From the NCBI GenBank assembly GCA_008690995.1, contig VRMN01000010.1:496001-560000 (forward strand): a DNA stretch of 64,000 nucleotides. Reading direction: 5' to 3'. A model generated the notes under the pieces. The model searched no databases and was not told the DNA's origin. It was given only the letters and a program-made list of their open reading frames with translations. The DNA comes from Porphyridium purpureum. Taxonomy: Eukaryota; Rhodophyta; Bangiophyceae; Porphyridiales; Porphyridiaceae. The translations under genes and the position numbers were made by a program. Positions 1 to 64,000 of the stretch are shown one piece after another. The first letter of the stretch is position 1; each line of letters opens with the position of its first letter.

Positions 1-778
1 TTTCTTCTTCGAACAGTATGCTGAGGTCGTTCGGATCCTCGATCGGATCTTTTTTCGGAACAAATGGCTCCACCTTTGGCTCCTCCTCGTACAGCCGCAT
101 TAGGTAATGGTCAAACATCATGTGTGGCCGCAAGAGTGGCCTACTGTGGAGCCACAATAAAGATCCGACCAAAGTGCGCCAATCGTCCGCACGCGTGCCG
201 GCTAGCTGGCAAAAGACCAACGCCTGTGTGGTATTATTGAAAACCTGTGTTTCGAGATCTGGTGCATCGACTTTCTTTCTTGTCAGTTCCTGCATTACAT
301 GCCTTGACATGAGCAAGCCGCGCGCTCCATTCAAGCCATTACGAAACGCGTACGTGGTCGGATACACTGCAAGCTCATTCCCAAGCTTTATCATTCGGTC
401 GAGTTCCTTCTTGCGCTTGCTGTACGGCGGCCCTGGATCCCTGCTCTCAAATTGATCCACTTTTTCACGAAAGCCTCGATCTCGTTCAAAGTACCGCAGT
501 GATTGGATCAGATGCTTCCTCCGAATTCCCTCTGGCTGTCGATTTGCCCACTTTTTCGAAACCTTGGTTGCTTCAAAAGAGTCCTTCCAAACATCCGCAT
601 ACGCACCTCCACTCATCAGCTCCGAGTACTCCTTTCCATCGAACACAACGCCGCGGAATCCTTGCCGGCCGCGCCGAATCTCGAAGCAAGCCTTCTGTTC
701 TAGCTTGATCCTCGCAACGGACGCGGCGTCGCGACCAATCATAAACGTCTTCGCCGCGCTCCACTGACTCGGGCGCAT
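1..778 (-). CDS. Unknown protein, 3' end cut by window edge; tandem paralogue of the next gene
   Basis: I do not recognise this family. On the minus strand one frame stays open for 259 codons from the ATG at 778 to the window edge. The protein contains KACFEIRRGRQGFRG (near residue 34), then YPTTYAFRNGLNGARGLLMS, then NNTTQALVFCQLAGT and a final PNDLSILFEEE. Each block has a counterpart in the same order in the gene at 934-1932 (KPCFEIRRGHNGFRG, YPLTYAFRRGADGARGILMS, NNSTQALVYCQLAET, FEDLSILFDDD), so the two are diverged tandem duplicates. The frame stays open upstream of the ATG but holds no other ATG before the neighbour's stop, so the start is the first possible one; the leader is shorter than the paralogue's. 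The stop lies outside the window. Confidence 0.8.
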   Translation of the reverse strand, partial: MRPSQWSAAKTFMIGRDAASVARIKLEQKACFEIRRGRQGFRGVVFDGKEYSELMSGGAYADVWKDSFEATKVSKKWANRQPEGIRRKHLIQSLRYFERDRGFREKVDQFESRDPGPPYSKRKKELDRMIKLGNELAVYPTTYAFRNGLNGARGLLMSRHVMQELTRKKVDAPDLETQVFNNTTQALVFCQLAGTRADDWRTLVGSLLWLHSRPLLRPHMMFDHYLMRLYEEEPKVEPFVPKKDPIEDPNDLSILFEEE

Positions 779-933
779 CGTTTTGGACTCGAGCGGTGGA
801 GCAGTGTTGGCCGCGCGCTGCAGGGCACCGCGCACAAGCGCTCCCTCCGCAGTCCGACCGCGTCGAAGCCTTCGACCGGCGCCGCGGACACAACACCCTC
901 CTAAATCTCTTTTATTGCCGGCCGCGACAGGCG

Positions 934-1932
934 CTAATCGCGGTCCGGATGAAATACTTTTCGCTCCCCCGCGGCGTATGCGACCTCTTCTGAATCGGAG
1001 CGAGGGCTTCCGTGGTCTTGCCCTTGCCCATGCATCGCTTCGCTCTCCGTGTCGCCCGCAGCAGACGACGAAGCGTCGTCGTCGAAAAGGATGCTCAGGT
1101 CTTCGAAATCTGCCATGGTGTCGCGGGGAATCACGATTGGCTCCCTGGCGGGCGTGTCGTGACGGAATCGAATGAGAAACTTGTCGAACATGACGTGCTG
1201 CCTTAACGCTGGATGCCGCGCGAAGTAGACCGCCGAATCTAATAAGGTGCGCCAGTTCTCTTCACCCGTCTCGGCCAGTTGGCAATAGACCAGCGCCTGT
1301 GTAGAGTTGTTGAATACTTCGTGCTCGATCGACAAAGCGTAATGTCGCCGCATCACCTCCTCGAAAATCCGGTCAGACATCAAAATGCCTCGCGCTCCGT
1401 CTGCGCCGCGGCGAAATGCGTACGTCAACGGATAACACGAGATGTAGGATCGCATTTGACGCTTCAGAGCATCAGCATTTCTGTACTCCGCATCCTTTTT
1501 GAAATACGCTAGCGTACTCTCCAGCTTCATTTTCTTCAATCCGTGTGGCGGCTTCTCGGCCCACGTGGGGTCGACGCATGTTTTGCCACTGGGATCATCC
1601 CACGTGATCCTATTTTCGAATAGCGCCATGCATTCGTCATTTCCCCAAGCCGGTCCCCGGAACCCGTTGTGTCCTCGCCTGATCTCAAAGCACGGTTTGT
1701 GGATCACCAGCAGTTTTTCTTTTGTGTCTTCAGTGCGAGCGGCCCTCAGCTCCGCTTTCCTCCTAGCCTGGTACTCTTTGTACTGCCGAATCTTTTCGGC
1801 ATGCCGCGCACGGTCAAACGATCCGAAAGGTCTTTGCTTTGCGAGCACCGCGCTCACGTGAAGCCCACGCTGCCGCATGTTCGCTACGGCAGCCGTCAGT
1901 CTACCGCCACATGAGCCCATGGAGCATGACAT
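934..1932 (-). CDS. Unknown protein, paralogue of the upstream-listed partial gene
   Basis: A 332-residue protein of unknown function from the ATG at 1932; the open frame reaches a TTG at 1950, which I do not accept as a eukaryotic start. The N-terminus (MSCSMGSCGGRLTAAVANMR..) is Arg/Ala-rich with few acids and could be an organelle leader (inference). It is followed by a basic charged stretch, then the shared core KPCFEIRRGHNGFRG, YAFRRGADGARGILMS and NNSTQALVYCQLAET. The C-terminal 45 residues are acidic and Ser-rich. The paralogue follows 155 bp downstream in the same orientation. No catalytic motif is visible. Confidence 0.75.
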   Translation of the reverse strand: MSCSMGSCGGRLTAAVANMRQRGLHVSAVLAKQRPFGSFDRARHAEKIRQYKEYQARRKAELRAARTEDTKEKLLVIHKPCFEIRRGHNGFRGPAWGNDECMALFENRITWDDPSGKTCVDPTWAEKPPHGLKKMKLESTLAYFKKDAEYRNADALKRQMRSYISCYPLTYAFRRGADGARGILMSDRIFEEVMRRHYALSIEHEVFNNSTQALVYCQLAETGEENWRTLLDSAVYFARHPALRQHVMFDKFLIRFRHDTPAREPIVIPRDTMADFEDLSILFDDDASSSAAGDTESEAMHGQGQDHGSPRSDSEEVAYAAGERKVFHPDRD

Positions 1933-2479
1933 GACAGTCCGCCCGAGCAAAATGCGCCCGACGGACTCGTTGAATCCAGCGGGGTCAAGTTTACTCCCTG
2001 CGCATGTACCATGTATTCATCCACGAATCCGTCGTGAAGTTTCATCGCCTGGACAACGCAACATGTCGGATTGCCGTGGGACAAAGTGCGTACGGAATGG
2101 TTTACTAATCCTTGGAACTATGTGCTACAGGTCAGACATACTGATCCGGACACACGTACGTATCTACACTACTTGCACGCGCGCTTTCCCATAACTATCC
2201 TTTTTACCAGACGCGCCGTCACACTTGCGCTGGCCGGGAGCTCACCCGCGTAATCGGGATGAGTCCAATCGCTTGCTGACAACCACACGGACAGACGCAA
2301 ACAAAAAACCACCTGAATTGGGACATTATCATATTCACAGAGCCTCCTCCGTGGTGTGCGAGAATTATGCAAGAGAGAACGTTCGCTTGGCTCGGCGTTC
2401 CGGATCACAATCTTGCTCGTAATCGGTCCACACGAGCGGCACTGCCAGGACACCTTCTCTCTACCATTCACTCCTGCTT
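1933..2479 (-). other. Intergenic, no gene seen
   Basis: About 550 bp between two minus-strand genes. It must hold the promoter of the gene at 934-1932 and the 3' end of the Cys-rich gene. Only short frames without ATG starts or recognisable motifs are present. Confidence 0.5.
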
Positions 2480-3127
2480 TTAGGCTTCGCATTCCAAGCT
2501 CGACGGCGCATTTGAGAAAATCATTGCCCCAGTCTCACTCGCGGCGGTACAAGAGGGAGTGTTCTGAACAGCGCAAGCAACGAGCTCTTCGACCTTCTGG
2601 TTCAAACATTCCTCTGGCGTCTGTCCTCCAGTTTCTGCGTTCTCGCAAGACACAAACGAGGCTAATTCAGAAGTGCAACCAGAACCCGGCTGGGCGAGCT
2701 CGTAGACACAGGACGCAAACTGGCAGTCATGCAGTTTAGGCAAGCAGGCTTCAGAGCGCGTTGAGCAAGGAAGGTCGTCTCCGGAGAGACATGTCAACTC
2801 GGCGCGAATCTCAGTCACACAAGGTGTACCAGCAAGGCACGAATCCTCGTACAAATCTGTCAAAAGACAACCGGGCGCGCCGTCCGCTGGATTATTTGCA
2901 TTACAAACTCCGACCTTGGCCAGCGCGCCCGCGCCGCACTCAGTCACCCACATGCCCACCAGTCCAGTGATAAAGTCCGTATAGTTTGCCACATCCGACA
3001 ACGCTCCCGCGTCGTTCAGGCAAGCAAACACTGCTGCCGACTCATTGTCACACTGTGCCGCCGCTCGGAACGTCACAAATGCCACGGCTCCTGAGAGCAC
3101 AGCCAAGAACCAAGTGGTCAGCCGCAT
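2480..3127 (-). CDS. Secreted or surface Cys-rich protein, unknown
   Basis: A 215-residue protein. I chose the ATG at 3127 because it opens a classic signal peptide: MRLTTWFLAVLSGAVAFVTF, then Arg-Ala-Ala-Ala-Gln and the first Cys. The longer open frame runs back into the neighbour's 3' end and is very basic, so an earlier start is unlikely. The mature part has roughly twenty cysteines spaced 8-20 residues apart, several in CxxC or CxxxC form (DSCLAGTPC, CQFASC), many acids and few lysines, which fits a disulphide-bonded extracellular domain. No transmembrane segment or GPI-type tail is evident. Export is inferred from the leader; the function is unknown. Confidence 0.72.
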   Translation of the reverse strand: MRLTTWFLAVLSGAVAFVTFRAAAQCDNESAAVFACLNDAGALSDVANYTDFITGLVGMWVTECGAGALAKVGVCNANNPADGAPGCLLTDLYEDSCLAGTPCVTEIRAELTCLSGDDLPCSTRSEACLPKLHDCQFASCVYELAQPGSGCTSELASFVSCENAETGGQTPEECLNQKVEELVACAVQNTPSCTAASETGAMIFSNAPSSLECEA

Positions 3128-3461
3128 CCTTTCCTTCGCTGTCGCCAGAGGCGTCGGCCTCCTCAATATCCAGTTTCTTCTCTTTCGCCTCACAAACACC
3201 CTTGGTCTCAATCTTCGTCGCCGCTCCGCTTTTTTTGAGTTGCCTGTTTGCCACGCCTCCGCCAAAGCGCCGGCTGGCATCCACGGAGCAAAGCACGTTT
3301 TATACCTCGTGCGCGACTTCACAGGCTTTACACCAGCGCTCGCTTGCACCTGGAACCCACGCACTTCCTGCAAATGTGATTTGTGCACACCGACGTGGCC
3401 ACCAAATCGTGAAGGCAAGTTCGGAATGATGCATTCGAGACAGTTCCGGCTGCATGCTCCG

Positions 3462-5084
3462 TCACCGCGCGCTGAGAATGGCATTGCGCATGAGATTCCG
3501 AAGTTGGTCGGCGTGCGACTCGAGTTCCGGGTTCCACAGAATAAACTGAAGGACTGCCTGGCCAACAAACATCTCGAGGCCGCTGACCACGGTACAGCCG
3601 CAGTTCTTTGCCTCGCGCAGAAAGCGCGTCTCAAGCGGTGCATACACAGAGTCAAACACAATCATGCCCGCTCGAAGCAGCGACGCATCCAGCGGGGTCT
3701 CATCGGCGTTGGGACTCATGCCAACACTCGTCGAATTGATGATAACATCCACGTCGGCAGTCGAGGTGGAGCTACTGGCGCTTCCTTTGTCTGTGACATC
3801 TATGGCGGCAACAGAGCACTTGTGCGTCGATGCAAAGGGGAGTATATCGGACACGAGCTGGTGCGCACGGGACATCGTCCGGTTGGTAATGAACACACTA
3901 TGCGCACCCCGTGCGATAGCTCCGTAAGCCAGTGCCTTCCCAGCTCCCCCGGCGCCAATCACTAAAACCCGCTTCCCTTGAAGCGACCCAGCTCCCGCCG
4001 CGCCCGCTGCCTGCTCAATCGCGTCCATGGCCGCGGTCCAGTCTGTGTTGTATCCCTTCTTCGAGCCGTCGGGGCGAATCACAACCGTGTTCATGGCGCC
4101 GATCTGGCGCGCAACGTCATCCATCTCGTCCATGAGCGACATCACATTCTCCTTGTGCGGAATCGTGACTGAAAAGCCGCGAAAACCGTATTGACTCCCG
4201 CGCTGCACAACGTCTTTCAATGTGAGCTGGTCGTCGCTCTTTATCAACACTGGGACATAGCACGCGTCAACGCCCAGGCGGTCAAATCCAGCATTATGCA
4301 CAAGGGGAGACTTACTGTGTTGTACCGCGTTTCCGATCACACCGTACAACTTGGACTCGCGACCCAGCCTTCCAAAGCGATACATACCTTTCAGTTCGGC
4401 AATGGCGAGCTGCCCGGGTGCGCTTTCTTTGCCGCTCAGCAGCGAACAGAAGGAAACGAATGCGCCAAATTTGGGCGCGAGAATCCGCGAGATCTGTCCA
4501 TGCGGACCCATACCCAGCGCGGCTGTCTTTAGCGGTGGGCTTGCCGCTAAGAGATCGAAGAGATCGAATGTTTGCGACACACTCTCACACATCATGGCGA
4601 TTTTTGCGACATCAGCACCAGCACGGCACATGCGCGCGTAGACCTCGGAGAGTTCGTCCTTGCTCAAGTTCTTCTGAAAGTCGTGGTACGATACGATGAG
4701 CGCAGCTCTCTTGTCCATCGTGGCACGCATCGGGAGATACGTTTCGATCGCCTTGAGCTCCACGTCCACAAACTCGGCGCCCGCGGCTTCGGCATGGATC
4801 AGCAATGCCAGACGGTCCTCTTCGCTCAACGTCGAGTTCCCGCCTTCCCATGCCGCGCGGTTGGTTACAATGCATGGTGTTCCTCGCGGTCGATTACCCA
4901 CCACATACTGCACCACTTGCTTTGCCACGTCCAGCTCTCCGGCAAACAAAACGGGCGAAGGGAACATGTAGTCGATGCGGATCTCCACAACATCCGCACC
5001 CAGAGACGCCGCTTGTTCCATCTCGGCAATGCACGAGGCGGCCGTTGCCGCTGTCACGCTCACACATGCCAATGTCCCATTCAT
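3462..5084 (-). CDS. DHQ-SDH: Bifunctional 3-dehydroquinate dehydratase / shikimate dehydrogenase
   Basis: A 540-residue fusion catalysing steps 3 and 4 of the shikimate pathway, as in plants. The N-terminal type I dehydratase has the catalytic His in VSYHDF (about residue 134) and the Schiff-base Lys in ADVAKIAMM (about 161). From about residue 246 comes the shikimate dehydrogenase: GVIGNAVQHSKSP (shikimate-binding Ser pair), FSVTIPHKE with catalytic Lys about 311, NTDW (about 346-349), the NADP-binding GAGGAGKA (about 377-384) and NSTSVGM. ATG 5084 is used; the frame reaches a GTG at 5093. There is no obvious plastid leader, since the dehydratase fold starts almost at once, so location is open. 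Fusion and catalytic residues look intact. The duplicated sugar phosphate cyclases lie 13 kb away and do not obviously belong to this pathway. Confidence 0.95.
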   Translation of the reverse strand: MNGTLACVSVTAATAASCIAEMEQAASLGADVVEIRIDYMFPSPVLFAGELDVAKQVVQYVVGNRPRGTPCIVTNRAAWEGGNSTLSEEDRLALLIHAEAAGAEFVDVELKAIETYLPMRATMDKRAALIVSYHDFQKNLSKDELSEVYARMCRAGADVAKIAMMCESVSQTFDLFDLLAASPPLKTAALGMGPHGQISRILAPKFGAFVSFCSLLSGKESAPGQLAIAELKGMYRFGRLGRESKLYGVIGNAVQHSKSPLVHNAGFDRLGVDACYVPVLIKSDDQLTLKDVVQRGSQYGFRGFSVTIPHKENVMSLMDEMDDVARQIGAMNTVVIRPDGSKKGYNTDWTAAMDAIEQAAGAAGAGSLQGKRVLVIGAGGAGKALAYGAIARGAHSVFITNRTMSRAHQLVSDILPFASTHKCSVAAIDVTDKGSASSSTSTADVDVIINSTSVGMSPNADETPLDASLLRAGMIVFDSVYAPLETRFLREAKNCGCTVVSGLEMFVGQAVLQFILWNPELESHADQLRNLMRNAILSAR

Positions 5085-5206
5085 CTTATTCACCCTTTGT
5101 CTTTCTCGCTCTCGCTCTCTCCCTCTCCCTCGGTGTCGATCGCTTCTGTGTCGCCGACGTCGACCGATCTAAATCTCGCGCGTGCAAGCAATCGGCAGCG
5201 CCCATT

Positions 5207-8200
5207 TTAATCTTCGAGTTGGTGCTGCGCGTGCAAAGTGCGCAGACGATGGACAAGCGCGTCGCATCTCTGGATAAGCGCGTCGCGGTGTTCGGCCTGC
5301 GCAGTGCCGTCAGCACAAACAGAGACGGCCGGTGTTTGGTCACATCCGACAATCCACAGCCGCTTCACAAGCAGACGGTTCGCGCGAGACTGGAGCACCA
5401 CCTCGGCCGCGGGCGGCAGGCTTGCTATCGCGTCGGTGCTTGATATAAACAGCTCTGCGACGAGTGAGTATGTATCTAGCAGATCAGGGTCGGCACAGAC
5501 TTGGTCGCGGCAAACCAGATGGAAGCCGCATTCGTGGGTCGACATGCCCTGAGTGTCGCGCAGAGCGCTCGTTACCTCGCTGTCCTCGGTAATCAGGAGA
5601 GCCCTGTGCTGATGCCCCTCATCATGAGCCTCTTGTTCATTGTCTAAAATGAAATCAAGGAGCGGTGGAAGGCTGCGGCATACTTGGCGGAGCATGGTTC
5701 GGATACACGCCACCACTGTTGCCAAGTCGACACGGCTTTCGTACTCGGATTGCGCGGCGGCCAAAAACGCGAACGCGCGCGCGTATCCGTGAGACAGCAG
5801 GAAGTCTTGGGCAACACGAGTAAGGTAAAGCAGCAGCATGCGCTGCACATCACGTTCCGGGTCTAGGTTCTGCGCGCGAAGTCGCTGGATCTCGGCATGG
5901 CCGATGAAAACCAAGTGCTCCGCCAGCCGCTCCAGCCCGCGTTTTAGATTCGCTGCGGGAATGCCACTCAGCTTGCTAGGTGACGACGAGCTTGGCAGCT
6001 GAGCTATTAACTCCTCTCGCAGGATATCGTCAAGCGCCTGCACTGACTCTGCCGCGCGGCAGGGAAATCTGCACACACTTGATGCACCGTACCTCTGAAA
6101 GAACTCCATGACAGCATCGTTCGAACTGAACAAGTGGACCGCATCCACCGTTCGTACTTTCGCCTGGGAGAAAAGTATGTCTTGCTCAAGGCCTGAGCTA
6201 CCGTTCATGAACATGGACAAGGTGCGAACATTTCTCAATTGCGCTAGCCAAGCCCATGCTTCAAGTACCCGCTCCGATGTACGACTCTCGAAGCTGAAAA
6301 ACGGATGGCAGCCGCTTGTAAAATCCGCAATGATGGTCTCGTAGGAAAAGTTGAGAGTTTGCAGTCGACTGAGTGCGTGTTGTAGTTGCGAAAAATCAAC
6401 ACAATACACTTGGTGGACAGCATTCTGGCCGTTGTTCTGAATGGACCTCGCCGGACAGCATAGGTCGGTCCATTTAGTGACACGAATCTGAGCGCTCGCA
6501 TCCGATCGACAAGAGGACAGAAAGGCTTGAAGAAACGCAATGGCGTATGGCCCAAAGCTTTCGGACCCAAGATGCCCGACCCAGAGCGAAACTAGGCGAT
6601 CCTTACGATTTGAATTAAAGCGACTCTGCGTGTCGATCGCGCACTGATTCAGCAACACACCGGCAAGAGTCAGCATATCCAGGAGCGCCGGTATAAGAAC
6701 CACTGCACGCCCACCAACTAGTGTGGAGACAAGGTCCGAGTGGAAGCGATCACTAGATGTTGACGCGTCACAATCACGAAATGCGCAATCTTTCGCCATG
6801 ATTCTCTCTGCATGCAAGCATGGTTCGCGAAACTCTAAATTTGACACCGTCTCCAACATTTCGAGGGGGTCCGAGATGACTCGACATGCCTGAAGTAATG
6901 AATCACATGCGAATGTGACTGGAGCGTTAAGGTCCAGATCCAAACCCGATGGAACTACCGATTTGAGATCGTGCTCCCGCGAAGTTTGAGTAGATGCAGA
7001 CGCTGTTCGACGTGTATAAAGAGGAGAGTCTTGTCTTGGTGGAATCCTTCTATCAGCAGCATCGGAATCTGCACCTGGCGGGCCATCGAATGAAAGGGTC
7101 CAGCTCTTGATAGATTTAGATTCCTCTGCCGCTATTATTCCTTTTGGAAAAGAATGGTACCGTTTCTGATGCTCAGAAGAGAAGATGCACCAAAGCAATG
7201 CCTGCGATACATGCCTCGTGCGATTCTTTCCACTCGATCGAGCTACGGGAAGCACCGTTCGGTACTGAGCCAACGGTTTTAAGTACTCTCTCTCGTGAAA
7301 GAAAAGAACATTTTTGGCCCGGCGACGACGTGATTGCATTTTCTCCAAGGTTGAAGGGAAAACCATCTTGACGCTCTGCTTCACAATCGAAACCGCAGCA
7401 CCGGCAAGCTCCCTAGGAGACGCCTCTGGGAAGCCAAATCTTCTGTGCGAAATGAGGCTCGCTGCAGCCGAGCGCACCGATGAGCAAATAGGGACGGTAG
7501 CCGAATCCACGCTATCCCATTCTTCTAGTGACATCTCTGGTATACTCAGATCGGCGCCTCTGCTCCCAAGGTCTACGCTTTCACCGCAGATGATCAAAGC
7601 AAGCCATCTCGGTACCTTGATTTTGTGGTGCAACGCAAAGTCAACCAGAATTGTGACGCAGCGCTCTTCAATCGCACGAATGCTCTTCGTATCGATCACA
7701 CGTCGCGCTTTCGACACGCGCGCAGTCCAATGATCAGAAAGAAACTTGGTCTGTGCAGTGACCACAAAGCCGGCATACATCGTGCTCACAGGAGAGTTTA
7801 CCATGGCAAGCAACAAACACCCATTCTCCCCATCCACATCCTGGTGCAGAGTGGGAACGAACTCGGTGGTGCCATTTCCGAGGTCGCAGAGCCGTGAACG
7901 AGAGAAGAGCGCAATTGACATGGGCATATCTTGAGAGAAAACACTCCACAGTCGTTTCTCGTGGGCATGCACCCGGTGGATAACACGAGCCGGCGCTGCA
8001 CCTGACAGAGAAGCAAGTCTGCATTTCGGCAGTAGCGGGAGATGGATTTCTCCAAGAATTGACTCAGTGAACGATAATTTCAACTCTTGGTCATTTGGCT
8101 GCTTTCGTGGAGCGCGCCAAAGCAGTTGAACGGGAAGCTCCGGCGCTTGATTCACTCTCCCCGTGGCCCGTGCATTGCCGTGTCGTGCAGCAACCTGGTC

Positions 8201-8296
8201 ACCTGCTGACCGTGCTGGGTGACGAAAACTAGCTCGCTTGGGCATTCTTGATGCCAAGTCAAATTTAGGCCGCCTGTGGTTGATCGTTCGTTGCAT
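5207..8296 (-). CDS. Large protein of unknown function
   Basis: An uninterrupted frame of 1,029 codons from ATG 8296 (a GTG two codons earlier was rejected). I recognise no domain. The N-terminal ~60 residues are basic and low in complexity, and an Arg-rich patch (MQSRRRRAKNVLFFHERE) lies near the first third. The rest is Leu-rich, mixed alpha-helical-looking sequence with a Ser-rich linker (LPSSSSPSKLSG) near residue 745. No signal peptide or membrane segment is evident. Length and even amino-acid use argue that it is real. It starts well upstream of DHQ-SDH, is on the same strand, and leaves 122 bp between them. Confidence 0.75.
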   Translation of the reverse strand: MQRTINHRRPKFDLASRMPKRASFRHPARSAGDQVAARHGNARATGRVNQAPELPVQLLWRAPRKQPNDQELKLSFTESILGEIHLPLLPKCRLASLSGAAPARVIHRVHAHEKRLWSVFSQDMPMSIALFSRSRLCDLGNGTTEFVPTLHQDVDGENGCLLLAMVNSPVSTMYAGFVVTAQTKFLSDHWTARVSKARRVIDTKSIRAIEERCVTILVDFALHHKIKVPRWLALIICGESVDLGSRGADLSIPEMSLEEWDSVDSATVPICSSVRSAAASLISHRRFGFPEASPRELAGAAVSIVKQSVKMVFPSTLEKMQSRRRRAKNVLFFHEREYLKPLAQYRTVLPVARSSGKNRTRHVSQALLWCIFSSEHQKRYHSFPKGIIAAEESKSIKSWTLSFDGPPGADSDAADRRIPPRQDSPLYTRRTASASTQTSREHDLKSVVPSGLDLDLNAPVTFACDSLLQACRVISDPLEMLETVSNLEFREPCLHAERIMAKDCAFRDCDASTSSDRFHSDLVSTLVGGRAVVLIPALLDMLTLAGVLLNQCAIDTQSRFNSNRKDRLVSLWVGHLGSESFGPYAIAFLQAFLSSCRSDASAQIRVTKWTDLCCPARSIQNNGQNAVHQVYCVDFSQLQHALSRLQTLNFSYETIIADFTSGCHPFFSFESRTSERVLEAWAWLAQLRNVRTLSMFMNGSSGLEQDILFSQAKVRTVDAVHLFSSNDAVMEFFQRYGASSVCRFPCRAAESVQALDDILREELIAQLPSSSSPSKLSGIPAANLKRGLERLAEHLVFIGHAEIQRLRAQNLDPERDVQRMLLLYLTRVAQDFLLSHGYARAFAFLAAAQSEYESRVDLATVVACIRTMLRQVCRSLPPLLDFILDNEQEAHDEGHQHRALLITEDSEVTSALRDTQGMSTHECGFHLVCRDQVCADPDLLDTYSLVAELFISSTDAIASLPPAAEVVLQSRANRLLVKRLWIVGCDQTPAVSVCADGTAQAEHRDALIQRCDALVHRLRTLHAQHQLED

Positions 8297-8320
8297 GCAC
8301 ACAAAACTTAAATGATAGCA

Positions 8321-9740
8321 TTAGCAATCTGCCACCTTGAAGAACCAAGCGGCCCTTTCCATTGCGAATCGAACTTCGAGAACAAACCTTTCCAAAGCCG
8401 GTTGAGCACTGGCGCGCAGCAAGTGCGCTCCCTCCACGGCGCCGTCACCAGACTCGCCGACATAGTCGTATGGCCGCACCGCGGTCTCCCACTGCGCACG
8501 CTTCACGCACTTTCTCGAGCCCAAGACATCCCGACTCGCCGTCCTAAGCCTCTTTTTTCCGAGCGAACCGAGATGTGATGCATTACCCCGGTTGGGAAAG
8601 GCACGGTCGCCATTGCATCCATCCCCCGTTTGCTTCTGCTCGTCTCGCCGCCCTTCCACAGGCTCGACAGTCGCGGTGGCGTGTTTATGCTCTCTTCCGG
8701 TGGCCGAAAGAACGCTTGGACGAGTCCCCAATGAAAAGTGACCCCAGTAGTTCCTCTCCATTTGTCCGGTAGCCAGCGCTGCAACGCCCTATCTCCTTCA
8801 CCGCCAATGGCGTCCGCCTCGTGCGTCGACGCTCGCGTGTAGCCGCTCGCGTCGTGCTCAACTTGCAAGCAAATTGCAGAACCATTCTTGGAGGTGCGGC
8901 GTGTGAACTTTGCTGTGCTTTTGTGGTGTCGGCTGTGATGATCTCCTGATGAAGTGCATGCTTGATTTGCAGCCGTTGTACACACATCACTGCGCGATTC
9001 ACAAGCTTCTCAAACGCGTCGGTCGGCGACAAAACGCCGAGCTCTATGGTTCTGGAAGCCACGGGAAATTCTGGCCTCGTCTCAGCCAAGGCAGATACAT
9101 TTTGAGCCAGAGGTTATTTTCCATTTTTCAGCGTCTCCCCTCGTCCGCCGCTCGCGAAGGGTTAAAGAACTGGCCGGCAAGATAACGCGCATCCTGTGCC
9201 AGCCACCCGTATTCCGCGTGCGAGCTGAAGATTCGTCGACAGACAGAGAGAAATAGCATGTTTCGTGGCGATGGGCTTCTCTCTGGAAACACCTCGCACA
9301 CTCTCGTCGAACACGCCGGTCCAATCAAGTGCGACAGGCGCACTATAGATATTCACAAGTTAGTATTGAAGTTTTTCGACAGCTCCAATACGTCGACGTT
9401 GAGCAGAATCACGTGACACCATGTACGGCCACTACTTTCAGAAAGACCGTTCAAGATTCACTTCCTGTCAAGTTGGAAGCCTTTTCCTCCCTCACCACCT
9501 TTGTGTCCTTCCGCCGATAACCTGCAAGACGCGCGGTTTTGAACCGCCTGGCGCATCAAAAATCTGGCCGTCATCAACGACGCCCTCCAACACTTCAACA
9601 CCCAGTGATTTTCAGTCCAACGGAGCTTCTTCGTCTCACCTTTCCACTAAGCCATCACTCTATACGCGGCTTGCGCCAAGGGCCGGTACTTCTATCGGCA
9701 TTCGCATCAGCAGCTCTGCAGTTCTCCATCGAGTCGCCCA
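8321..9740 (-). other. Coding-like patches in changing frames: intron-rich gene or decayed gene
   Basis: No long frame spans this 1.4 kb, but several minus-strand segments have GC-rich third positions and protein-like composition. They are about 9740-9640 (MENCRAADANADRSTG), about 9600-9500 (LEGVVDDGQIFDAPGGSKP, then RVLQV), about 9420-9355 (HVILLNVDVLELSKNF), about 9345-9130 (CEVFPERSPSPRNMLFLSV), about 9085-8930 (VLSPTDAFEKLVNRAVM), about 8880-8740 (EADAIGGEGDRALQRWLPDK) and 8761-8321, a 146-codon ATG frame ending VLEVRFAMERAAWFFKVADC. Frames change between them. GT..AG pairs 45-75 bp apart can be drawn, one with matching phase near 9640. Either a gene with several short introns or a pseudogene would fit. 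Function unknown. Confidence 0.35.
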
Positions 9741-9817
9741 CTGCCCTTGTCTGCTGCGGATCCGTCACGCAGGGAGCTCGCACATCAAGACCAGAACAAA
9801 CGTCATCTTTATATCTT

Positions 9818-9840
9818 AAGGATGAAACTATTTCATCCTT
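9818..9840. repeat. Perfect 10-bp-stem hairpin
   Basis: AAGGATGAAA, a 3-base loop, then TTTCATCCTT, inside an AT-rich stretch (about 9800-9920) unlike the surrounding GC-rich DNA. It lies upstream of eIF4E. It could be a transcription-end structure of the minus-strand patches, or a transposon scar; the sequence does not decide. Confidence 0.6.
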
Positions 9841-10064
9841 ACCTACTTAAAGATGTCTATCTGTCATTATTCAACTGAAAGATGTCAATAATACATCGTT
9901 TAATAATATTTTCATCATTTTATTCAAAATGGAATCTTGGAAACTGTAATAATGACATTGCAATGCGGATTCCTTTTTTTTGTGTTTTTGTAGGTGCGAT
10001 GGTTTGACGGAGGTGGACCAGCGCGAGAAGGAAGAGATAGAGAGAGAGAGATAGAGCAACGCGG

Positions 10065-10685
10065 ATGAAAGGCATGATGAAGGAAGCAGGACACGACCTA
10101 TGGGATAAATTCACGATTCTGCACATGCAGCAGCCTCGCGGCTCGCGGGCGCGGCAGTGGACAAGTCTCGTGAAGCCGGTGGGGCCCGAGGTGAGCACGG
10201 TTGAACAGTTCTGGAGCATTTACAGCCGACTCGCCAAGCCTGATAGTTTGCCGCATGGCGTGAACTATTTTGTTTTCCGCGGTGGGATTATGCCGTACTG
10301 GGAGGATCCTGGCAACGAAGGCGGAGGGCGCTGGACCCTCCGGCTCAAGAAGGGGCTCGCGACGCTGGCATTTGAAGAGTTGGTGCTTGCGTTGCTTGGT
10401 GGGAGCATACCAGAAGGCGATCAAGTGTGTGGCGTAGCGATCAATATACGTCTGCAAGATGACCTCGCATTTGTTTGGACAAAGCAGCAACGCGATAGCC
10501 ATGGAGTCTACCTAGACGAGCTTTTCAAGGATGTGATCGGCGAGTGCGTGTATTCCCAGTCGAAGCCGTGGACGTATCGAAGCCATTCCAGCGAGCAACA
10601 GCAGGCATCGACTCGCGATCCCCGTCAATTTCGTGCCGGCAATGCCACGGGCTCTGCAGTTCCTAGTCAAGGCACTTCGGCGTAA
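10065..10685 (+). CDS. EIF4E: Translation initiation factor eIF4E family, cap-binding protein
   Basis: A 206-residue protein binding the mRNA 5' cap and recruiting it to the ribosome through eIF4G. The family core is clear: HDLWDKFTILH, VEQFWSIYSRL, a family-typical GGIMPYWEDPGNEGGGRW block, and VCGVAINIR. The two cap-stacking tryptophans align with W32 (RQWTSL) and W79 (MPYWED), and W138 (FVWTKQ) matches the third conserved Trp. The C-terminal ~35 residues are Gln/Ser-rich and not conserved. ATG 10065 follows a purine-rich GAGATAGAGAGAGA leader. Whether it is the main eIF4E or a class-II 4EHP-like form cannot be settled here, though an intact WEDP block suggests real cap binding. Confidence 0.93.
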   Translation: MKGMMKEAGHDLWDKFTILHMQQPRGSRARQWTSLVKPVGPEVSTVEQFWSIYSRLAKPDSLPHGVNYFVFRGGIMPYWEDPGNEGGGRWTLRLKKGLATLAFEELVLALLGGSIPEGDQVCGVAINIRLQDDLAFVWTKQQRDSHGVYLDELFKDVIGECVYSQSKPWTYRSHSSEQQQASTRDPRQFRAGNATGSAVPSQGTSA

Positions 10686-11152
10686 ATCGCACTGCTCACC
10701 TCTTTCCGGAGAAAGAGAAATATGAAACGCATCACGCCGCACTTTGCCAGAAAGCTGCTCACAGTTTCCGTCGGCTTCATATAAATATGCAGGTTCTGCA
10801 CTTTAATCATTGCATGAAAACAATGAGACAGACAAACAGAATGCACATTCAAACCTGCCAAAACTTCTCGTGACCTCCCCAGTCAATCAACTCGATTCAC
10901 TTTCATTTTCATTTGCGAAAAGGCTCATGTGGTTTCAGAGCTGACAAAAATCAACAAGAACCGAAACGACTCGATTGTTTGTGAATGAGACCGGATTTCA
11001 TTCCATCTATCCTTCTATCCTGGCATCATCGTCCAACCTGACGCCGGACGAAGCTCTCTTTCAGCCATCAGCCTGCGAAGGGTCGGCGCCTTCTCCGACC
11101 TTTCTCGCTCAGAAGAGCCACCGGGGGCGCAACGTGCAAGAATATTAAAATA
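10686..11152. other. Intergenic, no gene seen
   Basis: About 470 bp, moderately AT-rich, between two plus-strand genes. It holds the 3' end of eIF4E and the promoter of the uL10m gene. No frame with coding character was found. Confidence 0.5.
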
Positions 11153-11881
11153 ATGATTAAAAATGTGTTAAATAAGTACAGTTCTGAGGTTCAACTTTGC
11201 GGACGTGCCGCGATCGGGGCGACATGGGAGCGCGCGGGAGAGGGGAGAGGTGTTGATGGGATCATGGTGGAGCCTACACGGATACCATGGCGAAAGCTGG
11301 AGCGCGAGGTGCGCAAGTATGAGTGGAGCGAGCGCTTCAAGAATGCGAGCGTGATGGTGTTTGCGCAGCTGATGCGCGGCGAAGGGTGGGGGCGGAAGAT
11401 GGCGCGATTGAAGTTGCTGGAGCATCCGCAAACCGAGGCGTCGCTGCAGGAGGCAGATGTGCATTATATGGCGCCGGCGCTAGGGAAGAGGGTCATTCGT
11501 GGGACTGCGTACGAGCAACGCTTGTCGCCGATCTTTCGCGTCGCGCCATTCGCCGTCGTGCACGGTCGGGACCCAGATAAGGTGCTGGCATTGTCAACAC
11601 GATTACGAGCCATGTACCCAAAGGCAATGTTCCTGGCCGCTCGCTTCGATGATATTATCATCGATCAAGCGGCTCTCGTAGAGCTTGAAAAAGGTCCGAA
11701 GACGGCCGGACTCTTCGCTGAGCTCGTGCAAACGATTTCTGCGAGGCCGGCTATTGTGGATCTGCTTGACCAGTCGGTTGGCCAACTTCGTACCCTTCTG
11801 GATCAGTCCAACCAGTCGATCGCCACAAGACTCCAACAAATGGAATCAGAGAAGGCTCCTGATTCACAGCCGAGCGAGTGA
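11153..11881 (+). CDS. MRPL10: Probable mitochondrial ribosomal protein uL10m
   Basis: A large-subunit stalk-base protein of the organelle ribosome, by family pattern. The body runs from a conserved-looking RKLEREVRKYEWSERFKNAS through VMVFAQL, a central YMAPALGKRVIRGT/LSPIFRVAPFAVVHG region, and a C-terminal LVQTISARPAIVDLLDQ followed by LRTLLDQ. That end resembles the helical tail of MRPL10. From ATG 11153 it has 242 residues. A second in-frame ATG at 11264 would remove an AT-rich 37-codon leader that may be untranslated; I keep the longer model but the shorter is about equally likely. Mitochondrial rather than plastid origin is inferred from the tail. Confidence 0.65.
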   Translation: MIKNVLNKYSSEVQLCGRAAIGATWERAGEGRGVDGIMVEPTRIPWRKLEREVRKYEWSERFKNASVMVFAQLMRGEGWGRKMARLKLLEHPQTEASLQEADVHYMAPALGKRVIRGTAYEQRLSPIFRVAPFAVVHGRDPDKVLALSTRLRAMYPKAMFLAARFDDIIIDQAALVELEKGPKTAGLFAELVQTISARPAIVDLLDQSVGQLRTLLDQSNQSIATRLQQMESEKAPDSQPSE

Positions 11882-12260
11882 AAACCGCTCGATACGGCAA
11901 GGTACGTGACTCTTTCTTTCTTGCATCGCAGGGAAACCACTTTGTGACCTCAAGGGGATGAAAAATTCAGTATGATCTGTCAATCTTCTGACCTGCCTCT
12001 ATGGGCATGAAGAGACTATTCACAATTACCTCTAAGAAGCTCTGATGATTGGGGGAGCAAAATGGAAGAAGCTTGTGGGATCCGGTCGGCTGCTTTCTTG
12101 CATCAATTACTAACGAGATTCACATCGCCCTTACTGTTCGTTCCTCATTCTCTCTTTGTGTTTACGCTTAATGTTCGCCACCGCAGAAGATGTACTTTAG
12201 CCGGAGAACCAGCGCTGCGGGGTCGTTTGGCATACATTTCAACGTGTGCATATAGTATGG
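11882..12260. other. Convergent intergenic, no gene seen
   Basis: About 380 bp between the 3' ends of two convergent genes. Nothing beyond short non-coding frames was seen. Confidence 0.5.
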
Positions 12261-14069
12261 CTAAATCAAAATCATATTCTGGATACTGATGACGATGCCA
12301 CGGCGTGACGCACGCTCAAGCTCGTGGTCCTGATCCGCGCGGACAAACGCCATCCATCGCGCATCACGAGAAAAACGAATGCACGCATTGTCTTCCAGCA
12401 GCGCGTTTCGAGATTCATGCACGGGAAGCAGCATCGTGCTGGCGCTTTCTGCTGTCATCGCCTGGTGCTCGTGCACGGTCAACTTGAGCTTCCACTTATT
12501 GTCGACCGAAACGAGTCCGACCAGCGCACGCGACGCGGCGGCGCGCTCAATAGGAGCGTACCCGTTCGTGAGACTCAGAAAAGACCTGCGTGTATCCGGT
12601 TCCAACACGGCCGATGTTTGCTTCTGCAACGCGACGTACCGCCGCATTTTGACGTTGTCTGTATCGTGCGCCACCTTTGACATTTCGAGTGGCGTCGAAC
12701 TCGAAGGCGCTGTTAGCGAGACATGGCATAGAGCGGAGCGAATCTGGCCCCGATACGCGCTGTGGCTGTGCCGATGGGCATCTTTAAAGTCTCGGAAGAC
12801 AAGGTACTCCCACGAAGCAGAAACCGCGCTGATACGACAGTGCGACTCGATATCGAGTGCTAGGCAACGCTGTGCCATACGCCAGTCATAGATCAGGTAT
12901 CGGTAAAACGTCCCATATCCATCGTGGAAAAGCAGGAGTAGTTGCTCACCTCGATCAGATGATTCTCGAGGCTGAGGACCAAATTTCAAATCAACAAGCA
13001 CCGAGTTGCCTGTTTCATCGCCGACATTCCAGGAACTGAGTTCGTAGAAGTGATCCTGTGCGACCGCAAAGATATACACCGTGTAGGTGCGCGCATTGTA
13101 AACAGCACAGTAGTTTCCGCAGAGCGACAAGACGGCGAGCGTCGTGTGCGAAATCTTATTTTTCGCGCAGCCCTGTAGAGCGATGCGACGTATACGCACC
13201 TGCATATCTCCACGCTCTGGCGCGTGCACGAGATGTGCCAAGTAGACAGCATTTTCGCGTGCATGTAGAATGACCAGGCGTCTGCCATCATCTGAGCACA
13301 TCAGCATGAGCTCGCCAGGCACAGACGAGCCTTCAAGCGGTGTGCGCAGAATCGAACGAGTCGGGACATGCCAAACCAGCAAAACCGAGCTCTCGCGCTT
13401 ATAAACGCCCTCTTCTTGGCAAAGCGCCACGATGACGTGTCCATTTCCGGAGACCTCGACGCAATGCGGAACGTGACCCACATTCGACACTCTCACACTG
13501 TCGTGGAACTCGGCAAAAGCAGCAACCGTGTCGTAAGCCAAAAATGCAGGATTTGCAACAGAGTCTTCATCCCTGTCCTGCAACGCAAGGTCGTCAACAT
13601 CGGCGCCCTGCGCATTCGACAATGTCGCACTTTGTCCGGAGCGTTCCCGCGGACGTCGTGGCCACACCGACCCAAACGAAAATCGGTCCGCAAGTGCGAG
13701 CTGGAACCTATCTCGAGCGCACAAGTGCCCCGCGATAGTCCTCAACACTTCTGCGTCCAATAGCTTCCACGCAGAGCCGGCGCGACCGCGCCCATCGTTG
13801 TGAGCGTCAGCAATCGATGCGTCTGCTTCGACTGCGACGCCCACCATCGCAGGTGGCACAACATCGCTCCCCTTCTCCTCGTCCTCTTGCATGTCCTCGT
13901 TCTGACCCTGCCCCTTAGCTTGCGCATCCGCGTTGGTCCCCGCACTCGCGCCCGAGGCCGCACAACCCAACGGCATTGCAACAGAGCTGGAACGCCGCTG
14001 TTGCCGGCGATTCAAGCCATCCTTCTTCCTCTGCCCAGCATGACGCGACTTCCCGCGTGACGCGGCCAT
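12261..14069 (-). CDS. Unknown protein, possible F-box plus beta-propeller
   Basis: A 602-residue protein from ATG 14069. The first ~95 residues are basic then acidic and low in complexity (KGQGQNEDMQEDEEKGSD). Around residues 100-130, WKLLDAEVLRTIAGHLCARD, followed by RFQLALADRFSF, has the spacing of an F-box-like helix pair. The remaining ~450 residues alternate short hydrophobic strands with polar turns (VPHCVEVSGNGHVIVALCQE, LMLMCSDDGRRLVILHARE), as in a divergent WD-type propeller, but classic WD dipeptides are rare. If the F-box reading is right it would be a ubiquitin-ligase substrate receptor; that is inference. Its promoter side carries several GTAC-core motifs. Confidence 0.68.
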   Translation of the reverse strand: MAASRGKSRHAGQRKKDGLNRRQQRRSSSVAMPLGCAASGASAGTNADAQAKGQGQNEDMQEDEEKGSDVVPPAMVGVAVEADASIADAHNDGRGRAGSAWKLLDAEVLRTIAGHLCARDRFQLALADRFSFGSVWPRRPRERSGQSATLSNAQGADVDDLALQDRDEDSVANPAFLAYDTVAAFAEFHDSVRVSNVGHVPHCVEVSGNGHVIVALCQEEGVYKRESSVLLVWHVPTRSILRTPLEGSSVPGELMLMCSDDGRRLVILHARENAVYLAHLVHAPERGDMQVRIRRIALQGCAKNKISHTTLAVLSLCGNYCAVYNARTYTVYIFAVAQDHFYELSSWNVGDETGNSVLVDLKFGPQPRESSDRGEQLLLLFHDGYGTFYRYLIYDWRMAQRCLALDIESHCRISAVSASWEYLVFRDFKDAHRHSHSAYRGQIRSALCHVSLTAPSSSTPLEMSKVAHDTDNVKMRRYVALQKQTSAVLEPDTRRSFLSLTNGYAPIERAAASRALVGLVSVDNKWKLKLTVHEHQAMTAESASTMLLPVHESRNALLEDNACIRFSRDARWMAFVRADQDHELERASRRGIVISIQNMILI

Positions 14070-14222
14070 GTAATCTCTGCTCTAGCGCGTCTTCCGTCGC
14101 CGCGGCTCTCCAACCTTGTTGCTTTCAGCTCCGTCTCTTTCCAAACATCTCTCTGCCCTTCCCTTCCTCTTGCGCCTCACTTGCCTCGCAGCGCGCGAGT
14201 TGAAAAAATTGAAAGGAGCAAA

Positions 14223-14290
14223 GAAAGTGTACCTCCCCGTATGCATCCACTGTACCATATCCGAATATAAAAGTACAGTTCACTGTACAT
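14223..14290 (-). promoter_or_regulatory. Cluster of GTAC-core motifs upstream of the propeller gene
   Basis: Within about 65 bp there are four copies of a GTAC core: AGTGTACC near 14226, CACTGTACC near 14249, AGTACAGTT at 14272-14280 and CACTGTACA from 14281. They lie 150-220 bp upstream of the ATG at 14069. The same element clusters upstream of other genes in the window. A regulatory role is inference. Confidence 0.4.
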
Positions 14291-14418
14291 ACCTGTGAAA
14301 TGCAGAAGTGCAATGTGCTGCGGCATTGCATCCGCTGTTGAGCAGCACGTGTGTGCAGCAGCAGCTGCTGGGGACATGGCACAGACGGCATGGCGCGGCA
14401 CGGCATGGCAAGCGTGGG

Positions 14419-16302
14419 TTATAGGACGTTGAGTACGTCGAGCTGCAGAATGGAGGCTTGGCACTGCAGCAGCTCGCCGAGGTTTGGACGCGTGCGTCCG
14501 AAATCGCCATCGATGAATTCCTTGATGTAGGTGCCGCTCTGAGCGCGCAGGTCCAGAATGAGGCACCGAGGGCTGACCAGTCGAGCTGACATGGACATGA
14601 TGCTGCGTTGCCGGGTCATGACTGCGCGTCGGTGCATCACACGCACGGGGGTTCGCTGGGATAGTATCAATGGTTTCGCATCGTGCAAGGCAGACAGTTG
14701 CTGTGCGCTGGGTGTGTTGGAGAGGTAAACAACGCATCGATACATCTTTTCGTGTTCCGCGTGCCGTGTCTGCTTGACTGTGGCAGCAGAAACACGCGCG
14801 AGCTGCGACACTACCACGACGCCGCGGGCCTGCATATTGATCTGCTCCATGAGCAGCTGCAAGTCAAACGTTTCGTCCAGGTTTCGACACCCTTTGAGCT
14901 CGACGCAAAAGGGGCGCCCATCGCCCAGCATGCGGACGTCGCGGTCTTCCCGCCCACTTGCTGAGAACACACCCTGCTCCGCTCCGTACATTCCCTTGAG
15001 AATGGGCACGATAAAAGATTCCACAGATGAGCTCGCTGCAGGTGTTGCCTGCTCCTCATGAAGCAGCTTCGCTTCTCCAGACGCAGACAAGCGTCGCTTT
15101 TTCGTCAGTTCCGTTGCGGTCTGGTCCGTCGGATCGCCTTTCGCGTCGCTGTCTTGAAGCAGAAGATCGCCGCCCTCTGTGTCATCGGTAAACCACGGAG
15201 TTTGCGACACTCGGCGTGAATACTTATTGTACCTTCCGGTGAGAAAGACAGACTCTGACTCGAACCATACCCAGCTTTCCATTTCGTCATGCACGTTTCC
15301 AATTGCGTCTAGTGCGTCCAGTTTGACGCTCAGAAGCTTACGGCACGCTTCCTGCAGGTTTTTCCTGGATAGCCGAAATTCATCTTCTGCTCGGTTGTAG
15401 GTCGCGCCTATTATCTTTTTCTTTGGACCCTGCGCTCCGTGACTATTTCTCGCCGACTTTGTGAGCTGGCGGTGCGAATCCTCATCCGCGTCGCATACAT
15501 CGTCAACCACAAATGCAAATTCGTGGCTTGTTTCCTGATGTGTCAGACTAATCTGTACAGAAACTGCGCTAGCGGCGCGCCCGACCGGGGAGCTGCTTGT
15601 CGCTTGAACGATGCAAACATTGAGCTTGCGCTCGAGAAAGGGCGCGAGCAGCGCCTTGGCAACTACAGGAAGTCTCGCGTAAAGATTGGCGAGAGCGGTG
15701 CTGGTCATGCCTCTCTCTTTCAAACGCGCCTGCATGCACGACACAACGGCATGTTCGCGCAGAAAGCTCGAGGCCGGCAAGCTGAGGTGCAATTCGACGC
15801 CACCGGATTCTGGCAACTGCCATTGCTCTTCCCGCATCAATTCCGCTGCTTGCTCAGCAACGCCCCTAGCAAATTTCTTACTCAACAGTCCAAAGCAAAC
15901 CACACACGGCGCGCGCCTAATGTTCGCTGGCTCGCCAAGATCGCTGCTGCTCACACGTAATTCTGAATCTGCCCCTGCAGTTGCGCTGCCCCAAAAAAAA
16001 GACCTCACGAGGTGTCCTACTCTGACCCACCACCCATTCATGGGTCGGCCATATCGCAGCGCACCATCAAGCTCGAGTTGCTTCTGCTGAAGCTTGTGAA
16101 TCCACGACTGCAACAAATCTTGACTGTCAATGGATTCCGCTTGTGTTTCGTCGTCCGCTGCATCAAGACGGAGACCCAGCCTAGCGACGGCTTCCACAGG
16201 AACGAAACGCAAGGCGCATTGCGCGCATACGCCAAGCTCGACACACACGCCAAACTGGATCGCAATAATTCGCGCAACATCGCCTGCCATTCTTGATGCC
16301 AT
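14419..16302 (-). CDS. PUS10: tRNA pseudouridine synthase PUS10
   Basis: A 627-residue enzyme making pseudouridine in the T-arm (positions 54/55) of tRNA. The N-terminal half has a zinc-finger-like CVELGVCAQCALRF (about residues 20-33) and a less conserved region like the THUMP-containing accessory domain. The catalytic half is typical of PUS10: FLTGRYNKYSRRVSQTPW, then FSASGREDRDVRMLGDGRPF, whose Asp in REDRDVR is the expected catalytic residue, and near the end GTYIKEFIDGDFGRTRPNL. Length fits the family. ATG 16302 is 74 bp from the divergent ATG of glutathione reductase, so the two genes share a tiny promoter region. Confidence 0.93.
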   Translation of the reverse strand: MASRMAGDVARIIAIQFGVCVELGVCAQCALRFVPVEAVARLGLRLDAADDETQAESIDSQDLLQSWIHKLQQKQLELDGALRYGRPMNGWWVRVGHLVRSFFWGSATAGADSELRVSSSDLGEPANIRRAPCVVCFGLLSKKFARGVAEQAAELMREEQWQLPESGGVELHLSLPASSFLREHAVVSCMQARLKERGMTSTALANLYARLPVVAKALLAPFLERKLNVCIVQATSSSPVGRAASAVSVQISLTHQETSHEFAFVVDDVCDADEDSHRQLTKSARNSHGAQGPKKKIIGATYNRAEDEFRLSRKNLQEACRKLLSVKLDALDAIGNVHDEMESWVWFESESVFLTGRYNKYSRRVSQTPWFTDDTEGGDLLLQDSDAKGDPTDQTATELTKKRRLSASGEAKLLHEEQATPAASSSVESFIVPILKGMYGAEQGVFSASGREDRDVRMLGDGRPFCVELKGCRNLDETFDLQLLMEQINMQARGVVVVSQLARVSAATVKQTRHAEHEKMYRCVVYLSNTPSAQQLSALHDAKPLILSQRTPVRVMHRRAVMTRQRSIMSMSARLVSPRCLILDLRAQSGTYIKEFIDGDFGRTRPNLGELLQCQASILQLDVLNVL

Positions 16303-16376
16303 TTCGCCCTTGATTCACCATGACCGTGGCAAGCCGTGTGTGGATTCACAAGTAAAGAAGAGAGGGGACGAACGAG
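16303..16376. promoter_or_regulatory. 74-bp divergent promoter region, PUS10 / glutathione reductase
   Basis: Only 74 bp separate the two divergent ATGs, so both promoters and 5' untranslated regions must overlap each other or the opposite coding start. No TATA-like sequence is visible. Confidence 0.6.
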
Positions 16377-17933
16377 ATGGCGGCATTTCTGTGTCTGGGA
16401 GCCGCGGGAAAGCGTGCGAGCGTGAGTTTCGCGTCATCTGGATTGTGCCACTTCCCGTCTGATTCCGGAAAGTTTTGTGTGTCCAAGGCCGTGGTCGGGA
16501 GCACAAGTGGACGTGTGCGCGTCGCCCGCGAAACGCCCAGGTGCGTGTCTTCGTCGCCGTCTTCGTCACAATATGACTATGACCTGTTTGTGATTGGAGC
16601 TGGATCTGGAGGCGTGCGTGCCTCGCGGATTGCGGCGTCGTATGGCGCGCGGGTGGCGTGTGCTGAGGAACGCTACCTGGGAGGGACGTGTGTGAACGTC
16701 GGATGTGTTCCGAAGAAGCTGTTTGTGTATGGGTCGCACTACGGACATATGCCAGAAGAAGCGCGCAACTTTGGATGGGACTTTGGCACTGATAAAAAGC
16801 TTGACTGGGCGCGGTTTATCGAGAACAAAAACGCCGAGATTGAGCGCCTCAATGGCGTGTACGGGCGGATTCTTGAAAATGCGGGAGTGCAGAAGATCTG
16901 GGGAACAGCATCCATTGTGGATGCGCACACAGTTCAAATTGGGGAGCAGAAGTACACCACAGACAAGATTCTGATCGCGACGGGTGGCTGGCCGAACATG
17001 CCAAAAGTTCCTGGCATCGAGAATGCCATTTCTTCCAACGAGTTCTTTTTCCTTAAGGATCTCCCAAAGCGGACCTTGGTCGTGGGTGGCGGCTACATTG
17101 CTGTTGAGTTTGCGTGCCTACTGAATGGCTACGGCTCGCAAGTCACGCAGATCTATCGCAGTGATCTCTACCTGCGCGGATTTGACCGTGATGTGCGCGA
17201 GTTTTTGGCTGAGCAGATGGTGGCGCAGGGCGTCAATCTCAAATTTAAGACGGACCTCAAGGAAATCGTGAAACTTAGCTCTGGTGCTTTTAAAGTGGCA
17301 CTTACGACAGGGGATGAGATCGAGGTAGACTGCATCATCTGTGCAACAGGTCGCAACCCCAAGTCGAGCAATCTCGGCATCGCGGAAGTCGGGGTGAAGA
17401 TGGGTAAGAAGGGTGAAATTCTTGTGAACGATCGCAGCCAGACAAATGTGCCGAACATCTATGCCGTCGGTGACGTGACAGATCGCGTCAACTTGACGCC
17501 TGTCGCGCTGGCCGAAGGGCATTGCTTTGCCGACTCTGAGTTTGGCGGAAAAGTGCGCATGCCTAGCTACGAAATGATCCCAACTGCAGTGTTTTCGAAC
17601 CCAACCATTGGTACATGTGGACTGACGGAAGAAGAGGCGGACGCCAAGTATGGTCGCGACGATGTGGATGTGTACAAGACCAACTTTCGGCCCATGAAGC
17701 AGACAATCGCTCAGGGAACCGAGCGAACATTGATGAAGCTTATCGTGCATCGTTCCACCGACAAGGTTGTGGGTTGTCATATCGTTGAACCTGCTGCCGG
17801 AGAGGTTATCCAGCTTGTTGGGGTCGCAATGAAGGCCGGCGCGACAAAGGCCCATTTCGATGCCACCATTGGCGTGCATCCGACTGCTGCAGAGGAGCTC
17901 GTGACGCTGCGCTCGCGTGTTGATCGATCGTGA
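16377..17933 (+). CDS. GR: Glutathione reductase, organelle-targeted
   Basis: A 518-residue FAD enzyme that reduces oxidised glutathione with NADPH. About 65 N-terminal residues form a Ser/Arg-rich, acid-poor leader, suggesting plastid or dual plastid/mitochondrial import. The FAD site is DLFVIGAGSGGVRASR (about 69-84). The redox disulphide sits in GGTCVNVGCVPKK (Cys about 105 and 110), and the NADPH fold is VVGGGYIAVEF. The C-terminal dimerisation domain carries the catalytic His in GVHPTAAEE. Length and motifs are complete. It is divergent from PUS10 and convergent with the first sugar phosphate cyclase. Confidence 0.95.
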   Translation: MAAFLCLGAAGKRASVSFASSGLCHFPSDSGKFCVSKAVVGSTSGRVRVARETPRCVSSSPSSSQYDYDLFVIGAGSGGVRASRIAASYGARVACAEERYLGGTCVNVGCVPKKLFVYGSHYGHMPEEARNFGWDFGTDKKLDWARFIENKNAEIERLNGVYGRILENAGVQKIWGTASIVDAHTVQIGEQKYTTDKILIATGGWPNMPKVPGIENAISSNEFFFLKDLPKRTLVVGGGYIAVEFACLLNGYGSQVTQIYRSDLYLRGFDRDVREFLAEQMVAQGVNLKFKTDLKEIVKLSSGAFKVALTTGDEIEVDCIICATGRNPKSSNLGIAEVGVKMGKKGEILVNDRSQTNVPNIYAVGDVTDRVNLTPVALAEGHCFADSEFGGKVRMPSYEMIPTAVFSNPTIGTCGLTEEEADAKYGRDDVDVYKTNFRPMKQTIAQGTERTLMKLIVHRSTDKVVGCHIVEPAAGEVIQLVGVAMKAGATKAHFDATIGVHPTAAEELVTLRSRVDRS

Positions 17934-18135
17934 GCAGAGACAACGCCGGAAAAGAAAGCAAACTTTGTCTTGTATTTTGCACGTTCTGTTTCTTGACTCG
18001 CACGCGTTGCTAAGAGCAGCCGCAGAGGGCGGGAACCGACATGTGCAGCGCTGTCGTGAAATTTAAATTGCAAGAAGATGTAGCAAGTGGCTGATACAGT
18101 AGTAATAAGTAGACTTTTTTCTTCAAAAATAAAAG

Positions 18136-19656
18136 GACACTAGTAGAAAAGAGATCATTGGCGACGCTCAATGTTGGCTTCCATACCAGCATTCAGAATT
18201 TCTTCGTCGATCTTGATGCCGTAGCACTTGTTCTCCTCGTCCAGGTGCATGTTGCCGATCTGCGTCACAAGGCCCATGGTCGGCTTGCATCGCAGGTAGT
18301 GCTTGTCGTATGTCAGCTTCTCCAGCACCTCGGTGAGCGTCATTGTGGACGGAATGTATACTGGAAGCCCGGCCTTCTCAAAGATCTCGTAGTGCTTGTC
18401 CACCACAGACTCGTCGCACAGGTCCATGATGTACGCAATTTCCGCAGACACGCACATGCCGATCGCAATCGCCTCGCCGTGCAGCAGCGCAGGCCCGTAG
18501 CCAGGTGTCCACGACAGGTGCTCCACGGCGTGTCCAATCGCGTGTCCGTACTGCGGGCACATCTCGTTGAAGTCGGACGCGTGGTAGTCCGTGAGCGTGG
18601 GCGCCTTGTGCTCCACCGTCATGCGCACCACCGCCTCCAAGTACTTGGTGTCGCGCATGTTGTGGATCCCCGCCAGAATATACTCCAGCATTTCCGGCGA
18701 CTGCGTGATCGCGTGCTTGATGCACTCGGACAGCCCGTTCAGCAGGTGGCGGTCCGACAGCGTCGTCAGCGTCGCCGGGTCGCACACCACTTTGCACGCA
18801 GGGTAATAGGACCCCACCAGGTTCTTGCCGCGCGGGTGGTTCACTGCCTGCTTAAAGTCGATCGCCGCGTCGGCCTGTCCCATCATCGTCGTCGTGATGT
18901 GCACCAGCGAAATGCCTCGGTACAGCGAGCTCGCCAGGAACCCGCACAGGTTGTTCACCACGCCGCCGCCCAGCGACACAATGCACGAGTGCTTGTCAAT
19001 GCCAGAGTCCAGGATCGAGTCAATCATCCACGACAGCGTGCTCAGCGACTTGTGCATCTCGGCGGACGACTCGCCCGACTCGTCGCACGCGTCCGCCGGC
19101 ATCACCAGCTTGTCCACGTTCAGTCCGGCCGCGCGCATCTCGCACAGCACCATGTCGCCGTACAGCTCGTCCACAATGCTGTCTGTCACGACATAGTTCT
19201 TCGACAGGTGCGACTCTTGCGGCAGCACGCTCCTGGCGTAGTGGCGGAACTGCCGCAGAATGCCGTCCTTGACAATCACGTCGGTCTCCATCTTCTTGTG
19301 GTACCGTCCAAAGTGCGCCGTCACTGGGGCCTTCTTCTGCTTGATCGCGGGCGCCTGCTGGACGGCGCCCGCCGCGGGCTCCACGAGCGCCGACTTGTCC
19401 ACGACGTGGACATTCTGGTTGTAGTTGTTTGCGGTCAACATCTTGCCTGTGTAAATCTTTCGTGCGGCGTAGGAGCTCTTTCTCGTCTAACGCTTCGAAA
19501 CTTGGCCACTCACGGTCCTTCTTCTTGTGCTCTCAAAGTGTCCTCCTCTTCCTTGTCTGTGCTATACTCTTCTTCTTCCTCCTCTTCCTACGACTCTCCG
19601 CAACGCTTGGCCGGCGGAGCGGCAATTTATAGTCGCCACCACGAGCGTGTCGCTTC
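18136..19656 (-). repeat. Inverted repeat arm A (1.5 kb) with the cyclase gene
   Basis: This arm carries the coding region, about 20 bp of 3' flank and about 215 bp of 5' flank. It pairs with 20685-22210 in opposite orientation. The coding part is nearly identical (I count fewer than ten base differences by eye), whereas the 5' untranslated part shows many substitutions and small indels. Outside these limits the flanks are unrelated. Confidence 0.9.
18155..19441 (-). CDS. Sugar phosphate cyclase (dehydroquinate-synthase superfamily), copy A
   Basis: A 428-residue member of the DHQS-like family of NAD- and metal-dependent cyclases. Visible features are the NAD-binding SLGGGVVNNLCGFLASSLYR (GGG about 158-160), the substrate loop DFKQAVNHPRGKNLVGSYY (about 195-213), the metal ligand Glu in GLSECIKHA (about 239), and His residues in YGHAIGHAVEHL and LLHGEAIAIGM (about 321). 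The loop KQAVN..GKNLVGxYY resembles bacterial 2-deoxy-scyllo-inosose synthase more than true DHQS (KTAVNHPLGKN) or the DDGS/EEVS enzymes. The exact product is therefore unknown. About 45 residues precede the fold without a clear leader. Strong bias to C/G-ending codons suggests high expression. The protein differs from copy B at one residue (Tyr here, Phe in B, about 254). Confidence 0.85.
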   Translation of the reverse strand: MLTANNYNQNVHVVDKSALVEPAAGAVQQAPAIKQKKAPVTAHFGRYHKKMETDVIVKDGILRQFRHYARSVLPQESHLSKNYVVTDSIVDELYGDMVLCEMRAAGLNVDKLVMPADACDESGESSAEMHKSLSTLSWMIDSILDSGIDKHSCIVSLGGGVVNNLCGFLASSLYRGISLVHITTTMMGQADAAIDFKQAVNHPRGKNLVGSYYPACKVVCDPATLTTLSDRHLLNGLSECIKHAITQSPEMLEYILAGIHNMRDTKYLEAVVRMTVEHKAPTLTDYHASDFNEMCPQYGHAIGHAVEHLSWTPGYGPALLHGEAIAIGMCVSAEIAYIMDLCDESVVDKHYEIFEKAGLPVYIPSTMTLTEVLEKLTYDKHYLRCKPTMGLVTQIGNMHLDEENKCYGIKIDEEILNAGMEANIERRQ

Positions 19657-20717
19657 GCAGCTGACCGCAGAACGCCAAGCGCGCGGCCGCAACGGACAGC
19701 ATGCTTTCGACGCTGGCAGTCCAACTCGGTCCGAGCAGCTAGAGCCAAGTCTGTGGTGTCGTTCGCGGCAACTTGGATGCAACGTTACAACCGAGCCACC
19801 CAAGATTAATAAAAAAAATCAATCGACGCGTAGAATAGAATCTACATGCGATCGGTTGCCACAAACAGATGCCAAGTAAACTCCGTGTCTGCGTCGTTGA
19901 CGGTCTTCCACTTGCCTCCTTGCTTGCCCACGTCCTCCCACTACGTGCTGTGGAACAAAGCCCCGCCCACCCCCGCCAACTCGCGAGACGAAGCTGCAGC
20001 GCTCGAAACTCGGTTTCCAATCACTGTACCCCCGGTGTCAGTTATTTCTCTATCAAAACCGGGGTGTTTTACTACGAAAACAACTTGAGAAGTCAACCCC
20101 TAATTCTATTTATGTGAGAAACGGAGAGCCGCAGAAAGCGGTGCGTGTGTTCCAGGTGGAGCCGGAAGCTGGAACACTTATCAGCTGGTGAGGTGGAGAG
20201 AGTTGTGAGCGATGTGAAACAGGTGACTGGACAATTGGACGGGTGGGACCGACCGGGGTCGACGGGATGATTGGCTGACAGCCGTCCGTTCCGCGCTGGC
20301 GTTAGCGGTCTGCCGCAAAGCAGGCTGTCCGTTGAGGCTGCGTGCGGCGCAGAATCCGTGTCACTGTTTCCGGATGCATGTTGGGAGCGGACCTGCTCGA
20401 GGTATCGGTTGACCACTCAGCGCGGTGCGCAGCTCGGCGGACCGCGCCGATGAGCCAATCAGAAGACGCGCGGCGAGCCGCGGCGTGTGGCGATTGGGTG
20501 GATTGAGGGAGCCGAGCTCGCTGCGACATGTGTAAATGCGCAATTTCTATCGCTTTTTTTGAATTTTGGGCGTGGTTCAGAGTGTCAACTCAGCTTTGGA
20601 GCCTCACCTGCGCGCGTGTGCGGACGAGTGATTCGAATGAGGCGATTCACTGTTCGAATGCAGGCTTTGGTCCGGCCATCACCGGAAGCGACACTCGCGT
20701 GGCGGCGACTATAAATT
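19623..20717. promoter_or_regulatory. Shared central promoter region of the cyclase pair
   Basis: About 1 kb between the arms, plus the promoter edge of each arm. Each copy has a TATA box in GCGACTATAAATTGCC, near 19623-19636 (minus) and 20704-20717 (plus), each about 185-190 bp from its ATG. The spacer has three CCAAT-type sites: ATTGGCTGA near 20269, AGCCAATCAG near 20454 and GATTGGGTGG near 20491. No convincing gene lies in the spacer; short frames at 19846-20117 and 20487-20779 lack protein-like features. Confidence 0.6.
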
Positions 20718-22210
20718 GCCGCTCCGCCGGCCAAGCGTTGCGGAGAGTCGTAGGAAGAGGAGGAAGAAGAAGAGTATAGCACAGACAAGAAAGAGGAAGA
20801 GCGTTTGAGAGCACAAGAAGAAGGACAGTGAGCGACCAAGCCTCTAAGTGCTAGACGAGAAAGAGTTCCTACGCCGCACGACAAAATTACACAGACAAGA
20901 TGTTGACCGCAAACAACTACAACCAGAATGTCCACGTTGTGGACAAGTCGGCGCTCGTGGAGCCTGCGGCGGGCGCCGTCCAGCAGGCGCCCGCGATCAA
21001 GCAGAAGAAGGCCCCAGTGACGGCGCACTTTGGACGGTACCACAAGAAGATGGAGACCGACGTGATTGTCAAGGACGGCATTCTGCGGCAGTTCCGCCAC
21101 TACGCCAGGAGCGTGCTGCCGCAAGAGTCGCACCTGTCGAAGAACTATGTCGTGACAGACAGCATTGTGGACGAGCTGTACGGCGACATGGTGCTGTGCG
21201 AGATGCGCGCGGCCGGACTGAACGTGGACAAGCTGGTGATGCCGGCGGACGCGTGCGACGAGTCGGGCGAGTCGTCCGCCGAGATGCACAAGTCGCTGAG
21301 CACGCTGTCGTGGATGATTGACTCGATCCTGGACTCTGGCATTGACAAGCACTCGTGCATTGTGTCGCTGGGCGGCGGCGTGGTGAACAACCTGTGCGGG
21401 TTCCTGGCGAGCTCGCTGTACCGAGGCATTTCGCTGGTGCACATCACGACGACGATGATGGGCCAAGCCGACGCGGCGATCGACTTTAAGCAGGCAGTGA
21501 ACCACCCGCGCGGCAAGAACCTGGTGGGGTCCTATTACCCTGCGTGCAAGGTGGTGTGCGACCCGGCGACGCTGACGACGCTGTCGGACCGCCACCTGCT
21601 GAACGGGCTGTCCGAGTGCATCAAGCACGCGATCACGCAGTCGCCGGAAATGCTGGAGTTTATTCTGGCGGGGATCCACAACATGCGCGACACCAAATAC
21701 TTGGAGGCGGTGGTGCGCATGACGGTGGAGCACAAGGCGCCCACGCTCACGGACTACCACGCGTCCGACTTCAACGAGATGTGCCCGCAGTACGGACACG
21801 CAATTGGACACGCCGTGGAGCACCTGTCGTGGACACCTGGTTATGGGCCTGCGCTGCTGCACGGCGAGGCGATTGCGATCGGCATGTGCGTGTCTGCGGA
21901 AATTGCGTACATCATGGACCTGTGCGACGAGTCTGTGGTGGACAAGCACTACGAGATCTTTGAGAAGGCCGGGCTTCCAGTATACATTCCGTCCACAATG
22001 ACGCTCACCGAGGTGCTGGAGAAGCTGACATACGACAAGCACTACCTGCGATGCAAGCCGACCATGGGCCTTGTGACGCAGATCGGCAACATGCACCTGG
22101 ACGAGGAGAACAAGTGCTACGGCATCAAGATCGACGAAGAAATTTTGAATGCCGGTATGGAAGCCAACATTGAGCGTCGCCAATGATCTCTTTTCCACTA
22201 GTGTCCTTTT
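20685..22210 (+). repeat. Inverted repeat arm B (1.5 kb) with the cyclase gene
   Basis: Partner of 18136-19656. Similarity starts near GAAGCGACAC upstream of the TATA box and ends about 24 bp after the stop codon, at ACTAGTGTCCTTTT. Arms are separated by about 1,030 bp, so the locus is a large interrupted palindrome. Confidence 0.9.
20900..22186 (+). CDS. Sugar phosphate cyclase (dehydroquinate-synthase superfamily), copy B
   Basis: This gene encodes 428 residues, the same as copy A except Phe for Tyr at about 254. Other base differences I see between the copies are silent: GGTTAT versus GGCTAC, AAA versus AAG in the TKYLEA stretch, GGCCAA versus GGACAG in MMGQAD. Metal-ligand Glu and His residues and the NAD-binding glycines are all present, so both copies should be active. 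Transcription runs away from copy A and towards the cyclin H gene. The duplication in head-to-head orientation with retained TATA boxes suggests selection for dose. The reaction catalysed is inferred only to superfamily level. Confidence 0.85.
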   Translation: MLTANNYNQNVHVVDKSALVEPAAGAVQQAPAIKQKKAPVTAHFGRYHKKMETDVIVKDGILRQFRHYARSVLPQESHLSKNYVVTDSIVDELYGDMVLCEMRAAGLNVDKLVMPADACDESGESSAEMHKSLSTLSWMIDSILDSGIDKHSCIVSLGGGVVNNLCGFLASSLYRGISLVHITTTMMGQADAAIDFKQAVNHPRGKNLVGSYYPACKVVCDPATLTTLSDRHLLNGLSECIKHAITQSPEMLEFILAGIHNMRDTKYLEAVVRMTVEHKAPTLTDYHASDFNEMCPQYGHAIGHAVEHLSWTPGYGPALLHGEAIAIGMCVSAEIAYIMDLCDESVVDKHYEIFEKAGLPVYIPSTMTLTEVLEKLTYDKHYLRCKPTMGLVTQIGNMHLDEENKCYGIKIDEEILNAGMEANIERRQ

Positions 22211-22438
22211 TGTGTTTTCTAATTTTATGTGCAACAATTATACAATACAATCAAAGTCATTATCCAATTATTCTGCTACTTATCCTTCAATCTTCCGCGT
22301 GATCATTTCCATCGTCTCCTAGATACAACTTACTCTCTTACCACCTCTGAATGCCTAACCGGTGTCCCACCTTGTCACACGCGCGTCCCACCGTCCAAAC
22401 CCTAACCCAATTTGTCACCGCTAGGAGTTCCGGAAAAA

Positions 22439-22499
22439 GTACAGCTGAAGTACAGCTTTGAATTGAGGGGGTGTACAGTGCAATTTTGAAGAGGTACAG
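22439..22499 (+). promoter_or_regulatory. Four GTACAG motifs in 61 bp upstream of cyclin H
   Basis: GTACAG occurs at 22439, 22450, 22473 and 22494, all in the same orientation, 115-175 bp upstream of the cyclin H ATG. Four copies of a hexamer in 61 bp is far above chance spacing. It is the densest case of a motif that recurs near other starts here. Confidence 0.5.
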
Positions 22500-22613
22500 T
22501 TGGGCGACGAGTTCGAGCGCGTTGGAATTGGATGGGGTGGACGGAAGAGGAAGAAGCGGAGAAGAGAAGGTTGATGTGGCGTGGCAACGATCCCGCGGAA
22601 AGAGAGCAGGAGT

Positions 22614-23870
22614 ATGGCGTTGTACGGCGAGTCGACGCAGAAGCGGTGCTGGACATTTACTGCGGACGCGGTTCGTGAGCTGCGTTCGAGCGCGCGAGAG
22701 GTGGTCATTCATCGGGTGCTGTCGCAGCTCGAGGCTGGAAGTGACGCCGCTGCGGCGGTGGATGGTGGTGACGATCGTGATCGTGATGTGAAGATGCGGC
22801 ACAGAGAGTCGTTGGATGGGAATAGGTGTGTTGTTCTGGAAAAGGTGCTGACTGAACGCGAGGAGATGGCGCTTCGGTGGACGCACGAAATGCGCATTAT
22901 GAGAATCTGCAAGGCGTACAACCTGCCCACCGTCGTGGGGGCCACCGCAATAACTTATTTTAAACGCTTCTACTTGCGCGTCTCTGTGATGGAGTTTGCT
23001 CCGTTTGTTGTCGCGCTGTCAAGCTTGTACGCGGCACTGAAAGTGGAGGAAATTAACGTGGACGCCGCCAAGCTAGTCGAGTTTGTGTTGGAAAGAGAAC
23101 AGGAGTTCGAACTGCCGCAACTATTGCAGGGAAGCGTGCCACTCTCGGCTGACACAATTCTCAACGCAGAACTCACATTTTTGGAGCAAATCGATTTTCA
23201 TCTTATATGCTATCTTCCGTACAGCTCCTTGCGCACGGCGAAAAAAGAGCTCGAGGCCTTTGTGAAGAATGCTGGCGCCTGCGACAAATTGTGGAAGGCG
23301 GCGTACGACGTCTTTAACACAAGCGTGCTGTACAGCGATCTTATCTTGCTGTCGACACCGGGCAAAATCGCTCTAGCCTTGCTTTGGTTTTGTTCTTGCT
23401 TGCCGCACGTGCAGGAAGGGCTCGAAGATCTGGATTTGAACGGCGCGGTTCGCGCATTTTGCCGAAGCACACTGGAAAGATCGAGTGCTCTGTCTTCCGC
23501 GGCGTCCATGGCAGAGGATGCACTGTTGGCGAAAGAACAAGAGATTGAGCGCCTCGTTGCTGCAATCAACACTATTGACCGTGAAGATGTTGGAAATAGA
23601 ACTAGCAAGGAGGAGGCTTGGCGACTTGAAGTGAAGCGGTACGCGATTGAAAATAAGGAGAACAATCCACTGAGCGAGCAGTACCAACAAATGCGCTCCG
23701 ATGAAAAAACAAAACTTGACCACTTGCGCCGGGAAAAGCAAAAGAAGCAAAGGGAAAAGCGGGATCACGAATTTGCAGAGCTGCTGGGTGCCCCAGCACA
23801 TTCAATACCTGAGGCTACCGGCTCAGTGGACATGGATATCTCTGTCAAGAAGCGGAAAACATTGTTCTGA
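22614..23870 (+). CDS. CCNH: Cyclin H, regulatory subunit of the CDK-activating kinase / TFIIH
   Basis: A 418-residue protein that partners CDK7 (with MAT1) in CAK and TFIIH. The start STQKRCWTFTADAVRELR matches the SQKRHWTF opening of cyclin H, which supports ATG 22614 over an upstream GTG. The first cyclin box contains TAITYFKRFYLRVSVMEF and SLYAALKVEEINVDA; the second follows from LEQIDFHLICYLPYSSLR and KIALALLWFCSCLP. The C-terminal ~90 residues form a charged coiled-coil-like helix (LRREKQKKQREKRDHEFAEL) ending in a basic VKKRKTLF. The gene is longer than the human protein because of an insert after residue 35 and this tail. Confidence 0.93.
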   Translation: MALYGESTQKRCWTFTADAVRELRSSAREVVIHRVLSQLEAGSDAAAAVDGGDDRDRDVKMRHRESLDGNRCVVLEKVLTEREEMALRWTHEMRIMRICKAYNLPTVVGATAITYFKRFYLRVSVMEFAPFVVALSSLYAALKVEEINVDAAKLVEFVLEREQEFELPQLLQGSVPLSADTILNAELTFLEQIDFHLICYLPYSSLRTAKKELEAFVKNAGACDKLWKAAYDVFNTSVLYSDLILLSTPGKIALALLWFCSCLPHVQEGLEDLDLNGAVRAFCRSTLERSSALSSAASMAEDALLAKEQEIERLVAAINTIDREDVGNRTSKEEAWRLEVKRYAIENKENNPLSEQYQQMRSDEKTKLDHLRREKQKKQREKRDHEFAELLGAPAHSIPEATGSVDMDISVKKRKTLF

Positions 23871-23946
23871 ACGCGCTGTACTTTTGTCTGTTCTTCGTCC
23901 TTTTCAATCATATTCTGAAAGGCTGTCGTGCAGGATTTCCCTAGAG

Positions 23947-25455
23947 CTATAATCTTTCTTCACTGCTCGATGGCTGGGCGTGCTTTGCGATGAACGGATG
24001 CCTCAGCACCTCGTGCAGTGGAAGCCTGCACTTAGGGACTTTTTGAAGAAGCTTCCCGATGAGGTCACGCGCACTATCCGACACGTGCGCAGGAAACGAG
24101 TATCGGACGCTCGCAATCAGACGGTATGTCTCGTGCTGCGTCTGTGCTTCAAAGGGCGGATGCCCCACAAGGAGCTCGTAGCAGAGCACGCCGAGCGACC
24201 ACAGGTCGACATTTGCGTCGTGATCCTGACCCATTACCATTTCCGGAGGCAGGTAGTCGAGAGTTCCGCAAAGCGTCTGCCTACGAGAGTTCGGAGCGTG
24301 CACCGACCAGCCAAAATCTGCGATCTTAAGTTGGCCGCTGGCATCCACGAGAAGGTTTTCTGGCTTGATGTCGCGATGGATCACATTTTTGCTGTGGCAG
24401 TGCTGCAGCGCATCTGCAAGCTGCCGGACATACTCAGCAGTCGTTGCCTCGTCAAAGCGACCTCGCTTCTGCAGCTCCTTGTACAATTCACCTCGCGCTG
24501 CAAACTCAAGGATCAAGAAAATTGAATTGCTATCATGCCACCAGCCTAGCAGACGGAGCACATTCTTGTGACGCAGCTGCGACTGGATCTCGATCTCGCG
24601 ACGCAGCTGGTGTTCCACGCCTGATCGTTCAAGCGCATTTTTGGTCAATACTTTGAGCGCACAGATATACTGCTTTTCTTTCTCGCGCGCCAAGTAAACG
24701 TTTCCGAACTTGCCCTTGCCCAGTGGTTTGCCCACGTCAAAATGATCGAGCGACCAACTCTTTCGCACAGGCTTGACCGTCGGCTGATCTTGTGGCGGAG
24801 TGAGCCCAGTCGTGTTTGTCGTCGGGCTGATTTGGCTTGGGACTGGTTTCTGAGTCGGAATCGTGTTTGATGGCTTTGACAGCGCTTGGGATTCTGGCTT
24901 CGAGTGGCGGTGTTCCCGCTCGACTTGTCTCATCGCTTGGGGCAATGTCATGCTCGGCTCCGGAACAACTTCAGACGCAACTTGACTTTTGCGCTTCGCT
25001 GGCAAATGATTCTGGCCCTGACCGTCATTCTGGTTTTGGATCTGGCCATTGTCGAGGTTCGCGTTTTGTTTTTTTTTCTGCTTTGGGCTCTGACTGAGGC
25101 TCGCGCCGCGATGGGAAGCTACTTGTCTTACAACCCTCCCAGGCGCGCCGCTACTCTTTTTGCTCGGAATATTCCCGTTACCGTTCTGTGCCGACAACGC
25201 CCCTTGTCCCGCAAGACCGTCGTGGTCATGCCGCAGATTCTCCTTTTCGGAGGACATTGAGCGAAGTGCCTGGGGCAGCTGATGCCGTGAGGCGCCAGGC
25301 CCTATCGCAGAAGCCAAACTAGTGCCCGAACCTGTCGCCGCCCGACTCATCGCAGAGGAACCTGACGTGTGTACCCTCATCGCTGCGGAGCCCGACCCAG
25401 TTCCACGCCGCGCACCACCCGCTAACCCACCCATGGACGACGAAGTTGCCGCCAT
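23947..25455 (-). CDS. AUR: Aurora-family mitotic Ser/Thr kinase
   Basis: A 502-residue kinase of chromosome segregation and cytokinesis. The first ~230 residues are a low-complexity Gly/Ser/Gln-rich tail carrying a KEN box (SSEKENL, about 71-73), a known APC/C-Cdh1 degradation signal. The kinase domain runs from [20 protein letters not shown] with ATP-site Lys in CALKVL (about 268), through [10 protein letters not shown] and the Aurora-typical activation segment [20 protein letters not shown]. Its Thr in RRQT is the expected autophosphorylation site. The frame reaches a GTG at 25554 but ATG 25455 is the first ATG. It is convergent with cyclin H (76 bp between stops), a pairing of two cell-cycle genes. 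Confidence 0.94.
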
Positions 25456-25651
25456 GTTCACGACAGCGCCCAAGCGCGCTGCTACGTCTGGCCGTGAGGA
25501 TGCTGTCTCTCTTCTGTCAACACGAAGAGGTGCTGCTCTTCTCTTGTCTTGCACTGCGTGTCGAACTCGTTCTCCCTCTGCACCAGCTTTGCGTCTGTCC
25601 TCGTTCTTGCGGTTTCAAATTTTCAAAATTCGAGGTGGCGTCGCAACATAA

Positions 25652-25698
25652 CTGTACACTATAAAAATAACATCAAATGATCACTTGATAAACTGTAC
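25652..25698 (-). promoter_or_regulatory. Paired ACTGTAC motifs upstream of the Aurora gene
   Basis: ACTGTAC occurs at about 25651 and 25692 (reading GTACAGT on the coding strand) around an AT-rich TATAAAAATAACAT core, 200-240 bp upstream of ATG 25455. A third copy, CTGTAC, lies near 25854. A role as core promoter element is inference. Confidence 0.4.
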
Positions 25699-25959
25699 CT
25701 CCACCGCTTCAAACGTTTGGATGACGCGCTTGAGCGTGAAAGAGGTTGCTGGAGATGGTGAGCAGCAGAGACCGAGCGGCGACGCGTGTCGCGTTCGCAC
25801 TGAATACATCGATGAGCAGCAGGTGAGCACACCCGCAAGACATGCGAGTTGAGCTGTACACCCGTTGTGATCATGTGTTGCGCGACATTCTTCTTAATGA
25901 TGTGCAGTGATTCCTGACAAAATGCGTTTTCGTGCCTATACTTTACATTCACAATTCGA

Positions 25960-26295
25960 TTAAATGCAGGCGCTGCAAGCAAAAGCCGCCGCCCGTCTTG
26001 CGCCAAATTTTCGCCTCATCTCGGCGACGATAAATAGCTCTGAACCCGGGTCTCTTGCTGAAATACTGCTTGGCGCGCTTCTCTGGCTTGCCGGTTTCGG
26101 CACTCGCGACGCGAGCGGCCGGGTCCCGACCGACTCGTTTGACTGTACGCAAGTCTGAGGGCATGCGCCACTCAAGTCAAGATCCAGCGGCATGTCGAGC
26201 AGCCCCGGCGAACTCGTCGCCCTGGTCTCCCGCCTCACTGGTAAGATGCTCGTGTCCGCCATCGACCCCATGCTCGCGCCCCGCAAAATACTCAT
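25960..26295 (-). CDS. LLDMPLDLDL-family small protein, member a
   Basis: A 111-residue protein of a family I do not recognise; four clear members lie within 8 kb. From ATG 26295 it shows GLLDMPLDLDLSG (about 32-44), PLASRVPKP (about 60-68) and GSELFIVAEMRRKFG (about 85-99), then a short Ala/Cys-rich end. The three blocks appear in the same order in members b, c and d while the linkers are unrelated in sequence. The last block should form an amphipathic helix. There is no signal peptide or membrane segment. The first block, Leu/Asp alternating after a Met-Pro, could be a short binding motif. Function unknown. Confidence 0.7.
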   Translation of the reverse strand: MSILRGASMGSMADTSILPVRRETRATSSPGLLDMPLDLDLSGACPQTCVQSNESVGTRPLASRVPKPASQRSAPSSISARDPGSELFIVAEMRRKFGARRAAAFACSACI

Positions 26296-26543
26296 TTCGT
26301 TTCGCCGTCTCTTTGATCTCCGTCCGTGTCTGTTGTATTGCTTCTTTTTCGTCTAGCTGCTCTTCTGTAAAGACGACCCTCGCTGTCCTTCCTTGTGCGG
26401 TTTGCGTTCCATCTCTCCTCATATACCCGTCCACCCTACTTGTGCTACGAGTTCGTACGCAATTCTTCGCACAAAAATTGTGCGTGTCAACAAGGGTGAC
26501 ATCACGCAAATGATGATGACGGACTTTGATATCACCTAAGCAT

Positions 26544-27236
26544 ATGCCATTGGCACCACTTGTTTCGGTGAATAGATTTAGTGAGTCGGTGAGATTTCGC
26601 GGATGTAGACGGCCAGCAACATGTGACTTTCCTGAGTCGGATCATGACAATGGCCACACGCACCGAAATCCTCTCCTGCCACCACCATCCCCGCCACTAC
26701 CACCCCTTCCCCTTCCACAGGTCTCAGTTGCTATTTGGCGAGCACACCACGTATCCTCGTCTCGCTTCATGCGTATCGAAAGAGACTCCCCTGTATCCGA
26801 CGTCACAAAACTCACTGCTCACGATCTGCGTCATCCTCACAAGCTCGTTCCATTGGGGAGCGTCCGCAATGCGCTTGCTCCCTCGAACCCCAGCTCGCTC
26901 CCCGACGCCCTCAGTTTCATCGACGAACTCTTCACGGCTGCGTCGGCCTGGTGCAACCAACTCGTTTCCTCACCATTTCATCACACGCGCCACTTGGCCA
27001 TCGGTCCAGAATCCATTTCCACCGAGCAATGCTTCCCCCTTCACAAGCACGCCCTCTGTCCCACCACCTACCAAAGCAGAGACAATCTTGTGTCGCATGT
27101 GCATATTGGAGACCGGCTTCCATCGCGCTTGCCGACCGTGCGCCGGAACTCGGTCCATGTCCTCCTCATCCTCGCGGCCATGGAAGAAGAATCCTCCCGT
27201 GTAAACCATGTCGCTCACAAACTCGACGGCGGTTGA
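26544..27236 (+). other. Ambiguous coding locus, strand unresolved
   Basis: On the plus strand an ATG frame of 230 codons (26544-27236) contains protein-like DALSFIDELFTAASAWCNQL and SRDNLVSHVHIGDRLPS after a Pro-rich stretch. On the minus strand, one frame from ATG 27209 reads VYTGGFFFHGREDEEDMDRV and, after a single TGA near 26970, continues to about 26724 with VDETEGVGERAGVRGSKRI. All have GC-rich third positions, so composition alone does not decide. I cannot assign a family to either reading. At most one is likely real. Confidence 0.3.
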
Positions 27237-27941
27237 CAGTCACGTGATCAAGCGGTTTACAGCTGTCCGTTTACAGTTGCCTACAAGGCAGCGCGAGGAG
27301 AAAACCCGGTTAATTTGTTTGGCAGGGTGACAACGAACGACGTGCCTGCTCCTTCGGGCTCCTGACACTCGCGATGTAAACGCGTGTGTGTGTGTGTCAC
27401 TTTCGTGCTGCCCACATACACATCGACATCCATCTGCCTGGAACAAGGAAAGAGCGTTGCCAAGTTGAGGCACAAGAGGTTATGTTGGTGCGTCGATGAT
27501 CACATGCGCTTTACAGAGGTGGTGTCGGGTGGAGGACATGAGTGTGCGCCGAGCTACATGGTTCGCTGACGTGTAGTGGCTTGCAGCGGCGACCGCAGAG
27601 CTTGCGATTACAGTTTGTGGCTGCGGGTAAGATCATGGGCTCACGCACGTCATATCTTGCGTTTGGTGTCACCGCCATTGGGGAGCATCATGTGGTTTGG
27701 ACGACTGTAAAGGGTGCGCAGTCGCGTCAAGAGCCTCTTGTCCACGCAGCCAAGCTGACATGTGGTACGCTTCATGATAAGTTGGAGGTAGTAGGTAGTG
27801 GTGCGACGTCGAGGATAAAAGACTGTCCGCGCGACGCGTGACGGTGGCCTCACGTGAGTCCGTGCGCGTGAGTGCGATTGAGTGGTATGAAAAAGAAAGG
27901 CAGTCGATATTCTGTCCAGTCGAGTAGTGATTATTTGGGGA

Positions 27942-28397
27942 ATGAAGTCTGTGGAGATCGTCGCGAAAACGCAGAGGCCGTCCGAGAGTCAGCTGCCTGT
28001 GTTCCGTGTGGACATTGAGCTTGAGCGTCAACGGAGTGTGGACTCGCCGGTGCCGAAGAAGCAGGCGCGACACGACGACCTTGAATGTGCCGTCGCGTGC
28101 GACACGCAGCTCGAACATGGCATGGCAGGACTGCTTGATATGCCGCTTGACTTGGACTTGTCAGGCATCAATTACGACGCGACGGCGCGCCGAAATGCAG
28201 GAGTCTGCTCGCTATCTGCGCGGGTGCCCCGGTCACAGCCACAGCCGCAGCTGCGGATGCACAGTTTCGGCTTGAGGAGTCATTCATTCAGCAATCCAGC
28301 GTCGGAGCTCTTCATCATAGCAGAGATGAAGAGGAAGTTTGGCACTGATCGCACAGCCGTCTGCAGCTTGGCGGTCTGGAGCGATCGTTTGCTTTAG
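27942..28397 (+). CDS. LLDMPLDLDL-family small protein, member b
   Basis: A 151-residue protein from ATG 27942. About 60 charged residues precede the family core GLLDMPLDLDLSGIN (about 63-77), then CSLSARVPRSQ and ASELFIIAEMKRKFG, ending 17 residues later. It is the only clear member on the plus strand. Compared with member a, the N-terminal extension is longer (VFRVDIELERQRSVDSPVPK). No localisation signal is evident. The block order and spacing match the other members. Confidence 0.7.
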   Translation: MKSVEIVAKTQRPSESQLPVFRVDIELERQRSVDSPVPKKQARHDDLECAVACDTQLEHGMAGLLDMPLDLDLSGINYDATARRNAGVCSLSARVPRSQPQPQLRMHSFGLRSHSFSNPASELFIIAEMKRKFGTDRTAVCSLAVWSDRLL

Positions 28398-28986
28398 CTC
28401 GCTCTCGTGTATGCACGGTGCGGGAATTGTGTGTACGGACTAAAATGCGTATAAAACTGCAATCGAAGAATCATGCTTGTGACCTCTACCTGACTACACC
28501 GGCTGAAAGGAAAGAAAGCTCCGGTAAGGTAGTGCCCCAACCTCTTCCGAGAGCTAAATGTTAGCCTACCCGTTGTCTTGCACGCGCGGTCGCGCACGAA
28601 GTGCCCGCGTGTGCAAAAAAGGGTCCGATGCAATGTCATGGCATCACGCCTCGCGCAAGCTGGTTCTATTTAATGTCCGAATACGGCATCTGGAATGCCC
28701 AGCTCACACGGGAGATGATCAACACAGAGATGATGATCGTCGTGCATGCTAATCTGCAAACCTTGTAGAGCGATCCCGTCAACCACTTCTGCAGAAAGAG
28801 CATCGCTGCCCAGCGGAAATGAGATTGACGGCCAAGGCGAGGAAAGCCGTCCCACAACAAAGCGTGTGCTCACTTAAGGCTCGTCCCCGTATTTGAGAAG
28901 TCCATTTTCCTGTCTGCCTCAGCCGTACTGTTCCAAGATACAATAGACAATATTTACATGTTCGAGCTCCGACAGTATACATTCGA
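28398..28986. other. Convergent intergenic, no gene seen
   Basis: About 590 bp between the stops of family members b and c. Several short frames, none with protein-like features. Confidence 0.5.
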
Positions 28987-29955
28987 CTAGCGGGCCGAGC
29001 AGCACTGCCGCGTTTTCCTGCGATCACAGCCAAACTTACGCTCCATTTCGGCAATGATGAAGAAATCCGACGCCGCATTAATTCCTCGACCGCTGTGGAG
29101 ATGCAAGTTTGAGCTTTTTGGCACTCTCGACGAGAGCGAGCGCGCCTCTTTCGAGCGACGCACCACTTTCTCATACTTCATTTCTGATAGGTCGAGCTCC
29201 AAAGGCATGTCCAGTAAAACAGCACTTGACGAGGCGGGTCTGTCGCAGCCAGCACTGTGCGGCGCGATTCGCCCAGTTGGCGTCGCTGCGTGCTTCTTAT
29301 GTTCCGGCAACTGCCCGTCCATACTATGCGATCGCACACGTCGAGGTGTAAGCTCTGAATCCAGACTGAAGTGGAGCGGGAGGTCGAGCAGTGCTGACTT
29401 GTGCGGCGGCTCCTCAGCTGCTTGACTCGGAGAATCCATACGAAACCTGACCGCGGTGCATGAGAATGACCGATCACAAACGGCAGGGTGGGGCGGGATG
29501 CAAAGCACGGGGATCTGTGAGTGCTTCTCAGTCTTCCTTGTCGGACCGCCCGAGTTCCGTGTGCATGGCAAACCGGGTGCCAACTTTGAATTCAAGTCCA
29601 GCTCAAGGGGCGTGTCAAGGAGCGAATTCACTGGTGCTGGCTTTTCGACGGACGAGAAGCGCATGATTGCTTGCAGTTCCAAATCCAACGCGACTTTTGC
29701 CGCACCAGGCGCGAACGACCCGTCACAGCCTGCCGTGTGCGGCGCCACGCCTTTCTTCGGCCACACCACAGGGCCCTTCCTTGCGTCCACACTCCGTGCA
29801 CAAACATACGTCGCCTCTTCGCGTGACTCATCAAGCGCCACCTCCAAGTCGAGCTCCAGCGGCAAGTCAATCAAAGACACTGCCGGCGACACATTCTCAA
29901 GATTCAACTGTCTTATAAACCTCTTTCCAAGCTCGTCCTGACCCATCCTGTCCAT
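28987..29955 (-). CDS. LLDMPLDLDL-family protein, member c, with internal repeats
   Basis: A 322-residue protein from ATG 29955, three times the size of its relatives because the first block is repeated four times: SLIDLPLELDL (about 27), SLLDTPLELDL, ALLDLPLHFSL and LLDMPLELDLS, roughly 70-95 residues apart. Between them a second repeat recurs: APHTAGCDGSFAPGAAK, PPHPAVCDRSFSCTAVR and APHSAGCDRPASSSAV. Only the final unit is followed by the remaining family blocks SLSSRVPKSS and ASDFFIIAEMERKFG. The protein thus looks like an N-terminal expansion of a single-unit ancestor. The repeated short hydrophobic/acidic motifs suggest multivalent binding (inference). Confidence 0.72.
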   Translation of the reverse strand: MDRMGQDELGKRFIRQLNLENVSPAVSLIDLPLELDLEVALDESREEATYVCARSVDARKGPVVWPKKGVAPHTAGCDGSFAPGAAKVALDLELQAIMRFSSVEKPAPVNSLLDTPLELDLNSKLAPGLPCTRNSGGPTRKTEKHSQIPVLCIPPHPAVCDRSFSCTAVRFRMDSPSQAAEEPPHKSALLDLPLHFSLDSELTPRRVRSHSMDGQLPEHKKHAATPTGRIAPHSAGCDRPASSSAVLLDMPLELDLSEMKYEKVVRRSKEARSLSSRVPKSSNLHLHSGRGINAASDFFIIAEMERKFGCDRRKTRQCCSAR

Positions 29956-31237
29956 GCATCCACACCCTCACTTGCTGTTTACTCGTCCAACCTCGTTCGT
30001 CTTCCTCCTGCCCTCCTTTACCACGCCACTTCAACCCTCTTACGACCAGTCTCCCCTCTTTGTCTCTTAGTTCAAACCTGCACGTTGAACGTGAAACACG
30101 TCAATCACGACACTTGATACTCAAAGCTCCACGCCGACAACGCACACTGGGTGTCGCCTGCACCTTTCTGGTCTCGTCTTTCTCTTCCTCTCCTCTCTCT
30201 CTCTTTCCCTCCTCAACATATATCCCCACGCCTTCCTGTGTTTCGGTCGCATCCCGTTGCGGTCTTACCGCCTTTTCAGTCGCTTTTGCATTTGGCCCCA
30301 CTGACCAACTCGCCATTCAGCAGCAGCATACAGAAGAGCCGCACAAACTGTCTGGATGCGCGCAACAGGGGCATTGAGGCTGGCCTCCAAAAGGCATGCG
30401 CTCACTCTCCAACCATCAGCCAACATCTGCTCCACTCAAACGCCTATTTATTTGTTTCCTCGTCATTCGCTTCTTCAAACCAAAGTGCGTCACGCCGTAT
30501 CAGCACGCACGGGTGCATGGGGGTGGTGCATACAGACAGACGTTCGCGCCGCAGAAAAACAATCGGAAAAATTTAGATCCTGTTTACAGTGCTGTACCTG
30601 ACTCGTTTAAACACCACACGCGCCCCAGCCAAAACGACTGAAGCAGAGGAACGAGCTTTCTTGCGCGCGCGCCCGTTCCCGTAGAAAAGCGAGCAAGTGA
30701 ATTAAGACCCTTCCTTGTCGATATCTTCAAAAGCATAAAAAAGGATTATTGTTTGCCTTTTTGTAGTTGGGAGGAAAGGCAGGGAAGGAGGCTGGGGGCA
30801 GGACGCGCCGCAATTGTTCCGATCGTGCGTTCAAGCAGCTCGTAGAAAGTCCCATTATTTCGGTGGAGTGGTGTAAACTATAAGCTGGGAAATGGGTCGA
30901 TGTGCGAACGTGGCGGGTGGACGTGTCCTTTGGTCGGTATGGGTAAAAGCTTCTTAACAGCCGCTTGACGCTCTCAGGATCGCGTTGGGGAGGCGTATGT
31001 GCGTGTGGGGTTTTGGGATCGATGTTGGTTGATGGACGGATAGCTGGGGATGAGACACGTAGCGTGGGAGTTACTTGTTGCGTCGGAAAGGTGGGAGCCT
31101 GTGTGAGTGGGTGGCGAGTGAGGCGAATGGGACACAGGAGGCATGGTGGAAGCATGTGGGCAAGACTGGAGTAAAGATGGTTCGCTGCATATTCCACTGG
31201 TGAAGCGCGGGTCGCCGCGCGCGTCGTTCGCTTCAAT
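29956..31237. other. 1.3-kb gene-free stretch
   Basis: Pyrimidine-rich near 30000-30300 and otherwise mixed. A long minus-strand frame at 30727-31278 is Pro/Ser/Thr-rich with no ATG-supported start or motif, and I do not call it. A GTTTACAGTGCTGTACC sequence near 30581 resembles the recurrent promoter motif. Confidence 0.45.
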
Positions 31238-32133
31238 TTATTCTTGGTCTCGGAAAGAGATGCCGAGACGCATGCCAAACATCCTCATTATGAGAACAGA
31301 ACGAAGAAAAGGCATAACATCCTGTTCTTGCGGCGGCGAATGGCACGTGGACATGTTTCGTGAATGCGCAGTTCTTTCGTGAGAGGGCTCTGCGCAAATA
31401 CAATGTTCGAGCGGAGGCTGCTGGCACGCCAATGCCGGTGGGCGCGTTATGTAAAGACAACTTCGGAACTTCTCGCGGGACTGCCCAAAAATTTCCAGGG
31501 TAAGCTTCATGAGCCGATTGGATGCCTTGGTGCGGATGATGTAGCGTGAAGGTGCGATACAACAGGATTCAGACTTTGATTTGACATTGATACCACCAAA
31601 TCTGTGCCCAGCACCGAGCCAGCCGCGCTGTTCTGGAATCGGCGCGAAGGGGCTGCCGCTAGAGATATGCAAGTTCTGCTAGAGGAGAGCGGAGTTGGCC
31701 GCATGATTAGTCTGCCGCCATTGGTATTTATTCGCGAAGGTCAGAGAATTTGATTTAGGGAGCACTTTCGATCTCGGCCCAGAAGCAAACGCGGAGCACA
31801 GTGATTCAAAAATGGCCTAGGATCGCGGCTTGTGAAGTGTTGCGAACCGCCTTCACCGAAATCAGTAGATGAGGGGCTGTCTAGATGAAGCCTATCCGCC
31901 TGGTGTTCACACCAAAAAGACCCCCATCGCGATGCTGAGATCAGTGGCAGCGCGATCTTCACATTCTTGTAGATCGCAGTCGCATGGCAAGTGCAAGCCA
32001 GCGTGAAACTCGAGAGAGCTTGTACGTCATTTAGCTTGTGATGCAAGTGGATCATAGAGCGAATGCGACAAGGTGTGAAAAGAGGCGAGATGGTACGCCT
32101 TTCTCCAGCAAGTCTATGCACAAAACTTAGCAC
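31238..32133 (-). other. Possible two-exon unknown gene
   Basis: Two minus-strand open stretches with plausible protein composition lie end to end. One is about 32133-31741 (IHLHHKLNDVQALSSFTLAC, SRWGSFWCEHQADRLHLD), the other about 31679-31238 (SSGSPFAPIPEQRGWLGAGH, KLTLEIFGQSREKFRS). The second is immediately preceded on the coding strand by a pyrimidine-rich CGCTCTCCTCTAGCAG, a good 3' splice-site shape, which would explain its missing ATG. I cannot place the donor site or a family. The two halves may also be unrelated. Confidence 0.3.
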
Positions 32134-32247
32134 CCTGTCGAATTCGGCAAATCAGTTTACGTAAAGTACTTTCGGACGATCCGGGCCATGGATCAACTGC
32201 AACGAGCGAGATCCTCCACTTGATTGCGACTCCAGCCTCATTCGAAA

Positions 32248-32622
32248 CTATAGCCAGCGCTGCACGGCCTCCGCTGTGTCCTTTGGGTTCGTGTTAAATG
32301 CTATCTTAGCGCGCGGCGCGTACTCATGTATAGCATTAATGAGTCTTTCAAATGTCATGAAGTTCTCTTCCGACGTCCGCAAACCTGCTCCCACCAGCAC
32401 CACATCGTAATCCTTTGCTTGGAGGGCCGTGACCACCATGTCCTCGGCCGTCTCGGGCGTTTCGAGGAAAGCCCACTCTGCGTCGTAGCCCATCTCCACG
32501 AGTTGTGCCTGGTCAGCCAGCAGCACTTTCTCCAAAATTTCTGGCGTCAGGCCAGGCCATTTCGAGAAGTTAACCGATTTTGACTGTGGCGACCAGCCCA
32601 CGAGAAGTATCTTCTTTGCCAT
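32248..32622 (-). CDS. Bacterial-type small alpha/beta protein, unknown function
   Basis: A 124-residue protein from ATG 32622. It looks like a single alpha/beta domain: strand KKILLVGW, helix PEILEKVLLADQAQLVEMGY, strand DAEWAFLE, helix TAEDMVVTALQ, strand YDVVLVGAGLR, helix NFMTFERLINAIHEYAP, strand AKIAFNTNP and a last helix TAEAVQRWL. The pattern fits compact conserved hypothetical proteins common in bacteria, with no intron and no leader, so horizontal transfer is possible (inference). The invariant-looking GAGLRTxEENF block may be a ligand site. The frame reaches upstream to a GTG, but the domain starts at the ATG. Confidence 0.7.
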   Translation of the reverse strand: MAKKILLVGWSPQSKSVNFSKWPGLTPEILEKVLLADQAQLVEMGYDAEWAFLETPETAEDMVVTALQAKDYDVVLVGAGLRTSEENFMTFERLINAIHEYAPRAKIAFNTNPKDTAEAVQRWL

Positions 32623-32740
32623 TTCCTTCGCCTGCTGCGTAAAACTAAAGCTCTCGTCGTCTCTCACCACCGCCAATCCCACTCGCCACGGTCCACTTCC
32701 TTCGATCTTCACTCTGGCCGCGTGCTCAAATCCTTAAGCC

Positions 32741-33076
32741 TTAGCAAACTTCGAGTTTCTCCTCAGTTTCCGTTGGGCGGTGAGCAAAAATAAATTTATG
32801 AGGAACAAGAGTGCGACGAATCCGATGACACAAAGCCTTCCTGAAAGTGCTGCGTGACAGACGTATGCTCTGACAAACGGTTTCAATTACATCACATGCC
32901 GCAGCCGATGCCGCGGATGCCAAGACGGGATCCCGTGCTTTGTCGCAGAAGAACGAACCCTTTCCAACGTGTATATCGACATGGAGCCGACCTTTCGGTA
33001 AAATGTGGAATGGCTCCAAGCGCGTGCGCTTCCGAGCGATGAACATCAAAGAGTTGCACGATGAAAGCCGACGCAT
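32741..33076 (-). CDS. Small basic protein, unknown
   Basis: A 111-residue frame from ATG 33076, Arg/Lys-rich, with FHILPKGRLHVDIHVGKGSF in the middle and SRSTFRKALCHRIRRTLVPH near the end. The composition (basic, Cys/His scattered, no membrane segment) could suit an organelle ribosomal or RNA-binding protein, but I recognise no family. It lies 118 bp upstream of the bacterial-type gene and 69 bp downstream of family member d, all on the minus strand. Third positions are only moderately GC-rich, so confidence is limited. Confidence 0.42.
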   Translation of the reverse strand: MRRLSSCNSLMFIARKRTRLEPFHILPKGRLHVDIHVGKGSFFCDKARDPVLASAASAAACDVIETVCQSIRLSRSTFRKALCHRIRRTLVPHKFIFAHRPTETEEKLEVC

Positions 33077-33145
33077 TGGCCCGCAACGATGGTCATGCAA
33101 GGAAAGCAACTGAACAGCAGACTGACTGTTGAATGAAGAGCAGGA

Positions 33146-33493
33146 TTAAAACGTCGCACTGCAAGCCGCAGATGCTCGGCTATGGCCAAACTTTCGTCTC
33201 ATTTCAGCCACGATGAAGAGTTCTGACGTTGGGTCTTTTTTCGGAGACCTACCCGAAATCCACACGCACCGCTGGTGCGCTGGCAAAGGTACTCGAGACG
33301 AAAGCGAGCGTGTCTGTCCATTCTCATGTTTGTCCACGAGGCTCCGATGGCTCTCTCGCGTTAACTCGAGGTCCAATGGCATGTCCAACAACATGCCCGC
33401 TCGCGCGCCCGCCTCCAACTCGAGCGCGAAGACTGGCAAAGACTTGGGCGCTGAGCTTTCACATCTGGTCAAACCTGCTTGTCTTATCGCCAT
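33146..33493 (-). CDS. LLDMPLDLDL-family small protein, member d
   Basis: A 115-residue protein from ATG 33493 (an in-frame GTG two codons upstream is ignored). Family blocks: GMLLDMPLDLELTRE (about 34-48), TRSLSSRVPLPAH and TSELFIVAEMRRKFG (about 88-102), then a short Ala/Cys-containing tail like member a. The second and third blocks are separated by a Trp/Ser-rich linker. No localisation signal is seen. The gene is about 3.2 kb from member c, on the same strand. Confidence 0.7.
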   Translation of the reverse strand: MAIRQAGLTRCESSAPKSLPVFALELEAGARAGMLLDMPLDLELTRESHRSLVDKHENGQTRSLSSRVPLPAHQRCVWISGRSPKKDPTSELFIVAEMRRKFGHSRASAACSATF

Positions 33494-33603
33494 GTTCACG
33501 CACCACGTCGCGTCTCTTCAGCACTCTTATCTGAACCCGCAAGACACGGCGAGGCCTCTTTTGTTCTTATCGCACTCTGTCCATCCATCCATTCGCACCA
33601 GCC

Positions 33604-34052
33604 TTACAACAGGGCAACTTCCGGTGCACTACTTATACATTCGCGAAGCAATAAGACAACCGAAACCATGGCGCGCCTCATGAGAATTCTTGATTCGTCT
33701 TTCAAGCCCACTTGTCGCCGGTTCAAGCCGCGCCCAACAAAGCCATGCCGACCAGACAGGAAGTCTGCACGACTCGCAAGATCACATCGGACATGGCGAC
33801 CAGCTCGTTTATGACTTTCACTCCGTCTGTCCCTTAACGTTCTTTGTCCGGCACCTATTGTGAAACGCACTCGCACGTGGTCCGACTGCTTTTCAAGTCG
33901 GAAGGCTTGTTTTTGGCGGGCAGCGGGAGGGACCAAACAGGGTTGACGCCTTTCACGATGGGCGTCGAAATGTTTCGGCCGGCGGTGTTGGCGACTTGAA
34001 CGTATGGGCTACACGATGAGTGAGAGAGAGAGATGGACAGAACGACAAGCAT
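33604..34052 (-). other. C2-domain-like coding patch, unresolved gene structure
   Basis: Around 34010-33900 the minus strand reads PYVQVANTAGRNISTPIVKG then VNPVWSLPLP, which has the order of a C2 domain core (DPYVxV .. NPVW). It follows a pyrimidine-rich CATCTCTCTCTCTCACTC and a TAG at about 34010, as at a 3' splice site; a donor exon ending GA would complete DPYV. After NPVW the likely continuation QSDHVRVRFTIGAGQ is in another frame (33936-33604). I see no first exon. It may be a gene with short introns or a remnant; membrane/phospholipid binding would be the C2 expectation. Confidence 0.35.
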
Positions 34053-34294
34053 GAATAATGCTGGCTTGCTGGCTGGCTGGCTGGCTCGTTGGAGAGGGAA
34101 AGGCAAGGCAGTGTCTCGCAGTCTGATGGGTAGGATCCCCGGCTCGTTTTGTTGGTCGAATGAAAAAGACAAGGAGTGAGGGAACCTTTTAATGCGGGCT
34201 TGAGGACGGCAGAGCATGTTTACAGAGGAAAGGCACAAGGTGGTTTCGTCACAGCGCGTATAGTGCTGAAAGCGGGAAGAATGGAATCGCGACG

Positions 34295-34516
34295 GTGAGA
34301 CGTGTCAATCAGCGGCAATCACAGATAGTTGCGGCGCCTGACGCCACGGCGCCGCGAGAGAAAATCATCGCCGAGATGGCTCTGGATGTTGGTGGTAGAC
34401 AGGCCTCGCAGCATCGTCGATGGTCAAGTCTGAATGACGGGAGTATCTCGGCGACACGCTCGTCTCCTTTCAGCGGGTTTGGCTCGACGCCGGGCTTGAT
34501 CGACATACCTCTATAA
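34295..34516 (+). pseudogene. Possible degenerate relative of the LLDMPLDLDL family
   Basis: The frame has no ATG near its start (first codon GTG) yet contains EKIIAEMALDVGG and, as its last residues, GFGSTPGLIDIPL. Both echo family blocks (FIIAEMKRKFG and GLLDMPLDL) but in reversed order. It could be a broken or rearranged copy, or chance. Confidence 0.25.
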
Positions 34517-35210
34517 ATTTCTGCCGAACAGGCCCTTGCAAGCGACAAACACGAGCAGAGCAAAGGACGTATTCCTACGAAGGCACTGACCATTGGCATC
34601 TCGAGTTCAAAGGCAGCAGCCGCACGTGTACCGAACGCACAGCATCGCAGTCGGAAACCACGGCTCGAAAGTGGTCATCGTTTCCAAAATGAGACGAACC
34701 GCTTGGCCCAAACCGTGCCAGAGGATGCAGTCTGACGCAGCGACCGTCATATACGACGTACACAGAGTCACCCCATCCCCAAACTGCACGCCACGTGCAT
34801 CTCTACCTCATCCTCTGTCACGTATCTCCCAACCTCCCCAGCCAACCTACCAGCCAAGAAGCGCCCTCTGCCAGAATGTTAAAAAAAGGACGTCAACATT
34901 ACTTATCTTGTTAAAAATAAGCGCGCTTGGATTTAATACTAAAACAGTGATGTTTTCATATGGAAACATCAATTAGCGACCGGATGAAGAAGGAGGAAGG
35001 AGGAAGAAAGGAAGGGAGAAGAGGGAAGAGGGAAGAGGAAGTGTTGTAGGTTGCGTGTGAGATACAACGGAGACGGCCGACCGAGAAGCCAGGAGTTGCA
35101 CTGTTGCCAGCGCTGTTGTGGTTTCCTTGCGTGCGCGCCGGGGAGGGGAGAGGTTGTGTGTGCTCTGAGAGCGGGTTGGTTGGGCGGTCAGATTCTGCTG
35201 CGAGTGGGCC
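34517..35210. other. Intergenic with a near-perfect palindrome
   Basis: About 700 bp. At 34948-34971 a 24-bp palindrome (TGATGTTTTCAT / ATGGAAACATCA, one mismatch in 12 pairs) lies in an AT-rich patch, followed by purine-rich GGAGGAAGGAGG repeats at about 34985-35040. The minus strand at 34763-34575 shows a short coding-like stretch (LHPLARFGPSGSSHFGNDDH) that I cannot extend. Confidence 0.45.
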
Positions 35211-35489
35211 ATGGGGGGTGGGGCAAGGTATCAGTATCCAAAGGATATATGGTCGCCGTCCGGTGGATGGTGGCCGAATCCGAGAAGCTGGAGAAGAAAT
35301 ACAGCAATCGCAGCGGCGTTCATCCTTCTGAGTTGCATCCCGGTCGGGCTTTGGGCCGAGTCCCACATTGAGCGCACGCCGCCAGTGCGCAAGATTCCGT
35401 GGCGCCCGGAACTGCTTACACGCGCCGAGGTGTATGCTCTCTACGATGAGGCCCAGGCGCGAGAGCAGGCAAAGTCGCCCGGTAAGTAA
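35211..35489 (+). CDS. Small single-pass membrane protein, probably mitochondrial; likely 3' intron
   Basis: From ATG 35211: MGGGARYQYPKDIWSPSGGW, then WPNPRSWRRN, a transmembrane helix TAIAAAFILLSCIPVGLWA (about 31-49), and a charged tail. The MGGG..YPKxxWSPxGGWW..P..W..NT opening resembles a small single-pass family of the mitochondrial inner membrane, possibly complex I-associated (my recollection, not certain). As read the frame gives 92 residues, but its end, GGTAAGTAAG, is a textbook donor site. Splicing out 35482-35555 (GTAAGT..CACAG, 74 bp) keeps the frame and ends ITDDAHLRV at 35587, giving 100 residues. I favour the spliced model. Confidence 0.68.
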   Translation: MGGGARYQYPKDIWSPSGGWWPNPRSWRRNTAIAAAFILLSCIPVGLWAESHIERTPPVRKIPWRPELLTRAEVYALYDEAQAREQAKSPGK

Positions 35490-35823
35490 GATTGACCGGT
35501 TTTGGTCGTTGAAAGCTTGGTCCATGCCGGACTCGGTTCGGGAGGTGGAGCACAGGCATTACCGATGACGCGCACTTGCGCGTTTGAGGGACGAAAGAAC
35601 CAACCTGTAAACACGTGCGTTTCTGATCACGTACAATCCCAAGATAAAATTTCATAATCTACTTGGACGCCATACTGACTGGGGGAATCGCCATCGATAG
35701 AAAAGCTGGGATCGTTCACAAGGACGGAAAGTGAAAAGGAAACAAATATTTCGGACAACAACACAGCGGAAAGTGAAAAATGAGAAACCAATTAGCGATC
35801 TGCGTGCAATGCGCACTCGGCGC

Positions 35824-36492
35824 CTAGCTGTGCGGGCATACATTCAGAAACGTGACACCAAAACGCGGAACCGAAAAAGAAGCGTACCCCAACCGTGACT
35901 CGTACAACTGAAAAGCGCGCGTATTTGACTTCAGCACCGTGAGCACCACCTTTTCCATTTGTTGCTGGGTAGCAATGGCCTGGATGAGCCGCATCATATG
36001 TGTGCCGAGGCCTTGACTTTGAAACTGGGTATGTACCATTACCTCATACACATACAAGACAGCCGCCTCATCCTCAATATCAAAGCGGTACGAAACAAAG
36101 CCAGCCGGCTTCAGTGAACATGCCGTGTCGCACGCACCGTAGACCATCAAGATACGTGACGAGCTTGCGCACAGCTCGTCGCGCTTTGAATCCCGCTCCC
36201 ACCCAAGCGAGCTTGCGGCCATGCTGGGGCCTGTATTGTCCCACATGACGTCCAGCATCCATTCCACGAGCTCCTTTCCCGGCCTGCTTTCGTCGTCTCC
36301 AAACGACCAGTGCCTAAGAGTCATACCCGCAGACAAACCAGCATCCACGCCATGAGCCGTGCCCTTGGCGTTGCCGCAAAATGATGATGCGTTCGGCTTC
36401 AAGCTACGCTGATGTGCCTCCAACGCCTCGAGGCAATTCCGAACACGCGCCGCGCGTTCAACTTTTCTTTCCGGCGTCATTGACTTGCGCAT
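35824..36492 (-). CDS. NAA40: N-alpha-acetyltransferase 40 (NatD), histone H4/H2A N-terminal acetylase
   Basis: A 222-residue GNAT enzyme from ATG 36492. NatD acetylates the N-terminal Ser of histones H4 and H2A. The core reads VSYRFDIEDEAAVLYVYEVM, then the acetyl-CoA motif VHTQFQSQGLGTHMMRLIQA (Q-x-x-G-x-G type), and MEKVVLTVLKSNTRAFQLYE, matching NAA40 block for block. The N-terminal ~60 residues are basic and may direct it to nucleus or ribosome. It ends at the C-terminal beta-strand region without the long tail seen in some relatives. It is divergent from the PSII S4 gene. Confidence 0.85.
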   Translation of the reverse strand: MRKSMTPERKVERAARVRNCLEALEAHQRSLKPNASSFCGNAKGTAHGVDAGLSAGMTLRHWSFGDDESRPGKELVEWMLDVMWDNTGPSMAASSLGWERDSKRDELCASSSRILMVYGACDTACSLKPAGFVSYRFDIEDEAAVLYVYEVMVHTQFQSQGLGTHMMRLIQAIATQQQMEKVVLTVLKSNTRAFQLYESRLGYASFSVPRFGVTFLNVCPHS

Positions 36493-36740
36493 GTGCAGAA
36501 GATTACTCCGTCTTTCTCAGCCAATTCGTGCGAGTATAAACTTGCTTCAAATTGCACGTCTATGTGAATTGAACGGCGACAAAGTCGACGTAATCACGTG
36601 GTCACGTTGTCACCGTCAACATCACCAACACCAACACCGCACGTCTCCTGCTGTTGTGTCTACCACAGGCATACAGCCGACTTCATCAACCTTTCCCTTT
36701 CTGGCGCGAAACAAAAAAGAACGACAAGTTGTTATCGGTT

Positions 36741-36793
36741 CGGTTTCTATCCGTAAACCGTTTAACCGGAAGCAAACAGAACCTCAACTGTAC
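36741..36793 (+). promoter_or_regulatory. Shared promoter elements upstream of the PSII S4 gene
   Basis: At 36741-36763 CGGTTTCTATCCG is followed by TAAACCGTTT, close to a copy at 59956-59977. It directly follows GTTATCGGTT (36731-36740) and is followed by ACTGTAC at 36787. Similar combinations lie upstream of other genes. The element is 120-180 bp upstream of ATG 36914 and also upstream of divergent NAA40. Confidence 0.45.
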
Positions 36794-36913
36794 TTGAGCC
36801 ATTTTGCGTGATGTGCGCGCGCGAGGTTGGCCGATGAAGGAAGCAGCCGGTGGAGAGTGGAAGAGAAGAGTGTAGAGAAGGACATACACGCACAGACAGA
36901 GAGAGAGACAGGC

Positions 36914-37918
36914 ATGGCTGCCGCATTTATCGTGGCCGCGTCATGGTCGCGGCAATGGGGAAGCAGGTCGAATCGAATTGGACGCGCGAGGCCTGCTGGA
37001 TTGGTGTCTGTGGCGGTTTCGAAAAGCAGGCTGATCACGGCAGCTGCTGCGTCTGTGGTGCCCAAGCGTGACGCTTTTCTGAACGCGGCTGTGGCCGCCG
37101 GAGTGAGCAAGGACACTGCGGCGCGCGCGCTGGACTTGGCGGAAAAGGCGGATAAGACATGGAGCGTGCAAGTGAACGGCGCGTTCTTGAACCCGATTGA
37201 AAGCACGGCGCTGGTGTCGTTGTTCCGGAATGTGGCAGATGTGCGTGCCGTGGCGTACGGCGGGTATAAAGACGCCGAACGACGCATGGTGGCATTCATG
37301 CGCCGCGACATGGAAGACACGGCGGGACTGAATGATCCAGGCTTGGAAGATGCAAGTGAAAGCAATGAGCAATTGCTGCGGAATCTGTTTGGACCGTTTC
37401 AGACGTTGTTAAACGTGAGCGGCAATTTCCTGTTCGACGCCGCTTCGCATCGCGACTTTCTTGGCGCGACGCTGCAGACAGGCATCGAGCGCGACGTTGT
37501 CGGTGATATTATTGTTCTAGGCGACCGTGGAGCGCAAATGGTGGTTTCTGAGTCAGTCGCCAGCCACTTGTGCGCCGCGTTGACACAGGTGCGCACCGTG
37601 CCAGTGCAGTGTCGGATCGCGGAGAGCTGGGATGAGCTGAAAGTTCGGCCGGTGTCCAAGAAGGAAATCAGCTCGGTCGAAGCCAGTCTGCGCGTGGATG
37701 CAGTCGCGTCCGCAGGGTTTGGAATATCCCGCAGCAAAATGCTGAATTTCATCAAGTCTGGCGCCGTCAGCATCAATTGGAAGGAGTGCAGCTCTGCGAG
37801 TACCACACTCAAAGAGGGTGATTTTGTCACGGTGCGTGGAAAGGGGAAAATGGTGCTTGAGGAGGTCCAGGTAACCGCCAAGGAGCGCTTCCGCGTGCGC
37901 ATGTCGCGTTTCACATAG
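36914..37918 (+). CDS. Photosystem II S4-domain RNA-binding protein, plastid-targeted
   Basis: A 334-residue protein from ATG 36914. The first ~50 residues (MAAAFIVAASWSRQWGSRSN.., Arg/Ser/Ala-rich, acid-free) look like a plastid transit peptide. The body resembles the cyanobacterial/plant PSII S4 family, related to YlmH: LGATLQTGIERDVVGDIIVL, MVVSESVASHLCAAL, then a C-terminal S4 domain ISRSKMLNFIKSGAVSINWK followed by LKEGDFVTVRGKGKM. S4 domains bind structured RNA. The role is poorly known in the family. An open frame upstream of the ATG starts with TTG and was not used. It fits a photosynthetic host. Confidence 0.85.
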   Translation: MAAAFIVAASWSRQWGSRSNRIGRARPAGLVSVAVSKSRLITAAAASVVPKRDAFLNAAVAAGVSKDTAARALDLAEKADKTWSVQVNGAFLNPIESTALVSLFRNVADVRAVAYGGYKDAERRMVAFMRRDMEDTAGLNDPGLEDASESNEQLLRNLFGPFQTLLNVSGNFLFDAASHRDFLGATLQTGIERDVVGDIIVLGDRGAQMVVSESVASHLCAALTQVRTVPVQCRIAESWDELKVRPVSKKEISSVEASLRVDAVASAGFGISRSKMLNFIKSGAVSINWKECSSASTTLKEGDFVTVRGKGKMVLEEVQVTAKERFRVRMSRFT

Positions 37919-38034
37919 AATCTCGGTCCTCAACCTGAGGGCGAAGGGCCACAATTCAAAAAAAAAAAAAGAGGCGTAGGTCAGGAAGTGCAATGTTCTG
38001 AACGCGTGCCTTTCTTCGCCTCGCCAAATAAACA

Positions 38035-40269
38035 TTAAAAACGCATCGACTGGTTCATCACGTTTTCCGCTTCGTGCGTCTGCAAGTCCAGAATGGTAGC
38101 GCTCAAGTATTGGCGCTTACCGGCGTCCGATAATTTGCACAGCTGGCTGAACTTTTGGGTGATCAAGTGAGGCGAGTGCGCAGTACCGGAACGAGCACCC
38201 GAACTTCTCGACTCGTGCGACTCAGGCTTTGGCAACGGTCGCACTGCAGCCGCCTGAACATTAGACACTGTGCGTGGCGAGTTGCTGAACATGCCTGTTC
38301 CCACATCCACAGCCTCATCGTCAAGCAGCACACCCCTTTTCACACGAGCTCTTGTGCCTGCATTTGCCCCGCCTGGCGGCCTCAACTCGTGCAAGTCAAT
38401 GGATGCTGGGTGAAACGAGTCCAGGGCGTAGGACCTCTTCTGCGCGCTTCGTCTCGGACGAAGAGAACGTAAAGATGAAGCATCAAAGCTGGACGACATT
38501 TCGGGCGGGGCCCGTTCGCTCGGGCTCATGTCAGGCGGCTCAATGTCGTCTTCTGCAAGCACTTGTGCGTGTGAGTCCAGCCCCGGGGGCTCCGATAACA
38601 TTTCAGGTAGGCCAGGTATGTGCAGGCCTTCGCGTCCGCGCAAACCCACGTTGCTTGTTCCGCTAGATATACGTCCACGTCCGGCAATATTGGCTCGATC
38701 CCTCAAGCCCTTAGCTGCTTCTTTCTCCATGTCCGCATCATCAACAGACTGTGCTCCTCCCTTGGAAGCCTGCTCACGCGAGGAAAAGAATCCATCACTC
38801 GACCTCAGCCTAGCGACCAATTTTGTGCCCGGCGTACTCGAGAATTCGGATGGGATTCGTAGCGAGGTAGGCCCGCCATCATATTCATCTTCTGGGTTTT
38901 CATCTGCCATATCATCAGGCGAAAACGATGATTCTGATTCTGGAGCTGGTGGTACTCCAGCAGATGCCGAAGCTGGGGTCGCTGCAGGCAGAGATGGAGA
39001 GCCTGTTTGCATGCGAGACGCCTCGTACGCAATCATGTACGAGTATACAAGCTTTGTTGGGTCTGCTGTGACCGCTGCGCTCGTGCTCGGGTCGTAGTCG
39101 CTCACAGAGATACCTTCACTGATCATCTGCTTTGGCTGAACATTCCTGAGCGCAGCCTGACCCGTGAACGACCGGATAAATTTTGTCGGGGAAGAACCCA
39201 CCACGATGACAAAGTAAGGGTGCTTGCCCAATTGTGGGCTGGACCGCTGCAAGCTCTTTTCAAACTGGTCTTTTGCGGACTCATTCAGAAAATGCGCGAT
39301 CGTGATGATGAGCACGTAACGAAAGCCAAGCACGCGACAACCTTCGCACAGGTTTTCAATCTTGACACATTCGCCTCCTTCCAGCATAACCAAGCACGAG
39401 CTCATGCGAGAATAAAGACCGTGACTGCGTGACTGCACCGCACCGTGTTCCAACTCTTCTTGCAGCATCGAGACCGGTTTCCGCCGCGGACTGGCAAGAA
39501 ACCGCTCGCTCGAAGATCGCGACGCCAAAGGATGCGCGGAATGATTACCCTGCACGCCGCTTTCTGCTGCACTGTGCGTCACTACCAATTCGCTGTGATT
39601 CCGGCTGTGCTGGAGGAGCGATTCTCTTCTTGACTGGCGATCATCATCCGGCCCCGATGCGCCCACCGCTCCCTCGGCCAGACTCTGACTACTCAGCAGA
39701 GTGACAAGCGGTTTTTTCTTAACATTCTTCTGTACAGAAACGGCGGCCATGCTTGTGCTGCCGCCACTCACATCCTCGTCACCTGCATACATTCTACCGC
39801 CCCTATCGTTTGCCGGCGTCGCGCCATGTGCGCGATGAGCGCCGTGCCGCTGCGATTCAAGGAGAGCGGGGCTCGACTCTGAGCTCGGCATGGCGCTCGA
39901 TGATGGAGACTCGCGGTTGGGTTGCCCTTTCAATTGTGCCATGCCATGCCGAGGGGTATCATATGCATACTGAGATTGCAGGCCTACACGTTCTTGCTCT
40001 GGCTGTCGTGTTTGCGGCCCTACTTGTTGTTCTCTTTGTTGTTGTCGGTGGTGGCCAGACGGAGCATATGTAGGTTGGTGCGTTTTGTCCTCGCCTTTGT
40101 GCTGTGCCGCGTGAACTCGTGAACGATCTTCTCTGCTCGTTCCGCGAGCGCCCTGATACAACGCGGCATCAGCGTACCCATACTCCACACCCGCTTGCTC
40201 ACCCTCATCTGTAGCGCTGTCTACAAGCACCTGCGCATCTTCATCATCTCGTGCACTGTTCCCTGCCAT
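38035..40269 (-). CDS. Large, mostly disordered protein with one conserved-looking core
   Basis: A 744-residue protein from ATG 40269. About three quarters is low-complexity Ser/Gln/Glu/Pro sequence. A structured island near residues 290-400 reads SRMSSCLVMLEGGECVKIEN, GFRYVLIITIAHFLNES, and HPYFVIVVGSSPTKFIRSFT, with alternating hydrophobic strands and helices; I recognise no family. The C-terminus ends in a short helix-like KFSQLCKLSDAGKRQYLSAT. Such layout fits a scaffold or regulatory protein (inference). It is convergent with the PSII S4 gene, 116 bp apart, with an A12 run between them. CTGTAC at 40392 lies about 125 bp upstream of the ATG. Confidence 0.7.
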   Translation of the reverse strand: MAGNSARDDEDAQVLVDSATDEGEQAGVEYGYADAALYQGARGTSREDRSRVHAAQHKGEDKTHQPTYAPSGHHRQQQREQQVGPQTRQPEQERVGLQSQYAYDTPRHGMAQLKGQPNRESPSSSAMPSSESSPALLESQRHGAHRAHGATPANDRGGRMYAGDEDVSGGSTSMAAVSVQKNVKKKPLVTLLSSQSLAEGAVGASGPDDDRQSRRESLLQHSRNHSELVVTHSAAESGVQGNHSAHPLASRSSSERFLASPRRKPVSMLQEELEHGAVQSRSHGLYSRMSSCLVMLEGGECVKIENLCEGCRVLGFRYVLIITIAHFLNESAKDQFEKSLQRSSPQLGKHPYFVIVVGSSPTKFIRSFTGQAALRNVQPKQMISEGISVSDYDPSTSAAVTADPTKLVYSYMIAYEASRMQTGSPSLPAATPASASAGVPPAPESESSFSPDDMADENPEDEYDGGPTSLRIPSEFSSTPGTKLVARLRSSDGFFSSREQASKGGAQSVDDADMEKEAAKGLRDRANIAGRGRISSGTSNVGLRGREGLHIPGLPEMLSEPPGLDSHAQVLAEDDIEPPDMSPSERAPPEMSSSFDASSLRSLRPRRSAQKRSYALDSFHPASIDLHELRPPGGANAGTRARVKRGVLLDDEAVDVGTGMFSNSPRTVSNVQAAAVRPLPKPESHESRSSGARSGTAHSPHLITQKFSQLCKLSDAGKRQYLSATILDLQTHEAENVMNQSMRF

Positions 40270-41906
40270 TGCCGACAGCACAATCTCTGTCAATCACTCT
40301 TGAAACATCCAATCCAATCCGAAGACGCAACAAAACCCACAACCAACAAACGAAACGATCGTCACAAAGGCGCATCTACTTGCGTCGATCCCTGTACACT
40401 TGCTCTTCTCCTATTCTCTCCGTTCTTGTTCCACCCGCACGTTCTTTGTCCGCCCTTCTCCTCCGACTTTCACTCACAAAATCCAACGCGCTTGCGGGTT
40501 TTTGCCTCCGCCTCGAAAGACAGAACAAGTTGGGACGGAGCGGCTGCTTGCGGTCGTTGTGGTTCACTAACCGTGCACGAAGCCTCGCTCCTTTCGCTGC
40601 ATGCGCTATAATCCAAGCGACTACTCCGGCATGATCCTGAAAGGTGAGTTGGTTTTGATTTTCCAGGTACAACAGCAGCAAGCAGCGGCACGGAGGTACA
40701 CACCGCATCAACGCCTAATCCGCCAGAGAGAGAGACGCACAGGAAAATGCTTGTGGCGAAAGAAGGCGGTACGCGCTGTATATTCCTCAGACAATAACTT
40801 CTTGCAATAAACAGAAACCGATGTGCGGCACGCACGCTTGCGTGCTACTTCCACCGAGCCGCCAAGCGCAGCTAACGGCGCGGCGTTAATATCGATAACA
40901 GTGCGGATGATGAGGACGAAGATGACAAGGATCTTGTTTGTGTTGGTGTGGTTGCTGCGCGTTGAACCAGGACGCGGTTGCGGTGAGAAAGGTGTTGTGC
41001 TGGACAGAAGTTCACGTATGTTTTAGACCACATCCGCGTGGATACAGACATGCGTCCGTGGTCAATGCAGATTATGTTTACATGTGGTCGGAAGAGAGAA
41101 AGAGCCAGCGAGAGAATGGTAGTAGTCGAGTAGAATGGAAGAGGCACGCATGCGCCGTCCTAGTGTAACTGTATCGGTCGCTTGTCGTGTTGGGATGCCA
41201 CACTGTCGTTCGCGCGCGGGGAGTCTGCACGCTCAGCACATGAATCAACGTCTGGGCTTCGCAACCTGCCGCGGGGCGGCGCGTTGATCATTGACAACAG
41301 CCGCTACACACGCCGCACGCGCTCAACTTTGATGGATAGAACAATAAGGATGACAAACGAATGGAAAGAAATGCGAGGGTTATGGCGCACACCGGGACGG
41401 GTACAGCGTGACTCCAGGCTGGACGACCGCGAGGTTCGGACGTGAAGATGCCAAACGAATGGGAATGCGACTATAAAAGATGACATAAGAATGAATATTA
41501 CGCAGTGAATGATGTCGGACATCTCGACACTGCGTTGAAGAATGACAGACGAATGCAGAATGGACAGTCAATGCTGACAGAGGAATGCAGGACAAACAAG
41601 TCATAATGACAAAAGAATGCAGAATGAACCAGTAATGATGACAAAAGAATGTAGAGTGGGTATTTAATGATGTTATAAGAATGCGGAATGAGACGTGAAT
41701 GATGACAGAAGAATGGCGGAGTGACCGGTGGGAAGGAGGGGGGAACGTGAGCGGCGGGAAGAGGATGGCAGGGAAGGAAGAAGTGGTGCGTGGGAGAATG
41801 TGGGATGGCGGGTGGAGGAGGAGGGGTAGGTGGCAGTGCGGGAGTGCGGGAGTGCGTGAGTGCGTGAGTGCGTGACATCGTGGTCGTGGGCCGTTGTGAT
41901 ATTGTG
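40270..41906. other. 1.6-kb divergent intergenic region
   Basis: Separates the disordered-protein gene and the SLC4 gene. It holds no convincing gene. A 69-codon ATG frame at 40601-40810 contains GTGAGT..TTTTCCAG only 23 bp apart and is not called. From 41341 on it is minisatellite, then G-rich GTGCGTGA repeats at about 41845-41880 just before the SLC4 start. Confidence 0.5.
41341..41725 (+). repeat. Diverged ~32-bp minisatellite upstream of the SLC4 gene
   Basis: About eight to ten imperfect units with core AATGATGACAAAAGAATGCA, starting near 41347, 41445, 41477, 41538, 41570, 41603, 41635, 41667 and 41698. Spacing is about 31-33 bp in the last six. Nearly every unit carries ATG triplets. 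It ends about 180 bp before the SLC4 ATG. Confidence 0.75.
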
Positions 41907-44348
41907 ATGCGTGGTGGGTTTCCATGGCGCCGCGCGGCGGCGGGAAGTGATGGTAATGGCGGTCGGAATGCCCCAGGAAATGTGGAGCCGGACGAGGACC
42001 CACAGGCGGAACAAGGGTTGCAGGCGAGCACCGGCTCGACGCCGTCGTCGAGCGACGGCGCGCTGCATAATCCGAATGAGCCGGCCGGCGTCGGGGTCGC
42101 GACAAACGTGATGGTGCATTTGGAGCGTGTGCCAGTGCTGTCCGTGGGTGAGGAGGTGCGCGCCGCAAAGGAGCTGCGCCGTATTGCCAACGTGCAGGAC
42201 GGTGACCGCTCCGTTGTACTACTGGATGTGCCGCACGTAGAAAACTGTGCGCACGCACTCGATGTCGCGCTTCATGGGCTAGTCAAAGCGGGCTACGTGG
42301 ATGACGAATCTAGCATACACGAAGCCATCAAAGACGCCGTGCTTGTTTCGCCCACGGCAGATCATGAACAGCACGGTCACCATGAAGACAACCCTACCAG
42401 CGACGACTCGCTCCCTGTATGGAGACACTCGATTCAAGGTCGTTCATTTGTTGTCGTACATGCAAAGGTGCAAGGCTTGCCTGCACCACAGACATGTATT
42501 GTGCGCTTGTTGCATGGCAGCACTGAGCTGGCTTTTAATAGCCACGCCAGCTCGCCAGTGCACTTCCTTGTACTCGTACTTGGTCACAGCGGCGAAGTAA
42601 AGCTGACAAAGAGCGACGCGGTGCGTGCGCAGCACTTTGCGACCATGCTGCGAGACGAAACCTTCTACGCAGACGCCATGGAGGCGCACGACGAACAGGC
42701 ATTTCGAAGCGCAGTTGGGGCGTATGTGGACCGTGAGGAAATGATGGAGCACAATGCATTTGATCAGGGCCACAAGGGCAACGATGCGGACGAATTTGAT
42801 GATATGCAGCGCACTGGCAAGCTCTTTGGTGGTCTGCGGAATGACATACGAAGGAAATACCGATGGAGCGTGTACAAGTCCGACTGGACAGACGGCCTGA
42901 ACGACTGGCGCAGTATCGTCAAGTACATCTCAACCATTGCATGGCTTTATTTTGCAGTCATCATGCCCGTTATCGCGTTTGGGAGCGTGAATGATGCGAA
43001 CACGAACCAGGCCATCGGCGTGAGCGAAACTGTTCTTTCTCAAGCCATCTCCGGTGGAATGGCGGCGTTGTTTGCTGGACAGCCCTTGGCAATTTCCATG
43101 ACCACTGGACCGGTGACCGTCTTTATTCAGGTGCTATTTAATTGGTCAGAGGCACTTGATATAGATTTTCTTCCGTTTTACGCGTGGACGGGCATCTGGT
43201 GCGGCATCATTTTGACCGCGGTGGTCGCCTTCGACCTGATCGCGTATGTTAGGTATGTTGGTCAGTTCACCGAGGAAATCTTTGCGGGTCTTGTTGCGGT
43301 TATTTTCATTTCTGAATTTCTCACACCGCTTATTATCGCGGCGCAAGATGACCCCACGGATGTGTTCTTGCTCAGCCTCGTGCTCAGCTTGGGTATATTC
43401 TTCATGGCGCGTATTTTGAGTCAGGCAGAACGCAGTTATTTGCTGAACAAGACCACGCGCACGCTGCTAGCGGATTTTGGAATGCCAGCGTCCGTGCTGC
43501 TGTGGAGCGGTTTGCGCCAGATTTTTACTAATGTGGATGTAGAAATGCTCCCCGTGCCGGAGAAGTCTGGCATTCTCACGACAAGTGGGCGCCCTTGGCT
43601 CGTCGACCTCGGCAATATTTCAGCGGGGTATGTTTTCCTCGCTTTTGTACCGGGCCTGCTGCTCGCGTTATTGTTTTTCGTGGATCAAAACGTGGCCGTG
43701 CTGCTCACGTGCAAACGAGAGAACAAACTGAAGAAAGGGACGGGCTACTTTCTGGACATGCAGGTGATCGCAATCGCAGTGGTGATTTGTTCGATTTTGG
43801 GAGTTCCTTGGGCGAATGCGGCCGTCCCGCACTCGCACCTTCACGCTCGTATGCTTGCTGAGACAGAAGAATATGAGTTGCACGGTCGCGCTTATACGCG
43901 AGTGATTCGGGCGCGAGAGACGCGGGTCACCAATACCGTGGCGCATCTGTTGATCTTTGCAAGTATGTTTCTGCTTTTCATCGTCGGCTACATCCCTTCG
44001 TCGGTTGTGTGGGGCTTTTTCCTGTACATCGGCGTTGCCACAATCGATGGAAATCAACTGTTCGAACGCTTGTTGCTGGTGTTCACGCAGCCGTCCAAGT
44101 TTCCGAGCGCGCACTACATTCGTCGGGTGCCATTGAAACGTGTATTTCTGTACACGGCGATCCAGCTTGTCCTATTGATCTTTCTTTGGTTTGTGAACCA
44201 GAATTTCTACATCTCGGGCACGCCTGTTTTCAACGCTGGTCTGCTATTCCCGCTCATCATCATAAGCTTCATTCCGATACGCAAATTTATGTTGCCCAAG
44301 TTTTTCACGCGGCGTGAGCTACACGCGTTGGAGATGGAGCATGAGTAA
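41907..44348 (+). CDS. SLC4-family bicarbonate/borate transporter
   Basis: An 813-residue membrane transporter from ATG 41907. The N-terminal ~300 residues are cytosolic and include a band-3-type domain related to PTS EIIA: SVVLLDVPHVENCAHALD, then VHFLVLVLGHSGE. The membrane domain begins after LFGGLRNDIRRKYRWSVYKS (about 312-331) with about 11-12 hydrophobic segments, including LSQAISGGMAALFAGQPLAI, the family signature around GPVTVFIQVLF, and SVVWGFFLYIGVATIDGNQL. It ends in a short charged tail. In algae such proteins import bicarbonate for photosynthesis or move borate; substrate cannot be read off. Plasma membrane or plastid envelope are both possible. Confidence 0.9.
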   Translation: MRGGFPWRRAAAGSDGNGGRNAPGNVEPDEDPQAEQGLQASTGSTPSSSDGALHNPNEPAGVGVATNVMVHLERVPVLSVGEEVRAAKELRRIANVQDGDRSVVLLDVPHVENCAHALDVALHGLVKAGYVDDESSIHEAIKDAVLVSPTADHEQHGHHEDNPTSDDSLPVWRHSIQGRSFVVVHAKVQGLPAPQTCIVRLLHGSTELAFNSHASSPVHFLVLVLGHSGEVKLTKSDAVRAQHFATMLRDETFYADAMEAHDEQAFRSAVGAYVDREEMMEHNAFDQGHKGNDADEFDDMQRTGKLFGGLRNDIRRKYRWSVYKSDWTDGLNDWRSIVKYISTIAWLYFAVIMPVIAFGSVNDANTNQAIGVSETVLSQAISGGMAALFAGQPLAISMTTGPVTVFIQVLFNWSEALDIDFLPFYAWTGIWCGIILTAVVAFDLIAYVRYVGQFTEEIFAGLVAVIFISEFLTPLIIAAQDDPTDVFLLSLVLSLGIFFMARILSQAERSYLLNKTTRTLLADFGMPASVLLWSGLRQIFTNVDVEMLPVPEKSGILTTSGRPWLVDLGNISAGYVFLAFVPGLLLALLFFVDQNVAVLLTCKRENKLKKGTGYFLDMQVIAIAVVICSILGVPWANAAVPHSHLHARMLAETEEYELHGRAYTRVIRARETRVTNTVAHLLIFASMFLLFIVGYIPSSVVWGFFLYIGVATIDGNQLFERLLLVFTQPSKFPSAHYIRRVPLKRVFLYTAIQLVLLIFLWFVNQNFYISGTPVFNAGLLFPLIIISFIPIRKFMLPKFFTRRELHALEMEHE

Positions 44349-44580
44349 CTCGGACATCGTGCGCGGTACTAGAGCGGTTCCGAAATAGAGCACGCATAGC
44401 TGCCAGCTACTTTGTGACTCTACGCTGAACCATGGTTGTCCTATGTACAATAGTAAATGCGAAATGCGTCCATTTTTCTTTCCAAAGTACTGCTTCGGGC
44501 CTCCTCGTACAGCGGGTCGCTTTCCTCGCTCGAGTTGACGGGCGCTGTCCGCGGACAAGACACTGTGCTTCTGCACAACA

Positions 44581-45915
44581 ATGTCGGGACGCTTCGACGA
44601 CGTCGACGACGAGTGGGGCGACTTCGCAGCCTTCCAGAGGACGCCGACCAGTCAACTCGTGGAGGAGCTACACCTCGTGGCAGTTGTCCCGGCAAGTGCT
44701 AGTCTAGACGCGAGCGCCGCATTTTCAACATCTGCGATTGGTGTCCGACGCGGCATTAATGATGGTGGACTTGATGATACGGCAACACAACGCACGGGCC
44801 TGGACGCCACTCAAACACCGGAAAAGTCTCTCATCGATGACTTGATATCTGCGTCCATTGCGAAACGGACCAGCAATGGGTCGACGAGCGACCTACTGAC
44901 TGCTGAGGGAAGGCTCGACGTGCAGAAATTGGCGAGACTGAGTGCGAGCAAGTACGCAGCGCTGGAGCTGGCGGCGCAAGCTCTACTCATGGGTACTCAT
45001 GACTCGAAAACCACGTCGCGATCATTGGTTTTGACACGCAGGCACAGACACGACAAGGACAGTCAGTTCGAACCGGTGGAGGACGAGTTTCTTGACCGCC
45101 GGCGGAGACGAGCACATGATGGCACTGGCTTGGGCACTGTCTGTGCGGGCATGAGTGTTTTCCACGAGAGCGTCAGCGCTCTGGTGCATGAGCATGTACG
45201 CGAGCGGGCAGCGCTGGTGCATCGCGTGTCGAGTGATATGCATTCGAGTGGTCGCGCATTTTCAGCAGCCGTACCCAAGGTAAGGGAGACCAGCAAGCAA
45301 GAGATCGAATATATTTCGACGGGTTTGGCCAAGGTTCGAAATCGTGCAGCCAAATCGTCCAGTTTGAAAATGTGGAAAAAGGTGCTTTCTTTGGAGATGG
45401 ACCGCTCTCTAGCACCTGCGGAGTCTGCCGAATTTGCGCGTGCTGTGCTTGCTGCGGAAGAGGCTATGCGCGCCATGGAGGAGCACGAGTACGAAAGGGC
45501 AGGTCTAACCAGTCCCAACAACGGGCAGGACTCCGAGAGCAGCGACGGCGAACCAAGCGACGAGGACATCTTCCTCGAGCAACTGAAATCGCACGAGGAG
45601 CACGAAGGTTTGGCTCTTGCTGCCTCCTCGTCACAGCAGACTCGCCAAGGCATTCTGAAACCGCGGTCCGACCTGACGATTCCGTCGGCGCTGGCGCCAA
45701 CCTTGCTCGACCCTGTCAACGACGACGGCTTATCTACTGAAGACACCACACCTTCTCGCAAACGCAGCAGCGGCGCTCTCGCCGTGCTCAAGCAGTCGAT
45801 ACTACTGGCAACGGCCTCTGTCCGAGGCACCGACAAGCATCGCACCACGCGCTCAGCCCCATCGACACAGGCCCCTACCAGCGCCTACCCAAAGACGCCA
45901 AGACCGAAAAGATGA
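44581..45915 (+). CDS. Unknown protein with an adaptor-binding-type acidic motif
   Basis: A 444-residue protein from ATG 44581. The N-terminus VDDEWGDFAAFQR resembles the acidic-aromatic motifs (DDEFGDFxxF type) by which aftiphilin-like proteins bind the ear domains of clathrin adaptors. The middle (about 180-290) is helical with heptad-like runs (LVHEHVRERAALVHRVSSDM), and the end is Ser/Lys-rich and disordered. There is no membrane segment. A trafficking role is inference from one short motif. It is followed by a promoter-like spacer for the next plus-strand gene. Confidence 0.7.
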   Translation: MSGRFDDVDDEWGDFAAFQRTPTSQLVEELHLVAVVPASASLDASAAFSTSAIGVRRGINDGGLDDTATQRTGLDATQTPEKSLIDDLISASIAKRTSNGSTSDLLTAEGRLDVQKLARLSASKYAALELAAQALLMGTHDSKTTSRSLVLTRRHRHDKDSQFEPVEDEFLDRRRRRAHDGTGLGTVCAGMSVFHESVSALVHEHVRERAALVHRVSSDMHSSGRAFSAAVPKVRETSKQEIEYISTGLAKVRNRAAKSSSLKMWKKVLSLEMDRSLAPAESAEFARAVLAAEEAMRAMEEHEYERAGLTSPNNGQDSESSDGEPSDEDIFLEQLKSHEEHEGLALAASSSQQTRQGILKPRSDLTIPSALAPTLLDPVNDDGLSTEDTTPSRKRSSGALAVLKQSILLATASVRGTDKHRTTRSAPSTQAPTSAYPKTPRPKR

Positions 45916-46281
45916 GCCGATGCCAAACCGCTACGCCGTTAAACCATTAAACCATTAAACCGCGCGGGCACGCGTTTCGGGGAACCGATAACAAGCCAGG
46001 AACCCCAATCGAACATTGATAAAGTACAGTTGATGTACAGCCGGAGCTTGTTGGCGTCGTGGTGGAAGGTGAGATGAGAAGGACGGACTGAGTCTGTGGA
46101 GATTGGCGAGAGGCAGTCATTCCCGGAGATAGTCAGATTAGTAGGTGTGCGGAGTGAAGGTTCTACAGTGCCCAGTCGCGCGCCAGCTCGTGCCCTCGTA
46201 GATTGGCCACTAAGACTTTCTCCGTCATCTCTCGTTCGCGTCCTGATTGAGCTGCCTGGTTTTCCATTCAGGTCGTTGGAA
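45916..46281 (+). promoter_or_regulatory. Promoter-like spacer with recurrent elements
   Basis: Contains TTAAACCATTAAACCATTAA (three AAACC units near 45947), AACCGATAAC at 45983-45992 (the complement of GTTATCGGTT seen at 36731) and two GTACAG motifs at 46024 and 46035. These lie 240-300 bp upstream of ATG 46282. Confidence 0.45.
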
Positions 46282-46659
46282 ATGGCGTTCGTGCTTCAAG
46301 TCGGGAGCAGCGCGCGTGGCGCAAGCGGATGGACGGTCGCTACTCAAGCGCAAAAGGCATGCGACAGGTCAGGCGGTGCGGCAGCGTCGGCAACGGTGCG
46401 TCCAAGCAGTGTCGCGACGAGATGCGTTGTGGGCGGGACCATGACGCGGGTGATGCGTGCGGACGTGCGCGTGTTCCAGGAGAAAAAGGATGGCGGAGAA
46501 GCAGGAGCAGGCGCGGAGGAGGAGGACCAGCCGGAGCGGCCGCAGACTCTAAAAGGCGTCATTATCTTTACGGTCACCATGGGGCTGTTTGCGCTGGGAC
46601 TGGCGGCCACTTTTGGCCGGGCGATGCTTCCCGGTGGGCTCGCACCGCCAATCCAGTAA
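46282..46659 (+). CDS. Small single-pass membrane protein with plastid-type leader
   Basis: A 125-residue protein from ATG 46282. The N-terminal ~65 residues are Ala/Ser/Arg-rich (MAFVLQVGSSARGASGWTVA..), like a plastid transit peptide. An acidic linker (EAGAGAEEEDQPERP) follows, then one transmembrane helix VIIFTVTMGLFALGLAATFG (about 94-113) and a short LAPPIQ end. I do not recognise the family; a small thylakoid or envelope protein is the best guess. The frame is open upstream from a GTG, without ATG. Confidence 0.65.
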   Translation: MAFVLQVGSSARGASGWTVATQAQKACDRSGGAAASATVRPSSVATRCVVGGTMTRVMRADVRVFQEKKDGGEAGAGAEEEDQPERPQTLKGVIIFTVTMGLFALGLAATFGRAMLPGGLAPPIQ

Positions 46660-46929
46660 CACAGACATACATGCCACTTGTACCAAGGCGCGATACGCGC
46701 GATCCTCTGGCACAAAGTTATGTCTGTCGGTAAGCGCTGCGGCGCATCGCATCGGAGGATTCGTTCCTTTCCGGTTTATAGTAAAACGCGCGTATTTCTT
46801 AGAAGATTCGCGATATTTGACTTGTGACCGATCCTGGTTTCGACTCGACGCAGCAAGAAAGGAAGAGGCAAGGCGCTAGGTGTCGGAAGATAGAGAACGT
46901 GTGCGTGTAGTATCTTGCTCCGGTTCGCG

Positions 46930-47256
46930 ATGGGCGTAGAGATCCAGACGACGCAAGCCGGTGATGGCAAAACGTTTCCCAAGGCCGGACAGACGGTGAG
47001 GTGCCATTACACGGGCACGCTGACCAACGGCAAGAAGTTTGACTCGTCGCGCGATCGTGGACAGCCGTTTGAATTCGTGATCGGCCGTGGCCAGGTCATC
47101 AAGGCATGGGACGAGGGCGTCATGCAGATGAGTGTTGGGCAGCGCGCGATGCTCACGGCGTCGCCCGACTACGCGTACGGGGCAGGAGGCATTCCGGGCG
47201 TGATCCCTCCGTCGTCTGTGCTGGTCTTTGATGTGGAGCTCTTGGGAGTCAAGTAA
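46930..47256 (+). CDS. FKBP12: FKBP12-type peptidyl-prolyl isomerase
   Basis: A 108-residue protein, the usual length of cytosolic FKBP12, from ATG 46930. It catalyses cis-trans isomerisation of prolyl bonds and binds FK506/rapamycin. Active-site residues are in place: Tyr in CHYTGTL, Phe and Asp in KKFDSSRDR, Phe in [12 protein letters not shown], Trp in IKAWDEGV, Tyr in [10 protein letters not shown] and Phe in VLVFDVELL. There is no leader. With rapamycin binding intact it could support TOR inhibition in this organism (inference). Confidence 0.95.
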
Positions 47257-47370
47257 AGAAGAGGCGCGTAGGACTTGCTCGAAAAAGCACCAATTCACAG
47301 CGACACTCGGCCAATAAAGCTTGAAGGATCCGGTGCACAACGCCAACACAAGAAAGTATATTCTTTGTAC

Positions 47371-49098
47371 CTATCGGATCACGCGTAACTGGATGCTGTT
47401 GACCGAATCGCCCTTGCCATTGAGCATGTCGCTGACAATGACAAGCACCTCGCCCTTCCTGATCTCGCCTTTTTGGGTGAGGTACTGCATGGCGCGATGG
47501 ATGGTCTTCTCCGGGTCCTCGGTATCAAACTGAATGTTGTAGCTGTCGATACCCCAGCTAAGCGCGAGGCGGCGCTTCAGGTCTGCGCTCGGGCTAAAGG
47601 CGAGCACCGGGCAACGCGGGCGAACCGCTGACACCTCTCTCGCATAGTTGCCCGCGCGAGTAAAAATCACGATGGCGGCGGCTTTCAAGTCGCGCGCAAG
47701 CACAGCCGCAGAGTACGCAATGTCGCTGCGCAGCGACGCGTCACCGACGCCCGGTGCTGGCTTGATTTCGTAAAACTCGCCCGACGGAGCGTCAAGTTTT
47801 AGGTCGAATACCGATTGCGCGACACGCGACATGGTCTGTAGCGCAAGAACGGGAAAGTTGCCTCCAGCAGTTTCGCCTGAGAGCATCGTCGCGTCCGCGG
47901 ACTGTTTGATCGCTTCCGAGATGTCGGTCACCTCAGCGCGCGTCGGTGTAGGATACACAATCATACTTTCAAGCATGTGTGTCGCGACAATCGTAGGTTT
48001 CTTGAGCTCGCGGTTGATACGCACGATTTCGGCCTGCACGAGAGGCACATCTTCCACAGGCAGTTCCGCGCCCAGATCGCCACGCGCAACCATGGCGCCG
48101 TCTGCTACCTGGAGAATCTGGCGCAGACGCGGTACCGCTTCGGCCGACTCAATCTTCGGCAGTACCAGTGCCTCTGACCCATGCTCGCGTAGATAGTCCT
48201 TGAGGAATGCGACGTCGTCCTCATGCTTCACAAACGACAGCGCATAAAAGTCGACGTTATTCTTAAGCCCAAACTTAATGTCCTCCCAGTCCTTATCAGT
48301 GATTGCGGGTAGACTGGCAGACTTGCCGCGTACGTTCAGGTGGCGGCGTGATGTCAACACTCCACCGTCAATGCACTCGGTGATCACGTCCAACTCGGTT
48401 TTCTCCACAATCAAAAACGAAGAGATGCCGCCGTCCACCAGCAAAGTGTCGCCGACCTGCACATCGTTCACAAAGTCGTCATAGCTCACCTCGGTGCAAA
48501 ACTCGCCAAAGCTGTGGCCAGATTTGCGCGTTGTCCACACAAAGCGCTCGCCGCGCTTTACTTCGATCGGAGTTTTCAAGTCGCCTGAGCGCACTTCAGG
48601 GCCTTTGGTGTCCAGCATGATGCCCAGATTGTACCTGCCGGTGAGATTCAGGTCACGCACATTATCGATGACGGCTTGATGCCACTCGTGTGTCCCGTGC
48701 GACATGTTCAACCTCACAATATCCATCCCATTTGTCGCGAGCTCGTCCATTGCTGCCAAGCTGCATGTTTTCGGCCCGATCGTGCACACAACTTTACTTT
48801 GTCGACGCAAGTTCTTTCGTGTCGACACGCGCAACCCACTTGCTCCAGACGCGGCCGTCTTGGACGCAGCATCCTGCGCTCCAACACCCACGTCATCTTT
48901 CACGCTACTACCCGACGCCACGCACACTGGTACCTGAACCACCACTTTCCCGCGCCGGACTGCCTTATTCCTGGCGCACACACTCGAAGCCACAGCACCA
49001 CACTGCGTCCATGTTGACGCATTCCGCTGCGAACCGAACAAACCCGCACGCGCGCTCCCAATCCATTCCCCGCCGGTAGAGTATCCCACAAACGCCAT
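47371..49098 (-). CDS. PK: Pyruvate kinase, probably plastid-targeted
   Basis: A 575-residue enzyme making pyruvate and ATP from PEP and ADP. About 95 residues precede the barrel (MAFVGYSTGGEWIGSARAGL.., Ser/Ala/Arg-rich), consistent with plastid import. The barrel starts at RRQSKVVCTIGPKTCS. Catalytic and metal-site blocks are present: VLPKIESAEAVPRL with the catalytic Lys, MVARGDLGAELP, and DISEAIKQSADATMLSGETA. The allosteric C-domain has AIVIFTRAGNYAREVSAVRP. The frame extends upstream only to a GTG. It is convergent with FKBP12 (114 bp between stops). Confidence 0.94.
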   Translation of the reverse strand: MAFVGYSTGGEWIGSARAGLFGSQRNASTWTQCGAVASSVCARNKAVRRGKVVVQVPVCVASGSSVKDDVGVGAQDAASKTAASGASGLRVSTRKNLRRQSKVVCTIGPKTCSLAAMDELATNGMDIVRLNMSHGTHEWHQAVIDNVRDLNLTGRYNLGIMLDTKGPEVRSGDLKTPIEVKRGERFVWTTRKSGHSFGEFCTEVSYDDFVNDVQVGDTLLVDGGISSFLIVEKTELDVITECIDGGVLTSRRHLNVRGKSASLPAITDKDWEDIKFGLKNNVDFYALSFVKHEDDVAFLKDYLREHGSEALVLPKIESAEAVPRLRQILQVADGAMVARGDLGAELPVEDVPLVQAEIVRINRELKKPTIVATHMLESMIVYPTPTRAEVTDISEAIKQSADATMLSGETAGGNFPVLALQTMSRVAQSVFDLKLDAPSGEFYEIKPAPGVGDASLRSDIAYSAAVLARDLKAAAIVIFTRAGNYAREVSAVRPRCPVLAFSPSADLKRRLALSWGIDSYNIQFDTEDPEKTIHRAMQYLTQKGEIRKGEVLVIVSDMLNGKGDSVNSIQLRVIR

Positions 49099-49339
49099 GA
49101 TGTGCCGGCGAAGCGCAAGCCTTGCGCAAGTCGTTGGGATCACCCCCTTTCACGTCACATACACGCCGCACTCTCTTTCTCTCTCTCTTCTCTTCTCTCT
49201 TCTGCCCTATGTCTCGCGCGCACGCCGGAGCGTCAACCGAAACAGACGAGCTGAAAATCTTAAAATATAGATTAAACACAACATTAAAAAACGAGCGAGC
49301 AAAATCACAGAACGGACTCGTTTTAGAAGAAAGACAGGG

Positions 49340-49391
49340 GTACAGTATCGAACTAAGACATAGATAAACGGTTTATCGGGTTATTGGTTTC
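49340..49391 (-). promoter_or_regulatory. Shared promoter element upstream of pyruvate kinase
   Basis: At 49369-49391 CGGTTTATCGGGTTATTGGT runs into TTC; 21 of 23 bases match 59916-59938, upstream of the SNF2 gene, in the same orientation relative to the gene. A GTACAG lies at 49340. The element is 240-295 bp upstream of ATG 49098. Confidence 0.5.
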
Positions 49392-49449
49392 AGATTCGGA
49401 GCAGATGGGCTGCGGCTGTGGCTGTGGCTGTGGACGGGTGGGGATGTTG

Positions 49450-52425
49450 TTATGTGATGGCTACGAGACCTTGTTCGTCTTCTTCGACCACGTCGTTGAA
49501 CGTGTGTGTCCAGACGTCAAACGAGCTGCCGAAAGAGGACGCAAATGCGTTCAAGCCCTGCGCGTACGTCGCCATGCGATGCCGGTTGATGTCAAACGAC
49601 GCGCGGTGGGTGAACATCTTCTCCACAATACTTGGGGTCAACAGAAGCGCGCCGTTTTGCGAAATGAGCACGAGGTGCCCGGCGTGCGAAAACTTCTTGC
49701 CCAGCAGCCCCACGAAATCGCGTCTGGGAATCTTGGTCACCGGGTCCCCCACAAACACCACGCGGAACATGTTTGGCAGCAACACACGCATCGCCTGTGC
49801 GAAGAGCGGCGAGCCTAATTTGGGGCTACCAAAGGTCATGCAGTACAGGGTACCGGCAGGTATCAGCTGGCACACCATCAGGTCGAACGCCAGGAGCACA
49901 CTTAGTGCACCACCGAGCGAATGCCCGCAGATCAACACCGGGCGCAAAGGCCCGGCTGCGAGCAGAGGAAGCAAAGCGTCCAGTAACGCGCTTCGAATCG
50001 AAAAGTACGCCGCCAAAAAGCCCGAGTGCACATCCAGGCGCTTCCGGCTGCGGACTTTTTGCAACACGTCATCCACCTGTTCCGCAGCAACGCCCGACAC
50101 TTTCGAGTCGGAGGCATTCTCCTCTCGTACACTCGCCAAGCGTTCCTCGAGCTGCGCTCTCAGTGAAACGCTTGTATCCCCACGAGACTGGTTGAGGCTC
50201 AACGACACGTCGAGATTTGATTTGTTCAAGGTGCCTGCTTGCGCCCTGGAGAACGTATCCCATTTGTTAACCATGTCGACCATCTTTGACTGAACATCGG
50301 TTTCCAGGTCCTTCATAGACACCGTGCCACGGAAAGCGACGGCAATGTGATCATCTTCGCCATGGCAGAAGACCACCGCCCGTGTACCCGATTCCGTATT
50401 TGTGACGTCAGCAGCCACCTCGAAGCCAGACCTGCAACGGACTCTATTGCGTAGCCCGCTCGCAATGCGTTTTGTGGTGTGTCCTTCTACGTTGACCACG
50501 CGTCTGGTAGTCTGACGACTGCTTTTAAATCGCTCTGTTTTCCGCATCGGCAGCAAAGTTCGCACATCTGGCGAGAAGCCTGTCTCCAGGGCGTCGACTT
50601 CCTGGGACGCGTCTCCTTCAGCGGCTATTGCCAGCGGGGGATCGGATGCCGACGAAGACATAGACTTATTTTCAAGCGAGTTGGTGTTGAGCGCAACAGG
50701 GGCATATGCAAGCTTGGAAAAGTTGTAGCAGAGCCCTGCATACCTCCAACAAAAGACATGCGGTGCGCATGCTGCCCATGAGCTGTGTAGGTCTGCCTCT
50801 GCGTCTGCGTGACCAAGTCGTGGTACCAACCTTTTCCGCTCCTCCTCGAGCATGAAGCGTGCGCGGGTGTTGGCATCTTGCAAACTGGTTTCAATGGGTA
50901 TATACTTGAATCTGAACAAGCTCTGCGGTCCGGGGTATGTTGCAGGTAAGAACAAAATGGTTATTGAAAGAACCCACACCGCCAGCGGAACAAGAGTCAA
51001 AATTCCCACAATTCCACCGGTTAAATACACCCAGTCGAGCGACGTATTGTAGTACAAAAGGCCAAATGGACCGGTCAGAGGAATCACAAGCACTTGGAAA
51101 AGCTGAAGGAAAAACACAGTCACAAACCACACTCCAATGGTTTCCAGAAAAGTGAAGCGAAAATAAAGCGTCCGCTTCGAGTTCACAAAGAAAGGCTGTT
51201 TGTTCAATATTTTTGACGCCCGGCGCGCTTTAAAAAGGTATACGGCGAGACCCATAATATTGAACGCACATCCCACGGCAATTGTGGCCGTCTGCCCCGC
51301 TGAAAAGGACACTGAGGCGTCATTGTGAACACGGACCAGAGGGATCCAAGCATGCCATGCGAATGCTGCGCCTCGTATACGAAACACCAATGACATGGGT
51401 ATTTCAGTGGCAGAATATGCAATGAAAAAGAGTACCTTGTCCCACATTAAAACCAGAAGAAGAAGACCCAAACGATCCAGCCAGCCCACAGACTCGTCGC
51501 TAGTGTCTGTTGCGCGTATCTTAGTTCTCCAAAAATGATTGCTCTTGTACTCATTCAGTGACATTGGTAATCCTGTCACAGGGTCCAACGCGAGCACCGC
51601 CAGGTCCGCCGTCGCCCAAATATACACGTAGAAGTACGCATTTGCGGTTGTGTACACGAGCGAGTCGTACACTGGCCAAAACAAGGTTGTCCAAAACTCT
51701 GCAATCCAGTGGATGAGGCTGAACCCGAAAAGGCACGCCACAGAGGTCAAGAAGACAAGCACAAATACCACCGTTTGGACAACTCGCATTTCCTTGAGAG
51801 AATCGTATTCTTTTCCAACCAAGCTTGACGTCAAAGAACTGTGGTTCCGCTCTGCCATCCTTGCCGAGGACAGATCTGCAAGACCCATTGAATGCAGTCT
51901 TGAGTCCTCTGGATGTTTCTTGTCTTCTTCCTTGCGGTCCCTTGGAACCAGGAAAAAGACAATGATACCATACGAAATCGTAGACATCAGGATAAGCGCC
52001 AGCATGACAAGTACAATAGTCTGCTGGACCAATGAAGAAGTTTTTGCGGCCTTCGCGATGTGTTCCTCCGTGCCGCCTGTCGTTGCCGCAATAATGCCTA
52101 GGCACAAAACAGAAGCCGAAACGAACACACACATGGCGACGATGAACGCAACAAAACCCAGCACGTCCCGATTTTTCATGATTTGGAAATACCACAGGAC
52201 TGATCGCCTTCTGTCCTGCTCTATAATGTCCGCAATCCGCAACCCAAGCTCTGATGCCGGCGCTGACGGGATTGAAGACGACGATGGTGATGACAACAAA
52301 GATGACGGGGATTTATGGCTCAAGAGTTGCGCTGGAAGTGCTGCCCATTTTTCCTCCCCATCTTTCACGATTATGTTCGTAACAGCTTCAGCCTTTTCTC
52401 TCTCGTCCTCTGTCAAGCTCTCCAT
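49450..52425 (-). CDS. Multi-pass membrane protein with class 3 lipase domain, copy A
   Basis: A 991-residue protein from ATG 52425. The first ~560 residues have about eight hydrophobic segments, e.g. VLGFVAFIVAMCVFVSASVL (about 88), VLVMLALILMSTISYGIIVF (about 138) and LTLVPLAVWVLSITILFLPA. The repeated motif KRTLYFRFTFLETIGVWFVT between them recalls Wntless-like membrane modules. The C-terminal class 3 lipase has VAFRGTVSMKDLETD, the nucleophile elbow LICGHSLGGAL (Ser about 836), a probable catalytic Asp in VFVGDPVTKIP (about 894) and His residues in GHLVLIS or RHRMATY. Membrane lipases of this layout, like DAG lipases, cleave acyl chains from glycerolipids; the substrate here is unknown. 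Its last 509 bp are nearly identical to copy B. Confidence 0.85.
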   Translation of the reverse strand: MESLTEDEREKAEAVTNIIVKDGEEKWAALPAQLLSHKSPSSLLSSPSSSSIPSAPASELGLRIADIIEQDRRRSVLWYFQIMKNRDVLGFVAFIVAMCVFVSASVLCLGIIAATTGGTEEHIAKAAKTSSLVQQTIVLVMLALILMSTISYGIIVFFLVPRDRKEEDKKHPEDSRLHSMGLADLSSARMAERNHSSLTSSLVGKEYDSLKEMRVVQTVVFVLVFLTSVACLFGFSLIHWIAEFWTTLFWPVYDSLVYTTANAYFYVYIWATADLAVLALDPVTGLPMSLNEYKSNHFWRTKIRATDTSDESVGWLDRLGLLLLVLMWDKVLFFIAYSATEIPMSLVFRIRGAAFAWHAWIPLVRVHNDASVSFSAGQTATIAVGCAFNIMGLAVYLFKARRASKILNKQPFFVNSKRTLYFRFTFLETIGVWFVTVFFLQLFQVLVIPLTGPFGLLYYNTSLDWVYLTGGIVGILTLVPLAVWVLSITILFLPATYPGPQSLFRFKYIPIETSLQDANTRARFMLEEERKRLVPRLGHADAEADLHSSWAACAPHVFCWRYAGLCYNFSKLAYAPVALNTNSLENKSMSSSASDPPLAIAAEGDASQEVDALETGFSPDVRTLLPMRKTERFKSSRQTTRRVVNVEGHTTKRIASGLRNRVRCRSGFEVAADVTNTESGTRAVVFCHGEDDHIAVAFRGTVSMKDLETDVQSKMVDMVNKWDTFSRAQAGTLNKSNLDVSLSLNQSRGDTSVSLRAQLEERLASVREENASDSKVSGVAAEQVDDVLQKVRSRKRLDVHSGFLAAYFSIRSALLDALLPLLAAGPLRPVLICGHSLGGALSVLLAFDLMVCQLIPAGTLYCMTFGSPKLGSPLFAQAMRVLLPNMFRVVFVGDPVTKIPRRDFVGLLGKKFSHAGHLVLISQNGALLLTPSIVEKMFTHRASFDINRHRMATYAQGLNAFASSFGSSFDVWTHTFNDVVEEDEQGLVAIT
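49473..49981 (-). repeat. Near-identical 509-bp tract, copy A lipase 3' end
   Basis: Inverted counterpart of 54971-55479. By eye only five bases differ over 509 bp, all changing an amino acid (Thr/Ser, Val/Met, Ala/Thr, Met/Val, Ala/Val). Just outside the tract the two genes diverge at once. Confidence 0.88.
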
Positions 52426-52550
52426 TCTGCGCCCAACACAAACCGCGCTATCTTTTCCCTTGTCACTCGGCACTATTCCAGTCACCCGGGCATGACCATA
52501 TTCATCAGTGGCAGAGCCCGGAGCACAGCCTCACGCATTCGCAGACGCAC
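52426..52550. promoter_or_regulatory. 125-bp divergent promoter region of the lipase pair
   Basis: Only 125 bp lie between the two divergent ATGs of the lipase paralogues, so both promoters must be contained here or in the coding starts. No TATA or recurrent motif is visible. Confidence 0.55.
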
Positions 52551-55517
52551 ATGCGTACGCACTCCCTTTGGAATCCCACCACCACCTCAACTCCTGTGAG
52601 CAGCTTCAACTCGTTTAACGCTGTCAAAGTTAGTGGGAGCGTTTTCGGACGCCGTTTGGCAGCGCCGAAGTGGAGGATGGACACCGGTGTCGATGGAGAT
52701 GTCGCAATATCGGCGGGGTCGCAGCCAAAGGCGGCGGTAGAAGTGGAACATATGACGTCTTCATTCGAGCAGGGGCTGATGATTGCGGAAGTTATCGAAC
52801 AGGACAGACGGCGCGCCGTACTGTGGTACTTTCAAATCATGAATAATCGCTCCGTCCTGTTGTTTACTGCGTTTATCCTGACACTATGTGCTCTAGTGGT
52901 CATGGCGTGCGTGTCATTCGGAATCATTGCTGCCACAACAAAGGGCTCGGATGAGCATGTAGCCAGCGTCGCCCGCACCCTGAATGAAATTGAGAATGCG
53001 ATTATACTTGTTGTTCTGTCCTTGATTCTCGTCTCTACCATATCATACGGCATTATTGTGTTCTTTCTGCTTCCCCGGGATCGAAAACTACAGGACGCCT
53101 CCAGTCTGGCATCTTTGAATGGCATAGGTCAGTCGGACTCGTTGTCCTCGTCGCAAAATCTCAGTCTGCCTTCAGGAGTTCTTGTCGGAAGAGACTTTGA
53201 CTCCATCGAGGAGATGCACATTATTCAGTCCATGGTATGTGTGCTCGTTTTTATTGCTTCCGTCGCCTGCTTGGTTGGCTTTTCGCTGCTTCACGTGGTC
53301 GCCGGTTATTGGATACAGATAAGTGCGCCAGTATATGATGCCCTGATAAGCTCTCTCACCAACGCGTATTTTTACGTTTATGTGTGGGCGACCGCGGACC
53401 TGGCTGTCCTGGCTCTGGACCCAGATACGGGCTTGCAAATGTCGCTCAAGGAGTACTATCGCAAAGGAGGACCGCTGCGGCAGCACTCGAGCAATATGTT
53501 CGCCGCGACAGATTCGCTCGATTCCGTGGATGGTCAGTCTGCCAAGAGAAAGCGCGGAGAGCTAGGTGTCTTTGGGACGCTTTTCTGGGCGCTCATGTGG
53601 GACAAGGTGGTCTTTTTCGTGATTTTCAGCGCAGTCTTAATAACGCTGGAACTTGTGTTTCGTATCGACGCCCAACCTTTCTCGTGGCATGGTTGGATCG
53701 TACTTATCCGAGTGGCCATCGACTCGGACAGCGGCATAATTCTGAATGCAGGTCGAAAATCAGGTATCGCTTTGGCATGCGTGCTCAACATTTTTGGGCT
53801 TGCCGTTTACCTTGCAAAGGCATACAGTGCAGCGAGAATCCTGAAGAAGCAACCCTTTTTTGTGCACTCGAAGCGGACGCTGTATTTTCGTTTCACGTTT
53901 TTCGAAACCGTCAGTGTTTGGTTTGTGACGGTGTTCAGCATTATGTTCTTTCAAACGCTGATCATGCCTTTGACGGGGCCGGCCGGGTTGTTTCAGTACG
54001 ATCCTGCTACCGACATTCTGTACGTGACTAGCGGTCTGGGGGGTGGCTTGACGCTTTTGCCGTTGGCGATATGGGTTTTGTCCTTGACCATAATGTTTTT
54101 GCCCGCGACTTATCCAGGCGTGAAAAGTCTTTTCCGCTTCAAACGTGTTCCAGTAGAAGAAAGTTTGCAGGATGCAAACAAGCGAGCTCGTTTCACGCTC
54201 GATAACGGTGAATTGCTGCTGGGCACGGTGTCGGAGAAGGCTCAAGCTGCTTGTGAGCCGCATGTGTTTTGTTGGCGATACGCCGAATTAAGTTATAACT
54301 TTGCAAAGCTGGCGTACGCTCCCGTATCGTTAGGGCAGTTCGAGGGCACTCGCATGAATCCGACGCATGTGAGCTCCGCTGCAGTCCGGCAAACTGTACC
54401 TGCACACGAACAAGCAAAGGTGGCTCGATCAGAAGATCTGGATGCGCAGGAATCTCGCGTTTTGCCTGGTGCGCAAAGTTTGCAAATGGAGGATTCGGAA
54501 GACCCCCATGCATTGGTATACATGAAGTCGCGTATGGCACGCGCACTGAATAGTCGCCTGCACAAAAGGTCAGGGTTCGCCGTGGTTGCTGATATTGAGA
54601 ACCGAAACTCGGGCATTCGCGTCGTTGTCTTTCGTCACGGCGCGAATGATCAAGTTGCGATTGCATTCCGCGGCACAGTTTCGATGAAGGACCTCGAAAC
54701 GGACATTCAATCAAAAATGGGGGATCTTCTGAGCAAATGGGACACCAACGTAATCACTGCTGGAGGAGCAGTTCGCGCTTCATCATCATTACTGGATCAG
54801 CTTGTGCTAAGCCTAGAGAGAATACAGAATGACCACAAGTCCGACTCGAAAACGTCGGGCGTGGCGCCGGAACAGATTGAAGAAGTGCTGCGGAAGCTGC
54901 ATTCAGACAGATGGGTCGGTGTACACTCGGGGTTTCTTTGTGCATATTTGTCTGTTCGTTCTGTTTTAATGGACGCTTTGCTTCCTCTGCTCGCAGCCGG
55001 GCCTTTGCGCCCGGTGTTGATCTGCGGGCATTCGCTCGGTGGTGCACTAAGTGTGCTCCTGGCGTTCGACCTGATGGTGTGCCAGCTGATACCTGCCGGT
55101 TCCCTGTACTGCATGACCTTTGGTAGCCCCAAATTAGGCTCGCCGCTCTTCGCACAGGCGATGCGTGTGTTGCTGCCAAACATGTTCCGCGTGGTGTTTG
55201 TGGGGGACCCGGTGACCAAGATTCCCAGACGCGATTTCATGGGGCTGCTGGGCAAGAAGTTTTCGCACACCGGGCACCTCGTGCTCATTTCGCAAAACGG
55301 CGCGCTTCTGTTGACCCCAAGTATTGTGGAGAAGGTGTTCACCCACCGCGTGTCGTTTGACATCAACCGGCATCGCATGGCGACGTACGCGCAGGGCTTG
55401 AACGCATTTGCGTCCTCTTTCGGCAGCTCGTTTGACGTCTGGACACACACGTTCAACGACGTGGTCGAAGAAGACGAACGTAGCGTATCAGCACTGAAGC
55501 TCGTACATCACGTTTGA
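52551..55517 (+). CDS. Multi-pass membrane protein with class 3 lipase domain, copy B
   Basis: A 988-residue paralogue of copy A in divergent orientation. Same layout: cytosolic N-terminus, about eight membrane segments (SVLLFTAFILTLCALVVMAC about 100, MVCVLVFIASVACLVGFSLL), the KRTLYFRFTFFETVSVWFVT block, and a C-terminal lipase with VAIAFRGTVSMKDLETDIQS and GHSLGG (Ser about 828). The two proteins share roughly half to two thirds of residues in the membrane region but almost all in the last 170. ATG 52551 is the first ATG; MDTGVDGD (about 43) is an alternative. The 3' end overlaps the convergent WD-like gene by 30 bp. Confidence 0.85.
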   Translation: MRTHSLWNPTTTSTPVSSFNSFNAVKVSGSVFGRRLAAPKWRMDTGVDGDVAISAGSQPKAAVEVEHMTSSFEQGLMIAEVIEQDRRRAVLWYFQIMNNRSVLLFTAFILTLCALVVMACVSFGIIAATTKGSDEHVASVARTLNEIENAIILVVLSLILVSTISYGIIVFFLLPRDRKLQDASSLASLNGIGQSDSLSSSQNLSLPSGVLVGRDFDSIEEMHIIQSMVCVLVFIASVACLVGFSLLHVVAGYWIQISAPVYDALISSLTNAYFYVYVWATADLAVLALDPDTGLQMSLKEYYRKGGPLRQHSSNMFAATDSLDSVDGQSAKRKRGELGVFGTLFWALMWDKVVFFVIFSAVLITLELVFRIDAQPFSWHGWIVLIRVAIDSDSGIILNAGRKSGIALACVLNIFGLAVYLAKAYSAARILKKQPFFVHSKRTLYFRFTFFETVSVWFVTVFSIMFFQTLIMPLTGPAGLFQYDPATDILYVTSGLGGGLTLLPLAIWVLSLTIMFLPATYPGVKSLFRFKRVPVEESLQDANKRARFTLDNGELLLGTVSEKAQAACEPHVFCWRYAELSYNFAKLAYAPVSLGQFEGTRMNPTHVSSAAVRQTVPAHEQAKVARSEDLDAQESRVLPGAQSLQMEDSEDPHALVYMKSRMARALNSRLHKRSGFAVVADIENRNSGIRVVVFRHGANDQVAIAFRGTVSMKDLETDIQSKMGDLLSKWDTNVITAGGAVRASSSLLDQLVLSLERIQNDHKSDSKTSGVAPEQIEEVLRKLHSDRWVGVHSGFLCAYLSVRSVLMDALLPLLAAGPLRPVLICGHSLGGALSVLLAFDLMVCQLIPAGSLYCMTFGSPKLGSPLFAQAMRVLLPNMFRVVFVGDPVTKIPRRDFMGLLGKKFSHTGHLVLISQNGALLLTPSIVEKVFTHRVSFDINRHRMATYAQGLNAFASSFGSSFDVWTHTFNDVVEEDERSVSALKLVHHV
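54971..55479 (+). repeat. Near-identical 509-bp tract, copy B lipase 3' end
   Basis: Inverted partner of 49473-49981, about 5 kb away. Starts at GGACGCTTTGCTTCC and ends at GAAGAAGACGAAC. It encodes the nucleophile elbow to near the C-terminus. Confidence 0.88.
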
Positions 55518-56801
55518 GTGAGTCAGCACAGAAAGCTGATGATCAAGAACGGTGCTGTCTTTGACTTGCTGGCACGTGAGTCCAACAATGCGCTCGTCCG
55601 TCCGCTTCGTGAGCACGCGATTATCATTCAAGACCAACGACCCAGACTGCATAGCCTGTGCTCCACCCAAACTCCACGAAAGATTGAAGGCCTTTCTGTT
55701 TGCAGGATCTGCGCCCGAGTCTGATGGGTCCAATCTGTCCTGCAGCTTTTGACCCTCGTTCTCAATGTTTGCAGCGATGTCTTGTCTTAAACGTGCCGCA
55801 TTTTGAACATCCCAAGCTCCAAGCGCAAGCTCATTATGCGCGCCGGCGACAAGCACTACATCTGGCGTTGACGATGCACTATCGCATGGACCTCTGGAGA
55901 TTTGCCGCAACCACGTAATATCATGCTGAACACATGACGCCCAGCGGCTGAGAACGCCTCGAGTATTGCGTGAGTCATAGAGCAACGCCTCTCGCTGCTC
56001 GCCGCCCACCATAATTCTGTGCCCGTCGGTGCCGGACGAGTCCACAGCATATAAAGCACATCCAAACGTCCCAAAACCGTTGGGCGCTTCCCGACTGACC
56101 ATTCCTTTCCGCTCGGCGACGCGCAAGTCCCACTGTGACCATGCAGCGCCTTCCAGCACAACCAGCACATTGCTCCCGCTGCCATGATTGACAAACTGCG
56201 CGTCACCGGACGGCAGTGCGAGAGGGAACAGCACACGGATTATCTGTGCAGATCCATCCGTGATACTAACACATCCTGCCGCCCGATTCGCAACCACCGC
56301 ACGGGTCTCTGAGCACGCCGTCGCATTTCCATGCAGCGACACAAAGCTCGGGCTGTGTGTTTCCACGAGCCGCCCAAACGAGCTCGGGTTACAGCACACG
56401 ATCTCAACGTTTCTGGCATAGATGTCTACGTCCGAAGCCGTCGACGGGTCCAGCTGTAGCTCCTCGGCACGAATCCACGCAAGAACAAGAAACCCGAACT
56501 CGTCTGTGACGCCCAGAAGCCACGCATCCGGACACTTCTGTGTTCTGGGCTCGCCGTTGGGAATGACACACAGCGCAGCAATCTCTCCGCGCATCGGCGG
56601 CACGCTTTCAATCTTTCGCCACGACGCATCAACCCGCGCGTGGCTCAAAAAGTAGCAATGCCGACCGGATCCCAAAATGAACCCGCGCTCAATGCGCGCG
56701 AGACGCCGCGGCAAGATTCCACCGCTAGATATGCGCGGCGTGGCAGCACCACTGCCACTTGGCGCGCCGAAACGCAACTCACGGCGCTGCACTGCCAACA
56801 T
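55488..56801 (-). CDS. WD-like beta-propeller protein, unknown
   Basis: A 437-residue protein from ATG 56801. Sequence alternates short strands and turns with propeller-like pieces: SNVLVVLEGAAWSQWDLRVA, HRIMVGGEQREALLYDSRNT and PDVVLVAGAHNELALGAWDV, each ending in a W-D or Y-D type pair. It has no leader or membrane segment. A WD-repeat scaffold in a larger complex is likely, and a nucleoporin-like propeller is one possibility. Its 3' end overlaps that of lipase copy B by 30 bp, and its ATG lies 27 bp from the stop of the SNF2 gene, so spacing is very tight. Confidence 0.72.
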   Translation of the reverse strand: MLAVQRRELRFGAPSGSGAATPRISSGGILPRRLARIERGFILGSGRHCYFLSHARVDASWRKIESVPPMRGEIAALCVIPNGEPRTQKCPDAWLLGVTDEFGFLVLAWIRAEELQLDPSTASDVDIYARNVEIVCCNPSSFGRLVETHSPSFVSLHGNATACSETRAVVANRAAGCVSITDGSAQIIRVLFPLALPSGDAQFVNHGSGSNVLVVLEGAAWSQWDLRVAERKGMVSREAPNGFGTFGCALYAVDSSGTDGHRIMVGGEQREALLYDSRNTRGVLSRWASCVQHDITWLRQISRGPCDSASSTPDVVLVAGAHNELALGAWDVQNAARLRQDIAANIENEGQKLQDRLDPSDSGADPANRKAFNLSWSLGGAQAMQSGSLVLNDNRVLTKRTDERIVGLTCQQVKDSTVLDHQLSVLTHSNVMYELQC

Positions 56802-56828
56802 CCTTCCGATTTATCTTATTTTATCAAG

Positions 56829-59780
56829 CTACTCGAAGAAAGAGCTACGACCCTGCTCTTCACGACCTTGCGCGTCGAGGAGGAACACTAAATCGTCGAC
56901 GGACAACGCATTGTTCCCGCGCCCATCGCTGACCTTGTTATCCATCACACCTAGCATCACGGAACGCTTGCGCTCTTGCAGGGAGATGATTTTGTCCTCG
57001 ACCGTGCTTTGGACTTTGAACTTGACCACCTCGACGCGTTGTTTCTGACCGATGCGGTGAGTGCGGTCAATGGCCTGCTCCTCGACAGCGGGGTTCCACC
57101 ACGAGTCCAGCAGATATACGCGCGATGCCTCGACGAGGTTGAGCCCGGCGCCACACGCTTTGAGCGAGAGAAGCATGACCGGGATCGGTCCAGATTTAAA
57201 TATTCTGATCGCCTTCTCGCGCTCTGTCAGCGACATACTGCCGACAATGAGGCAGTATGGAATGTGCGCGGCGTCGAGCGCCGGGCGAAGTAGGTCCAGG
57301 AAGCTTGTCCACTGCGAAAAGACAAGCGACTTGGTGCCCTGCTCTGCGTTTTGGAGGTCCGCGATCAGCGCTCGGGTCTTTGCAGAAACCACGCTGCGCA
57401 AGTTCTTGCCTCTGCTCCCCAAATCTTCATCTTCCCTGGCTGCCGCACCGTTCGCTCCAGAAGCTGCTTTGTTCATGTCCGAGAAAACCATTACTTCATC
57501 CCGTAACGCGTGCAATGGCAGTGTGGCTGTGTGCCCATGCACCACTGGCGCCTGACAATCTGCACATGCGGAACCCACATGCATGGCCCCGTTTCTTACG
57601 CAACTGGTACACAACAAATGCCCGCAGGGAGTCACACGACCCACGTCCTCCGCAGTAAAATCAATGCCCTGGGACTCAAAACTGACGCGTCGACTGCACG
57701 CGCTGCATGCAATGTTCTCTTCGTACGAAAAAAGCAGCGATTCGCCGTACCTGCTCAGAAACGCAGCTTGAGCGCTGGAGTCAGCAAATCGGTGAAGAAA
57801 GGCCGAGCCGTCCGCAAGCCGCGCTTCAATCTCAATTCGCTTGTCTTTCGAAATGCCGCGGTAACGGTCGGCCACGAGCCAAGGATGGCAGCACGCTTGC
57901 CGTAAATTCAGCAGCATCACCAGGACATGTGCATAATTATGTCGAATGTACTCTGCGCCTTTTTTCATCAGCTTTGCATAGTCATTTCGCGACCGCAGCC
58001 TTTCGTAGAACTCTCGTTCCTCATCACCAAAGTCCACCGACACGACGCGTACCTCCCGCGGCGGGAGGTTGAGGATAGGGAGTCCTGTTTCAGGATCCTT
58101 GTCGCTTTTCGAGCGCCTCAGACAAATAGGTCCCAGCAGATGCTGAACTTTTCGGATGCCGTGCAGCCGGAAGCGCATGTCCGCCGATTCAAACAAAGCG
58201 TGGTAGTTTCGTTTCCACTCTGCAAACGACACTGCGTCTGGGATCTCAACACGTAAAAAGTGAAGCAAGCTCCACAAATCATCGACATTGTTCTGCAGAG
58301 GCGTGCCTGTCAGGCACCACCGATGCGCGGCCTTGACATTGAAGCAAGCCTTAGCATATTTGGTGAGACGGTTTTTGATCGATTGCGCTTCATCCAGAAT
58401 AATGCGACACCATTTCATGTGATATAGTCGCGAACTTTGACCGCCGTCATCGCCCCACTCGCTCGCCAAAGTGCTGTAGGTCGTCAACACAAAATCTGCC
58501 TTCCGCAGACGTTGCATCGTGAAATGCTTGCGCTCGGGGCCGTGAAAAGTAAGTGTCAAAACACGGCGCGGTCGACCCTCGAGCTTGCTCTCAATCTCCA
58601 TGCTCCATTGCGGAAGAACGGCCAGCGGGCAAACAATCAGTGTCGGCCCCTGCTGGCCCGTATGCGTGGCTGCGACGAGCCCGAGCGTGGATACTGTTTT
58701 GCCGAGTCCCTGGTCATCTGCCAAGATCCCACCACGCGGGAACGAACCCAGCTCGCGTTGATGCATCCACTCCACCGCAACCTTTTGATGCTTCATGAGC
58801 TCCACTTTGAGCTTTAGCGTGTTTCGCGAGTCCACGTTCATCAAAGCGAACAAAGGAGACTTCTTGGATGACATTTCGAGAGGAGATACAATTTCGATGT
58901 CCGATTCATCGCCATGCAGACCAAGCCCTGGCGCTGGCGGGGGTGTCTGGGCTGACGCAATTACACAGTCGACGATTTCTAGGTCAGATGAGCTATCCTT
59001 GTCGTGTGCATCTGCTCTACCCCCAGCATCATCAACCATGTCCTCAGCGTCGCTCGTTGCGATGCTTTCTTCGAATTCATCCTCTCCATTCTCGTCCTCG
59101 GCGTCGTCAATAATTCCATCCCAGTCACCAGCGCTCTCATCGTCCACGCATCCACGCACGGGGTCACAATCCATGTCTAGATCAATGACTTCTGAAGCTG
59201 ACGCGTTTGCCCGCTTGGCCCGTTTGGATGCGGATTCCATGGATATACTTTCTGACCCGCGCTCCTCGTCGCCGTCTCTCACTCTGAGCTCGCCGACTCG
59301 CTGTCCCTCGCCAGGCTGGACGAATTTGAGCGCCAGGTTTGTTTGTGACAAGCCAGATGCATTATCATCACGGCCTAAGACATCTTTGTTTACACACGGC
59401 AGCGGGGCCGCAGACACAGTCGCGCGAGTTCGCTGGTCAAGCAGCCAGGCGAATTCGTCGTCGTCCTGAACGCGAACCGTCAACCCATCCATAAACCTCT
59501 CCGCATCAAACCCTGACGGAGGCGCGCACGGCAGACTCCCCTCATCAGCTTCCGCTCCTACCTCCTGTGGCGCCTCCGCACTCACGCCACTTGCCTCCAT
59601 GTTTGAACCTACAACGTTCAGGAGCGCCGGCGACTTGTGCGACTGTCGATGAGCATCACCTAAGGCGTTTACGTTCCGTCGCGACAACGCATCCGCATCC
59701 GCATCCACAGTCACCGCACCACGCTCACAAACACCAGCCGTCGCGACGCCACGCTCCTCAACCATCGGTATCGTGCTCAT
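56829..59780 (-). CDS. SNF2-family ATPase with RING finger, Rad5/16-like
   Basis: A 983-residue chromatin/DNA-repair ATPase from ATG 59780 (MSTIPMVEERG); an upstream in-frame ATG at 59876 adds 32 Trp/Cys-rich residues and looks like 5' untranslated sequence. The N-terminal ~330 residues are acidic and disordered. Motif I is GGILADDQGLGKTVSTLGLV, motif II ILDEAQSIKN, motif III WCLTGTPLQNNVDDLWSLLH. A RING finger (CSACSRRVSF .. CGHLLCTSC .. CADC) sits between the lobes, the mark of the Rad5/16 group. Lobe 2 ends with DRTHRIGQKQRVEVVKF. It probably couples DNA translocation to ubiquitin ligation. No HIRAN domain is seen, so it is closer to Rad16/plant CHR27/28 types than to HLTF. Confidence 0.93.
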   Translation of the reverse strand: MSTIPMVEERGVATAGVCERGAVTVDADADALSRRNVNALGDAHRQSHKSPALLNVVGSNMEASGVSAEAPQEVGAEADEGSLPCAPPSGFDAERFMDGLTVRVQDDDEFAWLLDQRTRATVSAAPLPCVNKDVLGRDDNASGLSQTNLALKFVQPGEGQRVGELRVRDGDEERGSESISMESASKRAKRANASASEVIDLDMDCDPVRGCVDDESAGDWDGIIDDAEDENGEDEFEESIATSDAEDMVDDAGGRADAHDKDSSSDLEIVDCVIASAQTPPPAPGLGLHGDESDIEIVSPLEMSSKKSPLFALMNVDSRNTLKLKVELMKHQKVAVEWMHQRELGSFPRGGILADDQGLGKTVSTLGLVAATHTGQQGPTLIVCPLAVLPQWSMEIESKLEGRPRRVLTLTFHGPERKHFTMQRLRKADFVLTTYSTLASEWGDDGGQSSRLYHMKWCRIILDEAQSIKNRLTKYAKACFNVKAAHRWCLTGTPLQNNVDDLWSLLHFLRVEIPDAVSFAEWKRNYHALFESADMRFRLHGIRKVQHLLGPICLRRSKSDKDPETGLPILNLPPREVRVVSVDFGDEEREFYERLRSRNDYAKLMKKGAEYIRHNYAHVLVMLLNLRQACCHPWLVADRYRGISKDKRIEIEARLADGSAFLHRFADSSAQAAFLSRYGESLLFSYEENIACSACSRRVSFESQGIDFTAEDVGRVTPCGHLLCTSCVRNGAMHVGSACADCQAPVVHGHTATLPLHALRDEVMVFSDMNKAASGANGAAAREDEDLGSRGKNLRSVVSAKTRALIADLQNAEQGTKSLVFSQWTSFLDLLRPALDAAHIPYCLIVGSMSLTEREKAIRIFKSGPIPVMLLSLKACGAGLNLVEASRVYLLDSWWNPAVEEQAIDRTHRIGQKQRVEVVKFKVQSTVEDKIISLQERKRSVMLGVMDNKVSDGRGNNALSVDDLVFLLDAQGREEQGRSSFFE

Positions 59781-59915
59781 ACAATATACTGCATATACAC
59801 TGTGTCCTTCACTTGCTCCACAGTGCCACAACCTGATGTTCTTCCACTCACACGCACCACATCCCCTCCCCTTCATTCCAGTCACGTCCAGCGCGCGCGC
59901 GTCAACGACCTTCTC

Positions 59916-59977
59916 CGGTTTATCGGTCTATTGGTTTCTCTCCAGTGGTTCGAACCGGTTTCTCTCATAAACCGTTT
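59916..59977 (-). promoter_or_regulatory. Two shared promoter elements upstream of the SNF2 gene
   Basis: 59916-59938 begins CGGTTTATCGGTCTATTGGT and matches 49369-49391 at 21 of 23 positions. 59956-59977 (CGGTTTCTCTCA then TAAACCGTTT) matches 36741-36763. They lie 135-200 bp upstream of ATG 59780. Confidence 0.5.
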
Positions 59978-59980
59978 CAA

Positions 59981-61559
59981 ATCGTCGACTTCGATGTGCC
60001 GGTAAGAACTTGGTGCAGTCGCCTCGAGGCGCTGGTGTGAATCGGCAAGACAAAGCCGACCAGGAGCCGCCGCCACTGAGGGCGCGGCGAGCGCGGGACA
60101 CCGATGGAATGCAATCGTAGCGTTTGATGGCAAGTGGAAGAAGGCTCTGGTGGTGCGCGCCAGCGGGACCCGTGAAATGACACCTATGCGGGGTTGCCTC
60201 CAGCAATTGTAAGACGCGGCCATGTGAAATCTGGACTGTTGCTGGGCAATGTGGGTCGCACGGACGGGAATCGCAGCTTTTCGTTGAGGGCCTTCTTCGG
60301 CGTATCGTGAAAAGGTTCTTCTTGATCTACGCTAAAGTGGAGCGCAAAACGGAAGATGAAACATCTTCATTATCCCGAGAAGGCCGCTCGTGTGGTATGT
60401 GTCAGCAGGCGCCTCGCATCAGCGGTTGGGCACAGAATTATCGGACCCGCTGCGTGTTTTATACTTTGCAGCAAATCAAACGACAAATGTACAGACCCTC
60501 TGAATGTCCGCGCCATGTACAAATCGTGCGAGTGCAGCGCATCTCCGTGCGCGGCTCGCCAAGATAGGTTGGTCGTTTCGGGCCTGGAGCACTCACAGAA
60601 AGACCCGGTCGGGCGTCGAGGTTATCAGTCGGCGACCACTTTCACTTTGTTTGCAGTTCACAACGTGTTGCCGAAGAACGATGAGAAAGGGCCATACTCG
60701 CATAGAAAGACTTCCACGATTGTGCATGTACACCTGTTCCACGGGCCCAGGAGGAGGGCCGGTGGTGTTCTGTCGCTCACCAGTGTTCACGACCATTGAA
60801 TGGCCTTTGAAGATGATCTCCAGTCGTCATCTATCAAAGTGAAGCCATCTTACACATGCTGAGGCTGCCCAAAAGTCAAGCTTTTCTGAGTTGCACGCAA
60901 GATGAGAACGCCTGTCCTTGGATGCAGGATGCCTGTACTTTGTTCGATCCTTGAGCACAAGCTGAGAGGAGGAGCGTTCCGCGCACATTTTCCGACATGG
61001 CACGGTTCTCAATTCGTACCACGTCGACGGCCAACTCCTGCAGCGAGACGTCCACTTGCAAAGTCCCGCTCAATCTTTGCAAGAAATCACCTGCTTAACC
61101 TTGGAAATGACAGCAGCCTTCGCCCGCTTGCTGTAGTTCTCCCGCCGCGAGTGTCGCGTGCGATATTGGTTCTTGTCTGGTGTGCCGAGGCGACGGTGCT
61201 ATTCTGGATCCCACTTCAGACACACTGCTACAAGGCCTCGACGGGATCGTACCATGTCGCGTCAAACCTTACTCCGTGCTGCGAGCCGTGTCGTGCCTCG
61301 AGATAAATCACACGCGGCAACTCTTGTTTAACGTTAAAGTATGATTAAAAAAGGGAGAGGACGCGCGGTATTGAAAAGGAGTCGGATTTGATAGAAGGGT
61401 GTACAGTTATTGCAACTGGAGTACAGTGTCGTTGTTGGAGGAGGAAGATTTGATCGAGTCGGGGAGAAGAGGGAGGAGGGGAGGGAGAAAGCGGGCAGAG
61501 AGCGGAGAGCGTCGGGGGTGAGCGTGGAACTGCTGGGGCACGGAAGCGCGGGCAGCGAG
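59981..61559. other. Intergenic; minus-strand coding-like fragments near 60876-61320
   Basis: About 1.6 kb without a clean gene. A perfect hairpin GAAGATG-AAA-CATCTTC sits at 60352-60368. On the minus strand, short stretches such as GVRFDATWYDPVEAL (about 61300-61245), KNQYRTRHSRRENYSKRAKA (about 61170-61110) and LQELAVDVVRIENRAMSENV (about 61050-60990) have coding-like composition but lie in different frames with stops between. They may be an unresolved split gene or a remnant. Confidence 0.4.
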
Positions 61560-61880
61560 CTTGATTCATTGAGCTTCGAGCATTGTGCTTGTGGCATTGA
61601 ACTTGGGGCAGTCAACTGGCAGCAGTGTACTGGGAACACTGAGCTTGGAGCAGTGAGCTTGGAACACTGGGCTTGGAGCAGTGAGCTTGGAACACTGGGC
61701 TTGGAGCAGTGAACTGGGAGCACAGAGGATTGGGCATTGAACTGGGAAAGCCGAGCCTGGAGCAGTGAACTGGGAAGCACTGAGCTTGGAGCATTGTGCT
61801 GGGAACTCGGAGCTTCGAGCATTGAGACCACTGAGCTTGGAGCATTGAACTTCGAGCAGTGGGCAGTGGGCATTGGGCAT
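61560..61880 (+). repeat. ~15-bp minisatellite upstream of the WDTC1-like gene
   Basis: About twenty imperfect units such as GAGCTTGGAGCAGTG and GGCTTGGAACACTGG, often alternating as a 30-bp higher-order unit (best seen at about 61635-61705). Two GTACAG motifs lie upstream at 61401 and 61421. It ends about 60 bp before the gene's ATG. Confidence 0.8.
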
Positions 61881-61942
61881 CGGGTGGAAGAATCAAGGTG
61901 GGTAGCTGAGTTTTTGTGCGTGTCTCGATGGTGTAGGGGAAG

Positions 61943-64000
61943 ATGAGTTGTACGAATTTGGTCGTGGCTCTGGAGGAACGACGGAGGTGGGGACGACATG
62001 GACAGAGCGGAGTAGAAACCGGCGGCCGGATTTTGGGGCATCCTGCGCTTGGCGCACGATTCGATATGGAGCGGAAGCTGGATGCACATGACGGATGTGT
62101 AAACCGATTGAGCTGGAGTGAGTGCGGGACTTTTTTGCTGTCAGGGTCAGACGATTTGACCCTTTGTATCTGGAATCCTTCGCTGCCAGTGGATGCGCGC
62201 CTGGCGAAGGAAAAGGCAGGGGACCCCGCTGCGCTGGTGCATCGCGTCAGCACTGCGCATGTGGCCAACATCTTTGGAGTGCGCTTCTTGCCTTGCACCA
62301 ACTCACAGGTGCTAGTGTCAGGCGGTATGGATGCAAACGTCTGTGTCACTGACATACGTGCTCCCGAGGCACCGAGGGTATTTGCCGTGCATAAAAACCG
62401 CGTCAAGACGGTCGAAGTCGAACCCTTGAACCCGCATCTCGTTTTTTCGGCAGGCGAGGACGGCCGACTCTTCCAAATTGACCTGCGCAAGGGCTCTTTG
62501 CGGGAACCGCTTGGCGCCGACATTCTGTTGGAAAGCGGCAGCGCACGTGTTGCGTTCAAGTGCGCAGCTATTAATCCTGTCAGAGTGAATGAAATTCTCG
62601 TGGCATCAAGCGACGAGTACTTGCGTCTGTATGACCGCAGGATGATGGACAATACGAATGGTCATGAAAACAGGACCATGCAGCAGATGGTGCATACGAC
62701 ATTTGCACCGAAGCACATGCAATTGTCGCGTTACTTCTACGACGAACCGTTTGTCACGCACGCCGCGTTCAGCGCGGACGGGCGCCAAATTGTGGCAAAC
62801 TATTCAAATGATTATGTCTACACGTTCGACAACACGGGCACCAGTACGGACGCCGCGTCGAATCGGGCGAAACGGCCCGTGCGTACGGGTGGCAAAAGCG
62901 CGCATTCGATTCGACGTGCATCAACTAGCAGGACTCGAACCGCTCTGGAGCGTGGCCATGAGCATGCCAAGCATGCGCGATGGGCACGAGCGGCAGAAGT
63001 TTTAGGACCAGCAACGACAACCTGCCACATTGGCTCCGCGCAAGGAGAAGTACTTGAGTGTTGTGTGTTGTCGGCGCAAGCGCTGGCGCTTCGCGCATAC
63101 GCACTGAGGGAGCGAAAATGGTACGGCGATGTCCGGCTCGGCCTTGCGGACGTGCAGAACGTGCTTGATTGGTGTGCGTCCGCGTCTTCGTGCTCTTGTA
63201 CGCCGCCGCCGTGGCTTCCGAAGATGCAAGCTATCATGAGCTGGCTCAAATTAGAGCTGGTCGTCGAGCTGTGCTTCGGGTACTCGGACTCGTCACGCCT
63301 GCCGCGCCGTAGTTCGCAATGGAAAGAGCTGCAGCAACGTTTGGCGTCTGGTCTGGCATGTTTCCTCCCGGACGTGCAGCTTTCAGTTGACAAACTAGGC
63401 CTCGATGAAACCGACTTGTGCGGTTTGAACCCATTTTGGCAGAATGTGTGTGCAGCGATTCCCGACTCAATGAAACGGACCGCCGAACGAATACGAGCAC
63501 AGGCCCCATCAAAGACCGAGCCAGATTCTTTGGATGCGACTGTTCCCGCCAATAATGACCGGAACAGCTTAAAAGAGCTGTGGAAGCTTCTGGGTGATCT
63601 GAAGCAGGTGGGCTATCGATCACGTTTTACGGGTGCGACCAATTTTGCAACAGATATCAAGGAGGCGAGCTTTTTGGGAGAGCATGGCGAACTGGTGCTG
63701 GCCGGCAGTGATGATGGACGATTGTATGTATGGGACAATTGCTCGAATCCGTCGCGGCTACTGTGCGCGCTCCAAGCAGACTCGGATGTACTCAACTGCG
63801 TCCAGGCACACCCATCCCAAACGCTTGTTGCCACAAGTGGTATTGAAGACACCATTCGATTATGGACACCGTGCGCCGAGGCGCCGCAGAGCAGAACAGA
63901 GCTGGATGAGATAGTTGACGAGCACTTCTCAGAGTCCGCCGAGTTTGAAATGGACTCTTTTGGAATTCCGCTACCAATGTTTGTTTTACAACGCCTTGCC
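61943..64000 (+). CDS. WDTC1/DCAF-like WD40 protein, 3' end outside window
   Basis: The frame is open for 686 codons from ATG 61943 to the window edge. After a short Arg-rich start come DAHDGCVNRLSWSECGTFLL-SGSDD, then HVANIFGVRFLPC and VLVSGGMDANVCVTDIRAPE. These are followed by HKNRVKTVEVEPLNPHLVFS-AGEDG and ASSDEYLRLYDRRM: the spacing of the first WD repeats in WDTC1/ADP and DCAF8-type proteins, which are substrate receptors of CUL4-DDB1 ubiquitin ligases. A long helical middle (about 310-580) resembles the TPR region of WDTC1. WD repeats resume at LVLAGSDDGRLYVWDN and VATSGIEDTIRLWTP. The start is supported by the family's similar N-terminal helix. The very end is missing. Confidence 0.85.
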   Translation, partial: MSCTNLVVALEERRRWGRHGQSGVETGGRILGHPALGARFDMERKLDAHDGCVNRLSWSECGTFLLSGSDDLTLCIWNPSLPVDARLAKEKAGDPAALVHRVSTAHVANIFGVRFLPCTNSQVLVSGGMDANVCVTDIRAPEAPRVFAVHKNRVKTVEVEPLNPHLVFSAGEDGRLFQIDLRKGSLREPLGADILLESGSARVAFKCAAINPVRVNEILVASSDEYLRLYDRRMMDNTNGHENRTMQQMVHTTFAPKHMQLSRYFYDEPFVTHAAFSADGRQIVANYSNDYVYTFDNTGTSTDAASNRAKRPVRTGGKSAHSIRRASTSRTRTALERGHEHAKHARWARAAEVLGPATTTCHIGSAQGEVLECCVLSAQALALRAYALRERKWYGDVRLGLADVQNVLDWCASASSCSCTPPPWLPKMQAIMSWLKLELVVELCFGYSDSSRLPRRSSQWKELQQRLASGLACFLPDVQLSVDKLGLDETDLCGLNPFWQNVCAAIPDSMKRTAERIRAQAPSKTEPDSLDATVPANNDRNSLKELWKLLGDLKQVGYRSRFTGATNFATDIKEASFLGEHGELVLAGSDDGRLYVWDNCSNPSRLLCALQADSDVLNCVQAHPSQTLVATSGIEDTIRLWTPCAEAPQSRTELDEIVDEHFSESAEFEMDSFGIPLPMFVLQRLA

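Follow-up and report, generated by a model that had tools for sequence, protein, structure and literature searches.

The red alga Porphyridium purpureum carries, within the window analysed here (a single stretch of 64,000 nucleotides), two nearly identical sugar phosphate cyclase genes. Judged from the tree and the predicted active site, the encoded enzymes form a separate clade beside 2-deoxy-scyllo-inosose synthase (DOIS), and neither their descent nor their active site is that of DOIS. The joint explanation that fits best, which we hold as likely to be right as wrong, is that of an unassigned cyclase, neighbour to DOIS, forming a keto-cyclitol that is reduced to a deoxycyclitol, which serves as a solute in algae.

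The genes are arranged head to head within an inverted repeat with arms of 1526 bp and 97.8% identity. Copies A and B differ at 12 of 1287 nucleotides, and both divergent promoters would sit in the spacer between them. The features of the region are as follows:

18131..19656, left inverted-repeat arm, holding copy A flanked by about 215 bp on its 5' side and 24 bp on its 3' side
18155..19441, minus strand, sugar phosphate cyclase copy A, an intact single open reading frame of 428 aa
19442..20899, spacer of 1458 bp between the start codons of copies A and B, taken from the coordinates
20685..22210, right inverted-repeat arm, holding copy B flanked by about 215 bp on its 5' side and 24 bp on its 3' side
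20900..22186, plus strand, sugar phosphate cyclase copy B, an intact single open reading frame of 428 aa that differs from copy A in one residue (Y254F)
21488..21535, plus strand, active-site loop KQAVNHPRGKNLVGSY of copy B, residues 197–212, by alignment to BtrC from K141 on
21614..21862, plus strand, stretch of copy B with the metal ligands E239, H300 and H321, by alignment to BtrC
21788..21790, plus strand, codon of the clade-specific residue Gln297 of copy B, by alignment and residue counts

The two reading frames and the arms bear out the duplicated gene that a first-pass annotation had described at 18136–22210. Its remark that gene dose is doubled holds for the window and understates the genome, where a third copy (87%) lies on another contig.

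Both copies contain two DHQ synthase Pfam domains, with E-values of 7e-31 and 7–9e-22, far beyond chance. DHQ_synthase (PF01761) scores 106.7 bits against a curated cut-off of 24.2 and DHQS_C (PF24621) scores 78 bits against 27.6, in keeping with the earlier placement in the DHQ-synthase superfamily. Residues E239, H300 and H321 align with E183, H246 and H262 of BtrC, which we take to be its metal ligands, so the Glu and His ligands are intact, as had been claimed. All 44 alignment rows of the clade that holds the window cyclases (the focal clade) keep R175, D191, K197, N207, E239, K242, K279, H300, H304 and H321, along with the NAD GGG motif at G158–160. The active-site loop of the copies reads K197-QAVNHPRGKNLVGSYY, and the aligned place in BtrC (PDB 2d2x) reads KQAVN..GKNLVG.

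In a tree of 79 rows, from which, as from the repeat tree below, the near-duplicate second window copy was omitted, the 44 focal rows form a clade with support of 100/99; two Chlamydiota rows (L017 and L018), placed elsewhere in this tree, are excluded from that count. The focal clade groups with 14 DOIS or DOIS-like rows, again at 100/99, against 3-dehydroquinate synthase (DHQS), EEVS/DDGS and EboD. A repeat tree of 53 rows without long branches, from which five further long-branched rows had been removed and the focal rows thinned by 21 of 44, recovered the grouping of focal and DOIS rows at 100/98. In the 53-row set, AU tests of groups named after the first tree had been inspected rejected a grouping of focal rows with DHQS (4 rows, p-AU 0.00088) and with the sedoheptulose-7-phosphate (S7P) cyclases EEVS and DDGS (7 rows, p-AU 2.4e-5). 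Tree placement outside DHQS and AU rejection thus agree with the earlier view that this is not an algal DHQ synthase.

Three further identities were tried and rejected. EEVS and DDGS, considered as enzymes for mycosporine-type sunscreens, share superfamily and fold with the focal cyclases but differ in the loop and at residues 279 and 304, where the focal Lys and His stand against Met and mostly Pro in the seven S7P-cyclase rows; the grouping is rejected as above, and the genome holds a separate EEVS-like gene (L005). EboD, according to an excerpt of PMC5133447, is an uncharacterised cyclase of the ebo operon found also in an algal group; it resembles the focal clade in lacking an assigned product and in that algal occurrence, and its five ebo-type rows group by themselves (100/100) on the other side of the 79-row tree. 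The AroB-related phospholyase model TIGR04425 scores 145 bits against a curated cut-off of 400.

The database naming of these proteins points to ordinary DHQS: aroB is the best NCBIfam model, the third copy carries the NCBI name '3-dehydroquinate synthase', and plant DHQS is both the best PDB sequence match and the nearest fold, in a fold search that puts DHQS slightly first and does not separate DHQS, EEVS and DOIS. The focal cyclases also have the fold, the NAD and metal sites and Lys380 in common with AroB. Against this, they reach only 222 bits on the aroB equivalog model TIGR01357 (cut-off 305), where three DOIS controls reach 240–244 bits, also below the cut-off, and the separate DHQS gene of the same genome (L004) reaches 378. 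At column 293 an Arg, presumably the residue that binds the carboxylate of the substrate (A. nidulans Arg264), is present in 5/5 DHQS rows and lost from the focal rows, which have Glu (41) or Gly (3 of 44). Because the cut-off is missed, the grouping is rejected and a separate DHQS is encoded in the genome, we consider the window cyclases not to be DHQS, and a DHQS function very improbable.

DOIS (BtrC, NeoC and kin), the enzyme with which aminoglycoside biosynthesis starts, is the nearest characterised clade. Besides the metal ligands and general catalytic residues, the two have in common K197, Q198, N201, K206 and N207 of the KQAVN..GKN loop (44/44 focal and 14/14 DOIS rows), N164 and Y298 (likewise invariant in both) and H181 (44/44 and 13/14); at N164, H181, Q198 and Y298 the five DHQS rows counted, a set that leaves out the long DHQS_Bacteroides row, have other residues. 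Identity to reference cyclases outside the clade is 24–36% over the aligned part, and 34% to the best-scoring DOIS. Five positions (156, 174, 243, 297 and 380) differ from DOIS. At position 297, Gln is found in 44/44 focal rows, Glu in 14/14 DOIS rows, Asn in DHQS, and Asp in the EboD rows and in 5/7 S7P-cyclase rows. Across two focal searches, Gln297 occurs in 153 of 155 proteins, the other two having no readable motif, against Glu in 120/120 proteins of a DOIS search (119/120 by a cruder pattern). The Glu corresponds to Glu243 of BtrC, which we take to be a substrate-site residue. The focal cyclases further carry Lys380 and His243 where DOIS has Asn; Gln297 and His243 are unlike every other cyclase type compared, and Lys380 is unlike DOIS. 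A separate, supported clade with Gln where DOIS has Glu argues that these enzymes are not DOIS proper. The label 'DOIS-like' in the first-pass annotation therefore stands for the loop and the neighbouring clade, and gives way at the separate clade and at Gln297, Lys380 and His243, which match none of the 14 DOIS rows.

The fused or neighbouring reductases of relatives are the best clue to the product. Among the matches listed, 41 of 120 homologues contain an aldo-keto reductase (AKR) domain, one of them named Nitzschia inconspicua (9/120 in another listing), and in the 20 AKR fusions whose domains were located the cyclase part begins at residue 302 or later. Two proteins (P0274 and P0275) fuse a nucleotidyltransferase, the cyclase and a short-chain reductase (SDR), and a third (P0098) is a fusion with a partial SDR. 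In close bacterial loci an SDR gene adjoins the cyclase in 4/10 and lies one gene off in 5/10; in those nine genomes it is the only match to the SDR of locus L010 at E ≤ 1e-30, L010 itself counted. Glycosyltransferase genes neighbour the cyclase in several bacterial loci. Because of the AKR fusions and SDR neighbours, we think that the cyclase probably yields a ketone, which is then reduced to a cyclitol.

By database names the clade spans red algae, diatoms, haptophytes, pelagophytes, a chlorarachniophyte and choanoflagellates, with Prymnesium, diatom, pelagophyte and Ochromonadaceae members; unlike DOIS, it has relatives fused to or beside reductases, and it occurs in algae and other protists. 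The 25 eukaryotic-labelled database rows comprise 14 named as a eukaryote or eukaryote transcriptome and 11 metagenome proteins placed by similarity; one of the seven bacterial-labelled rows is named Patescibacteria. Bacterial members occur in 4/299 genomes of one family. Our search for viral relatives found none, a plasmid search returned distant kin only, an initial scan of genomes, with the window protein as query, turned up no relatives, and excerpts of PMC7826186 and PMC5462543 hold nothing on the focal clade.

In Porphyridium we found no reductase partner beside the window genes in a Pfam scan that covered 10 of the 69 ORFs with 150 aa or more in the window: four had no match, and the others matched eIF4E, Pus10, a glutathione-reductase-type flavoprotein, a cyclin, a kinase and pyruvate kinase. 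Genome-wide searches yielded 10 AKR matches, 19 SDR matches (19 of 44 candidates scored) and 23 weak matches to a bacterial SDR query, none of which maps to the window or to the 100 kb on either side of the third copy. Nor did orthology point to a partner, the 10 Porphyridium AKRs falling outside the clade of 16 fused AKRs in a quick tree with long branches.

Codon use of the window copies is on a par with that of light-harvesting genes. Against a reference set of GAPDH, light-harvesting and tubulin genes, whose own members score 0.60–0.79, their CAI is 0.728 and 0.715, compared with 0.58 for the third copy, 0.55 for the separate DHQS gene, 0.40–0.67 for eight GTPase genes and 0.39–0.47 for six other window genes. 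As a matter of codon use alone, this upholds the earlier hint of high expression; together with the three copies, it makes it plausible that the alga produces a carbocycle in bulk, the product being a predicted one.

We propose that the product of either gene is a sugar phosphate cyclase that depends on NAD+ and a metal and most likely acts on an aldohexose 6-phosphate, with glucose-6-phosphate the first candidate. The substrate would be oxidised at C4, lose phosphate, be re-reduced and close by aldol addition to a keto-cyclitol such as 2-deoxy-scyllo-inosose, whose ketone a carbonyl reductase would convert to a deoxycyclitol. In bacteria this last step would fall to an SDR, in the Nitzschia diatom and in many metagenome proteins to the AKR fused to the cyclase, and in Porphyridium to a separate enzyme. 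Bacteria probably incorporate the cyclitol into surface polysaccharide, partly by way of a nucleotide-activated form, and algae probably build it up as a compatible solute. The most likely course would run from glucose-6-phosphate through deoxy-inosose to a deoxycyclitol solute.

How far the activity departs from that of DOIS can be read in several ways. The enzyme may be DOIS in activity, its 2-deoxy-scyllo-inosose being reduced to quercitol (deoxyinositol); the grouping with DOIS in both the 79- and 53-row sets, the common loop and residues and the reductase partners of relatives speak for this, and the replacement of BtrC Glu243 by Gln throughout the focal rows speaks against it, leaving a chance that falls somewhat short of even. 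The five positions unlike DOIS, the rarity of bacterial members and their glycosyltransferase neighbours would also suit an enzyme taking another sugar phosphate (of mannose, galactose, fructose, an amino sugar or a C7 sugar) to an undescribed ring. We hold this reading rather unlikely; the absence of S7P-type residues at 279 and 304 and the rejected S7P grouping are the only findings that count against it.

A changed reaction is possible because Gln297 and His243 are unlike all types compared and Lys380 is unlike DOIS, and one such reaction, which we regard as doubtful, would make the cyclase the first enzyme of cyclohexanetetrol synthesis: after DOIS-like closure the C5 hydroxyl would be lost as water and two ketones reduced. 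DDGS offers a precedent for cyclisation plus dehydration in its own pathway. The intermediate would be a dihydroxy-cyclohexane-1,2-dione, with the water lost by the enzyme or from the product, and an AKR would yield 1,2,4,5-cyclohexanetetrol, a sequence we think improbable. The derived route places two CH2 groups para and leaves a trans diol that stems from C1 and C2 of glucose, which is the connectivity of 1,4/2,5-cyclohexanetetrol. An excerpt of PMC5334607, citing a Nitzschia ovalis paper, counts this compound among diatom osmolytes, and an excerpt of PMC7998644 gives it as putatively identified in Isochrysis; the Nitzschia fusion and the Prymnesium, diatom, pelagophyte and Ochromonadaceae members accord with that occurrence. 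Weighing against it are the extra dehydration and two reductions required, the presence of the clade also in choanoflagellates and bacteria, and the lack of a report of the compound for Porphyridium in the literature searched, where a query for Porphyridium and cyclitols gave nothing relevant. Excerpts of that literature named no gene for 1,4/2,5-cyclohexanetetrol synthesis. Extended to the whole clade, as an entry enzyme to this tetrol with the AKR fused in diatoms and separate in red algae, and with the bacterial SDR and nucleotidyltransferase module leading to surface polysaccharides, the idea is an unlikely one.

For the family, the result concerns a clade that often goes under the name of DHQ synthase without resembling that enzyme. 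The fusions with reductases offer a concrete and cheap test of cyclic polyol synthesis in marine protists and, if the cyclohexanetetrol route were true, the clade would supply the missing first enzyme for 1,4/2,5-cyclohexanetetrol, a marine algal osmolyte reported from diatoms and, putatively, from a haptophyte.

The duplication of the cyclase gene reported in the first-pass annotation is real. The surrounding genome assembly (22.16 Mb, 46 contigs) holds the head-to-head pair and a third copy on another contig:

18155–19441, minus strand: cyclase copy A, a 428-codon ORF, head to head with copy B
20900–22186, plus strand: cyclase copy B, a 428-codon ORF, head to head with copy A
C2:991390–992667: third cyclase copy, 87% identical

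Copies A and B differ at 12 of 1287 nucleotides, with 11 of these changes silent, and sit inside an inverted repeat of 1526 bp (97.8% identical) that includes about 215 bp upstream of each gene. The third copy matches a Porphyridium purpureum protein that NCBI names 3-dehydroquinate synthase (DHQS). Two further cyclase-superfamily genes occur in the genome: L004, a DHQ synthase that scores above the cut-off of the aroB model TIGR01357 (378 versus 305 bits), and L005, which best matches the EEVS ValA (300 bits; DDGS, 228 bits). L005 (G000:C22:466782–467717; L005:1246–2586) lies on the window's contig, about 28 kb ahead of it. It too is a cyclase other than DHQS, has a loop of the KNR type and groups only weakly with a bacterial EEVS (87/69). 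Neighboring copy A is a gene for a glutathione-reductase-type flavoprotein (16377–17933, plus strand), whose N-terminal extension looks, on visual inspection, like a possible targeting peptide.

Measured against 2 GAPDH, 7 light-harvesting and 1 tubulin gene, the CAI was 0.728 for copy A and 0.715 for copy B, inside the 0.60–0.79 spanned by the reference genes themselves, a comparison that is partly circular. Values were lower for the third copy (0.58), L004 (0.55) and L005 (0.49); another tubulin-family gene gave 0.50, eight GTPase genes 0.40–0.67 and six other window genes 0.39–0.47. Codon use, the one line of evidence here, supports the high expression of A and B suggested earlier.

In a 79-row tree (IQ-TREE, LG+C20, midpoint root), 27 rows labelled eukaryotic form one clade (100/97) within a 44-row focal clade (100/99) shared with bacterial proteins. 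The focal clade joins 14 rows of 2-deoxy-scyllo-inosose synthase (DOIS) and DOIS-like proteins (100/99), against DHQS, EEVS/DDGS and EboD; because the root is a midpoint, calling it the sister of DOIS presumes that the root does not fall between the two. The DOIS likeness claimed in the first-pass annotation thus stands as kinship but not as identity: the focal cyclases are next of kin to DOIS, yet form a clade of their own, with a distinct pocket. By database name, its members include red algae (Porphyridium, Erythrolobus), choanoflagellates (Salpingoeca, Monosiga), Entomoneis, Prymnesium (three sequences), Chrysophaeum, Aureoumbra, an Ochromonadaceae strain, Rhodomonas, a chlorarachniophyte and Nitzschia inconspicua. 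The gene is rare in bacteria, occurring in 4 of 299 genomes of the family of L011, a bacterial clade-type locus (E ≤ 1e-60), three of them previously known. Superfamily proteins of two Chlamydiota loci, L017 and L018, group neither with the focal clade nor with core DHQS rows, and the locus DNA examined gave no short-chain reductase (SDR) match; another, on a Streptomyces halstedii plasmid (L040:130–1269), has a very long branch and falls in no reference group.

The window cyclases are very probably not DHQ synthases. Both score 222 bits against aroB, under the 305-bit cut-off, as do two further members of the focal clade (196 and 225) and, among the other types, three DOIS (240–244), one DDGS (192) and one EboD (237); the cut-off therefore parts true DHQS from all of these, but does not tell which cyclase type is nearest to the focal proteins. 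Nor did the focal clade fall among DHQ synthases, the placement that would have spoken against the original reading: forcing it together with DHQS was rejected (p-AU 0.00088), as was forcing it together with sedoheptulose-7-phosphate cyclases (p-AU 2.4e-5), with groups chosen after the first tree had been seen.

Relatives of the cyclase carry reductase partners. An aldo-keto reductase (AKR) domain occurs in 41 of the best 120 of 3831 homologues, counted by eye, and in 9 of 120 in another search that admitted proteins up to 1.75 times the query length. Where the fusion was located, in 20 proteins, the cyclase part begins no earlier than residue 302. One of the homologues, P0249 of Nitzschia inconspicua, annotated as an aldo-keto oxidoreductase, has an AKR part (best PDB match aldehyde reductase, E 2.4e-68) followed by a cyclase part. 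Fusions of the form nucleotidyltransferase–cyclase–SDR are seen in P0274 and in P0275 (named Candidatus Parcubacteria); a partial SDR stands at the end of P0098 (Patescibacteria). A metagenomic protein, P0241 (935 aa), contains two cyclase parts in tandem.

Twelve bacterial loci were found, 10 of them in the focal clade, and 9 of these 10 have an SDR gene near the cyclase: adjoining it in L007, L008, L009 and L016, and one gene away in L010–L014, with L015 lacking one. Each of the 9 genomes, that of the query among them, gave 10 to 124 candidates, of which the locus SDR alone reached E ≤ 1e-30. The cyclase is fused to a nucleotidyltransferase domain in L007–L009, and the neighbors encode group-1 glycosyltransferases (L010–L013), a DUF5672 protein (L014, L016) and a methyltransferase (L015, L016), as would be expected of surface-polysaccharide clusters. 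A PaaK-like adenylate-forming ligase (L010:6661–7971) also shares these neighborhoods, with homologues about 59% identical to that of L010 in L011, L012 and L013. Pairing of the same cyclase with two unrelated reductase families is the strongest sign that the product would be a ketone destined for reduction.

In Porphyridium, the window and the surroundings of the third copy contain none of the genome's 10 AKR matches and no SDR match. Searching with the bacterial SDR gave a best E value of only 6e-23, and 0 of 10 Porphyridium AKRs fall among the fused-AKR group in a tree. If reduction occurs in the alga, the reductase gene lies elsewhere than beside the cyclase genes.

The mechanism of DOIS is the starting point for the chemistry we propose. 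By analogy, glucose-6-phosphate would be oxidized at C4 by bound NAD+, phosphate would be eliminated, C4 would be reduced back, and C6 would attack C1 to close the ring; the resulting keto-cyclitol could then be reduced by an AKR or SDR. The simplest role in the alga, which has the gene in three copies and shows codon use suggestive of high expression, would be that of a compatible solute. A bolder route, which we consider unlikely, has the ring product shed its C5 hydroxyl to give 3,4-dihydroxycyclohexane-1,2-dione, which two reductions would convert to cyclohexane-1,2,4,5-tetrol. By our own derivation, the CH2 groups of this tetrol are para, the connectivity of 1,4/2,5-cyclohexanetetrol, which is listed as a diatom osmolyte (PMC5334607) and has been putatively identified in Isochrysis (PMC7998644). 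The Nitzschia fusion shares its genus with Nitzschia ovalis, named in the title of a paper that PMC5334607 cites, which is suggestive only. The literature searched gave no link between cyclohexanetetrol and Porphyridium.

The focal cyclase observation is real. Published accounts of sugar phosphate cyclases, in the excerpts available, cover EboD and vertebrate and green-algal EEVS; in the excerpts retrieved by searches on sugar phosphate cyclases, DOIS in algae and 2-deoxy-scyllo-inosose in eukaryotes, we found no description of the focal clade, and a search for DHQS with aldo-keto reductase in diatoms found no paper. The clade is set apart from DOIS by its own pocket and, in relatives, by its reductase partners.
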